From Chaetoderma sp. LZ-2023a (lineage: Eukaryota > Mollusca > Caudofoveata > Chaetodermatida > Chaetodermatidae), in assembly GCA_034401795.1 (NCBI GenBank), contig CM067372.1:12782940-12846939 (forward strand): a stretch of DNA of 64,000 bases, written 5' to 3'. The translations under genes were made by a program, and so were the position numbers. The notes beneath the pieces were generated by a model that made no database searches, was not told the origin of the DNA, and saw nothing but the letters and a program-made list of their open reading frames with translations. Of the stretch, positions 1 to 64,000 are shown one piece after another. Position 1 is the first letter of the stretch; the number at the start of each line of letters is the position of its first letter.

Positions 1-122
1 GTTGGGTTATGATAAGTTAAACATTGTGTTACATTTTCCTTCAAATTCCTGTCCGGCAGTTAATAAATGCCCTTCATCTTCAGTCATTTTTAGAATATAC
101 GCTTCATATTTGGCCTCGTTTT

Positions 123-488
123 TCATGGGTCGATACCGATGCACTTACTACAGGTTACATTATCATGGGTCGATACCAATGCACTTACTATAGGTTACAT
201 TATCATGGGTCGATACCAATGCACTTACTATAGGTTACATTATCATGGGTCGATACCAATGCACTTACTACAGGTTACATTATCATGGGTCGATACCAAT
301 GCACTTACTACAGGTTACATTATCATGGGTCGATACCAATGCACTTACTATAGGTTACATTATCATGGGTCGATACCAATGCACTTACTACAGGTTACAT
401 TATCATGGGTCGATACCAATGCACTTACTACAGGTTACATTATCATGGGTCGATACCAATGCACTTACTACATATTACATTATCATGC
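123..488. repeat. 40-bp minisatellite, about 9 copies
   Basis: Nine consecutive, nearly identical 40-bp units begin with tcatgggtcgatacc and end with ggttacatta. Units start at 123, 163, 203 and so on to 443, with a broken tenth at 483. Variation is limited to a few sites (ataccgatg versus ataccaatg; ctacagg versus ctatagg). The uniformity implies recent expansion or homogenisation. Long open frames across it on the + strand follow from the repeat and are not evidence of a protein. Confidence 0.97.
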
Positions 489-1195
489 ACTTTTATAATG
501 CCACTAAGCCCTTCAACATTTTTTGCAACAACATCGACTGACAGGTTTTTAATTTGCAAGCTAATATTGACTCGATCAATACGTTTAAGTCCATTCTCCA
601 ACATGTACAACAAGCAAAGAAATGTAAACTTAATTTGCATGTTTAGGGTTTCCACACCTCCGACAATTTCAGCATTTAGACTATATGATCTTTTCTCGCA
701 TTTACGTCCTCTATCTGCTGAGTAGGTGATGCCGATGCCTTCCTCTTGACAAATCATCTAGTTGTGCAATGAGCTGTCAAAGTAATAGTCAGCACTCAAA
801 CAAGGCTTTCACATCTTGATCTTGATCAAAACAAAAATATCTTCGAAATACCCCACCCCACCTCCCCCCCCCCTCCCCAAAAGAACGTGGCCATGAGGGG
901 GGTGTCACTTTGGCAGCATGGCGCCGTAAAATTCAGAGCATGAGGTACGTATTTCATCAAGTCTGTTGATATGGGCCTATCATATTGACACCATTGTCAT
1001 ACCATTGTTCTCTACAATCTTATTGTTTTAAGATTTAACATACCTTCTGCCAGTTTCTCGTCAATCTCTGTAGCCAAACCATACATAGCATGTACATGGC
1101 TTGCACGACAATCTACAAAACTGGCTTCAAGTGAACATTATTCATCCTTTATGCAGACATGCCTAATAATTTCCGTAATCTCTTCTCGCATGATA
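480..1195 (-). pseudogene. Possible exon remnants of an unrecognised gene
   Basis: On the minus strand, 1195 to 1044 reads as plausible protein (DIMREEITEIIRHVC, then an in-frame stop, then HVHAMYGLATEIDEKLAEG). It runs directly into a donor-like GTATGT (plus 1038-1043). A second stretch, 757 to 480, contains LNAEIVGGVETLNMQIKF and KRIDRVNISLQIKNLS. It is preceded by an acceptor-like TTTGACAG ending at plus 774. The composition looks coding, but the two parts do not join in frame and one holds a stop, so at best this is a decayed gene. I do not recognise the family. The 3' end of the second stretch runs into the 40-bp minisatellite. It could be chance. Confidence 0.25.
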
Positions 1196-1489
1196 TCGTG
1201 TAACACTGCAGAAACTTGAAGTTAACCAGCGGCCCAAGAAATAAGACCTAAAATTTCAAGATGCCACTTTCTAGCTGCTCTTTGAAATTTGGGGCTCTTT
1301 GCACGTAAATCTTTGCGCTACCCTAAGGTTCGCCCTGCAGCTTCCAGCATACAAATAATGGGAGTTAATGTGACCCGAGTTGGGGCCCTTTGTCAGTTGG
1401 CTCCTTGGGCGACAGCCTCTCTCACCACCCTATCACTACGGCCTTGTATAATTGGCATATCTAAGTTCGTCATAAGCGCTTAATAGCCC

Positions 1490-1722
1490 GTCAAGTTGTA
1501 AGAATCGTATGTCTTTACTATTTACTAAATATTAAGTTGAATATTTTGAAGCTAAACTAGTTTCACTGGGCTCTTTTGCTGCCATAGGCAACAACATCCA
1601 GTCAAATTAGTTACGAAATATTCAACACCTTACCTGCATAGATTTTTGGAAATTTCAATTCGCGGAGTTCAGGGTTCGATCGATCCCAACACGGACAAAG
1701 CGTGAGAGCAGCTTAGCTGGGA
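1490..1722 (+). mobile_element. MITE-like family, copy 1 (diverged, partial)
   Basis: This shares its layout with the copies at 17,610, 18,623 (inverted) and 57,043. It has an AT-rich arm with gttgaatattttgaa, a central imperfect palindrome around gctgccataggcaacaac, the mirrored arm (caaattagtt, aaatattcaac), then a gatcgatcccaacacgg block and a trailing gcttagctgg. The outer terminal repeats seen in the better copies are lost. No coding capacity. Confidence 0.75.
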
Positions 1723-1734
1723 AATTCCAGACTA

Positions 1735-2380
1735 GCTACCAAAAGAGTGTTCAAAAGGTACACACCTAATAGCTGTCTATAAAACTGTTCTCCTATTGCA
1801 TAAAATACCTCAAGACCAGAGAAAGCCAGGTCTAACGACCGTCTGCGTATGCAACAAGAAAACTTATTTGCAAGGGATATGCATATGATTCTAACACATA
1901 TTCTAAGAAAATTCGTCAAAAAACCGCTCTATTACCATATATTGCCCATTTAGACACACATCAAATGCTATCCAGTCACTCAGTCGCACGCCCCTAAAGC
2001 CAGATCCACCTGCACCTAGTCCAGCACGCATGCACGCAACCACACATGCACTTACCAATCCCGGACACCACCATCCCACGGAAGCCGTGGTGGCAGTCCT
2101 ACACAGACCAGGGGTCCACATTGGCATCCCCTGGGCCAGACCTTACAACGACTACACTTGGGTGTACATAGCATCATCTTTCCTTGTTTTCTTTATATCT
2201 TTTCATATTACTGTTTATTTATTTCATATTTCTTTTGTAAAATATATAATAAATACATCTACAATACTACCAAATAATAATTTAAAATGATATACCATAT
2301 TATGTAGTAATATTCCAGCAGTGAATAATGAAAAAGATAAATGATGATTACTGTATTCTTCGGCAGCAGTAGTAGAAACA
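1735..2380. other. Intergenic, no gene seen
   Basis: Mixed sequence with a short hairpin-forming stretch near 2,070-2,095 (ccaccatcccacgg facing ccgtggtgg), then an AT-rich run at 2,165-2,340. Nothing recognisable as coding or structural RNA. The last part may be 3'-flanking or 3'-UTR sequence of LINE-A, which ends close by. Confidence 0.4.
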
Positions 2381-2394
2381 TCCTACAGCTGCAA

Positions 2395-4344
2395 TCAGTC
2401 CTTCTTCGCTTTTGCCCACTGCGTCTTGTCCTCAGCCGGAATCCGTAGCTTCCTCAGGTCCATTCTTGACTTGCGTGTACCGAGTCCTGCTTTCCTGAGG
2501 TCACCTCCATGCTTAGCAGATCTATGCAATGACGTCTTCTCCTGGCTCCGAGTAGGGCGAATTCCAAGGCTCTCTGTGCTGGTGTCTCTTCCGGCATCCT
2601 TAGCACATGACCAAACATGGACCATCTTTGCTGGGCGACTTTTACAGACAGCGGCGACGTATTACACATCTGGTATATCGCATCGTTGGAAATTGTGCTG
2701 TCTGGCCATTGGTGGCCAGTGATGGTGCGTAGATGTTTGCGGTGGCAGGCATCGAATTTGTCTAGAGCTGCCTTTGGAGCTGCCCAGCTGTTACAGTTAT
2801 ACAGCACCAAGGATACGCAGGTTGATTTGTATAAACGTAGCCTCTTTATCAAGAGCATCTTTGATCTACGAATCTATAGCTTCCAGAAGGACTGGAAAGC
2901 TATGTTCCCCATGACGCAGCGTGCAGACATGCCAGCAGTACTGCAAAGCAGTGAGCCCAGGATGTTACCTTTCCTCCATGGTTCGCCGCCACGAAGTGGG
3001 TCGTCATTTTCTATAGTTTCATGCATTGTCGATAGGTGTATTTGGGTGAACTCTGTTTTGGATTCATTCATAAAGAGATTCTCAGTTTTTGGTTTGGTTA
3101 CAGCTATTGGGAGAATTCGTCAAGGGGTTTCTTTTCCTCGTCTATGAAGTCCACATCGTCGGCATATTCCAGCTCTAGCGACATGCCCAGTATTGACACT
3201 GGGGGGGGGGTGGTCTTGTGGATCTTGCCTGCACAGATTTCAATGCGGCAGCAAGGTAACAGGTGAAAAGCAGCGGAGATAGACCATCTCCCTGTGGGGA
3301 GCCGATTGATGTCTCAAACTCTACATACTTCACTGACTTGACTCGTACTCTCAGGTTGGTGTCTGCAAGCAGTTGTCTCACTAGTCGTAGCTCATCTTCA
3401 TTGCAACTGACCTGGCGTAGTACATCTAGGATCTTTTGTCAATGCCAATTTTGTGGAAGTCCGAGTGTTTGGATACTGACTACCGACATAAGCATGCGTT
3501 GAGCCCATACAATGTCTGCGCAGCTGTGTTCAAGTTTGAAGCCACTTTGACATGATCCGGTGAAGTAATCGATCTTGTCTCGGATGCAGCATAGAGTAAC
3601 ATTGGATAGGATTTTCCGTATGCTGTTGAGGAGCACAATGGGCCGCAGATTGGCTGGACGCCCAGGTGGCTTCTTGGGCTTGGGTAGTGCGATAAGGGAG
3701 CCTTGGCTTACAGCGTCGATGGGAAGGTAGTGCATAAAAGCTGAATTGATTAGGTGCGTGATTGGTTTTGAAATAATGTCACTTGCATATTTGAATAGTT
3801 CATTGCTCATGCCATCGGGTCAAGATGCATGTCCATTTTTCAGGGCTTTAAGTGCCTTCTCAAATTCTGCTGTTTTAATGGGTGTTAGTAATGGCCATTC
3901 GGTCTCCTGAGAACGAGTCAAGGGCTTATCATCGTTGTCAGTGAACTGCTCCTTGAACCATTCTCGGATCGCCTCGGCTTTTCCCTGGTCAGTCCCGATG
4001 AAGTGTCCTTCAGAGTTCTGTACAGTGAGTGGTGGTGTGTAGTCAGTACCTCTCATGGCTCGGGCTGCCCGAAACATTTTGTGACAGTCATCTATGGCAG
4101 TGATTTCATCTGCTAGGGAGTCTGCCTGTTGAATAGCAAGATCTTTTAAGCATTCGCTAATGTGGCGTAGAATAATATTGCGCTCCCGGCGTAGTTTGGT
4201 GTGGTATTCACTTTGGCCACTTTGATAGATGCACAGCCGTAATGCTTTCTGCTCTGCTGACAATTTTACTACTAGAGGGTCGTCAGTATACCTAGTTTGG
4301 TTGTTTGCAAGAACACCTATTGTGCTGGTAGCGGATGAGTCCAT
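2395..4344 (-). pseudogene. LINE-A reverse transcriptase and C-terminus (broken)
   Basis: The segment 4,344-3,820 is the linker between endonuclease and RT. The RT follows with LRPIVLLNSIRKILSNV, then SGFKLEHSCADIVW, then GSPQGDGLSPLLF, and the catalytic EYADDVDFIDE near 3,171-3,140 in another frame. The C-terminal part at 2,858-2,454 contains SWAAPKAALDKFDACHRKHL and MFGHVLRMPEE. A 9-bp G run at about 3,200 coincides with one frame break. RNA-templated DNA synthesis would need an uninterrupted frame, so this copy is inactive. Confidence 0.85.
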
Positions 4345-4361
4345 AGATTTCAGTATTTTGG

Positions 4362-5394
4362 TTAGGGCTTCCTTTGGATCGGAGCTGACGGCAATGTTAG
4401 ATATCTGCTCCCGGAGGGCTTTTTGTATGACATTTGAGTGTCTGTGTCGCTGATGAGCTTGAGTAGGTTGTAGGTAACTCTACCCTCTTGCCTGGTATGG
4501 TGTCTATATATTAGGTAGAGATCCTTCATCTGAAGGCATGTAATGACTAGCTTATGGTCAGAATTGAGGCCTGTGCCTCCATATGAACGAGCATTCCGGA
4601 GTAAGAGTTTTGCTTCTGTCTTGCATAGTATGAAGTCTATTTGGGTGAAGACAGCTGTTGTAGCCTTAGAACCTTTTGGGGCTCTGCGATCAGTAATGTG
4701 TCCAGTCCATGTTGTCCGATGATGGCATATGTGTTTGAAAGCCGTATTTGTGGCGAATAGGTCATTGGAACTAAGGAATGCCACCAGTGCATCTCCACTG
4801 CTGTTGCGTGTGCCCTCTCCATAGGATCCCATGCATAAGCCAAGTCATGAACTTTTGTCCACAATTCAGAGTTTATCCAGCTTGGAGTTGAAATCTCCAC
4901 ACACGAACAGTTGGGATTGTAATGCCGGAGCACAGTTCTGCATAGAAGGTATCTAATATTGCTGGATTCTCTTTGGCTTTTTCGGTAGTTGGGCCATATG
5001 CGTTGACAATTCGACACTTAGTGGTGGTGTGTTTTCGCGTAGGTATAGCCAGGTCGATAAATGCAGCGCGATCACTGACGTATCCAAAACTAATGACATG
5101 ATCCAAGACGCTTGGTCCGATTACGAAGCCTAAGCCCCGGTATGTGGCCTGTTTTTGCTCCATGAGTACTAGCTTATAGCCTGTCTGTAGTTGCTGCTTT
5201 GAGTGTTTAGCTACTTTAGTCTCTTGAATGCATGCAATATTGATGTTATAGTGTTCACAGTCTGCACCTAAGGTTTGCCTCTTTGATGTTGCACTCAGAC
5301 CACGTACATTCCACGTAGCTATGGTAAGCTCCTGGGAAGATTGCGTCGTCCGAGGATGTCGAGCACAGTTTCTTGTTTGAAGAAGGGTAGACAT
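4362..5394 (-). pseudogene. LINE-A endonuclease domain (broken)
   Basis: The domain is an exonuclease-endonuclease-phosphatase fold, which in LINEs nicks target DNA for target-primed reverse transcription. Visible motifs in order are TIATWNVRGL at the N-terminus, NIACIQETK (catalytic Glu), an NAYGPT block, then CGDFNSKLDK, which is legible only in a different frame near 4,895. After that come TAFKHICHHRTTWTGH, QIDFIL and LNSDHKLV, the His-containing terminal motif. At least two frameshifts separate these blocks (near 4,900 and around 4,830). The domain is about the usual length, so decay was by small indels rather than by a large deletion. Confidence 0.85.
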
Positions 5395-5399
5395 AATCA

Positions 5400-6176
5400 G
5401 AGTTGCCTCTGTATGCTGATGTTAGCCCGCAATCCTTGATGACTTAGTTTCCCAACAAAGTTGGTACTTACGGAGAAGACCGGCGTGAAGGTGTCATCTT
5501 TCTCCCCCAAAAAGATAAATAACTCTACAATTCCCCCTCCCTCTTTCCAAAACCCTCCAAACACCAATTTGATAACTGTACAAGTCCCCTTTCCCATATT
5601 TAAAGATAAAAACTTCCCTTTCCCAATTACCAAACTGCACCAAATTTTATATACAAAATATTACAATTTTTATACATTCACCGACCCACCTCTTAGACAA
5701 AAACCCATCCCAAACCCCCAGTTTAGTATTATTTTACAATCCCCCTTCCCATTTTTTTTCCATCTACCCCATTCACAATTATAAAATGCCCCTTATAACT
5801 CAGGCAAGACATAAATGTTAGCTTCAAGCGAGACAACCTGCTCATGAAACACTTTAAAATACAAGCATAATTGTCCCCCTTGGACATTTACAACAATAGG
5901 CATTTAACATTTAATGGCAGGTAAGCACAGCGCACACATACGCGTACGCACGTGCATGTACACACCCACACCCCCACGACGTCGTCGTCGTCGTCCTCGT
6001 CACTTTTCATTCTTCCCTTCTCTTGAGGGTCATAAAAATTAGAATTTAACAAGTAACTGATAACACATAGCTAATAAAATACATTAAAACCTCCTTATCC
6101 TAAGTTTTACTGCGAGTGCTGGGCATTTTGACCGCAGTTCCAATTATTTGTTGAATTCAGATATGTAACATAGAAA

Positions 6177-6179
<3 letters not shown>
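5400..6179. other. Spacer between LINE-A and LINE-B, low-complexity patches
   Basis: Pyrimidine-rich with C runs at about 5,460-5,790, which may be the reverse complement of a purine-rich LINE-A 5' UTR. A short alternating CA/CG patch lies at 5,930-5,980, and (CGT)n at about 5,978-6,001. No convincing gene on either strand. Confidence 0.5.
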
Positions 6180-6228
<49 letters not shown>

Positions 6229-6230
6229 TT
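6180..6230. repeat. (ATT)n microsatellite, 3' tail of LINE-B
   Basis: About 17 tandem ATT units lie immediately 3' (minus-strand sense) of the LINE-B C-terminal coding end and a short UTR. Many LINE clades end in short tandem repeats instead of poly(A), which fits this position. Confidence 0.9.
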
Positions 6231-6243
6231 ATGTGTACATTTC

Positions 6244-6617
6244 TTACTTTCGCGCTTGGTCTACGAATTTTAGGCCTACCTTTATAAATGTCGCTACATT
6301 TATGCATAGTCTTGTGCATTCTGTGCTCATTAGGCAATTAAATGTATGTTCAGTTTGCCGTCTTCTGTAATAATTTGGTATGTATTTATTCCTAGATTCG
6401 TTCAGAGCTGGACATTCTAGGAGAAAGTGGAATTTATCTCCCACTTTGGCCATATCGCATAAATTGCAGAGCCTTTCCCCTCTGTCAGTGTTAAAAATAG
6501 TCCTTGTTCTATTTCTAAATTATGGTTGCTCATGCGCAGACGACACAAGCTAGCTCGTAAATTTTCTGGCAGCGTTATTAAGCATTTCTCGAGTTTAAAT
6601 GAATCTTTATATTTCAT
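6244..6617 (-). pseudogene. LINE-B C-terminal CCHC region
   Basis: The frame-corrected reading gives LRASLCRLRMSNHNLEIE, then after a frameshift near 6,500 ERLCNLCDMAKVGDKFHFL followed by LECPALNES. The Cys and His spacing (C-x2-C, then H-x4-C) matches the zinc-knuckle-like motif near the C-terminus of many LINE ORF2 proteins. The end, VGLKFVDQARK then stop, is close to the 3' tail. The region probably contacts element RNA or target DNA, which is a family inference. Confidence 0.75.
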
Positions 6618-6907
6618 ATACCTTTGGCACTTTACTGACTTGCTTAGTGAGGCAGTCCAAGTTTGAAGAAATTGGTCTTTAAGTCTGTTTTATTATATTA
6701 TAGAGTGCATTACCGCCCGCCTTATCCATCGTTTGACTAGTACACACATGACTGCAACGACAATTATCGATTATATCTTTTATAAAAGACAACCATTTAA
6801 AGGAATTTTTAATTTTCGGGAGCTGGATATTATTATCAGTATTATACAATTGAGTGATGGCTTTACAAATTATTGATGAATATTTCGTTCCATTGTCAGT
6901 TTGGAGG

Positions 6908-8067
6908 TTAATCCAGAATTTCAGCCTGCACAGTTAGTATAATGGGATAGGTCCCCACTTCCCCATATATCATACAAGTGCCCGTGAACATTCTTAATTT
7001 CAGGATATGTCTGCAAAATTTCAGTTTTAATTTTTCTAACTCGTCTAAATTTTCGTACCCCCATATCTCACACCAGTATAACATTATGGGAGCCACCATT
7101 TTATCAAATAAGTTCAGTTGTAAATCTATTGACATGCGTAGGGCTCTACCTTTGCTTAGTAGCGCAAACATGGCTCTGTTAGCCTTTTCACCTAATTGTA
7201 ATCTACTTCGATAAAAACTACCATTTCTAGAAAATAAAATTCCCAAATATTTGTATTCTTTTACCTCTTCTACCACCTGGTCATTAAGTGTAAACAGAAT
7301 GTTATTATTACGTTTCTTTCCAAATACCATCACCTTGGTTTTATCAGTGTTGACCCTTAGTTTGCACATTTTGCAGTAAGATTTTAGTGCATCTAGTGCT
7401 TTCTGTAAGTCCTCCTTGGTGTCATAAAGGAGTACTGTGTCATCTGCATATAAAATATCTAGTTTAAACATATTCTGGATTTCGATGTTATTTGCCATCG
7501 TTAGATGGTTACACTGTTTGCTAGTAAGAAATGTGTCTAAATCATTTATAAACAGTGCAAATAGGAATGGTGATAGGTTTCCCATTGTCTAACACCGATA
7601 GATGACTGGAAAAAGGCAGATGTATAATTATTGGAGAAGACACAGGACGTCGCATTTTTGTATAGATTCACAATAACGTTGAGAAAACTTCGTGTAATTT
7701 GGCAATTAATCATTTGTGACCATAACGCTGTACGCTATACTGTGTCAAAAGCCTTTTCGTAATCAGTATAGGCGCAGTACGGCATTTGTCCTTTTAATTT
7801 ATACAAATCAATTAGGCATTTTAGTAAAGAGATGTCGTCTGTTGTTGAGTGATTTTTTCGGAAACCTGCTTGGTTCTCTTTAATTAGGCCACCCACTTCT
7901 GAGAATTGCGTCAATCTATTATTCAGGACACTTGTAAATAATTTTCCTAAACACGATAAAAGAGAGATGCCTCTATAGTTTTCAGTTGACTCTATGCTTC
8001 CTTTATTTTTGTAAATAAATACAATTAGTCCTAAAGTCCAGTCATCTGGTGTTATTCCTGTATTCAA
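6908..8067 (-). pseudogene. LINE-B reverse transcriptase (broken)
   Basis: The RT starts with MNTGITPDDWTLGLIVFIYK and ENYRGISLLSCLGKLF. QAGFRKNHSTTDDISLLKCL, then YTDYEKAFDTV (first catalytic Asp) follow. A TAG stop sits directly after FDTV near 7,736 where the family normally has Trp. The frame then continues as RTALWSQMINCQITRSFLNV to GVRQ, where a one-base loss near 7,585 shifts to GNLSPFLFALFINDLD. The catalytic LDILYADDTVLLYD and the thumb-like KEYKYLGILFSRNG follow. All core RT blocks can be read, so the lesions are only point and single-base changes. Confidence 0.88.
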
Positions 8068-8199
8068 TTAAAGGTTTAACCAATACATGCATCATTATAT
8101 CACGTAGTGTATTTTAGGAATTCATTTACAATGCCATCAGGACCGTTGGATTTCTCGGGGTTTTTTCTTAGACATCTTAATGCTTTTACAAGTTCGTTT

Positions 8200-8706
8200 T
8201 CATTTATTTCCGCATTTAAAATATCGTTTGCCTGCTCTTATTTTGTCATAAAAGACATCGTCATCCAAGTCTGGGTCTTCTCCTTCGAACAAAGCCTGAA
8301 AATGATCTTTAAGAGCGCCTAGTTTTACTTTGACATTATGTTTTGGACCTTTGGCGTTTGGAATCCTCCAGAAATCTTTTGGCTCACTAGTTTTTGTTTC
8401 CCGAAGTTTATGCATTATGTCAATATTATAAATTGTGATAGCCCTGTTCATACATGTTTTGTGTTTTTTGCTATTATTTATAACATTTAGCCTGCCGTCG
8501 TTTGACCTGAGCTTATTATGCCGGGTTTTCGACCTTCGGTAGGCTAGTCTTGCTGCTTTACATTCTCCATTAAACCAAGGTTTATGCTTATTTTTGTTAT
8601 GTTTATCACGTCTACGTTTACACATTTTACTATGCCTAGCATTTTCTTTTAAAATATCTTTAATTTTCTTGCACCCTCCGTTAATATCGTGATGATTATC
8701 TAGCAT
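8200..8706 (-). pseudogene. LINE-B linker between endonuclease and RT
   Basis: A 168-residue basic segment (CKRRRDKHNKNKHKPWFNGE, then AARLAYRRSKTRHNK) ending in FWRIPNAKGPKHNVKVKLGA and FEGEDPDLDDDVFYDKI. The KPWFNGECKAARLAYRRSK pattern is the usual inter-domain region of LINE ORF2 proteins. It is open over its whole length and keeps the order endonuclease, linker, RT. A frameshift separates it from the RT. Confidence 0.75.
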
Positions 8707-8889
8707 GCTTAATAATTCCGGTACGCACCCATTTAGAATTTGTGCTTACTTGTACCCCATTTCACTACCTCATTTGCTTCCATTGTAGTTTGTGCTATGG
8801 TTGTAGTGTTATTAATGCTACGGGCATTTGATGGCTGCGTGGAATGTGAAGTTACAGAACTGTGGGCATCAGAATACAATGACTCATAT

Positions 8890-9735
8890 TCAAGGATTTC
8901 CAGTTTCCATGTATTGTATAAGAATAGGAGTACATAATACATAGTCCACTAGGGAGGTGTCTATGCAGGTTACCTTACCTATATATTTGTCAGTGCCCAC
9001 TCTCCCATTTGCAATAAGGAGTCCATTACTTTTACATAATTCTATTAATCTCCTGCCATATCGATCAATGGGAGACCGGTCATTTGAATGCCTTGTGCGT
9101 GGAATATTAAACAAGCTAAAGTACTTTTCAACATTCAGCGTTTCTTTTGTATTCTCATTGAGGAAGATATTGTTTATAAGGTCCGTGTCATCTTCGTCTA
9201 CATAGTCGATGATTTCGCCTGTATGCGCATTAAAATCGCCACAAAGACAGACATGGTAACGATTTTTGCTGTTAAATTTTATTATTTCATCTTGTATTTT
9301 ATCGTAAGATAGTGGGGTGGCATATAACGAACCTCGTGGGGGTAAATATACAATACCTAGAAGAATATCTTTATCTCTTCGCGTTAGGCTTTTCTTGATG
9401 CACACCCATTTTATGTACTCCGATTTGGACTCTGGGAAGTCCAAGTGTTGTTTTATGGATAATTTATAACCAATACATATACCTCCCGATCTGCGGCTTG
9501 ATATTATTCACTTGTTAAATAATTTAGCCTCATATTTAATTGTCTTAAAGATATCGGCTACAAACTCATACTCGACATCGTCTGTTTTGATTTCACACAG
9601 TAAAAATATATCATAGTTACTCAGATACTGAATGTATTCATTATACTGTGGCCTATTTCTCATGTCACATGTGTTTAACACCATGCACTTCACGAACGGC
9701 AAGGTGTCATTTATAGCGTTAGTATTTGTTATATT
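8890..9735 (-). pseudogene. LINE-B endonuclease domain
   Basis: The start is in frame with the upstream Asp-rich tract: FVKCMVLNTCDMRN, then NYDIFLLCEIKTDDVE (catalytic Glu). The second block (9,444-8,890) carries ILLGIVYLPPRGS, YHVCLCGDFNAHTGEI (Asp/Asn of the GDFN motif), and near the end GKVTCIDTSLVDYVLC with the second Asp. The expected C-terminal SDH block is not clearly legible after VDYVLC, because the frame breaks near 8,890. It nicks DNA in the family. This copy is split by a frame break near 9,510. Confidence 0.82.
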
Positions 9736-9817
9736 GTCGTCATCGTCGTCGTCGTCGTCGTCATCATCATCGTCGTTGACGACGTTGTCGTCGTCGCCGC
9801 CGCCGTCGTCGTCGTCG

Positions 9818-9860
<43 letters not shown>

Positions 9861-9915
9861 CGCTACTGCCGCTGTCGCTGTTATTGCTGCTGTCATTGTT
9901 GGCGTTGGCGCTGGG
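9731..9915. repeat. Compound GTC/GCT trinucleotide repeat
   Basis: Runs of gtc, gtt, gcc and gct triplets. Read on the minus strand in the LINE-B frame they encode Ser- and Asp-rich runs (AGC and GAC codons). Confidence 0.9.
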
Positions 9916-10112
9916 CCTAGTTTGGCTGGGGGTTGAGGTGATGATGGTGGCAGTAGGTTTTAGAGTTCCCTGTTATTTTACTGGGTAGTAGCGCATCGAC
10001 CCTTTTAAATATAGTATCATTAAACACAATGCCTCTGTACAGAAAAGGGTCAAACGTTTTTATATCTTTATACGCGTTATGGTCATAAGCAGGGTCCGCG
10101 GTTCTTGTTAAT

Positions 10113-10113
10113 G

Positions 10114-10165
<52 letters not shown>

Positions 10166-10172
10166 GCTGCTG
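10113..10172. repeat. (GTT)n microsatellite
   Basis: About 18 gtt units followed by gctgctgc. On the minus strand this is (AAC)n, coding poly-Asn in the LINE-B N-terminal region. Confidence 0.93.
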
Positions 10173-10578
10173 CGTAATAAGCTATAATTCACATCTAGAT
10201 CACAGTTTTGAAGGCAACGCGGAATTACTGCTAGAGCTCCGACTCTTGCCACCTTGGATGTGTGGTGTAGCGTTGCTCCATCTGCGAGTGCGGGGCAAGA
10301 ATCCGACGCCCCCATGTATTGGGCTGTTCTCTTCTTCTTTGATATGAAAGTGATGGCCATTGTGAGCGATTATCGTTCTCAAGTAACTGTCCGTGGTTTC
10401 CTGCAGTTGGGTTCATATCATACATCCGCTGTTGTTGGTGCTCAATTATCATATTTCCCTGTCTGGGTGGCATATTTTCGGTAAAATTGTTCACAGGTTG
10501 GTTTTGTCCTAATATGTGTTTGTTCCACCACGGAGATTGGTTGTGGTTTATGTCAAATGCGTTTGTAAACCATTCAGC

Positions 10579-10628
10579 TTGTTGTTGTTGTTGTTATTGT
10601 TGTTGTTTCTGTTGTTGTTGTTGTTATT

Positions 10629-10667
<39 letters not shown>

Positions 10668-10668
10668 G
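10579..10668. repeat. (TTG)n microsatellite, interrupted
   Basis: About 30 ttg or gtt units with a few interruptions (ttattg, tttctg). It sits exactly at the junction between LINE-B (minus) and the CR1-like fragment (plus). Confidence 0.93.
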
Positions 10669-10679
10669 AAATAAATTCA

Positions 10680-11575
10680 ATAACTATCAATACAGAGATC
10701 ATCAAGAAATACCTGGAGAACCAGAAAATTTCAATATCCCCTGGACCAGACATGATACATCCACGTATTTTAAAAGAACCTAAAGATATTTTCGTAAAAC
10801 CTTTACTGACAATTTTTCGGAACTCGTTGAGTACTGGTACCCTACCTACACAGTGGAAACAAGCCAATATAAGTCCCATATTTAAGAAAGGATACAAAAA
10901 CTATATGGGAAACTGTAGACCTATAAGTTTAACTAGCATAGTATGCAAACTGTTAGAAAGTATTAGAAGAGATAGTATAATGATACACATGAAGAAGAAC
11001 AGATTATTAAGTAAAAACCAATTTGGTTTCATCCCGGGTAGATCAATTTTATTACAGCTATTACATGTTATAGACAAATGGACACAAATCCTCGATGGGG
11101 GAGGGTCTGTTGACGTCGCTTATTTTGACCTTTTAAAGGCCTTTGATAAGGTGCCTCATGGGAGACGTGTTCACAAATTATCCCAATACAATATAGGGCC
11201 TAAAATTGTGAATTGGATTAGATCTTTTCTATCAGACCGCAAACAGAGAGTCATAATTAACGAAGAACACTCAGAATGGAAACCTATATACAGTGGAATC
11301 CCCAGGGCTCTGTATTGGGACCTATTCTCTTTATCTTGTATATAAACGGCCTACCCAATTGTATAGAAAATGGCAGTGACGTATGTTTATACGCAGACGA
11401 CACAAAGTTGTTTCAGGAAATAAATTCCACACCAGATATATTAAAAATGCAATCATATATGGGATTGGTCAGATAGGTGGCTCTTACAATTCAACTCAGA
11501 GAAATGTAAATGCATGCGAATTGGTAAATCATACTTAGAAGAGTACAGTTACAGATTAGTAAAAGATGTTACACT
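10680..11575 (+). pseudogene. CR1-like reverse transcriptase (broken)
   Basis: The frame opens upstream of the first Met (KKYLENQKISISPGPDMIHP). Blocks in order: LPTQWKQANISPIFKKG, NCRPISLTSIVCKLLESI, KNQFGFIPGRS, DVAYFDLLKAFDKVPHGRRV with the first catalytic Asp, then a frameshift near 11,300. Beyond it NPQGSVLGPILFILYINGLP and DVCLYADDTKLFQEI with the catalytic YADD can be read. WLLQFNSEKCKCMRIGKS follows in yet another frame. Sequence between KDVTLSH and the later VRPYVECANQAWSPHY block is missing at about 11,575. Confidence 0.88.
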
Positions 11576-11582
11576 TTCACAT

Positions 11583-12022
11583 CATTGGTAAGACCTTATG
11601 TCGAATGTGCAAACCAGGCATGGAGTCCTCATTATAGAAAACATATAGACTTCTGGAAAATGTACAGCGACGGGCAACTAAAGTAGTACCAGGCCTATCA
11701 TACCTAAGCTATGAAGCCAGACGTAAAATACTCAATCCACCAACTTTGGCATATCAAAAAATATAAGGGGGGATGAGAAAATCCTATAACTAGGGGTCAT
11801 AGTCTAAAGTTATACAAACAAAGAACAAGACTTGGCTTGCAAAAATACTCTTTCAAACATCGCGTTATAGATTTATGGAATAGCCTACCACAACACGTGG
11901 TTGAAGCCCAAACAATCTTATCTTTTGAATCTAGGCTAGATAAGTTATGGAAGACTCAACCGTTATACTATGATTACCTCGCAGCCGATATAAAGCCCGA
12001 TTGGTCTCAGACCAACTATTAA
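11583..12022 (+). pseudogene. CR1-like ORF2 C-terminus
   Basis: VRPYVECANQAWSPHYRKHI opens the C-terminal region. It degrades through several stops, then is clean again from 11,837: YSFKHRVIDLWNSLPQHVVE, FESRLDKLWKTQPLYYDY and a natural stop after SQTNY. The final stretch is the typical end of CR1-group ORF2 proteins. It has no known catalytic role. Confidence 0.8.
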
Positions 12023-12112
12023 AAATGGTACACTAACTAATGCCCTTAGATAAGATTTAAAAACCCCAAACAACCTGTCATAACAAGATATAGATTATGA
12101 CTGATTGATTGA

Positions 12113-12152
12113 TAGGAATGCATGGGCATAGCTAAAATTGGATTAAACCATT
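12113..12152 (+). mobile_element. MITE-like family, terminal fragment
   Basis: The short stretch gcatgggcatagctaaaat leading to an aaccatt end resembles the 3' terminus of the copies at 17,904 and 57,442 (ggggcatagctaaaaatgg and a ggtccatt end). Only about 40 bp remain. Confidence 0.45.
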
Positions 12153-12290
12153 ACAGCCACACTGGCTGAAAAGTTAAGAAGAATATACCACATTGTTTGT
12201 ACTTGCGTTTGGATATAGATTACACATTTACTTGCAACAATAATTTCTAATGCACTTTGCATATAAAAGGGCCTTATTTTAACCTCTGTA

Positions 12291-12329
12291 CTACTGCTGC
12301 TGCTACTACTACTGCTGCTGCCTCCGCCG

Positions 12330-12385
<56 letters not shown>
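12291..12385. repeat. (CTA/CTG)n microsatellite
   Basis: cta and ctg triplets with a cctccgccg interruption, then a pure (CTA)n run of about 18 units. Confidence 0.92.
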
Positions 12386-12387
<2 letters not shown>

Positions 12388-12540
12388 CTCACCGCCCTTG
12401 ACCAAGGATGCTCCCCACTAGCTTGCATCCTGTAAACATTTTATCAATTACACAATTACACAATTACAGTACAGTTCGTGGATGACTTGATATAATTTCA
12501 AACAAAAACAGTAATTTGTTGTTAGAATAATTTTAAACTC

Positions 12541-12715
12541 CACGTAGTGGGGCGGATAAGTGCAAAAGTAGTGCACTTCAGGTAGAAAGCATGAAATTTG
12601 GCATATTGGTTATTTTTAGGATGCTGATTCCAAAAATAAGAGGAGATAAGTTGTAAAATGAGCCCCTCCTGCTCAAAATGGCGGATTTTCAAAATGGCCG
12701 CCATTTATACCGGTA
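12541..12715 (+). repeat. Left terminal inverted repeat of the 5-kb element
   Basis: Starts cacgtagtggggcggat and continues through gtagtgcacttcaggtag, aaagcatgaaatttggcata, aggatgctgatt, gataagttgtaaaatgag, cctcctgctcaaaatggcg and caaaatggccgccat. It matches the reverse complement of 17,531-17,355 with small indels and substitutions. Confidence 0.75.
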
Positions 12716-13270
12716 AAAGTGATTTTCTTATATATCGGTCAAATATAAATGGAATTACAAGTAAAAAAATAGGGGCTATATCATTAAAATAATATAAAAT
12801 GTATTCATAATTGAACAAGATTGCATAATTCTCAAGTTAGTAAAGTTACAGGCCCATATGTCACATATCATGCTTTCTATCAGAAGCGCGCGTATTTTGC
12901 AGATATCGGCTGTACTGACATACAAATTATAAATGATGTTGAACTTTATTACCCTCTAGACCATTGGAATGTCTTATTTATAAATCTCATCTACTTGCAT
13001 AATGTGCATTTTTTAAACAATGTTGCTGTAAGTCGATAGCAATAGCCGTCAGCAACAGTGTTTTCAAAACCCACACCAGCTGTCATATAGACGTGAATGA
13101 AAACATGAAATTCCAGTGGTCTAGGTGCTAAAAAAGGTTCAACATAATTGCTACTGAATCTGTATCGAACTATAAACGTGTAATAGATTACATATATACT
13201 AGCTAGCATTGAACTATGTTTTATCTTTTCAGGTGGTGGTGAATAGTGGTGGGATCCTTGCTTCACTAAG

Positions 13271-16200
13271 ATGATGTCAAAGAGAATCAAGCTCGTGGTA
13301 CCAGACACATCAAATCAAAACACAGATTGGACATTATGTGTTATTTGTCAAGAAGCTAATACTGAAGTAGTGCTCGATCCAATGAAGAATCGCAGGCTTC
13401 ATATAGATCGACAGGATACCAAACATTATCGGAGAACCTCCAGATATTGAAAGACTTGGACTCTCTTCCATCGTCCGTCAACATTGTCAGATTGGATGAT
13501 GGATCTGGTATTGAAGCAACTCTTGCTAGGAATAATTCTAAATGGCACAAGACATGTTATCTGTCATGTAACAAACAACATATTGATAGAGTTCGGAAAC
13601 GAAAAGCCCAACAGAACATGGGGACTTCGTTCAAAGCTTCGACAACTGTGAAAGGTAAACTGCGGGACACAACATCATTGGGTCCACCAGATGACACTAC
13701 GTTGGGCTTCTTTTGTGATAAACCGATACCTGAACAAAAATACCACTGTGTAGAGATAATGAATGTTGACCAGAATGTTCGAGCAACGGCTAGAGATTTG
13801 AATGATACAAAGTTGCTAGCTAAACTTATGGGGGGGGGGGAGATATGCCAGATAAAAATGCTACATATCACAAGACATGTATGAATGATTTATACACAAG
13901 ATACGGATCATACCAACAACACCACGTCATAAAAGCTCACGATATTACACCAGAATCGCTGACTCTAGCCGAATTGCTTTCGTATATAGAAGATGCGCAT
14001 CTAAATGATGAGAATCCAAACAAGATTTTTAAGCTGCAAGATTTTCTTCTTGTGTACGAAGAACGCCTCAGTCAGCTCACAACTGATAAACCAGGGTATA
14101 CCAATGCCAGTAGACTCAAGGCAAAGCTCCTAGCGATAGTTCCAAGCTTAGAGGCAAACAAAACCAAATCAATTGATGTAATCCTATCATTTAAGGATGA
14201 TATAGGTCATGTACTACTAGCTTCTAGTCAAACAGACTCAGATAATGATGTGCCACACTTATGATGGCAGCACAACTCGTTCGCAGCAAAATGTTTCAGG
14301 TGACGCACTCCTTTTCAGGGTCTTTACTGGATTCTGACTATAGCAAACTTTCATTATCATTGCTAGGTTTAGCCCAAATAATACTATGTGGTACAAATAT
14401 CAAGAGTCAAACGGCAAGCAACAGAGAGGTGCAGAGTAGTATATCATCAGTGTCACAATTGCTTATATATAATTCTGTAAAACGATTTCGTAAGGAGACT
14501 AAATTTGTAAGACACAATCCAGATCGTGAGACACAACTCCCATTGTATTTGGGTCTTCTTGTCCATAATAAAACAAGAAAGCGTGATCTGATAGTGATAA
14601 TGTTTGAGAAAGGCATATTAGTTTCATATGATAGAGTACTACAAGTATCACGCGATGAAGCTAATAAAGTAATTGATCTATATGATCAAAATGGTATTGT
14701 TTGTCCTACTGTACTCAAGAATGGGTTATATACAACTGGGAACCTCGACAATATTGACCACACTCCTTCGTCAGCATCAGCTCAAGATTCCTTTCACGGT
14801 ACTGCACTTTCTTTAACTCAACATGTAACACATGAAAATCCCGGCAATACTTGTGACCATTCCAGTTATGGCTGTCATTTTGAAGAACGTGCTCATTCCG
14901 AGCATGATCTTCGAAATGAAACTTCCGCATGTAAATCCAGTAATTAAGGCATTACCAGATTCGTATACATATGTTCCACCAGCACAATTCTAAGTGGACA
15001 AGCCGGAACCACCATGTCAAATTTATGACAGCCTGATACTAGGTAGCACACATGCTGACACAGATGAGACCCAGATTCAATGGCTGTCAAACGTTCGCGC
15101 CCTCATTCACAAAGGAGAACTGGACATTCACGACAATATGCCTTGGTCTGCATATTTTGCAAGTCTACAAGATTCGGTTCTACGTCCTCCAGCCATTACA
15201 GGACTGGTGCCCTTGTTCCGTGAATATGCTCACACGTTGGCCATGGTAAAACATGGCATGGATCTCATCAAAATGTCTACAGAACATGTTAACCAAGGAC
15301 AAGTTCCTGTTATCACACTATATGCTGTTGCAAAGAAGGTACAGTGGTCATGGCCTTCATTGTATGGAGAGGGCAAATACGTTGTACTACTAGGTGGACT
15401 TCATATAGAGATGGGGATGCTCAACCTCATGGGAGACTGGTTGGAAGGAAATGGCTCGACGGCTGTTTTGGCAAGTGCATACATCACAACCGAAGGTCGA
15501 GCGGAGAATTTGCAGATGGGCTCTGATACATCTAGTATCACAGTGGGCCCACCAGGTAATAGCCGCCGCTCTATTCATACTGCAAATGGATTCATATATA
15601 GTGACAAAAGAGACTACCAATTCAGATGCTATTTTGCCTTTTTCAGAATGGTGTAAGAAGATGGAACTCGTGCATCAACAGTTCTGTTACTGGAGCAAAA
15701 CTCTCCAATTAGAGCTCCTCCTCCTGCAGCTCCTTCGATCTCAACGTGAAGGGAACTTCAAATCATATATGGAAGCACTGAGGAAAATCATACCATGGAT
15801 GTTCGCATTGGACCACTACCATTATTCCCGCTGGCTCACTGTTCATGTTTGTGATCTCGTACAGCTTCAGCACCATTGCCCGAGTGCATTATCAGAATTT
15901 TGCAAAGGTCATTTCATGACTCAGAAAACATGCCACAAATTTTCATCGATGGCACATGACCACGTACATGAACAACTCAATACAATGTTCAACGGTCAAG
16001 GAGGTGCTATTGGTATAACCGAGAATGAAGGAGTCATACGACGGTGGATGGTAGCTGGACCAGAGGTATCAAGAATATTAAGGGAGTATGAGGCCAGTCA
16101 ATTGTCAGGAAGTACAAACCGTCGTCACCATGAACAAATACCAAGCATACAAAAATCATTTGCTTCTGATGTGAGAAATGTTGCATATGTGATTGGTGAG

Positions 16201-16963
16201 ATGGGTAACCCATTTGCAGATGAAAGTGATGAATTGTACTCCTTGGATAAGAAAATAATAATGTCGGAAGAGGTGATTAAAAGCATAAGAACTGCTCTGG
16301 TATTGGCAATCGCTATAGCTAGTGTTCTTGATGGATGTGAGATTTGGTTGGACTTTGGGCATGGAATCAAGTTTCGATATTTTCCCGCCCATATTATTGC
16401 ATTTAAGTTAGGAGCGGAGTGGTCATGGGGATTACTGTTCGTGCATGCTGTATCAGGATGTGATACAGTCTCATTCATCCACAGTGTAGGAAAGAAGACA
16501 GCATGGGAAGTTTGGCGCTCTCTTCAGCATCTTGGACCTGTCTTTTACAGACTGTCTTTTATACCTAGTGTTACTTTACAGTCGGACGTCGTCGTTGACA
16601 ACTGTCAATGAAGCGCGTCAACATCTGTTTGCCTATGGCAATCGAAAGCTAGAGAACATTCCTCCGTCATCGCGAGCGCTGAGGCAACATATAAAACGAG
16701 CTGCATACCAAGCTGGTCGTGTTTGGGGACAAGCACTTGTGCGGAATCCAACTCTACCATCACCTGTAGAATGGGGTTGGATGCGAGACGCTGATAACAG
16801 CTGGATTCCCACGTAGACAACTCTCGCAGAAGCATCACAAGCATGTCGTGAACTTATCAAATGTCAGTGTAAGAAGAACTGCTCCAGAAGGTGGAAGTGC
16901 TACAAAGCAAGCCTTCTGTGTACACAGTTATGTTTATGTGCCGGGCAATGTTATGCAGACTGA
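13271..16963 (+). pseudogene. Broken gene of a multicopy invertebrate family with CXC-type tail
   Basis: Conceptual order: MMSKRIKLVVPDTSNQNTDW and CVICQE, then a frameshift near 13,413; GYQTLSENLQILKDLDSLPS and the Cys/His-bearing KWHKTCYLSCNKQHIDRVRK. A G10 run at 13,831-13,840 breaks the frame before DKNATYHKTCMNDLYTRY. LGLLVHNKTRKRDLIVIMFE leads to a frame change near 14,930 and ALPDSYTYVPPAQF then stop. GGLHIEMGMLNLMGDWLEGN, a shift near 15,545, SLQREGNFKSYMEAL-like sequence and HEQIPSIQKSFASDV follow. After a deletion near 16,296 come SGCDTVSF and GKKTAWEVW; after another shift, HIKRAAYQAGRVWGQALV and LPSPVEWGWM. A TAG at 16,814 precedes ASQACRELIKCQCKKNC and CTQLCLCAGQCYAD. I recognise this arrangement from long uncharacterised proteins that are highly multicopy in cnidarians and other invertebrates, often annotated by their Tesmin/TSO1-like CXC end. 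No function is established to my knowledge. Its place inside inverted termini suggests a transposon protein. Confidence 0.7.
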
Positions 16964-17220
16964 GAGCACTAATCTTATGTGCGTGATAGTTATACGCAGA
17001 ATTAGAACACTTATATTTTATGTGCAAAACAATTATATGCGGACTAAGGACACTTATATTGTATGTGTGAATAGTTATACCCAAACTGAGAACACTTACA
17101 TTTTATGTGCAGGGCAGTTATACCCGAACTGACGACACTTAATTATATTTGATGTGCGGGTAGTTAAACGTGAACTGAGAACACTTTATATTTTTTTTAG
17201 AATTAGAACACTTATAATAC
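16933..17220 (+). repeat. About 43-bp degenerate tandem repeat over the gene's stop codon
   Basis: Six to seven units of roughly 40-47 bp share tatgtgc, gttatac, actgagaacactta. Unit 1 (from about 16,933) is the last coding sequence of the CXC tail plus its TGA stop at 16,961. Later units start near 16,975, 17,018, 17,061, 17,102, 17,149 and 17,197. The array therefore appears to have grown out of the coding end. Confidence 0.75.
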
Positions 17221-17354
17221 ATTATTCCCAATAGAATGCATAATAGATGTAATATTAAGCATAATGCCCATCTGTTGATAAGTTCTTATGCAGTACATTT
17301 GTGAAAATGATGTCAGAAAAAATACATTGCATGATTTGCCTATCTCATATTTGT

Positions 17355-17531
17355 CTCGCGATTTACATAGCGGCCATTTTGAATACCCACCATGTTGAGC
17401 AGGAAGCTCTCGTTTTACAACTTGTCTCCCTTTCAGCATACTCAAAAATCTCTATATGCCAATTTTCATGCTTTCTGCCAGAAGTGCACTACTCTGGTGT
17501 TATTTGGGAATATATCCGCCCCACTAACGTG
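17355..17531 (-). repeat. Right terminal inverted repeat of the 5-kb element
   Basis: Reverse complement of the left end: gcggccattttgaat, gttgagcaggaagctc, ttttacaacttgtctccc, tgccaattttcatgctttct, gaagtgcactactc and the terminal ccgccccactaacgtg. Spacing differs from the left copy by a few bases. Confidence 0.75.
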
Positions 17532-17609
17532 AGAAATGTTCTCTTGTGTATTTTGAATGTGGGTGGATTGGAAGACATTACTGCCATAAGTAACAGTGGC
17601 TTCAAATTC

Positions 17610-17904
17610 AATGGTCCTTCCCAGAGTACCCTCCCATCATATGACGTCATAAATTGTTTGCTTTTACTATTTAATAAATATTCTGTTGAATATTTTGAAA
17701 CTAATTTGACTGGGCGCTGTTGCTGTCTATGGCAGCAACAGCACCCAGTCTAATTAGTTACAAAATATTCAACAGCTTCCCTGTATAGTTTTCAGGAAAT
17801 TGATAGCTAGGGCATTCGGGGATCGATCAATCCAAACACGGCGAGGTGTGGGTGGAGCTTAGCTAGTGATGGGCGGGGCATAGCTAAAAATGGAAAGGTC
17901 CATT
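17610..17904 (+). mobile_element. MITE-like family, copy 2
   Basis: Bounded by aatggtccttcc on the left and ggaaaggtccatt on the right, about 13-bp imperfect inverted ends. Inside is a TGACGTCA octamer, then a strong palindrome: arm ttgaatattttgaaactaat and ctgggcgctgttgctg mirrored by cagcaacagcacccag and aaaatattcaac. A gatcgatcaatccaaacacgg block and gggcggggcatagcta come next. About 295 bp, with a left-side deletion relative to the 400-bp copy at 57,043. No open frame of note. Confidence 0.82.
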
Positions 17905-18027
17905 ATATCCAACACATTCAATAGAACGTTTGTATTTTACTGTGGAGATGTGCGGCTTATTTTTTAAATGTACTCTATAACTAAGTCAACCCAAAAAAAT
18001 TAATGTTTATTTGTTGTATAGCAACAT

Positions 18028-18180
<153 letters not shown>

Positions 18181-18184
18181 CTTA

Positions 18185-18622
18185 GACATGTATTATTATT
18201 TTTTATTTTTTTATTTAACTTGTGATTGTTATTGTCTTGTGATTGCATGTTATTTAGCTGTCCGGTTCGTCTATAGTCAAAATATAACATACATAATTGG
18301 AATTAAGTAAAATAACAAAACATGTGTTTAACCTAGAACGTGTAACCGTAATGTTTGAAGTGTAGATTGTTATGTAACTGTCCTGTTTACTTTATTTATA
18401 TAGATATATGTATATATGTGCAAGGTGTTCGCCAATACAATAGGAATTGTCTTCGGCGGTACTCGAGATTACACCTCTAATGATACCGGTAAGGGGTGGG
18501 TGTGGGGGGGGGGGGGCTACAAAATTCACTGTTTAACCATTTACCCAGTTAGTGTCTTTCCAGTGTTCAATGACCAGTGTTCTATATAGGCAACTAGCAT
18601 GGATGCCCTATTGCCCGAATCT
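18185..18622. other. AT-rich spacer with G run
   Basis: AT-rich sequence, a short tatatagatatatgtatatatg stretch split near 18,410, and a G13-like run near 18,506-18,518. No gene seen. Confidence 0.5.
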
Positions 18623-19014
18623 AATGGACCGTTCCATTTTTAGCTATGCCCCGCCCATCTCTAGCTAAGCTCCACCCACACCCCGCCGTGTTGGGATTGA
18701 TCGATCCCCGAATGCCCTAACTATCAATTTCCTGAAAACTATACAGGGAAGCTGTTGAATATTTTGTAACTAACTGCCTATGGCAGTAACAGCGCCCAGT
18801 CAAATTAGTTTCAAAATATTCAACAGAATATTTATTAAGTAGTAAAGACATACAATTTGTACAACAACGCATAGCCCGTCTTCAAACATACGTTCGTAAC
18901 GTCCTTATCGACGTTCGACGTCATTCATGACGTCATTCATTATAATGTCATTCTACACCCCACGTAGTTGATTATGACGTCATATGATGGGTGGGTACTC
19001 TGGACAGGTGAATT
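18623..19014 (-). mobile_element. MITE-like family, copy 3 (inverted)
   Basis: Reverse orientation relative to copies 2 and 4. It begins aatggaccgttcc and ends ggacaggtgaatt, a decayed form of the ggacaggtccatt terminus. It contains the same gccccgcccatctctagct block, the palindrome (partly deleted at gtaactaactgcctatggca) and two TGACGTCA octamers. About 392 bp. Confidence 0.8.
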
Positions 19015-19156
19015 ACGCGAGAAGGGCCTTTTCTTTCCATATTGTGTCTAAATTTCTCCAAACCGGAGTAATAGTTTCTAAGGAACAGGCAGATTAAAAT
19101 ATGTATACAGACAGACTGAAAATGTCCCAAATAACTCACTGAAGTAGCGCCTATGG

Positions 19157-19267
19157 CAAGCAAGAGTGTACTAAACGTGCTGGTTAATACTCTGACAAGC
19201 AAGGGGGTACTAAACGTGCTAGTTAATACTCTGACAAGTAATGGGTACTAAACGTGCTAGTTAATAC
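19157..19267. repeat. 39-bp tandem triplication
   Basis: Three units starting at 19,157, 19,196 and 19,235, each with caagcaag or caagtaat, then gtactaaacgtgct and gttaatactctga. They differ at only a few positions. Confidence 0.9.
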
Positions 19268-19459
19268 TTCATAGGGCCTACATATGTCATAGAAACAAGA
19301 ACTGGGTTATTAGCGAAAAAAGATATTTATATATGCGATTACTATAGGTGAAACTGTACAAGTTTGCAACTGAAATGCGAACATTGTATTGTTGCGCGTG
19401 TGGATAGGTGGTGGCCAGTCCAAATACTGGTGGTGATGTCCCAGTGCGACACGTTATGA

Positions 19460-19515
19460 AGGGGTCAATTCTTAGCTATGCCCCACCCATTTATAGCTAA
19501 GTTCCGCCAACATTT
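19460..19515 (-). mobile_element. MITE-like family, terminal fragment (inverted)
   Basis: ggtcaattcttagctatg and ccccacccatttatagctaa match the terminus of copy 3 (ttagctatgccccgccca). The remainder of the element is absent. Confidence 0.5.
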
Positions 19516-20151
19516 TACGCGTGTTAGAAGTTACCTAGCCTATATATTTTGAACCCATTTCATCAAGGACACTTGACGAACTATTCAAATGGTCGTGACG
19601 GAGCGAGATACGGCATTCATTATGAATGATGACCCTACATGTGACATATATTTAAGTTAGAGATCGGATCTCTTGATTTAAGATTAGCAGAGCACAAAAC
19701 GTTAAGCCATGAACAACAGTCCACATTTATGTCAAGGAAAGAAGGTTTATAGACGTAGGTCAGTGGTAAATTGATCAACAATTGATAATTAGGTGATAGA
19801 TACATGCAAACCATCCAGGAAGTATGATTAACCGCTGATGCACACGTGCATCAAACAGCAAGCTTATTAAATAACAAAACCCATCACAGATCTATATACA
19901 ATTCGTACATTTGACTAATTTCATAGGAAGCTGTTGCTTCAAAAATTTCAACAGTTATCAGATTTGCATTTAAACCATTTATGATATGAATTAAGCAACA
20001 ACAGTAACGGAAGTGAAACTTTAATTACATGGTGTAAAGCAACTAAATTGTACGTGCTTAAATTGATACACAAACGTAACTTTAACTGTAACGGTAGCTA
20101 AGATAATTCAATGTATCTGTAATGGTAACTAGTTCAATCTAACTGACCACA

Positions 20152-20240
20152 GGGATTCAGCCGGTAATGAAGCACGATTGTAGATTTGTAATTGACCACA
20201 TGTATTCAGCCGGTAATGAAGCACGATTGTAGATCTGTAG
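20152..20240. repeat. 49-bp tandem duplication
   Basis: ttcagccggtaatgaagcac followed by gattgtaga occurs twice, with ccggtaatgaa at 20,161 and 20,210, each preceded by a tgaccaca block. Confidence 0.85.
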
Positions 20241-22489
20241 GAGTCTTCAACTTTAATTTAGCAGTACTCACTCCAAAAGACGCCTCATTAAGTAAACCGC
20301 TCTCTATTAGATCTGAGATGCTGACCCCCCATATCAGAGATCTTTGCTCTGCTCATCGGATCATCAACAAAGTTATTCCCGTGCCAGTCCATTTTTAGCC
20401 AGCTCGGCTTTCAGCCTGTCTTAGGCTGGTCTGGAGTACAATGACCTAGGATCTATCTTGTGATGTTGCAGGTTATCGTCTTAGGTTAAGAAACTTAAAA
20501 CAAGGTTCGACCCCTCTTGAACCTGATTCATAAAGGTGTTGCTTCCTTTCTATTTGCTTGTACCGTAGCTGTGTATTTTATAACATTTCTATGAAACAAA
20601 TTCAACAAATACTTCACATTTTGGACATAGTTATTCTGACTGGCTCCTCGTGAGTACCAGTGCTTTACCTTTGAATGTAGGTATACGTCCCGATGGAACA
20701 GTACTGCATGATGTGGTAAGGATACCCAGCCTGTGGAGGCAGTCATTCATGCTGGTGAATTACACTATTGGCCCTATATGGTATTATACAGAATGGCTAC
20801 TCCACTTTTGAATGCATTTGTTTAGTCTCCGGAGGCGTATGTAAGCCTACATGGAACTCAGTCAGGCTCTCACCTTTGACTATAATCCTCCGGACCTTCG
20901 CTGGATGAGCTACGGATCAGGACACAGACGGTATCTTAATGACAACCATAAGAAACGGAATTCTACGGTTCGAAGAACGAGTTCTTTCTTACACGCAGCA
21001 CTGAAGACGTAGGGTGTGTCTTCCCACGTAGAATTGCTATCAATGCGAAGCGGTGTCATCCTCCGGTCTTATGCTCATGGAGGCGACCCATAAATTAGAA
21101 TGGTCTCCTGACATTCGCGTAATCAATTCATGACAGCTTAACCACTATTATGATCTTCACGAAGTCTCCGTTGTGACATCCTCACAGGTTTCCACTAAGA
21201 TTAACGTTCTCGTCTCCCAATTGTGGCATCATAGCGGCTTTCCGCAACCATTAATGTTCTCGTGCCCCAATTGTGGCATCATTGCAGCTTTCCGCTACCA
21301 TTAATGTTCTCGTGCCCCAATTGTGGCATCATTGCAGCTTTCCGATACCATTAATGTTCTCTTGTCCCAATTGTGGCATAATTGCGGCTTTCCGCTACCA
21401 TTAATGTTATCGTGCCCCAATTGTGGCATCATTGTGGCTTTCTACTACCATTAACATCCTTGTGCCCCAATTGTGGCATCATTGCGGCTCTCCACTGCCA
21501 GTAATGTTCTCGTGCCCCAATTGTGGCATCATTGATGTTTCCGCTACCATTAATGTTCTCGTGCCACAATTGTGGCATCATTGCTGTTTCCGCTACCATT
21601 AATGTTCTCGTGCCCCAATTGTGGTATCATTGCGGCTTTCCGCTACAATTAATGTTCTCCTGCCCAAATTGTGGCTTCATTGCAGCTTTCCCCTACCATT
21701 AAGGTTCTTGTGCCCCAATTGTGGTATCATTGCAGCTTTCCGCTACCATTAATGTTCTCGTGCCCCAATTGTGGCATCATTGCGGCGTTCCGCTACCATT
21801 AATGTTCTCGTGCCCCAATTGTGGTATCATTGCGGCTTTCCACTACCATTAATGTTCTTGTGCCCCAATTGTGGCATCATTGCAGCTTTATGCTACCATT
21901 AATGTTCTTGTGCCCCAATTGTGGTATCATTGCAGCTTTCAGCTACCATTAATGTTCTCGTGCCCCAATTGTGGCATCATTGCGGCTTTCCGCTACCATT
22001 AATGTTCTCGTCCCCCAATTGTGGTATCATTGCAGCTTTCCGCTACCATTAATGTCGTTGTGCCCCAATTGTGGAATCATTGCAGCTTTCTGATACCATT
22101 AATGTCCTTGTGCCCCAATTGTGGTATCATTGCAGCTTTCAGCTACCATTAATGTTCTCGTGCCCCAATTGTGGCATCATTGCGGCTTTCCGCTACCATT
22201 AATGTTCTCGTCCCCCAATTGTGGCATCATTGTGGCTTTCCGCTACCATTAATGTTGTTGTGCCCCAATTGTGGCATCATTGCAGCTTTCTGCTACCATT
22301 AATGTTATCATGCCGCAATTGTGATATCATTGCGGCTTTCCGCTACCATTAAGTCCTTGTGCCCAAATTGTGGCATCATTGGGGCTTTCTACTACCATTA
22401 ATGTTCTTGTGCCCCAATTGTGGCATCATTGCGGCTTTCCACTACCATTAACGTTCTTGTGCCCCAATTGTGGGATCATTGCGGCTTTC

Positions 22490-23380
22490 CACTAACATTA
22501 ACGTCCTTGTGCCCTAATTGTGGCATCATTGCAGCTTTCTGCGACCATTAATGTTCTCGTGCCCCAATTGTGGCATCATTGTGGCTTTCCGCTACCATTA
22601 ATGTTCTCATGCCCCAATTGTGGTATCATTGCAGCTTTCAGCTACCATTAATGTTATCGTTCCCCAATTGTGGCATCATTGTGGCTTTCTACTACCATTA
22701 ACATCCTTGTGCCCCAATTGTGGCATCATTGCGGCTCTCCACTGCCATTAATGTTCTCGTGACCCAATTGTGGCATCATTGCGGCTGACCGCTACCATTA
22801 ATGTTCTTGTGCCCCAATTGTGGCATCATTGCGGCTTTCCACTACCATTAATGCCCTTGTACCCTAATTGTGGCATCATTGCAGCTTTCCGCTACCATTA
22901 TGTTCTTGTGCCCCAATTGTCGCATCATTGCGGCTTTCCACTAACATTAACGTCCTTGTGCCCTAATTGTGGCATCATTGCAGCTTTCTGCGACCATTAA
23001 TGTTCTCGTGCCCCAATTGTGGCATCATTGTGGCTTTCCGCTACCATTAATGTTCTCATGCCCCAATTGTGGTATCATTGCAGCTTTCAGCTACCATTAA
23101 TGTTATCGTTCCCCAATTGTGGCATCATTGTGGCTTTCTACTACCATTAACATCCTTGTGCCCCAATTGTGGCATCATTGCGGCTCTCCACTGCCATTAA
23201 TGTTCTCGTGACCCAATTGTGGCATCATTGCGGCTGACCGCTACCATTAATGTTCTTGTGCCCCAATTGTGGCATCATTGCGGCTTTCCACTACCATTAA
23301 TGCCCTTGTACCCTAATTGTGGCATCATTGCAGCTTTCCGCTACCATTATGTTCTTGTGCCCCAATTGTCGCATCATTGC
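22490..23380. repeat. 449-bp local duplication in the satellite
   Basis: The block with the rare variants ctgcgaccatt, gttatcgttcccc and gcggctgaccgc occurs twice, offset by 449 bp (for example 22,770 and 23,219). This equals nine units minus one base, because one unit is 49 bp. Confidence 0.88.
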
Positions 23381-25249
23381 GGCTTTCCACTACCATTAAT
23401 GCCCTTGTGCCCTAATTGTGGCATCATTGCAGCTTTCCGCTACCAGTATGTTCTTGTGCCCCAATTGTGGCATCATTGCAGCTTTCCACTACCATTAATG
23501 CCCTTGTGCCCCAATTGTGGGATCATTGCGGCTTTCCGTTACCATTAATGTTCTCGTGCCCCAATTGTGGTATCATTGCAGCTTTCCGCTACCAGTAATG
23601 TTATCGTGCCCAATTGTGGCATCATTGCGGCTGACCGCTACCATTAATGTTCTTGTGCCCCAATTGTGGCATCATTGCGGCTTTCCGCTACCACTAATGT
23701 TCTCATGCCCCAATTGTGGTATCTTTGTGGCTTTCCGCTAGCATTAAGGTTCTCATCACCCAATTGTGGCATCATTGCGGCTGACCGCTAGCATTAATGT
23801 TCTCAGCACCCAATTGTGGCATCATTGCAGCTTTCCATTACCATTAATGTTCTCGTGCCCCAATTGTGGAATCATTGCAGCTTTCTGCTACCATTAAGTC
23901 CTTGTGCCCCAATTGTGGCATCATTTCGGCTTTCCACTACCATTAATGCCCTTGTGCCCTAATTGTGGCATCATTGCAGCTTTCCGCTACCATTAATGTT
24001 ATCGTGCCATAATTGTGGCATCATTGCAGCTTTCCGCTACCATTAATGTTATCGTGCCCAATTGTGGCATCATTCCAGCTTTCCACTACCATTAATGTCC
24101 TTGTGCCCCAATTGTGGCATCATTGCAGCTTTCTGATACCATTAACGTCCCCGTGTCCCAATTGTGGCATCATTGCAGCTGTCCGCTACCATTAACGCCC
24201 TTGTGCCCTAATTGTGGCATCATTGCGGCTTTCCACTACCATTAATGTCCTTGTGCCCCAATTGTGGCATCATTGCAGCTTTCTGATACCATTAACGTCC
24301 CCGTGTCCCAATTGTGGTATCATTGCAGCTTTCCATTACCATTAATGTTCTCATGCCCCAATTGTGGCATCATTGCGGCTGACCGCTACCATTAATGTTC
24401 TCGTGCCCCAATTGTGGAATCATTGCGGCTTTCTGCTACCATTAAGTCCTTGTGCCACAATTGTGGCATCATTTCGGCTTTCCACTACCATTAACGCCCT
24501 TGTGCCCTAATTGTGGAATCATTGCAGCTTTCTGCTACCATTAACGTTCTTGTGCCTCAATTGTGGCATCATTGTGGCTTTCCGCTACCATTAATGTCCT
24601 TGTGCCCCAATTGTGGCATCATTGCAGCTTTCTGCTACCATTAACGTTCTTGTGCCCCAATTGTGGCATCATTGCAGCTTTCTGCTACCATTAATGTTCT
24701 CGTGCCCCAATTGTGGCATGATTGCGGCTTTCCCCTACCATTAATGTTCTCGTGCCCCAATTGTGGCATCATTGCGGCTGTCCGCTAGCAATAAGGTTCT
24801 CATCACCCTATTGTGGCATCATTGCGGCTTTCCGCTAACATTAATGTCCTTGTGCCCCAATTGTGGCATCATAGTGGCTTTCCACTACCATTAACGTTCT
24901 TGTGCCCCAATTGTGGCATCATTGCATCTTTCTGCTACCATTAACGTTCTTGTGCCCCAATTGTGGCATCATTGCAGCTTTCTGCTACCATTAACGTCCC
25001 CGTGTCCCAATTGTGGCATCATTGCAGCTTTCGGCTACCAGTAATGTCCTTGTGCCCCAATTGTGGCATCATTGTGGCTTTCCGCTACCATTAATGTTCT
25101 CGTACCCCAATTGTGGCATCATTGCGGCTTTGTGCTACCATTAAGTCCATGTGCCCCAACTGTGGCATCATTGCGGCTTTATGCCACCATTAATGTTCTT
25201 GTGCCCTAATCGTGGGATTATTGCGGCTTTCCACTACCATTAACGTCCT

Positions 25250-28200
25250 TGTGCCCTAATTGTGGCATCATTGTGGCTTTCCGCTACCATTAACGTCCTT
25301 GTGCCCTAATTGTGGCATCATTGCGGCTCTCCGCTACCATTAATGTTCTCATGCCCCAATTGTGGCATCATTGCAGCTTTCTGCTACCATTAAGTTCTTG
25401 TGTCCCAATTGTGACATCATTGTGGCTTTCTGCTACCATTAAGTCCTTGTGCCCCAATTGTGGCATCATTGCGGCATTCTGCTATCATTAACGTCCTTGG
25501 GCCCTAATTGTGGCATCATTGTGGCTTTCCGCTACCATTAATGTTCTGGTGCCCTAATTGTGGCATCATTGCGGCTGTCCGCTAGCATTAATGTTCTCAT
25601 CACCCAATTGTGGCATCATTGCAGCTTTCCGTTTCCATTAATGTTCTTGTGCCCCAATTGTGGAATCATTGCGGCTTTCTGCTACCATTAAGTCCTTGTG
25701 CCCCAATGGTGGCATCATTGCGGCTTTCCACTACCATTAACGCCATTGTGCCCTAATTGTGGAATCATTGCAGCTTTCCGCTACCATTAATGTTCTTGTG
25801 CCCTAATTGTGGCATCATTGCGGCTTTGTGCTATCATTAATGCCCTTGTGCCCTAATTGTGGCATCATTGCGGCTTTCCGCTACCATTAATGTTCTTGTG
25901 CCCTAATTGTGGCATCATTGCGGCTTTGTGCTATCATTAATGTTCTCATCACCCAATTGTGGCATCATTGTGGCTGACCGCTAGCATTAATGTTCTCATC
26001 ACCCAATTGTGGCATCATTGCGGCTGTCCGCTAGCATTAATGTTCTCATCACCCAATTGTGGCATCATTGCAGCTTTCCATTACCATTAATGTTCTCGTG
26101 CCCCAATTGTGGCATCATTGCGGCTTTCTGCTACCATTAAGTCCTTGTGCCCCAATTGTGGCATCATTTCGGCTTTCCACTACCATTAACGCCCTTGTGC
26201 CCTAATTGTGGCATGATTGCAGCTTACCCCTATCATTAATGTTCTCGTGCCCCAATTATGGCATCATTGTCGCTTTCTGCTACCATTAACGTTCTTGTGC
26301 CCCAATTGTGGCATCATTGCGGCTTTCCACTACCATTAACGTCCTTGTGCCCTAATTGTGGCATCATTGCGGCTGTCCGCTAGCATTAATGTTCTCATCA
26401 CCCAATTGTGGCATCATTGTGGCTTTCCACTACCATTAATGTGCTTGTGCCCTAATTGTGACATCATTGCGGCTTTCCCCTACCATTAATGTTCTCGTGC
26501 CCCAATTGTGGCATCATTGCGGCTGTCCGCTAGCATTAAAGTTCTCATCATCCTATTGTGGCATCATTGCGTCTTTCCGCTAACATTAATGTCCTTGTGC
26601 CCCAATTCTGGCATCATAGTGGCTTTCCTCTACCATTAACGTTCTTGTGCCCCAATTGTGGCATCATAGTGGCTTTCCACTACCATTAATGTTCTTGTGC
26701 CCCAATTGTGGCATCATTGCAGATTTCTGCTACCATTAACGTACGTGTGCCCCAATTGTGGCATCATCGCAGCTTTCTGCTACCATTAACGTCCCTGTGT
26801 CCCAATTGTGGCATCATTGCGGCTTTCGGCTACCATTAATGTCCTTGTGCCCCAATTGTGGCATCATTGCAGCTTTCCACTACCATTAATGTTCTTGTGA
26901 CCCAATTGTGGCATCATTGTGGCTTTCCACTACCATTAATGTTCTCATCACCCAATTGTGGCATCATTGTGGCTTTCCGCTACCATTAATGTTCTTATGC
27001 CCGAATGGTGACATCATTGCGGCTTTCTGCTACCATTAATTCCTTGTGCCCCAATTGTGGCATCATTGCGGCTTTCTGCTACCATTAACGTCCCTGGGCC
27101 CTAATTGTGGCCTCATTGTGGCTGTCCGCGAGCATTAAGGTTCTCATCACCAAATTGTTGCATCATTGCGGCTTTCCGCTACCATTAATGTCCTTGTGCC
27201 CCAATTGTGGCCTCATAGCGGCTTTCCGCTACCATTAATGTTCTCGTGCCACAATTGTGGCATCATAGTGGCTTTCCACTACCATTGACGTTCTAGTGCC
27301 CCAATAGTGGCATCATTGCAGCTTTCTGCTACCATTAACGTTCTTGTGCCCCAATTGTGGCATCATTGCAGCTTTCTGCTACCATTAATGTTCTCGTGCC
27401 CCAATTGTGGCATGATTGCGGCTTTCCCCTACCATTAATGTTCTCGTGCCCCAATTGTGGCATCATTGCGGCTGTCCGCTAGCATTAAGGTTCTCATCAC
27501 CCTATTGTGGCATCATTGCGGCTTTCCGCTAACATTAATGTCCTTGTGCCCCAATTGTGGCATCATAGTGGCTTTCCACTACCATTAACGTTCTTGTGCC
27601 CCAATTGTGGCATCATTGCATCTTTCTGCTACCATTAACGTTCTTGTGCCCCAATTGTGGCATCATTGCAGCTTTCTGCTACCATTAACGTCCCCGTGTC
27701 CCAATTGTGGCATCATTGCAGCTTTCGGCTACCAGTAATGTCCTTGTGCCCCAATTGTGGCATCATTGTGGCTTTCCGCTACCATTAATGTTCTCGTACC
27801 CCAATTGTGGCATCATTGCGGCTTTGTGCTACCATTAAGTCCATGTGCCCCAACTGTGGCATCATTGCGGCTTTATGCCACCATTAATGTTCTTGTGCCC
27901 TAATCGTGGGATTATTGCAGCTTTCCACTACCATTAACGTCCGTGTGTCCCAATTGTGACATCATTGTGGCTTTCTGCTACCATTAAGTCCTTGTGCCCC
28001 AATTGTGGCATCATTGCGGCATTCTGCTATCATTAACGTCCTTGGGCCCTAATTGTGGCATCATTGTGGCTTTCCGCTACCATTAATGTTCTGGTGCCCT
28101 AATTGTGGCATCATTGCGGCTGTCCGCTAGCATTAATGTTCTCATCACCCAATTGTGGCATCATTGCAGCTTTCCGTTTCCATTAATGTTCTTGTGCCCC

Positions 28201-31200
28201 AATTGTGGAATCATTGCGGCTTTCTGCTACCATTAAGTCCTTGTGCCCCAATGGTGGCATCATTGCGGCTTTCCACTACCATTAACGCCATTGTGCCCTA
28301 ATTGTGGAATCATTGCAGCTTTCCGCTACCATTAATGTTCTTGTGCCCTAATTGTGGCATCATTGCGGCTTTGTGCTATCATTAATGCCCTTGTGCCCTA
28401 ATTGTGGCATCATTGCGGCTTTCCGCTACCATTAATGTTCTTGTGCCCTAATTGTGGCATCATTGCGGCTTTGTGCTATCATTAATGTTCTCATCACCCA
28501 ATTGTGGCATCATTGTGGCTGACCGCTAGCATTAATGTTCTCATCACCCAATTGTGGCATCATTGCGGCTGTCCACTAGCATTAATGTTCTCATCACCCA
28601 ATTGTGGCATCATTGCAGCTTTCCATTACCATTAATGTTCTCGTGCCCCAATTGTGGCATCATTGCGGCTTTCTGCTACCATTAAGTCCTTGTGCCCCAA
28701 TTGTGGCATCATTTCGGCTTTCCACTACCATTAACGCCCTTGTGCCCTAATTGTGGCATCATTGCAGCTTACCCCTATCATTAATGTTCTCGTGCCCCAA
28801 TTATGGCATCATTGTCGCTTTCTGCTACCATTAACGTTCTTGTGCCCCAATTGTGGCATCATTGCGGCTTTCCACTACCATTAACGTCCTTGTGCCCTAA
28901 TTGTGGCATCATTGCGGCTGTCCGCTAGCATTAATGTTCTCATCACCCAATTGTGGCATCATTGTGGCTTTCCACTACCATTAATGTGCTTGTGCCCTAA
29001 TTGTGACATCATTGCGGCTTTCCCCTACCATTAATGTTCTCGTGCCCCAATTGTGGCATCATTGCGGCTGTCCGCTAGCATTAAAGTTCTCATCACCCTA
29101 TTGTGGCATCATTGCGTCTTTCCGCTAACATTAATGTCCTTGTGCCCCAATTCTGGCATCATAGTGGCTTTCCTCTACCATTAACGTTCTTGTGCCCCAA
29201 TTGTGGCATCATAGTGGCTTTCCACTACCATTAATGTTCTTGTGCCCCAATTGTGGCATCATTGCAGATTTCTGTTCCATTAACGTACGTGTGCCCCAAT
29301 TGTGGCATCATCGCAGCTTTCTGCTACCATTAACGTCCCTGTGTCCCAATTGTGGCATCATTGCGGCTTTCGGCTACCATTAATGTCCTTGTGCCCCAAT
29401 TGTGGCATCATTGCAGCTTTCCACTACCATTAATGTTCTTGTGACCCAATTGTGGCATCATTGTGGCTTTCCACTACCATTAATGTTCTCATCACCCAAT
29501 TGTGGCATCATTGTGGCTTTCCGCTACCATTAATGTTCTTATGCCCGAATGGTGGCATCATTGCGGCTTTCTGCTACCATTAATTCCTTGTGCCCCAATT
29601 GTGGCATCATTGCGGCTTTCTGCTACCATTAACGTCCCTGGGCCCTAATTGTGGCCTCATTGTGGCTGTCCGCGAGCATTAAGGTTCTCATCACCAAATT
29701 GTTGCATCATTGCGGCTTTCCGCTACCATTAATGTCCTTGTGCCCCAATTGTGGCCTCATAGCGGCTTTCCGCTACCATTAATGTTCTCGTGCCCCAATT
29801 GTGGCATCATAGTGGCTTTCCACTACCATTAACGTTCTAGTGCCCCAATAGTGGCATCATTGCAGCTTTCTGCTACCATTAACGTTCTTGTGCCCCAATT
29901 GTGGCATCATTGCAGCTTTCTGCTACCATTAACGTCCCCGTGTCCCAATTGTGGCATCATTGCAGCTTTCGGCTACCAGTAATGTTCTTGTGCCCCAATT
30001 GTGGCATCATTGCAGCTTTCGGCTACCATTAATGTCCCCGTGTCCCAATTGTGGCAACATTGCGACTTTCCGCCACCATTAATGTGCCCATGCCCCAATT
30101 GTGGCATCATTGAACCTTTCCGCTACCATTAACAACCTTGTGCCCCAATTGTGGCATCATTGCGGGTTTCTGCTACCATTAATGTTCTCTTGCACCAATT
30201 GTCGCATCATTGCGGCTTTCCGCTACCATTAATGTTCTCATGCCCCAATTGTGCCATCATTGTGGATGTCCGCTACCATTAGTGTTCTTGTGCCCCATTT
30301 GTGGCATCATTGCACCTTTCCGCTACCATTAACAACCTTGTGCCCCAATTGTGGCATCATTGTGGCTGTCCGCTAGCATTAATGTTCTCATCACCCAATT
30401 GTGGCATCATTGTGGCTGTCCGCTAGCATTAATGTTCTCATCACCCAATTGTGGCATCATTGCGTCTTTCCGCTAACATTAATGTCCTTGTGCCCCAATT
30501 CTGGCATCATAGTGGCTTTCCTCTACCATTAACGTTCTTGTGCCCCAATTGTGGCATCATAGTGGCTTTCCACTACCATTAATGTTCTTGTGCCCCAATT
30601 GTGGCATCATTGCAGATTTCTGCTACCATTAACGTACGTGTGCCCCAATTGTGGCATCATCGCAGCTTTCTGCTACCATTAACGTCCCTGTGTCCCAATT
30701 GTGGCATCATTGCGGCTTTCGGCTACCATTAATGTCCTTGTGCCCCAATTTTGGCATCATTGCAGCTTTCCACTACCATTAATGTTCTTGTGACCCAATT
30801 GTGGCATCATTGTGGCTTTCCACTACCATTAATGTTCTCATCACCCAATTGTGGCATCATTGTGGCTTTCCGCTACCATTAATGTTCTTATGCCCGAATG
30901 GTGGCATCATTGCGGCTTTCTGCTACCATTAATTCCTTGTGCCCCAATTGTGGCATCATTGCGGCTTTCTGCTACCATTAACGTCCCTGGGCCCTAATTG
31001 TGGCCTCATTGTGGCTGTCCGCGAGCATTAAGGTTCTCATCACCAAATTGTTGCATCATTGCGGCTTTCCGCTACCATTAATGTCCTTGTGCCCCAATTG
31101 TGGCCTCATAGCGGCTTTCCGCTACCATTAATGTTCTCGTGCCCCAATTGTGGCATCATAGTGGCTTTCCACTACCATTAACGTTCTAGTGCCCCAATAG

Positions 31201-34200
31201 TGGCATCATTGCAGCTTTCTGCTACCATTAACGTTCTTGTGCCCCAATTGTGGCATCATTGCAGCTTTCTGCTACCATTAACGTCCCCGTGTCCCAATTG
31301 TGGCATCATTGCGGCTTTATGCCACCATTAATGTTCTTGTGCCCTAATCGTGGGATTATTGCGGCTTTCTACTACCATTAACGTCCGTGTGCCCTAATTG
31401 TGGCATCATTGCGGCTTTCCACTACCATTAACGTCCTTGTGCCCTAATTGTGGCATCATTGTGGCTTTCCGCTACCATTAACGTCCTTGTGCCCTAATTG
31501 TGGCATCATTGCGGCTCTCCGCTACCATTAATGTTCTCATGCCCCAATTGTGGCATCATTGCAGCTTTCTGCTACCATTAAGTTCTTGTGTCCCAATTGT
31601 GACATCATTGTGGCTTTCTGCTACCATTAAGTCCTTGTGCCCCAATTGTGGCATCATTGCGGCATTCTGCTATCATTAACGTCCTTGGGCCCTAATTGTG
31701 GCATCATTGTGGCTTTCCGCTACCATTAATGTTCTGGTGCCCTAATTGTGGCATCATTGCGGCTGTCCGCTAGCATTAATGTTCTCATCACCCAATTGTG
31801 GCATCATTGCAGCTTTCCGTTTCCATTAATGTTCTTGTGCCCCAATTGTGGAATCATTGCGGCTTTCTGCTACCATTAAGTCCTTGTGCCCCAATGGTGG
31901 CATCATTGCGGCTTTCCACTACCATTAACGCCATTGTGCCCTAATTGTGGAATCATTGCAGCTTTCCGCTACCATTAATGTTCTTGTGCCCTAATTGTGG
32001 CATCATTGCGGCTTTGTGCTATCATTAATGCCCTTGTGCCCTAATTGTGGCATCATTGCGGCTTTCCGCTACCATTAATGTTCTTGTGCCCTAATTGTGG
32101 CATCATTGCGGCTTTGTGCTATCATTAATGTTCTCATCACCCAATTGTGGCATCATTGTGGCTGACCGCTAGCATTAATGTTCTCATCACCCAATTGTGG
32201 CATCATTGCGGCTGTCCGCTAGCATTAATGTTCTCATCACCCAATTGTGGCATCATTGCAGCTTTCCATTACCATTAATGTTCTCGTGCCCCAATTGTGG
32301 CATCATTGCGGCTTTCTGCTACCATTAAGTCCTTGTGCCCCAATTGTGGCATCATTTCGGCTTTCCACTACCATTAACGCCCTTGTGCCCTAATTGTGGC
32401 ATGATTGCAGCTTACCCCTATCATTAATGTTCTCGTGCCCCAATTATGGCATCATTGTCGCTTTCTGCTACCATTAACGTTCTTGTGCCCCAATTGTGGC
32501 ATCATTGCGGCTTTCCACTACCATTAACGTCCTTGTGCCCTAATTGTGGCATCATTGCGGCTGTCCGCTAGCATTAATGTTCTCATCACCCAATTGTGGC
32601 ATCATTGTGGCTTTCCACTACCATTAATGTGCTTGTGCCCTAATTGTGACATCATTGCGGCTTTCCCCTACCATTAATGTTCTCGTGCCCCAATTGTGGC
32701 ATCATTGCGGCTGTCCGCTAGCATTAAAGTTCTCATCATCCTATTGTGGCATCATTGCGTCTTTCCGCTAACATTAATGTCCTTGTGCCCCAATTCTGGC
32801 ATCATAGTGGCTTTCCTCTACCATTAACGTTCTTGTGCCCCAATTGTGGCATCATAGTGGCTTTCCACTACCATTAATGTTCTTGTGCCCCAATTGTGGC
32901 ATCATTGCAGATTTCTGCTACCATTAACGTACGTGTGCCCCAATTGTGGCATCATCGCAGCTTTCTGCTACCATTAACGTCCCTGTGTCCCAATTGTGGC
33001 ATCATTGCGGCTTTCGGCTACCATTAATGTCCTTGTGCCCCAATTGTGGCATCATTGCAGCTTTCCACTACCATTAATGTTCTTGTGACCCAATTGTGGC
33101 ATCATTGTGGCTTTCCACTACCATTAATGTTCTCATCACCCAATTGTGGCATCATTGTGGCTTTCCGCTACCATTAATGTTCTTATGCCCGAATGGTGAC
33201 ATCATTGCGGCTTTCTGCTACCATTAATTCCTTGTGCCCCAATTGTGGCATCATTGCGGCTTTCTGCTACCATTAACGTCCCTGGGCCCTAATTGTGGCC
33301 TCATTGTGGCTGTCCGCGAGCATTAAGGTTCTCATCACCAAATTGTTGCATCATTGCGGCTTTCCGCTACCATTAATGTCCTTGTGCCCCAATTGTGGCC
33401 TCATAGCGGCTTTCCGCTACCATTAATGTTCTCGTGCCACAATTGTGGCATCATAGTGGCTTTCCACTACCATTGACGTTCTAGTGCCCCAATAGTGGCA
33501 TCATTGCAGCTTTCTGCTACCATTAACGTTCTTGTGCCCCAATTGTGGCATCATTGCAGCTTTCTGCTACCATTAATGTTCTCGTGCCCCAATTGTGGCA
33601 TGATTGCGGCTTTCCCCTACCATTAATGTTCTCGTGCCCCAATTGTGGCATCATTGCGGCTGTCCGCTAGCATTAAGGTTCTCATCACCCTATTGTGGCA
33701 TCATTGCGGCTTTCCGCTAACATTAATGTCCTTGTGCCCCAATTGTGGCATCATAGTGGCTTTCCACTACCATTAACGTTCTTGTGCCCCAATTGTGGCA
33801 TCATTGCATCTTTCTGCTACCATTAACGTTCTTGTGCCCCAATTGTGGCATCATTGCAGCTTTCTGCTACCATTAACGTCCCCGTGTCCCAATTGTGGCA
33901 TCATTGCAGCTTTCGGCTACCAGTAATGTCCTTGTGCCCCAATTGTGGCATCATTGTGGCTTTCCGCTACCATTAATGTTCTCGTACCCCAATTGTGGCA
34001 TCATTGCGGCTTTGTGCTACCATTAAGTCCATGTGCCCCAACTGTGGCATCATTGCGGCTTTATGCCACCATTAATGTTCTTGTGCCCTAATCGTGGGAT
34101 TATTGCAGCTTTCCACTACCATTAACGTCCGTGTGTCCCAATTGTGACATCATTGTGGCTTTCTGCTACCATTAAGTCCTTGTGCCCCAATTGTGGCATC

Positions 34201-37200
34201 ATTGCGGCATTCTGCTATCATTAACGTCCTTGGGCCCTAATTGTGGCATCATTGTGGCTTTCCGCTACCATTAATGTTCTGGTGCCCTAATTGTGGCATC
34301 ATTGCGGCTGTCCGCTAGCATTAATGTTCTCATCACCCAATTGTGGCATCATTGCAGCTTTCCGTTTCCATTAATGTTCTTGTGCCCCAATTGTGGAATC
34401 ATTGCGGCTTTCTGCTACCATTAAGTCCTTGTGCCCCAATGGTGGCATCATTGCGGCTTTCCACTACCATTAACGCCATTGTGCCCTAATTGTGGAATCA
34501 TTGCAGCTTTCCGCTACCATTAATGTTCTTGTGCCCTAATTGTGGCATCATTGCGGCTTTGTGCTATCATTAATGCCCTTGTGCCCTAATTGTGGCATCA
34601 TTGCGGCTTTCCGCTACCATTAATGTTCTTGTGCCCTAATTGTGGCATCATTGCGGCTTTGTGCTATCATTAATGTTCTCATCACCCAATTGTGGCATCA
34701 TTGTGGCTGACCGCTAGCATTAATGTTCTCATCACCCAATTGTGGCATCATTGCGGCTGTCCACTAGCATTAATGTTCTCATCACCCAATTGTGGCATCA
34801 TTGCAGCTTTCCATTACCATTAATGTTCTCGTGCCCCAATTGTGGCATCATTGCGGCTTTCTGCTACCATTAAGTCCTTGTGCCCCAATTGTGGCATCAT
34901 TTCGGCTTTCCACTACCATTAACGCCCTTGTGCCCTAATTGTGGCATCATTGCAGCTTACCCCTATCATTAATGTTCTCGTGCCCCAATTATGGCATCAT
35001 TGTCGCTTTCTGCTACCATTAACGTTCTTGTGCCCCAATTGTGGCATCATTGCGGCTTTCCACTACCATTAACGTCCTTGTGCCCTAATTGTGGCATCAT
35101 TGCGGCTGTCCGCTAGCATTAATGTTCTCATCACCCAATTGTGGCATCATTGTGGCTTTCCACTACCATTAATGTGCTTGTGCCCTAATTGTGACATCAT
35201 TGCGGCTTTCCCCTACCATTAATGTTCTCGTGCCCCAATTGTGGCATCATTGCGGCTGTCCGCTAGCATTAAAGTTCTCATCACCCTATTGTGGCATCAT
35301 TGCGTCTTTCCGCTAACATTAATGTCCTTGTGCCCCAATTCTGGCATCATAGTGGCTTTCCTCTACCATTAACGTTCTTGTGCCCCAATTGTGGCATCAT
35401 AGTGGCTTTCCACTACCATTAATGTTCTTGTGCCCCAATTGTGGCATCATTGCAGATTTCTGTTCCATTAACGTACGTGTGCCCCAATTGTGGCATCATC
35501 GCAGCTTTCTGCTACCATTAACGTCCCTGTGTCCCAATTGTGGCATCATTGCGGCTTTCGGCTACCATTAATGTCCTTGTGCCCCAATTGTGGCATCATT
35601 GCAGCTTTCCACTACCATTAATGTTCTTGTGACCCAATTGTGGCATCATTGTGGCTTTCCACTACCATTAATGTTCTCATCACCCAATTGTGGCATCATT
35701 GTGGCTTTCCGCTACCATTAATGTTCTTATGCCCGAATGGTGGCATCATTGCGGCTTTCTGCTACCATTAATTCCTTGTGCCCCAATTGTGGCATCATTG
35801 CGGCTTTCTGCTACCATTAACGTCCCTGGGCCCTAATTGTGGCCTCATTGTGGCTGTCCGCGAGCATTAAGGTTCTCATCACCAAATTGTTGCATCATTG
35901 CGGCTTTCCGCTACCATTAATGTCCTTGTGCCCCAATTGTGGCCTCATAGCGGCTTTCCGCTACCATTAATGTTCTCGTGCCCCAATTGTGGCATCATAG
36001 TGGCTTTCCACTACCATTAACGTTCTAGTGCCCCAATAGTGGCATCATTGCAGCTTTCTGCTACCATTAACGTTCTTGTGCCCCAATTGTGGCATCATTG
36101 CAGCTTTCTGCTACCATTAACGTCCCCGTGTCCCAATTGTGGCATCATTGCAGCTTTCGGCTACCAGTAATGTTCTTGTGCCCCAATTGTGGCATCATTG
36201 CAGCTTTCGGCTACCATTAATGTCCCCGTGTCCCAATTGTGGCAACATTGCGACTTTCCGCCACCATTAATGTGCCCATGCCCCAATTGTGGCATCATTG
36301 AACCTTTCCGCTACCATTAACAACCTTGTGCCCCAATTGTGGCATCATTGCGGGTTTCTGCTACCATTAATGTTCTCTTGCACCAATTGTCGCATCATTG
36401 CGGCTTTCCGCTACCATTAATGTTCTCATGCCCCAATTGTGCCATCATTGTGGATGTCCGCTACCATTAGTGTTCTTGTGCCCCATTTGTGGCATCATTG
36501 CACCTTTCCGCTACCATTAACAACCTTGTGCCCCAATTGTGGCATCATTGTGGCTGTCCGCTAGCATTAATGTTCTCATCACCCAATTGTGGCATCATTG
36601 TGGCTGTCCGCTAGCATTAATGTTCTCATCACCCAATTGTGGCATCATTGCGTCTTTCCGCTAACATTAATGTCCTTGTGCCCCAATTCTGGCATCATAG
36701 TGGCTTTCCTCTACCATTAACGTTCTTGTGCCCCAATTGTGGCATCATAGTGGCTTTCCACTACCATTAATGTTCTTGTGCCCCAATTGTGGCATCATTG
36801 CAGATTTCTGCTACCATTAACGTACGTGTGCCCCAATTGTGGCATCATCGCAGCTTTCTGCTACCATTAACGTCCCTGTGTCCCAATTGTGGCATCATTG
36901 CGGCTTTCGGCTACCATTAATGTCCTTGTGCCCCAATTTTGGCATCATTGCAGCTTTCCACTACCATTAATGTTCTTGTGACCCAATTGTGGCATCATTG
37001 TGGCTTTCCACTACCATTAATGTTCTCATCACCCAATTGTGGCATCATTGTGGCTTTCCGCTACCATTAATGTTCTTATGCCCGAATGGTGGCATCATTG
37101 CGGCTTTCTGCTACCATTAATTCCTTGTGCCCCAATTGTGGCATCATTGCGGCTTTCTGCTACCATTAACGTCCCTGGGCCCTAATTGTGGCCTCATTGT

Positions 37201-37750
37201 GGCTGTCCGCGAGCATTAAGGTTCTCATCACCAAATTGTTGCATCATTGCGGCTTTCCGCTACCATTAATGTCCTTGTGCCCCAATTGTGGCCTCATAGC
37301 GGCTTTCCGCTACCATTAATGTTCTCGTGCCCCAATTGTGGCATCATAGTGGCTTTCCACTACCATTAACGTTCTAGTGCCCCAATAGTGGCATCATTGC
37401 AGCTTTCTGCTACCATTAACGTTCTTGTGCCCCAATTGTGGCATCATTGCAGCTTTCTGCTACCATTAACGTCCCCGTGTCCCAATTGTGGCATCATTGC
37501 GGCTTTATGCCACCATTAATGTTCTTGTGCCCTAATCGTGGGATTATTGCGGCTTTCTACTACCATTAACGTCCGTGTGCCCTAATTGTGGCATCATTGC
37601 GGCTTTCCACTACCATTAACGTCCTTGTGCCCTAATTGTGGCATCATTGTGGCTTTCCGCTACCATTAACGTCCTTGTGCCCTAATTGTGGCATCATTGC
37701 GGCTCTCCGCTACCATTAATGTTCTCATGCCCCAATTGTGGCATCATTGC
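25250..37750. repeat. 6,188-bp higher-order repeat, two tandem copies
   Basis: Rare variants recur at exactly 6,188 bp: gcgtctttccgctaac at 26,571/32,759, 29,116/35,304 and 30,464/36,652; ccccaatggtgg at 25,701/31,889; gccctaatcgtggg at 27,895/34,083 and 31,339/37,527. Copy A is about 25,250-31,440 and copy B about 31,440-37,630, with roughly 120 bp more of a third. Within each copy, a block of about 1 kb occurs three times at spacings of 2,545, 1,348 and 2,295 bp. Just left of 25,250 the offset changes by 50 bp, the gain or loss of one unit. Confidence 0.85.
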
Positions 37751-40700
37751 AGATTTCTGCTACCATTAACGTACGTGTGCCCCAATTGTGGCATCATCGC
37801 AGCTTTCTGCTACCATTAACGTCCCTGTGTCCCAATTGTGGCATCATTGCGGCTTTCGGCTACCATTAATGTCCTTGTGCCCCAATTGTGGCATCATTGC
37901 AGCTTTCCACTACCATTAATGTTCTTGTGACCCAATTGTGGCATCATTGTGGCTTTCCACTACCATTAATGTTATCATCACCCAATTGTGGCATCATTGT
38001 GGCTTTCCGCTACCATTAATGTTCTTATGCCCGAATGGTGGCATCATTGCGGCTTTCTGCTACCATTAATTCCTTGTGCCCCAATTGTGGCATCATTGCG
38101 GCTTTCTGCTACCATTAACGTCCCTGGGCCCTAATTGTGGCCTCATTGTGGCTGTCCGCGAGCATTAAGGTTCTCATCACCAAATTGTTGCATCATTGCG
38201 GCTTTCCGCTACCATTAATGTCCTTGTGCCCCAATTGTGGCCTCATAGCGGCTTTCCGCTACCATTAATGTTCTCGTGCCCCAATTGTGGCATCATAGTG
38301 GCTTTCCACTACCATTAACGTTCTAGTGCCCCAATAGTGGCATCATTGCAGCTTTCTGCTACCATTAACGTTCTTGTGCCCCAATTGTGGCATCATTGCA
38401 GCTTTCTGCTACCATTAACGTCCCCGTGTCCCAATTGTGGCATCATTGCGGCTTTATGCCACCATTAATGTTCTTGTGCCCTAATCGTGGGATTATTGCG
38501 GCTTTCCACTACCATTAACGTCCGTGTGCCCTAATTGTGGCATCATTGCGGCTTTCCACTACCATTAACGTCCTTGTGCGCTAATTGTGGCATCATTGTG
38601 GCTTTCCGCTACCATTAACGTCCTTGTGCCCTAATTGTGGCATCATTGCGGCTCTCCGCTACCATTAATGTTCTCATGCCCCAATTGTGGCATCATTGCA
38701 GCTTTCTGCTACCATTAAGTTCTTGTGTCCCAATTGTGACATCATTGTGGCTTTCTGCTACCATTAAGTCCTTGTGCCCCAATTGTGGCATCATTGCGGC
38801 TTTCTGCTATCATTAACGTCCTTGGGCCCTAATTGTGGCATCATTGTGGCTTTCCGCTACCATTAATGTTCTGGTGCCCTAATTGTGGCATCATTGCGGC
38901 TGTCCGCTAGCATTAATGTTCTCATCACCCAATTGTGGCATCATTGCAGCTTTCCGTTTCCATTAATGTTCTTGTGCCCCAATTGTGGAATCATTGCGGC
39001 TTTCTGCTACCATTAAGTCCTTGTGCCCCAATGGTGGCATCATTGCGGCTTTCCACTACCATTAACGCCATTGTGCCCTAATTGTGGCATCATTGCAGCT
39101 TTCCGCTACCATTAATGTTCTTGTGCCCTAATTGTGGCATCATTGCGGCTTTGTGCTATCATTAATGCCCTTGTGCCCTAATTGTGGCATCATTGCGGCT
39201 TTCCGCTACCATTAATGTTCTTGTGCCCTAATTGTGGCATCATTGCGGCTTTGTGCTATCATTAATGTTCTCATCACCCAATTGTGGCATCATTGTGGCT
39301 GACCGCTAGCATTAATGTTCTCATCACCCAATTGTGGCATCATTGCGACTGTCCGCTAGCATTAATGTTCTCATCACCCAATTGTGGCATCATTGCAGCT
39401 TTCCATTACCATTAATGTTCTCGTGCCCCAATTGTGGCATCATTGCGGCTTTCTGCTACCATTAAGTCCTTGTGCCCCAATTGTGGCATCATTTCGGCTT
39501 TCCACTACCATTAACGCCCTTGTGCCCTAATTGTGGCATCATTGCAGCTTACCCCTATCATTAATGTTCTCGTGCCCCAATTATGGCATCATTGTCGCTT
39601 TCTGCTACCATTAACGTTCTTGTGCCACAATTGTGGCATCATTGCGGCTTTCCACTACCATTAACGTCCTTGTGCCCTAATTGTGGCATCATTGCGGCTG
39701 TCCGCTAGCATTAATGTTCTCATCACCCAATTGTGGCATCATTCTGGCTGTCCACTACCATTAATGTGCTTGTGCCCTAATTGTGACATCATTGCGGCTT
39801 TCCCCTACCATTAATGTTCTCGTGCCCCAATTGTGGCATCATTGCAGCTTTCGGCTACCATTAATGTCCCCGTGTCCCAATTGTGGCATCATTGCGACTT
39901 TCCGCCACCATTAATGTGCCCATGCCCCAATTGTGGCATCATTGAACCTTTCCGCTACCATTAACAACCTTGTGCCCCAATTGTGGCATCATTGCGGGTT
40001 TCTGCTACCATTAATGTTCTCTTGCACCAATTGTCGCATCATTGCGGCTTTCCTCTACCATTAATGTTCTCATGCCCCAATTGTGCCATCATTGTGGCTG
40101 TCCGCTACCATTAGTGTTCTTGTGCCACAATTGTGGCATCATTGCACCTTTCCGCTACCATTAACAACCTTGTGCCCCAATTGTGGCATCATTGTGGCTG
40201 TCCGCTAGCATTAATGTTCTCATCACCCAATTGTGGCATCATTGTGGCTGTCCGCTAGCATTAATGTTCTCATCACCCAATTGTGGCATCATTGCGTCTT
40301 TCCGCTAACATTAATGTCCTTGTGCCCCAATTCTGGCATCATAGTGGCTTTCCTCTACCATTAACGTTCTTGTGCCCCAATTGTGGCATCATAGTGGCTT
40401 TCCACTACCATTAATGTTCTTGTGCCCCAATTGTGGCATCATTGCAGATTTCTGCTACCATTAACGTACGTGTGCCCCAATTGTGGCATCATCGCAGCTT
40501 TCTGCTACCATTAACGTCCCTGTGTCCCAATTGTGGCATCATTGCGGCTTTCGGCTACCATTAATGTCCTTGTGCCCCAATTGTGGCATCATTGCAGCTT
40601 TCCACTACCATTAATGTTCTTGTGACCCAATTGTGGCATCATTGTGGCTTTCCACTACCATTAATGTTCTCATCACCCAATTGTGGCATCATTGTGGCTT

Positions 40701-43700
40701 TCCGCTACCATTAATGTTCTTATGCCCGAATGGTGGCATCATTGCGGCTTTCTGCTACCATTAATTCCTTGTGCCCCAATTGTGGCATCATTGCGGCTTT
40801 CTGCTACCATTAACGTCCCTGGGCCCTAATTGTGGCCTCATTGTGGCTGTCCGCGAGCATTAAGGTTCTCATCACCAAATTGTTGCATCATTGCGGCTTT
40901 CCGCTACCATTAATGTCCTTGTGCCCCAATTGTGGCCTCATAGCGGCTTTCCGCTACCATTAATGTTCTCGTGCCCCAATTGTGGCATCATAGTGGCTTT
41001 CCACTACCATTAACGTTCTAGTGCCCCAATAGTGGCATCATTGCAGCTTTCTGCTACCATTAACGTTCTTGTGCCCCAATTGTGGCATCATTGCAGCTTT
41101 CTGCTACCATTAACGTCCCCGTGTCCCAATTGTGGCATCATTGCAGCTTTCGGCCACCAGTAATGTTCTTGTGCCCCAATTGTGGCATCATTGCAGCTTT
41201 CGGCTACCATTAATATCCCCGTGTCCCAATTGTGGCATCATTGCGACTTTCCGCCACCATTAATGTGCCCATGCCCCAATTGTGGCATCATTGAACCTTT
41301 CCGCTACCATTAACAACCTTGTGCCCCAATTGTGGCATCATTGCGGGTTTCTGCTACCATTAATGTTCTCTTGCACCAATTGTCGCATCATTGCGGCTTT
41401 CCGCTACCATTAATGTTCTCATGCCCCAATTGTGCCATCATTGTGGCTGTCCGCTACCATTAGTGTTCTTGTGCCCCAATTGTGGCATCATTGCACCTTT
41501 CCGCTACCATTAACAACCTTGTGCCCCAATTGTGGCATCATTGTGGCTGTCCGCTAGCATTAATGTTCTCATCACCCAATTGTGGCATCATTGTGGCTGT
41601 CCGCTAGCATTAATGTTCTCATCACCCAATTGTGGCATCATTGTGGCTGTCCGCTAGCATTAATGTTCTCAGCACCCAATTGTGGCATCATTGCAGCTTT
41701 CCATTACCATTAATGTTCTCGTGCCCCAATTGTGGAATCATCGCGGCTTTCTGCTACCATTAAGTCCTTGTGCCCAAATTGTGGCATCATTTCGGCTTTC
41801 CACTACCATTAACGCCCTTGTGCCCTAATTGTGGCATCATTGCAGCTTACCACTACCATTAATGTTCTCGTGCCCCAATTATGGCATCATTGTCGCTTTC
41901 TGCTACCATTAACGTCCTTGTGCCCTAATTGTGGCATCATTGCTGCTGTCCGCTAGCATTAATGTTCTCATCACCCAATTGTGGCATCATTGTGGTTTTC
42001 CGCTACCATTAATGTCCTTGTGCCCTAATTGTGACATCATTGCGGCTTTCCCCTACCATTAATGTTCTCGTGCCCCAATTGTGGCATCATTGCGGCTGTC
42101 CGCTAGCATTAAGGTTCTCATCACCCTATTGTGGCATCATTGCGGCTTTCCGCTAACATTACTATCCTTGTGCCCCAATTCTGGCATCATAGTGGCTTTC
42201 CTCTACCATTAACGTTCTTGTGCCCAAATTGTGGCATCATAGTGGCTTTCCACTCCCATTAACGTTCTTGTGCCCCAATTGTGGCATCATTGCAGATTTC
42301 TGCTACCATTAACGTACGTGTGCCCCAATTGTGGCATCATCGCAGCTTTCTGCTACCATTAACGTCCCCGTGTCCCAATTGTGGCATCATTGCGGCTTTC
42401 GGCTACCATTAATGTCCTTGTGCCCCAATTGTGGCATCATTGCAGCTTTCCACTACCATTAATGTTCTTGTGACCCAATTGTGGCATCATTGTGGCTTTC
42501 CACTACCATTAATGTTCTCATCACCCAATTGTGGCATCATTGTGGCTTTCCGCTACCATTAATGTTCTTGTGCCCCAATGGTGGCATCATTGCGGCTTTC
42601 TGCTACCATTAAGTCCTTGTGCCCCAATTGTGGCATCATTGCGGCTTTCTGCTACCATTAACGTCCCTGGGCCCTAATTGTGGCCTCATTGTGGCTGTCC
42701 GCCAGCATTAAGGTTCTCATCACCAAATTGTTGCATCATTGCGGCTTTCCGCTACCATTAATGTCCTTGTGCCCCAATTGTGGCCTCATAGCGGCTTTCC
42801 GCTACCATTAATGTTCTCGTGCCCCAATTGTGGCATCATAGTGGCTTTCCACTACCATTAACGTTCTAGTGCCCCAATAGTGGCATCATTGCAGCTTTCT
42901 GCTACCATTAACGTTCTTGTGCCCCAATTGTGGCATCATTGCAGCTTTCTGCTACCATTAACGTCCCCGTGTCCAAATTGTGGCATCATTGCAGCTTTCG
43001 GCTACCAGTAATTTTCTTGTGCCCCAATTGTGGCATCATTGCAGCTTTCGGCTACCATTAATGTCCCCGTGTCCCAATTGTGGCATCATTGCGACTTTCC
43101 GCTACCATTAATGTGCCCATGCCCCAATTGTGGTATCATTGCAGCTTTCCGCTACCATTAATGTTCTTGTGCCCCAATTGTGGCATCATTGAACCTTTCC
43201 GCTACCATTAACAACCTTGTGCCCCAATTGTGGCATCATTGCGGGTTTCCGCTACCATTAATGTTCTCTTGCACCAATTGTTGCATCATTGCGGCTTTCC
43301 GCTACCATTAATGTTCTCATGCCCCAATTGTGGCATCATTGTGGCTGTCCGCTACCATTAGTGTTCTTGTGCCCCAATTGTGGCATCATTGCACCTTTCC
43401 GCTACCATTAACAACCTTGTGCCCCAATTGTGGCATCATTGTGGCTGTCCGCTAGCATTAATGTTTACATCACCCAATTGTGGCATCATTGCGGCTTTCC
43501 GCTACCATTAACGTTCTCGTGCCCCAATTGTGGCATCAGTGCGGCTTTCCACTACCATTAATGTCATTGTGCCCCAATTGTGGCATCATTCTAGGTTACT
43601 GCTACCATTAATGTTCTCGGGCCCCAATTGTGACATCATAGTGGCTTTCCACTACGATTAACGTTCTTGTGCCCCAATTGTGGCATCATTGCCGCTTTCT

Positions 43701-45000
43701 GCTACCATTAACGTTCTTGTGCCCCAATTGTGGCATCATCGCACCTTTCTTCAACCATTAACGTCCCCGTGTCACAATTGTGGCATCATTGCAGCTTTCG
43801 GCTACCATTAATGTCCTTGTGCCCCAATTGTGGCCTCATAGCGGCTTTCTGCTACCATTAATGTTCTCGTGCCCCAATTGTGGCATCATAGTGGCTTTCC
43901 ACTACCATTAACGTTCTAGTGCCCGAATAGTGGCATCATTGCAGCTTTCTGCTACCATTAACGTTCTTGTGCCCCAATTGTGGCATCATTGCAGCTTTCT
44001 GCTACCATTAACGTCCCCGTGTCCCAATTGTGGCATCATTGCAGCTTTCGGCTACAAGTAATGTTCTTGTGCCCCAATTGTGGCATCATTGCAGCTTTCG
44101 GCTACCATTAATGTCCCCGTGTCCCAATTGTGGCATCATTGCGACTTTCCGCTACCATTAATGTGCCCATGCCCCAATTGTGGTATCATTGCAGCTCTCC
44201 GCTACCATTAATGTTCTTGTGCCCCAATTGTGGTATCATTGCAGCTTTCCGCTACCATTAATGTTCTTGTGCCCCAATTGTGGCATCATTGAACCTTTCC
44301 GCTACCATTAACAACCTTGTGCCCCAATTGTGGCATCATTGCGGGTTTCCGCTACCATTAATGTTCTCTTGCACCAATTGTTGCATCATTGCGGCTTTCC
44401 GCTACCATTAATGTTCTCATGCCCCAATTGTGGCATCATTGTGGCTGTCCGCTACCATTAGTGTTCTTGTGCCCCAATTGTGGCATCATTGCACCTTTCC
44501 GCTACCATTAACAACCTTGTGCCCCAATTGTGGCATCATTGTGGCTGTCTGCTAGCATTAATGTTCTCATCACCCAATTGTGGCATCATTGCGGCTTTCC
44601 GCTACCATTAACGTTCTTGTGCCCCAATTGTGGCATCATTGCGGCTTTCCGCTACCATTAATGTCATTGTGCCCCAATTGTGGCATCATTCTAGGTTACT
44701 GCTACCATTAATGTTCTCGGGCCCCAATTGTGACATCATAGTGGCTTTCCACTACGATTAACGTTCTTGTGCCCCAATTGTGGCATCATTGCCGCTTTCT
44801 GCTACCATTAACGTTCTTGTGCCCCAATTGTGGCATCATCGCACCTTTCTTCAACCATTAATGTCCCCGTGTCACAATTGTGGCATCATTGCAGCTTTCG
44901 GCTACCATTAATGTCCTTGTGCCCCAATTGTGGCATCATTGCAGCTTTCCGCTACCATTAATGTTCTCGTGCCCCAATTGTGACATCATTGCGGCTTTCT
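37750..45000. repeat. Rearranged further copies of the higher-order pattern
   Basis: Blocks typical of the 6,188-bp repeat recur in changed order: the agttcttgtgtcccaatt block of 31,564 appears at about 38,701, and the gcgtctttccgctaac block at about 40,287. The sub-block with gaacctttccgctacc and caaccttgtgccc recurs at 39,950, 41,300, 43,190 and 44,290, with more point differences. This looks like an older or more scrambled derivative of the same ancestor. Confidence 0.65.
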
Positions 45001-47339
45001 GCTACCATTAAGTCTATGTGCCCCAACTGTGGCATCATTGCGGCTTTCTGCTACCATTAATGTCCTTGTGCCCCAATTGTGGTATCATTGCGGCTTTCCG
45101 CTACCATTAATGTTCTCATGCCCCAATTGTGGCATCATTGCGGCTTTCTGCTACCATTAAGTTCTCGTGCCCCAATTGTGACATCATTGCGGCTTTCTGC
45201 TACCATTAAGTCCTTATGCCCCAAATGTGGGATCATTGCCGCTTTCCGCTACCATTAATGTTCTCGTGCCCCAATTGTGGCATCATTGCTGCTGTCCGCT
45301 ACCATTAATGTTCTCGTGCCCCAGTTGTGGCATCATTGCGGCTGTCCGCTACCATTAATGTTCTCGTGCCCCAATTGTGACATCATTGCGGCTTTCTGCT
45401 ACCATTAAGTCCTTGTGTCCCAATTGTGGCATCCTTGCGGCTTTCTGCTACCATTAACGTCCCTGGGCCCTAATTGTGGCATCATTGTGGCTTTCCGCTA
45501 CCATTAATGTTCTCGTGCCCCAATTGTGGCATCATTGCGGCTGTCCGCTACCATTAATGTTCTCGTGCCCCAATTGTGGTATCATTGCAGCTTTCCGCTA
45601 CCATTAATGTTCTCGTGCCCCAATTGTGGCATCATTACGGCTGTCCGCTACCATTAATGTTCTCGTGCCCCAATTGTGGCATCATTGCGGCTGTCCGCTA
45701 GCATTAATGTTCTCATCACCCAATTGTGGTATCATTGCAGCTTTCCGCTACCATTAATGTTCTCGTGCCCCAATTGTGGCATCATTGCAGCTTTCCGCTA
45801 CCATTAATGTTATCGTGCCCAAATTGTGGCATCATTGCAGCTTTCTGCTACCATTAAGTCCTTGTGCCCTAATTGTGGCATCATTGCGGCTTTTCGCTAC
45901 CATTAATGTTCTCATGCCCCAATTGTGGCATCATTGCAGCTTTCTGCTACCATTAAGTCCTTGTGCCCTAATTGTGGCATCATTGCGGCTTTCCACTACC
46001 ATTAACGCCCTTGTGCCCTAATTGTGGCATCATTGCAGCTTTCCGCTACCATTAATGTTCTTGTGCCCCAATTGTGGCATCATTGCGGCTTTCCACTACC
46101 ATTAACACCCTTGTGCCCTAATTGTGGCATCATTGCGGCTTTCCGTTACCATTAATGTTCTCGTGCCCCAATTGTGGTATCATTGCAGCTTTCCGCTACC
46201 ATTAATGTTATCGTGCCTCAATTGTGACTTCATTGCAGCTTTCCCCTACCATTAATGTTCTCGTGCCCCAATTGTGGCATCATTGCAGCTTTCCTCTACC
46301 ATTAATATTCTCGTGCCCCAATTGTGGCATCATTGCAGCTTTCGGATACCATTAATGTTATCGTGCCCCAATTGTGACTTCATTGCAGCTTTCCCCTACC
46401 ATTAATGTTCTCGTGCCCCAATTGTGGCATCATTGCGGCTGTCCGCTACCATTAATGTTCTCGTGCCCCAATTGTGGCATCATTGCGGCTTTCTGCTACC
46501 ATTAAGTCCTTGTGCCCCAATTGTGGCATCATTTCGGCTTTCCACTACCATTAACGCCCTTGTGCCCTAATTGTGGCATCATTGCAGCTTACCCCTATCA
46601 TTAATGTTCTCGTGCCCCAATTATGGCATCATTGTCGCTTTCTGCTACCATTAACGTTCTTGTGCCCGAATTGTGGCATCATTGCGGCTTTCCACTACCA
46701 TTAACGTCCTTGTGCCCTAATTGTGGCATCATTGCGGCTGTCCGCTAGCATTAATGTTCTCATCACCCAATTGTGGCATCATTGTGGCTTTCCACTACCA
46801 TTAATGTCCTTGTGCCCTAATTGTGATATCATTGCGGCTTTCCCCTACCATTAATGTTCTCGTGCCCCAATTGTGGCATCATTGCGGCTGTCCGCTTGCA
46901 TTAAGGTTCTCATCACCCTATTGTGGCATCATTGCGGCTTTCCGCTAACATTACTGTCCTTGTGCCCCAATTCTGGCATCATAGTGGCTTTCCTCTACCA
47001 TTAACGTTCTTGTGCCCCAATTGTGGCATCATAGTGGCTTTCCACTACCATTAATGTTCTTGTGCCCCAATTGTGGCATCATTGCAGATTTCTGCTACCA
47101 TTAACGTACGTGTGCCCCAATTGTGGCATCATCGCAGCTTTCTGCTACCATTAACGTCCCTGTGTCCCAATTGTGGCATCATTGCGGCTTTCGGCTACCA
47201 TTAATGTCCTTGTGCCCCAATTGTGGCATCATTGCAGCTTTCCACTACCATTAATGTTCTTGTGACCCAATTGTGGCATCATTGTGGCTTTCCGCTACCA
47301 TTAATGTTCTTGTGCCCGAATGGTGGCATCATAGCGGCT

Positions 47340-50300
47340 TTCTGCTACCATTAATTCCTTGTGCCCAAATTGTGGCATCATTGTGGCTTTCTGCTACCAT
47401 TAACGTCCCTGGGCCCTAATTGTGGCCTCATTGTGGCTGTCCGCGAGCATTAAGGTTCTCATCACCAAATTGTTGCATCATTGCGGCTTTCCGCTACCAT
47501 TAATGTCCTTGTGCCCCAATTGTGGCCTCATAGCGGCTTTCCGCTACCATTAATGTTCTCGTGCCCCAATTGTGGCATCATAGTGGCTTTCCACTACCAT
47601 TAACGTTCTAGTGCCCCAATAGTGGCATCATTGCAGCTTTCTGCTTCCATTAACGTTCTTGTGCCCCAATTGTGGCATCATTGCAGCTTTCTGCTACCAT
47701 TAACGTCCCCGTGTCCCAATTGTGGCATCATTGCAGCTTTCGGCTACCAGTAATGTTCTTGTGCCCCAATTGTGGCATCATTGCAGCTTTCGGATACCAT
47801 TAATGTCCCCGTGTCCCAATTGTGGCATCATTGCGACTTTCCGCTACCATTAATGTGCCCATGCCCCAATTGTGGCATCATTGAACCTTTCCGCTACCAT
47901 TAACAACCTTGTGCCCCAATTGTGGCATCATTGCGACTTTCCGCTACCATTAATGTGCCCATGCCCCAATTGTGGTATCATTGCAGCTTTCCGCTACCAT
48001 TAATGTTCTTGTGCCCCAATTGTGGCATCATTGAACCTTTCCGCTACCATTAACAACCTTGTGCCCCAATTGTGGCATCATTGCGGGTTTCCGCTACCAT
48101 TAATGTTCTCTTGCACCAATTGTCGCATCATTGCGGCTTTCCGCTACCAGTAATGTTCTCATGCCCCAATTGTGGCATCATTGTGGCTGTCCGCTAGCAT
48201 TAATGTTCTCATCACCCAATTGTGGCATCATTGCAGCTTTCCATTACCATTAATGTTCTCGTGCCCCAATTGTGGCATCATTTCGGCTTTCCACTACCAT
48301 TAACGCCCTTGTGCCCTAATTGTGGCATCATTGCAGCTTACCACTACCATTAATGTTCTCGTGCCCCAATTATGGCATCATTGTCGCTTTCTGCTACCAT
48401 TAACGTCCTTGTGCCCTAATTGTGGCATCATTGCGGCTGTCCGCTAGCATTAATGTTCTCATCACCCAATTGTGGCATCATTGTGGTTTTCCGCTACCAT
48501 TAATGTCCTTGTGCCCTAATTGTGACATCATTGCGGCTTTCCCCTACCATTAATGTTCTCGTGCCCCAATTGTGGCATCATTGCTGCTGTCCGCTAGCAT
48601 TATGGTTCTCATCACCCTATTGTGGCATCATTGCGGCTTTCCGCTAACATTACTGTCCTTGTGCCACAATTCTGGCATCATAGTGGCTTTCCTCTACCAT
48701 TAACGTTCTTGTGCCCCAATTGTGGCATCATACTGGCTTTCCACTACCATTAACGTTCTTGTGCCCCAATTGTGGCATCATTGCAGATTTCTGCTACCAT
48801 TAACGTACGTGTGCCCCAATTGTGGCATCATCGCAGCTTTCTGCTACCATTAACGTCCCAGTGTCCCAATTGTGGCATCATTGCGGCTTTCTGCTACCAT
48901 TAATTCCTTGTGCCCAAATTGTGGCATCATTGTGGCTTTCTGCTACCATTAACGTCCCTGGGCCCTAATTGTGGCCTCATTGTGGCTGTCCGCGAGCATT
49001 AAGGTTCTCATCACCAAATTGTTGCATCATTGCGGCTTTCCGCTACCATTAATGTCCTTGTGCCCCAATTGTGGCCTCATAGCGGCTTTCCGCTACCATT
49101 AATGTTCTCGTGCCCCAATTGTGGCATCATAGTGGCTTTCCACTACCATTAACGTTCTAGTGCCCCAATAGTGGCATCATTGCAGCTTTCTGCTTCCATT
49201 AACGTTCTTGTGCCCCAATTGTGGCATCATTGCAGCTTTCTGCTACCATTAACGTCCCCGTGTCCCAATTGTGGCATCATTGCAGCTTTCGGCTACCAGT
49301 AATGTTCTTGTGCCCCAATTGTGGCATCATTGCAGCTTTCGGATACCATTAATGTCCCCGTGTCCCAATTGTGGCATCATTGCGACTTTCCGCTACCATT
49401 AATGTGCCCATGCCCCAATTGTGGCATCATTGAACCTTTCCGCTACCATTAACAACCTTGTGCCCCAATTGTGGCATCATTGCGACTTTCCGCTACCATT
49501 AATGTGCCCATGCCCCAATTGTGGTATCATTGCAGCTTTCCGCTACCATTAATGTTCTTGTGCCCCAATTGTGGCATCATTGAACCTTTCCGCTACCATT
49601 AACAACCTTGTGCCCCAATTGTGGCATCATTGCGGGTTTCCGCTACCATTAATGTTCTCTTGCACCAATTGTCGCATCATTGCGGCTTTCCGCTACCAGT
49701 AATGTTCTCATGCCCCAATTGTGGCATCATTGTGGCTGTCCGCTAGCATTAATGTTCTCATCACCCAATTGTGGCATCATTGCAGCTTTCCATTACCATT
49801 AATGTTCTCGTGCCCCAATTGTGGCATCATTTCGGCTTTCCACTACCATTAACGCCCTTGTGCCCTAATTGTGGCATCATTGCAGCTTACCACTACCATT
49901 AATGTTCTCGTGCCCCAATTATGGCATCATTGTCGCTTTCTGCTACCATTAACGTCCTTGTGCCCTAATTGTGGCATCATTGCGGCTGTCCGCTAGCATT
50001 AATGTTCTCATCACCCAATTGTGGCATCATTGTGGTTTTCCGCTACCATTAATGTCCTTGTGCCCTAATTGTGACATCATTGCGGCTTTCCCCTACCATT
50101 AATGTTCTCGTGCCCCAATTGTGGCATCATTGCTGCTGTCCGCTAGCATTATGGTTCTCATCACCCTATTGTGGCATCATTGCGGCTTTCCGCTAACATT
50201 ACTGTCCTTGTGCCACAATTCTGGCATCATAGTGGCTTTCCGCTACCATTAACGTTCTTGTGCCCCAATTGTGGCATCATACTGGCTTTCCACTACCATT

Positions 50301-50345
50301 AACGTTCTTGTGCCCCAATTGTGGCATCATTGCAGATTTCTGCTA
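47340..50345. repeat. 1,549-bp tandem duplication in the satellite
   Basis: Rare variants recur 1,549 bp apart: tgcttccattaacg at 47,641 and 49,190; gtgcccatgccccaattg following gcgacttt at 47,955 and 49,504; attccttgtgcccaaattg near 47,355 and 48,904. The two copies then diverge near 50,345. Confidence 0.82.
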
Positions 50346-53300
50346 CCATTAACGTCCTTGTGCCCAAATTGTGGCATCATTGCAGCTTTCCGCTACCATT
50401 AACGTCCCAGTGTCCCAATTGTGGCATCATTGCGGCTTTCCGCTACCATTAATGTTCTTGTGCCCCAATTGTGGCATCATAGTGGCTTTCCACTACCATT
50501 AATGTTCTTGTGACCCAATTGTGGCATCATAGTGGCTTTCCACTACCATTAATGTTCTCGTGCCCCAATTGTGGCATCATAGCGGCTTTCCGCTACCATT
50601 AATGTTCTCGTGCCCCAATTGTGGTATCATTGCAGCTTTCCGCTACCATTAATGTTCTCGTGCCCCAATTGTGGCATCATTACGGCTGTCCGCTACCATT
50701 AATGTTCTCGTGCCCCAATTGTGGCATCATTGCGGCTGTCCGCTAGCATTAATGTTCTCATCACCCAATTGTGGTATCATTGCAGCTTTCCGCTACCATT
50801 AACGTCCTTGTGCCCCAATTGTGGCATCATTGCAGCTTTCCGCTACCATTAATGTTATCGTGCCCAAATTGTGGCATCATTGCAGCTTTCCGCTACCATT
50901 AAGTCCTTGTGCCCTAATTGTGGCATCATTGCGGCTTTTCGCTACCATTAATGTTCTTGTGCCCCAATTGTGGCATCATTGCAGCTTTCTGCTACCATTA
51001 ACGTCCTTGTGCCCTAATTGTGGCATCATTGCGGCTTTCCACTACCATTAACGCCCTTGTGCCCTAATTGTGGCATCATTGCAGCTTTCCGCTACCATTA
51101 ATGTTCTTGTGCCCCAATTGTGGCATCATTGCGGCTTTCCACTACCATTAATACCCTTGTGCCCTAATTGTGGCATCATTGCGGCTTTCCGTTACCATTA
51201 ATGTTCTCGTGCCCCAATTGTGGTATCATTGCAGCTTTCCGCTACCATTAATGTTATCGTGCCCCAATTGTGACTTCATTGCAGCTTTCCCCTACCATTA
51301 ATGTCCTTGTGCCCCAATTGTGGCATCATTGCAGCTTTCCGCTACCATTAATGTTCTCGTGCCCCAATTGTGGCATCATTGCAGCTTTCCGCTACCATTA
51401 ATGTTATCGTGCCCCAATTGTGACTTCATTGCAGCTTTCCCCTACCATTAATGTTCTCGTGCCCCAATTGTGGCATCATTGCGGCTGTCCGCTACCATTA
51501 ATGTTCTCGTGCCCCAATTGTGGCATCATTGCGGCTTTCTGCTACCATTAAGTCCTTGTGCCCCAATTGTGGCATCATTTCGGCTTTCCACAACCATTAA
51601 CGCCCTTGTGCCCTAATTGTGGCATCATTGCAGCTTACCCCTATCATTAATGTTCTCGTGCCCCAATTATGGCATCATTGTCGCCTTCTGCTACCATTAA
51701 CGTCCCTGGGCCCTAATTGTGGCATCATTGTGGCTTTCCGCTACCATTAATGTTCTCGTGCCCCAATTGTGGCATCATTGCGGCTGTCCGCTACCATTAA
51801 TGTTCTCGTGCCCCAATTGTGGTATCATTGCAGCTTTCCGCTACCATTAATGTCCTTGTGCCCCAATTGTGGCATCATTGTGGCTTTCCGCTACCATTAA
51901 CGTCCTTGTGCCCCAATTGTGGCATCATTGCGACTTTCCGCTACCATTAATGTGCTCATGCCCCAATTGTGGTATCATTGCAGCTTTCCGCTACCGTTAA
52001 TGCTCTTGTGCCCCAATTGTGGCATCATTGCAGCTTTCCGCTACCATTAACAACCTTGTGCCCCAATTGTGGCATCATTGCGTGTTTCCGCTACCATTAA
52101 TGTTCTTGTGCCCCAATTGTGGCATCATTGCAGCTTTCCACTACCATTAATGTTCTCGTGCCCCAATTGTGGCATCATTGCGGCTGTCCGCTACCATTAA
52201 TGTTCTCGTGCCCCAATTGTGGCATCATTGCAGCTTTCCGCTACCATTAATGTTCTCATGCCCGAATTGTGGTATCATTGCAGCTTTCTTCTACCATTAA
52301 TGTTCTTGTGCCCCAATTGTGGCATCATTGCAGCTTTCCGCTACCATTAACGTCCTTGTGCCCCAATTGTGGCATCATTGCAGCTTTCTGCTACCATTAA
52401 CGTCCTTGTGCCCCAATTGTGGCATCATTGCAGCTTTCCGCTACCATTAACGTCCTTGTGCCCAAATTGTGGCATCATTGCAGCTTTCCGCTACCATTAA
52501 CGTCCTTGTGCCCACATTGTGGTATCATTGCAGCTTTCCACTACCATTAACGTCCTTGTGCCCCAATTGTGGCATCATTGCAGCTTTCAGCTACCATTAA
52601 CGTCCTTGTGCCCAAATTGTGGCATCATTGCAGCTTTCCACTACCATTATCATCCTTGTGCCCCAATAGTGGCATCATAGCGGCTTTCCGCTACCATTAA
52701 TGTTCTTGTGCCCCAATTGTGGCATCATTGTGGCTTTCCGCTACCATTAACGTCCTTGCGCCCAAATTGTGGCATCATTGCAGCTTTCCACTACCATTAA
52801 CGTCCTTGTGCCCAAATTGTGGCATCATTGCAGCTTTCCGCTACCATTATCATCCTTGTGCCCCAATAGTGGCATCATAGCAGCTTTCCGCTACCATTAA
52901 TGTTCTTGTGCCCCAATTGTGGCATCATTGCGGCTTTCCGCTACCATTAACGTCCTTGTGCCCAAATTGTGGCATCATTGCAGCTTTCCGCTACCATTAT
53001 CATCCTTGTGCCCCAATAGTGGCATCATAGCAGCTTTCCGCTACCATTAATGTTCTTGTGCCCCAATTGTGGCATCATTGCAGCTTTCAGCTACCATTAA
53101 TGTCCTTGTGCCCCAATTGTGGTATCATTGCGGCTTTCCGCTACCATTAATGTTCTCGTGCCCCAATTGTGGCATCATAGCGGCTTTCCGCTACCATTAA
53201 TGTTCTCATGCCCCAATTGTGGCATCATAGCCGCTTTCAGCTACCATTAATGTCCTTGTGCCCCAGTTGTGGCATCATAGCGGCTTTCCGCTACCATTAA

Positions 53301-55209
53301 TGTCCTTGTGCCCCAATTGTGGCATCATTGCCGCTTTCTGCTACCATTAATGTTCTCGTGCACCAATTGTGTCATCATTGCAGCTTTCCACTACCATTAA
53401 TGTTCTTCTGCCCCAATTGTGGCATCATTGCAGCTTTCCGCTACCATTAATGTTCTTGTGCCCCAATTGTGGCATCATTGCGGCTTTCCGCTACCATTAA
53501 TGTCCTTGTGCCCCAATTGTGGCATCATTGTGGCTTTCCGCTACCATTAATGTCCTTGTGACGCAATTGTGGCATCATTGCGACTTTCCGCTACCATTGA
53601 TGTGCTCATGCCCCAATTGTGGTATCATTGCAGCTTTCCGCTACCATTAATGCTCTTGTGCCCCAATTGTGGCATCATTGCACCTTTCCGCTACCATTAA
53701 CAACCTTGTGCCCCAATTGTGGCATCATTGCGGGTTTCCGCTACCATTAATGTTCTCGTGCCCCAATTGTGGCATCATTGCAGGTTTCCACTACCATTAA
53801 TGTTCTCGTGCCCCAATTGTGGCATCATTGCGGCTGTCCGCTACCATTAATGTTCTCGTGCCCCAATTGTGGCATCATTGCAGCTTTCCGCTACCATTAA
53901 TGTTCTCATGCCCGAATTGTGGTATCATTGCAGCTTTCTGCTACCATTAATGTTCTTGTGCCCCAATTGTGGCATCATTGCAGCTTTCCGCTACCATTAA
54001 GGTCCTTGTGCCCCAATTGTGGCATCATTGCAGCTTTCCACTACCATTAACGTCCTTGTGCCCCAATTGTGGCATCATTGCAGCTTTCCGCTACCATTAA
54101 CCTCCTTGTGCCCAAATTGTGGCATCATTGCAGCTTTCGGCTACCATTATCATCCTTGTGCCCCAATAGTGGCATCATAGCGGCTTTCCTCTACCATTAA
54201 TGTTCTTGTGCCCCAATTGTGGCATCATTGCGGCTTTCCGCTACCATTAACGTCCTTGTGCCCAAATTGTGGCATCATTGCAGCTTTCCACTACCATTAA
54301 CGTCCTTGTGCCCCTATTGTGGCATCATTGCAGCTTTCCGCTACCATTAACCTCCTTGTGCCCCAATTGTGGCATCATTGCGGCTTTCCGCTACCATTAA
54401 CGTCCTTGTGCCCTAATTGTGGTATCATTGCAGCTTTCCACTACCATTAACGTCCTTGTGCCCCAATTGTGGCATCATTGCAGCTTTCCTTTACCATTAA
54501 CGTCCTTGTGCCCAAATTGTGGCATCATTGCAGCTTTCCGCTACCATTATCATCCTTGGGCCCCAATAGTGGCATCATAGCGGCTTTCCGCTACCATTAA
54601 TGTTCTTGTGCCCCAATTGTGGCATCATTGCGGCTTTCCGCTACCATTAACGTCCTTGTGCCCAAATTGTGGCATCATTGCAGCTTTCCGCTACCATTAT
54701 CATCCTTGTGCCCCAATAGTGGCATCATAGCGGCTTTCCGCTACCATTAATGTTCTTGTGCCCCAATTGTGGCATCATTGCAGCTTTCAGCTACCATTAA
54801 TGTCCTTGTGCCCCAATTGTGGTATCATTGCGGCTTTCCGCTACCATTAATGTCCTTGTGCCCCAATTGTGGCATCATTGCCGCTTTTTGCTACCATTAA
54901 TGTTCTCGTGCACCAATTGTGGCATCATTGCAGCTTTCCACTACCATTAATGTTCTTGTGCCACAATTGTGGCATCATTGCCGCTTTTTGCTACCATTAA
55001 TGTTCTACTGCCCCAATTGTGGCATCATTGCAGCTTTCCGCTACCATTTATGTTCTTGTGCCACAATTGTGGCATCATTGTGGCTTTCCACTACCATTAA
55101 TGTTCTCGTGCCCCAATTGTGGCATCATCGTACCTTTCCGCTACCATTAATGTTCTCGTGCCCCAATTGTGGCATCATCGTACCTTTCCGCTACCATTAA
55201 TGCTCTTGT

Positions 55210-55735
55210 TTCACAATAAAAAGAGAAATATTTGGACGAAGTATGAGATACTTTTGTTATTTCTGTGCAATTCACTCAGTATGCATCCTGACTCCATATT
55301 TGTTGCAACTATTGGACGCCACATTAGTTGAGACTGACGTGTGTACATGCGTGGATTTCCCAAAGAAAAAGTCCCCGTCTGCATGTGTCACTAGTCATTT
55401 GTTATTGACCTCATAGAGCTGTACACGCGGGGACGTATAGACCTATGCATATTTTGACAATAATGTGCATGACCATTGTTGATGGCAATGACTGCAACAT
55501 CATTCAGTCAAATTATTGTCAAGCTAAATAGTAGGCAATGTTAATGTCACTTGCTACAAATTTGATAAAAATTTGACAGAAAAATTATTGCTCACATTCA
55601 GTATACATATTATGAAATAATCATAGCTTTCAGTTGGCACTTGCATTGAATAGCACTTTGACTAAATACTAAGGCAGCAACAACTTTGTCACATTTGTAT
55701 CCGTGCATTTAGCTTGCTTTCACTATCGTGGCATG
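55210..55735. other. Unique spacer between the two large arrays
   Basis: AT-rich unique sequence with no gene or repeat recognised. The satellite stops within one unit, followed by aataaaaagagaaat. Confidence 0.5.
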
Positions 55736-55738
55736 CCT

Positions 55739-56998
55739 ATAAGTAGAGTTAGCACATGCCTAGATACATTTTCCCTGAGTAGTGTTAGCACAGGCCTAGA
55801 TACAGTTTCCCTGAGTAGAGTTAGTGCAGGCCTAGATACAGTTTCCTTGAGTAGAGTTAGCGCAGGCCTAGATACAGTTTCCCTGAATAAAGTTAGCGCA
55901 GGCCTAGATACAGTTTCCCTGAGTAAAGTTAGCGCAGGCCTAGATACAGTTTCCCTGAGTAGAGTTAGTGCAGGCGTAGATACTGTTTCCCTGAGTATAG
56001 TTAGTGCAGGCCTAGATACAGTTTCCCTGAGTAGAGTTAGTGCAGGCGTAGATACTGTTTCCCTGAGTATAGTTAGTGCAGGCCTAGATACAGTTTCCTT
56101 GAGTAGAGTTAGCACATGCCTAGATACATTTTCCCTGAGTAGTGTTAGCACAGGCCTAGATACAGTTTCCTTGAGTAGAGTTAGCGCAGGCCTAGATACA
56201 GTTTCCTTAAGTAGAGTTAGCACATGCCTAGATACATTTTCCCTGAGTAGTGTTAGCACAGGCCTAGATACATTTTCCCTGAGTAGAGTTAGCACAGGCC
56301 TAGATAGTTTCCCTGAGTAGAGTTAGTGCAGGCGTAGATACAGTTTCCTTGAGTAGAGTTAGCGCAGGCCTAGATACAGTTTCCCTGAGTAAAGTTAGCG
56401 CAGGCCTAGATACAGTTTCCCTGAGTAGAGTTAGTGCAGGCGTAGATACTGTTTCCCTGAGTAGAGTTAGTGCAGGCCTAGATACAGTTTCCCTGAGTAG
56501 AGTTAGTGCAGGCGTAGATACATTTTCCCTGAGTAGTGTTAGCACAGGCCTAGATACAGTTTCCCTGAGTAGAGTTAGCACATGCCTAGATAGTTTCCCT
56601 GAGTAGAGTTAGTGCAGGCGTAGATACAGTTTCCTTGAGTAGAGTTAGCGCAGGCCTAGATACAGTTTCCCTGAGTAGAGTTAGCGCAGGCCTAGATACA
56701 GTTTCCCTGAGTAGAGTTAGTGCAGGCGTAGATACTGTTTCCCTGAGTAGAGTTAGTGCAGGCCTAGATACAGTTTCCTTGAGTAGAGTTAGCGCAGGCC
56801 TAGATACAGTTTCCCTGAGTAAAGTTAGCGCAGGCCTAGATACAGTTTCCCTGAGTAGAGTTAGTGCAGGCGTAGATACTGTTTCCCTGAGTAGAGTTAG
56901 TGCAGGCGTAGATACTGTTTCCCTGAGTAGAGTTAGTGCAGGCGTAGATACAGTTTCCCTGAGTAAAGTTAGCGCAGGCCTAGATACAGTTTCCCTGC
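55739..56998. repeat. 36-bp minisatellite, about 35 copies
   Basis: The unit is agagttagcgcaggcctaga followed by tacagtttccctgagt, 36 bp. Three main variants alternate: gcgcaggcctagatacag, gtgcaggcgtagatact and gcacatgcctagatacatt. Because 36 is a multiple of three, long frames stay open on both strands: SLSRVSAGLDTV on plus, LTLLRETVSRPA on minus. Two 2-bp losses (tagatagtttcc at 56,301 and 56,587) break the frames. These two lie 286 bp apart within a duplicated block. No start context, splice signals or related coding sequence adjoin it. Confidence 0.96.
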
Positions 56999-57042
56999 AA
57001 GAATGACGTATTTAGCCAAGACAGCGTGTGTACACACAATCA

Positions 57043-57442
57043 AATGGACCTTTCCGGTTTACCGATCCATTATATGACGTCAAAATCAACCACTTAACGT
57101 GTAGGATGACGTCATAATCAATGACGTCATGAATGACGGCGATAAGTACGTTACAAACACTTAATTGCAGACGGACCAAGCGTTGTTGTACGAATTGTAT
57201 GTTTTCACTGTTTAATAAACATGCTGTTCAATATTTTGAAATTAATTCGAATATGCGCTGTTGCTGCCATAGGCAGCAACAGGACTCAGTCAAATTAGTT
57301 TCAAAATATTTAAAAGCTTACCCTTATAGTTTTCTGCAAATGGATAGTCAGTTCAGGGATTGATCAACCCCAACACGAGTGAGGTGTGGGTGGTGCTTAG
57401 CTAGAGATGCGTGGGGCATAGCTGAAACTGGACAGGTCCATT
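57043..57442 (+). mobile_element. MITE-like family, copy 4 (most complete, 400 bp)
   Basis: Ends are aatggacctttcc and ggacaggtccatt. They are imperfect inverted termini. The left third contains three TGACGTCA octamers. The centre is a palindrome: atattttgaaattaattcga and gcgctgttgctgccat against ggcagcaacaggactcag and caaattagtttcaaaatatt. The right third has gggattgatcaaccccaaca and gcgtggggcatagctga. No target-site duplication was evident. Confidence 0.83.
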
Positions 57443-57471
57443 GCTCATCAACCCCGCAGCAAGTTGAGGCG

Positions 57472-59719
57472 TTTGAACACAGTTCCTTATTCACATTCGA
57501 AACATTCGACACATTCGGATTGTTCACGGTGGTAATAGAAATGGTGTAAGTCTCGCGCTGGTCGGTCGATCACGGGGTTGTTTGCACGTTTGATGTTTAA
57601 TAATATGAATAGGCTACATTCGGGCCATATTTTCAAAAGAAAATCATGGAAATAATATTGTAGCGAACAAAAGAGTAGTGAAAAACATGAAAAATCGCCC
57701 GCAATTGCCTATATAAGGCGCTATGTTGTCTGAATCGGCCATTACCCCAGAATTTCATACTTATCGATCGATAGGGCTCCCAAAGAACTATCGACATGCA
57801 AAAAATTAGAAAGTTCTATCTCCATTATTTTTAGCAATGGATGTCTGATTACCGTAAATCTTAATGGAATCACATTCACAGGCGTATTTATGGCGCCATT
57901 TTGTCTGAACCGGCCATTACCCCAGATTTTAGACCAGACAGGTTGATAGGGCTCCCAAAGAACTATCGACATGCAAATAACATGCTCTTTGGGAGCCCTA
58001 TTAACCTGTCTGGTCTAAAATCTGGGATAATGGCCGGTTCAGACAGTACGGAGCCATAAATACGCATGTAAACGGAATTCCATTACGATTTACGGTAATC
58101 AAACCTCCATTGCTAAGAATAATGGAGATAGAGCTGTCTAATTTTGTGCATGTCGATAATTCCTTGGGAGCCCTATCAATCTGTCTGGTCTAAAATCTGG
58201 GGTAATGGCCGGTTCAGACAGAATCGATCCATAAATACGCCTGTAAACGGAATTCCATTAAGAATTACGGTAATCAAACCTCCATTGCTAAAAATAATGT
58301 AGATAGAACTGTCAAATATTGTGCATGTCGATAGTTCTTTGCGAGTACGATCAAAGTGTCTGGTCTACAATCTGGGGTAATGGCCGGTTAAGACAGAATG
58401 GCGCCATAAATACGCCTGTGAACGGAATTCCATTAAGATTTACTGTAATCAGACCGCCATTGCTAAAAATAATGGAGATAGAACTTTTAAATTTTTGCAT
58501 GTCGATAGTTCTTTGAGAGCCCTATCGATTAATATGTATGAAAATCTGGGGTAATGGCCGATTCAGACAACATAGCGCCTTATATAGGCAATTGCGGGCG
58601 ATTTTTCAATGTTTTCACTCCTATTTTGCTCGCTACAATATTATTTCCGTGATTTTTTTTTTAATATGGCCCGAATGTAGCCTATTCATATTACCAAACA
58701 TCAAACGTGCAAACAATCTCGTGGTCGACCGACCAGCGCGAGTATTACACCGTTTCTATTATCACCTTGAAAAAACTGAATGTGTCGAATGTCTATCTAA
58801 TTGACATTCGACACATTGACAAATATCGGAAAGAAACGGGTATTGCTAAAGATAATGGAGATAGAAGTTTCTACTTTTTTGCATGTCTGTAGTTCTTTTG
58901 GAGCGCTATCGACGTGTTTGATCTAAAATCTGGGGTAATGGCCGGTTCAGACGGTGCGGCGCCATAAATACGCCTGTGAACGTCATTCCGTTAAGAATTA
59001 CGGTAATCAGACCTCAATTGCTAAAAATAATGGAGATAGAACGTTATAATTTTTTGCATGTCGATAGGTCTTTGGGGGCGCTATCAACCTGTCTGGTAAT
59101 GCCCGATCAGACAGTACGGCGCCATATATACGCCTGTGAATGGAATTCCATTAAGATTTACGGCAATCAGACCTCCATTGCTAAAAATAATGGAGATAGA
59201 ACTTTCCAATTTTTTGCTTGTCAATCGTTCTTTGGGAGCCCTATCACCCTACCTGGGCTAAAATCTTTGGGGTAATGGCCGGTTCAGACAGAATGGCGCC
59301 ATAAATACACATGTGAACGGAATTCCATTAAGATTTACGGTAATCAGACCTCCATTGCTAAAAATAATGGAGATAGAATTTTCTAAATTTGTGCATGTCG
59401 ATAGATCTTTGAGAGCCCTATCGATTAATATGTATGAAAATCTGGGGGATGGGCCGATTCGGACAACATAGCGCCTTATATATGCAATTACGGGCGATTT
59501 TTCACGGTTTTCCCTCCTCTTTTGCTCGCTACAATATTATTTCCGTGATTTTTTTTTTAAATATGGCCCGAATGTAGCCTATTCATATTACCAAACATCA
59601 AACGTGCAAACAATCTCGTGGTCGACCGACCAGCGCGAGTCTTACAGCGTTTCTATCACAACCGTGAAAAAACCGAATGTGTCGAATGTTTCGAATGTGA
59701 ATAAGGAACTGTGTTCAAA
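57472..59719. mobile_element. Foldback-like element with about 490-bp inverted ends
   Basis: The left end begins tttgaacacagttccttatt and the right end is its reverse complement (aataaggaactgtgttcaaa). Inverted similarity continues through cacattcgaaacattcgac, the ggtcggtcgatcacg/cgtggtcgaccgacc block, gttgtctgaatcggccatta, and on to about 57,965. Between the arms are tandem, diverged units of about 180 bp (ctttgggagccctatc, ctggggtaatggccggttca, gcgccataaatacgcctgtg, attgctaaaaataatggaga). An additional internal copy of the right arm at about 58,530-58,808 indicates a nested or partially duplicated insertion. No transposase is encoded, so it would be non-autonomous. Confidence 0.75.
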
Positions 59720-60158
59720 TGGCTAGTAAGTTGCAACTCAAAGCTACGATGATTATTTTAGAATATTTAGACTGCCAGTTAAAAGCTGTTGCAACACTAA
59801 TACTGTGTATAAAATATGTAGGTGGTAGGACCTGCAATGCATTCCAGACATATTATATTGATAATAATTTTACTGAATTTTGTCGTTGTCATTGACAGCA
59901 AAAACTTAGGCCTACGCGCCCTATTCTTAAAAATCCAACAACTTTCTCGTACTTTCTCCTGGAAATGTGATACGCTTTCTCTGAAGAGTATTGGAATTGG
60001 CCTATGCACTGTCGAACTACTGCCATGAACACCTCCCACGTGTTTACATTTCTGGCGAACAACCAGACGGCTACGTTTTTATTCGAGAACGCGTGGTCTG
60101 TGTAGACCATAGATATCGTATATACTGGCTAAATGGCTTATGCGCATACCTTCACCTT
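59720..60158. other. Spacer, no gene seen
   Basis: Unique sequence with short open frames on both strands that lack motifs or typical codon bias. No repeat family recognised. Confidence 0.45.
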
Positions 60159-60178
60159 GGGGGGGGGGGGGGGGGGGG
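60159..60178. repeat. G20 homopolymer
   Basis: Twenty consecutive G residues. Length is likely polymorphic or uncertain in assembly. Confidence 0.95.
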
Positions 60179-60279
60179 CGCTAGTTCTCGTTCGGCCGTT
60201 CAGTTTATTTATTGGCCACTCACACCTAGATGAATTTGGGCCATGACTCACTCTGAGAGGTGCTTCCAAGTCGCGAGTC

Positions 60280-62038
<1,759 letters not shown>

Positions 62039-62114
<76 letters not shown>

Positions 62115-62162
62115 GTGCGCGTGCGCGCGCGCGCGCGCGTGCGTGCGTGTGTGTGTGTGTGT
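62039..62162. repeat. (TA)n, (GTGC)n, (GC)n and (TG)n compound repeat
   Basis: TA run 62,039-62,074, then gcgt/gtgc tetramers and cgcgcg to about 62,147, ending in (TG)n to 62,162. The TA part is the other half of the microsatellite into which the transposon inserted. Confidence 0.95.
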
Positions 62163-62164
62163 CA

Positions 62165-63195
62165 TTCTTACGAAGATAAATTGTACATTCACGTATTTAC
62201 TCGCAGACATGCATTAATCCACGTAAATGTCTGGATAAACTTGATTTTAAAATCCTACCGAACGATGCAGCACAGGTCGGAAATAATATAATTTGCTTCC
62301 AAAACAAAAACACAAACATTTTAGTTAGTACATCTTTGAACACGATACGGCGCTGCTCGTTCATATGGCGCGTATTCCTAAAACAAGAAGAAAATGACGT
62401 CATTATCTTGGAAAGCCCTTACCAATCAGCTGTCAGATGTCTGTGAATGTCATAAGTCCCTTATCTCTGGCACTATGAGGGACGCTGCCTGTGAGTCTAG
62501 TTGTCGCGACCGCCGGTGACGGTGACGCATCGCAATTGCGCATGACCGGATATTCACTGACTAGCTGACGCAGACTGCATACATAGCCTTCAAAAATGAC
62601 TAAGTTATCCTTTAATAATTTGAAGAGAAATTGAACAGAGCCAAATTTACATAATTTTATCAGAAATAAAATTGTAGGCCTATTGGCTAAATTAATCTGA
62701 CGCTTTATTCGACTACGTAATGGGTTTAGTAACAAGGACATATTATTTTGGAGACTATACATCGGTGATAAAATACTGAACTCGGAAATGCCGCTTTTGA
62801 GAGGGACACGGTCAAGCACACTATAGCCAGTATATACGATATCTATGGTGCAGACAATAGCATGACGTCTAACAGTCACAACGAATAAAAAAAAAATTTT
62901 AAACCCGCCACCCCATCCCAACCAATATGCATTGGGGTCGGGACATTGCAGCCCGGGGAAATTGCACAGAAATCCGCAAATATCTCACAAAAGAGAGACC
63001 GCGTCAGGACCAAACCCGCTCTTTGTAAACAACTTGAGTACCAGGCACGCCGCGTGGCGGCATATTGCTAACACGCGGACTAGCTATTCCTAGATAAAAT
63101 CTCTGATTCACAGTTACAGTTATTACACGTTATTCTCCTGTACAGCTGAGCTTGGTGAATGTATTGGCCTGTAATCAGGTCATTTCTATCCTGGT
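62165..63195. other. Upstream region of the P450 gene, no gene seen
   Basis: Unique sequence. A 162-residue minus-strand frame (62,921-62,433) has no recognisable motif and I do not call it a gene. One TGACGTCA octamer lies at about 62,394. An A9 run is near 62,889. Confidence 0.45.
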
Positions 63196-63197
63196 TG

Positions 63198-63205
63198 CTA
63201 TATAG
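63198..63205 (+). promoter_or_regulatory. Possible TATA box of the P450 gene
   Basis: ctatatag lies 65-72 bp upstream of the ATG at 63,270. That spacing would give a short 5' UTR of about 40 bases. Sequence match only; no transcription start is known. Confidence 0.35.
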
Positions 63206-63269
63206 TACCGCTTGTATCGTGACCACACCGACAGCCTAACTCCGTTGAACAACAGACGGCCTATTCAAG

Positions 63270-63429
63270 ATGTCGCTTTCGCTGGCGTTGCTTCTTCCCG
63301 CGATTATCATTATCGTATTTTGGTGGATGATAAAATCTTGGAAGCGCCACAAATTGTTGGATAAGATACCTGGACCACCAACACTCCCTCTCATAGGGAA
63401 CGCTCACATGTTCAGCAGCCAACCTGTAG
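63270..63429 (+). CDS. Cytochrome P450, first coding exon (partial gene)
   Basis: The ATG at 63,270 opens a frame of 53 codons plus one base ending at a GTAAGT donor (63,430). Residues 1-20 (MSLSLALLLPAIIIIVFWWM) are a hydrophobic signal anchor that would hold the enzyme in the endoplasmic reticulum membrane, followed by basic KSWKRHK. Then comes IPGPPTLPLIGNAHMF, the proline-rich hinge and PLIGN motif that begin microsomal P450s. This pattern resembles the CYP4 group of monooxygenases, which oxidise lipids and xenobiotics; the subfamily cannot be assigned from one exon. The haem-binding and other exons lie beyond the window. In-frame translation past the donor stops at once (TGA at 63,435), which supports the exon boundary. 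Confidence 0.85.
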
Positions 63430-64000
63430 GTAAGTGACGAACGCTCACATGTTCAGCAGTCAACCTGTAGGTAAGTGACGAACGCAGGTAAGTGACGAAC
63501 GCTCACATGTTCAGCAGTCAACCTGTAGGCAAGCGACGAACGCTCACATGTTCAGCAGTGAACCTGTAGGCAAGCGACGAACGCTCACATTTTCAGCAGT
63601 CAACCTGTAGGCAAGCGACGAACGCTCACATGTTCAGCAGTGAACCTGTAGGCAAGCGACGAACGCTCACATGTTCAGCAGTCAACCTGTAGGCAAGCGA
63701 GGAACACTCACATGTTCAGCAGTGAACCTGTAGGCAAGCGACGAACGCTCACATGTTCAGCAGTCAACCTGTAGGCAAGCGACGAACGCTCACACGCTCA
63801 CATGTTCAGCAGTCAACCTGTAGGTAAGTGACGAACGCTCACATGTTCAGCAGTCAACCTGTAGGTAAGTGACGAACGCTCATATGTTCAGCAGTCAACC
63901 TGTAGGTAAGTGACGAACGCTCACATGTTCAGCAGTCAACCTGTAGGTATGTGACGAACGCTCACGTGTTCAGCTGTCAACCTGTAGGTATGTGACGAAC
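63404..64000 (+). repeat. 41-bp tandem array copied from the exon 1 end and splice donor
   Basis: The unit is gtaagtgacgaacgctcaca followed by tgttcagcagtcaacctgta and g, 41 bp. Unit 1 is the true exon end (AACGCTCACATGTTCAGC, then CAACCTGTAG) plus the donor. Fourteen full copies of CCTGTAG are followed by a donor-like hexamer, plus one shortened copy (aacgcag then gtaagt near 63,488). Hexamers in order: GTAAGT twice, then the short copy GTAAGT, then seven GCAAGC, three GTAAGT and two GTATGT. The array continues past the right edge of the window. Confidence 0.93.

Follow-up and report, generated by a model that had tools for sequence, protein, structure and literature searches.

Background

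A minisatellite of the human gene IFI6 (6-16, G1P3) is said to provide multiple splice donor sites, as the title of a 1995 report by Turri, Cuin and Porter has it. According to a further account, two downstream repeat units of IFI6 serve as donors and three mRNA species result (PMC4526556). Intron gain by tandem duplication has been described for the RdRp gene of potato (PMC4974935), and minisatellites in the first intron for earthworm metallothionein genes (PMC12783039). Apart from IFI6, our searches of the open-licence literature found no minisatellite array at a splice donor. Here we describe a 41-bp minisatellite that lies over a predicted exon 1/intron 1 junction in Chaetoderma sp. LZ-2023a.

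The window and the P450 gene

The window, meaning the whole stretch of 64,000 nucleotides that was analysed (C14:12782940-12846939 of a 2.44-Gb genome), was extended by approximately 60 kb taken from near its right end onward. Over half of the window consists of a 34-kb array (21189-55209), in which a 50-bp unit is repeated about 681 times. A 36-bp array follows at 55742-56997 (35 copies), its unit length divisible by three, and carries long open frames over parts of both strands. The minus strand also holds a Tc1/mariner-type transposase at 60703-61734 (a 343-codon stop-to-stop frame with HTH_Tnp_Tc3_2 and DDE_3) and a reverse-transcriptase frame fragment at 6911-7588 (RVT_1), probably of a LINE.

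At the right end of the window lies the start of a predicted gene, twelve exons of which, joined at GT...AG boundaries, encode 508 residues without interruption up to a stop codon. Pfam p450 (PF00067) was matched across the joined exons at E 1.5e-112 (residues 34-503 of 508, a full-length P450 domain), which bore out the identity proposed in an earlier note on this DNA. An approximate human CYP4V2 sequence, used as the query, matched most of the protein, in order, over 27 kb; exon identity to this query, the only CYP4 compared, was about 33-63%. The heme-binding motif FSAGxRNCIG and the helix motif EVDTFMFEGHDTT, motifs of P450 family 4, were both read in the translated frame. The gene is predicted to be a complete, intact, CYP4V-like P450 with 12 exons. 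Intron 1 of the model is 7,405 bp long and in phase 1, with the acceptor TTTTATGACAG/CATTC (slashes mark splice junctions), and the reading frame is kept from donor 1 into exon 2 (...QPV-A-FFADV...). No close paralogue of exon 1 was found that could serve as an outgroup, the best match other than the gene's own being 34% at E 0.45.

Two other stretches were noted in the introns of this gene. The stretch L008:5147-5935 in intron 1 reads, by eye, very like the Tc1/mariner-type transposase of the window. Intron 6 contains a 56-bp array of about 11 units (L009:5018-5623) whose start is some 30 bp downstream of the donor of exon 6, and several of its units carry acceptor-like CTGTATTTCAG; the exon 6 donor itself, GTTTAA, has the lowest score among the 11 donors of the gene.

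The donor array

The following features, all on the plus strand, are referred to below.

63270..63429, plus strand: coding exon 1 of the CYP4V-like P450 (160 nt, phase 1 at its end), predicted from the 12-exon open-frame model, CYP4V2 exon matches and Pfam p450
63398..64000 and on to equivalent position 64489, plus strand: 41-bp minisatellite over the exon 1/intron 1 junction (TRF and unit list)
63430..63435, plus strand: donor 1, TAG/GTAAGT, the sole one of 27 from which the frame stays open into exon 2
63435..63437, plus strand: in-frame TGA, reached on retention of any repeat unit
63471..63487, plus strand: 17-bp partial unit, source of the extra CAG/GTAAGT at 63488 (TRF and site list)
63529..63823, plus strand: block of seven GCAAGC units with C and G alternating at unit position 32
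63824..64000 and past the window to the last donor at equivalent position 64480, plus strand: GTAAGT and GTATGT units

The array is 1,092 bp long and runs from 63398 past the window end to L008:1329 (equivalent to window position 64489), which is far beyond chance similarity. Each 41-bp unit takes 32 bases from the exon and nine from the intron. A script scan of the whole array returned 27 donor-like sites (14 GTAAGT, 5 GTATGT and 8 GCAAGC), all of which read AG/G; 24 of the 26 intervals between them measure 41 bp, one 17 and one 49. In the terms of a repeated-donor array of the IFI6 kind, a donor consensus (GTAAGT or GTATGT) stands in 19/27 sites and the weak GCAAGC in 8/27, and the repeat starts at the 3' end of a predicted coding exon and continues into the intron. 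A genome-wide DNA search gave seven matches, all at this locus, under a method that skips very common words and scores the best candidates alone.

Within the window, the earlier note had counted 15 donor-like sites, eight of GT and seven of GC type, in an array that starts in coding exon 1 and forms the beginning of intron 1; both statements hold, the second under the predicted exon model. Its description of every unit as ending in CCTGTAG applies to 14 of the 15 and fails for the site at 63488, which is preceded by AACGCAG and derives from the 17-bp internal duplication. The block of seven GC units is present as described, but the GC type is not confined to it, as an eighth such unit lies at equivalent position 64316.

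Splice-site strength and reading frame

Splice sites were scored using approximate human weights. Donor 1 scored 11.2, second among the 11 donors of the gene (range 0.2 to 11.9), and was equalled or exceeded by thirteen later donors (12 TAG/GTAAGT and one CAG/GTAAGT). GTATGT sites scored 8.4 and GCAAGC sites 3.1. Duplex energies with U1 were -11.3 kcal/mol for TAG/GTAAGT, -12.9 for the CAG/GTAAGT at 63488, -7.5 for GTATGT and -4.7 for GCAAGC. Given this poor pairing of GCAAGC (-4.7 vs -11.3 kcal/mol), the GC units are weak donors and not a second strong class. Intron 1 holds 24 sites scoring at least 8, 19 of them in the array. When the 26 sites after donor 1 were scored as acceptors, 19 reached at most 3.6 and seven fell at 4.1-5.5; the 11 real acceptors of the gene span 3.9-14.0, and only two of these (3.9 and 5.3) are exceeded by the best array site.

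If donor 1 is passed over, the codons are GGT AAG TGA, and a stop, starting six bases beyond the donor 1 junction, follows after 55 codons. Because this TGA comes first, all later donors would give one identical truncated frame. The earlier note had derived the truncation from a unit length of 41, which three does not divide, and from the TGA right after the first donor; the truncation stands whichever later donor is used, and unit length has no bearing on it, as the stop comes first. Measured back from the junction, the stop would sit at 33 nt for donor 2, at 50 nt for donor 3 and at 91 nt or more from donor 4 onward. Under the 50-55 nt rule for nonsense-mediated decay (NMD), which was derived from mammals, the NMD sensitivity suggested for such transcripts would hold from donor 4, while a transcript from donor 2 would escape and one from donor 3 would be borderline.

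Variation among units

The GC units differ from the GT units by linked changes at +2 and +6 (8/8 GC units). The earlier proposal of a T-to-C change at +2 that then spread by repeat expansion is supported as to the expansion of the GC type, and amended in that two changes and not one set the type apart. Unit position 32 is G in 4/8 GC units vs 0/17 GT units (Fisher p 0.0055, the units being related and so not independent). Inside the GC block, G and C alternate at this position, a pattern suggesting that dimers of 82 bp contributed to the spread.

Across the 24 units of 41 bp, 3/8 donor columns are variable vs 14/33 others. Minor letters average 2.4 per donor column vs 0.73 elsewhere, the former figure being inflated by three variants that were inherited in blocks. 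By neither measure are the donor columns better conserved than the other columns, and there is no sign of selection keeping the extra donors; weak selection would be compatible with so few independent changes. The array is entered from exon sequence that is unique, and beyond its last donor the intron sequence is unique again, as expected of tandem duplication, and a single 41-bp tandem duplication would account for the founding step.

A second array, at a J-domain gene

A search for three spaced copies of AGGTAAGT listed first an array at C1:3946653-3947812 (minus strand), which is likewise a donor-straddling minisatellite at an exon end. Its unit of roughly 29 bp, with 7 bases from the exon and 22 from the intron, is present 39 times, 35 times with GTAAGT. 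The next exon begins 2,086 bp on, and the joined peptide matched Pfam DnaJ (E 2.5e-21) and, among solved structures, many J-domain proteins; we take the gene to be DNAJC7-like. Read-through past the first donor again gives GGT AAG TGA. Downstream lies a tandem duplicate of the junction with a single donor (376 identities over 431 aligned pairs, not counting gaps), which shows the J-domain junction before expansion or, on a less simple view, after a renewed contraction.

The same AGGTAAGT search listed eight other arrays on C1 and at least two on C2. A third donor-word array, at C1:17198330-17198640, was array throughout the piece examined. With the P450 array excluded as the starting case, the one further array with a readable flank, that of the J-domain gene, stood at a donor (1/1).

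Frequency of tandem arrays

TRF was run on 200 kb (period 20-100, at least 2.5 copies), a non-random sample, and returned 33 non-overlapping arrays including the P450 one. The window together with its downstream extension (122.5 kb) contributed 25 of these, and 21 P450 loci (78 kb) the other 8. These 21 were scanned out of 30 loci; six held the 8 arrays, and by coordinates none of the 8 overlapped the matched P450 stretch. Extrapolated to the genome, this density would mean several hundred thousand arrays, and random fall among an assumed 200,000 introns should leave hundreds straddling donors before selection.

An enrichment of the donor word in arrays was looked for and did not emerge. Three-spaced-copy hits (overlapping, both strands) numbered 1,224 for AGGTAAGT, inside the spread of the same-composition control words GGAATAGT (3,002), AGATTGAG (1,692), GTGATAAG (942), AATGGTAG (1,704) and TAGAGTGA (2,058); the donor word and the five controls read backwards gave 664 to 6,550 hits. 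Distinct arrays, counted by eye on contig C1 with AGATTGAG left out, as the matches listed for it covered the early part of C1 alone, were nine for the donor word, one for GGAATAGT (two places 3 kb apart), three for GTGATAAG, five for AATGGTAG and 14 for TAGAGTGA. Donor-word arrays are therefore not clearly commoner than control-word arrays. Given the density of arrays and the lack of a clear donor-word excess, no special mechanism is needed for the origin of the P450 array, the location of which may well be explicable by chance in sequence so rich in tandem arrays.

Discussion

The account that we favour, and hold to be probable as a whole, is that of a minisatellite born over a splice junction, with donor 1 used mainly, the array close to neutral and the GC units a weakened type. 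As read from the sequence, a 41-bp tandem duplication across the end of exon 1 and the start of intron 1, in a CYP4V-like P450 gene that is otherwise intact, would have founded the array, and the duplicated unit would then have expanded to 27 donor-like copies. Splicing would proceed mainly from donor 1, the sole donor giving the full protein; donors 2 and 3 would perhaps be used a little and the remainder hardly, so most of the copies are probably unused. The GC units, with their linked changes, would be doubly mutated, weakened donors that spread through ordinary, near-neutral repeat turnover. This account is supported by donor 1 being in frame with exon 2 and by the 12-exon frame being open to its stop, as well as by the unique flanks, the lack of special conservation in the donor columns, the array density, the J-domain case with its unexpanded duplicate and the reported use of two downstream units in IFI6. 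Against it, and against the presumed preference for donor 1, stand the thirteen later donors with scores equal to or above that of donor 1; moreover, the upstream one of identical duplicated 5' splice sites is not always favoured. A literature search on choice between identical donors gave no paper on the point.

It is possible that copy number tunes P450 output, as the earlier note had supposed. Later donors would then compete with donor 1, stop-containing transcripts would be lost to NMD and array length would set the output. The crowding of strong intron 1 sites into the array (19/24) would favour such competition, and any retained unit brings a stop at once, placed from donor 4 onward at least 91 nt before the junction; but the donor columns show no special conservation and IFI6 is reported to use two downstream units. 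We consider this chain of events unlikely. Each unit could also be read as a GT...AG piece, so that re-splicing would restore the exact exon 1-exon 2 junction or recursive steps would cross the array. Re-splicing of this kind is possible in sequence logic, as AG precedes GT or GC at all 27 sites and seven of the 26 later sites score within the range of real acceptors, yet AG/GT arises automatically on copying any exon that ends in AG and is no evidence by itself. The other 19 score below all 11 real acceptors and the best beats 2/11, and animal introns are seldom anywhere near as short as 41 nt; self-correcting splicing is weakly supported and seems to us very improbable.

Slightly less credence again is given to a platform on which many U1 sites near the gene start would load U1 snRNP and shield the long first intron from premature polyadenylation. 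Pairing at -11.3 kcal/mol or better in 14/27 sites agrees with this, as do nine AATAAA or ATTAAA hexamers in intron 1 (nearest about 250 bp after the array; a count without a control), but pairing is weak in 8/27 units, and the J-domain exon is preceded by an acceptor-like site and so is probably not a first exon. Least probable of all is an assembly artefact: tandem repeats are prone to assembly error, but here the units differ among themselves, unique sequence borders the array on both sides and another gene carries a similar one. The favoured account, of a largely unused array behind donor 1, concerns one locus. A broader one, which we regard as unlikely, far less probable than that account and somewhat less so than length-dependent output at this gene, would have the donors of many genes in this genome amplified 10- to 40-fold, with a strong first-donor rule or GT...AG re-splicing coping with them and some arrays acting as copy-number rheostats. 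If true, the arrays would form a natural test series of 5' splice-site choice. Choice among identical donors has mostly been studied via artificial duplications; here a single genome offers natural series of them, one gene having 27 donor-like sites and another 39 units, and the spacing of strong and weakened variants is known. Such arrays would bear on position vs strength in donor choice, and on repeat length vs gene output.

Comparison with described systems

The human IFI6 minisatellite is a direct precedent for the P450 donor array. The two differ in that the IFI6 unit is 12 bp long, so that use of later donors adds a few residues only, whereas the 41-bp unit here brings an immediate stop. 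With the potato RdRp gene the P450 locus shares a tandem duplication reaching from exon into intron, by which splice signals are multiplied; unlike that case of intron gain, it multiplies the donor side, without a demonstrated new intron. With the earthworm metallothionein genes it shares tandem arrays inside the first intron, although the passages on those genes describe no donor repetition. The frame-stopping unit, the blocks of strong and weak donors and the occurrence at a second gene of the same genome are features for which we found no counterpart in the open-licence literature.
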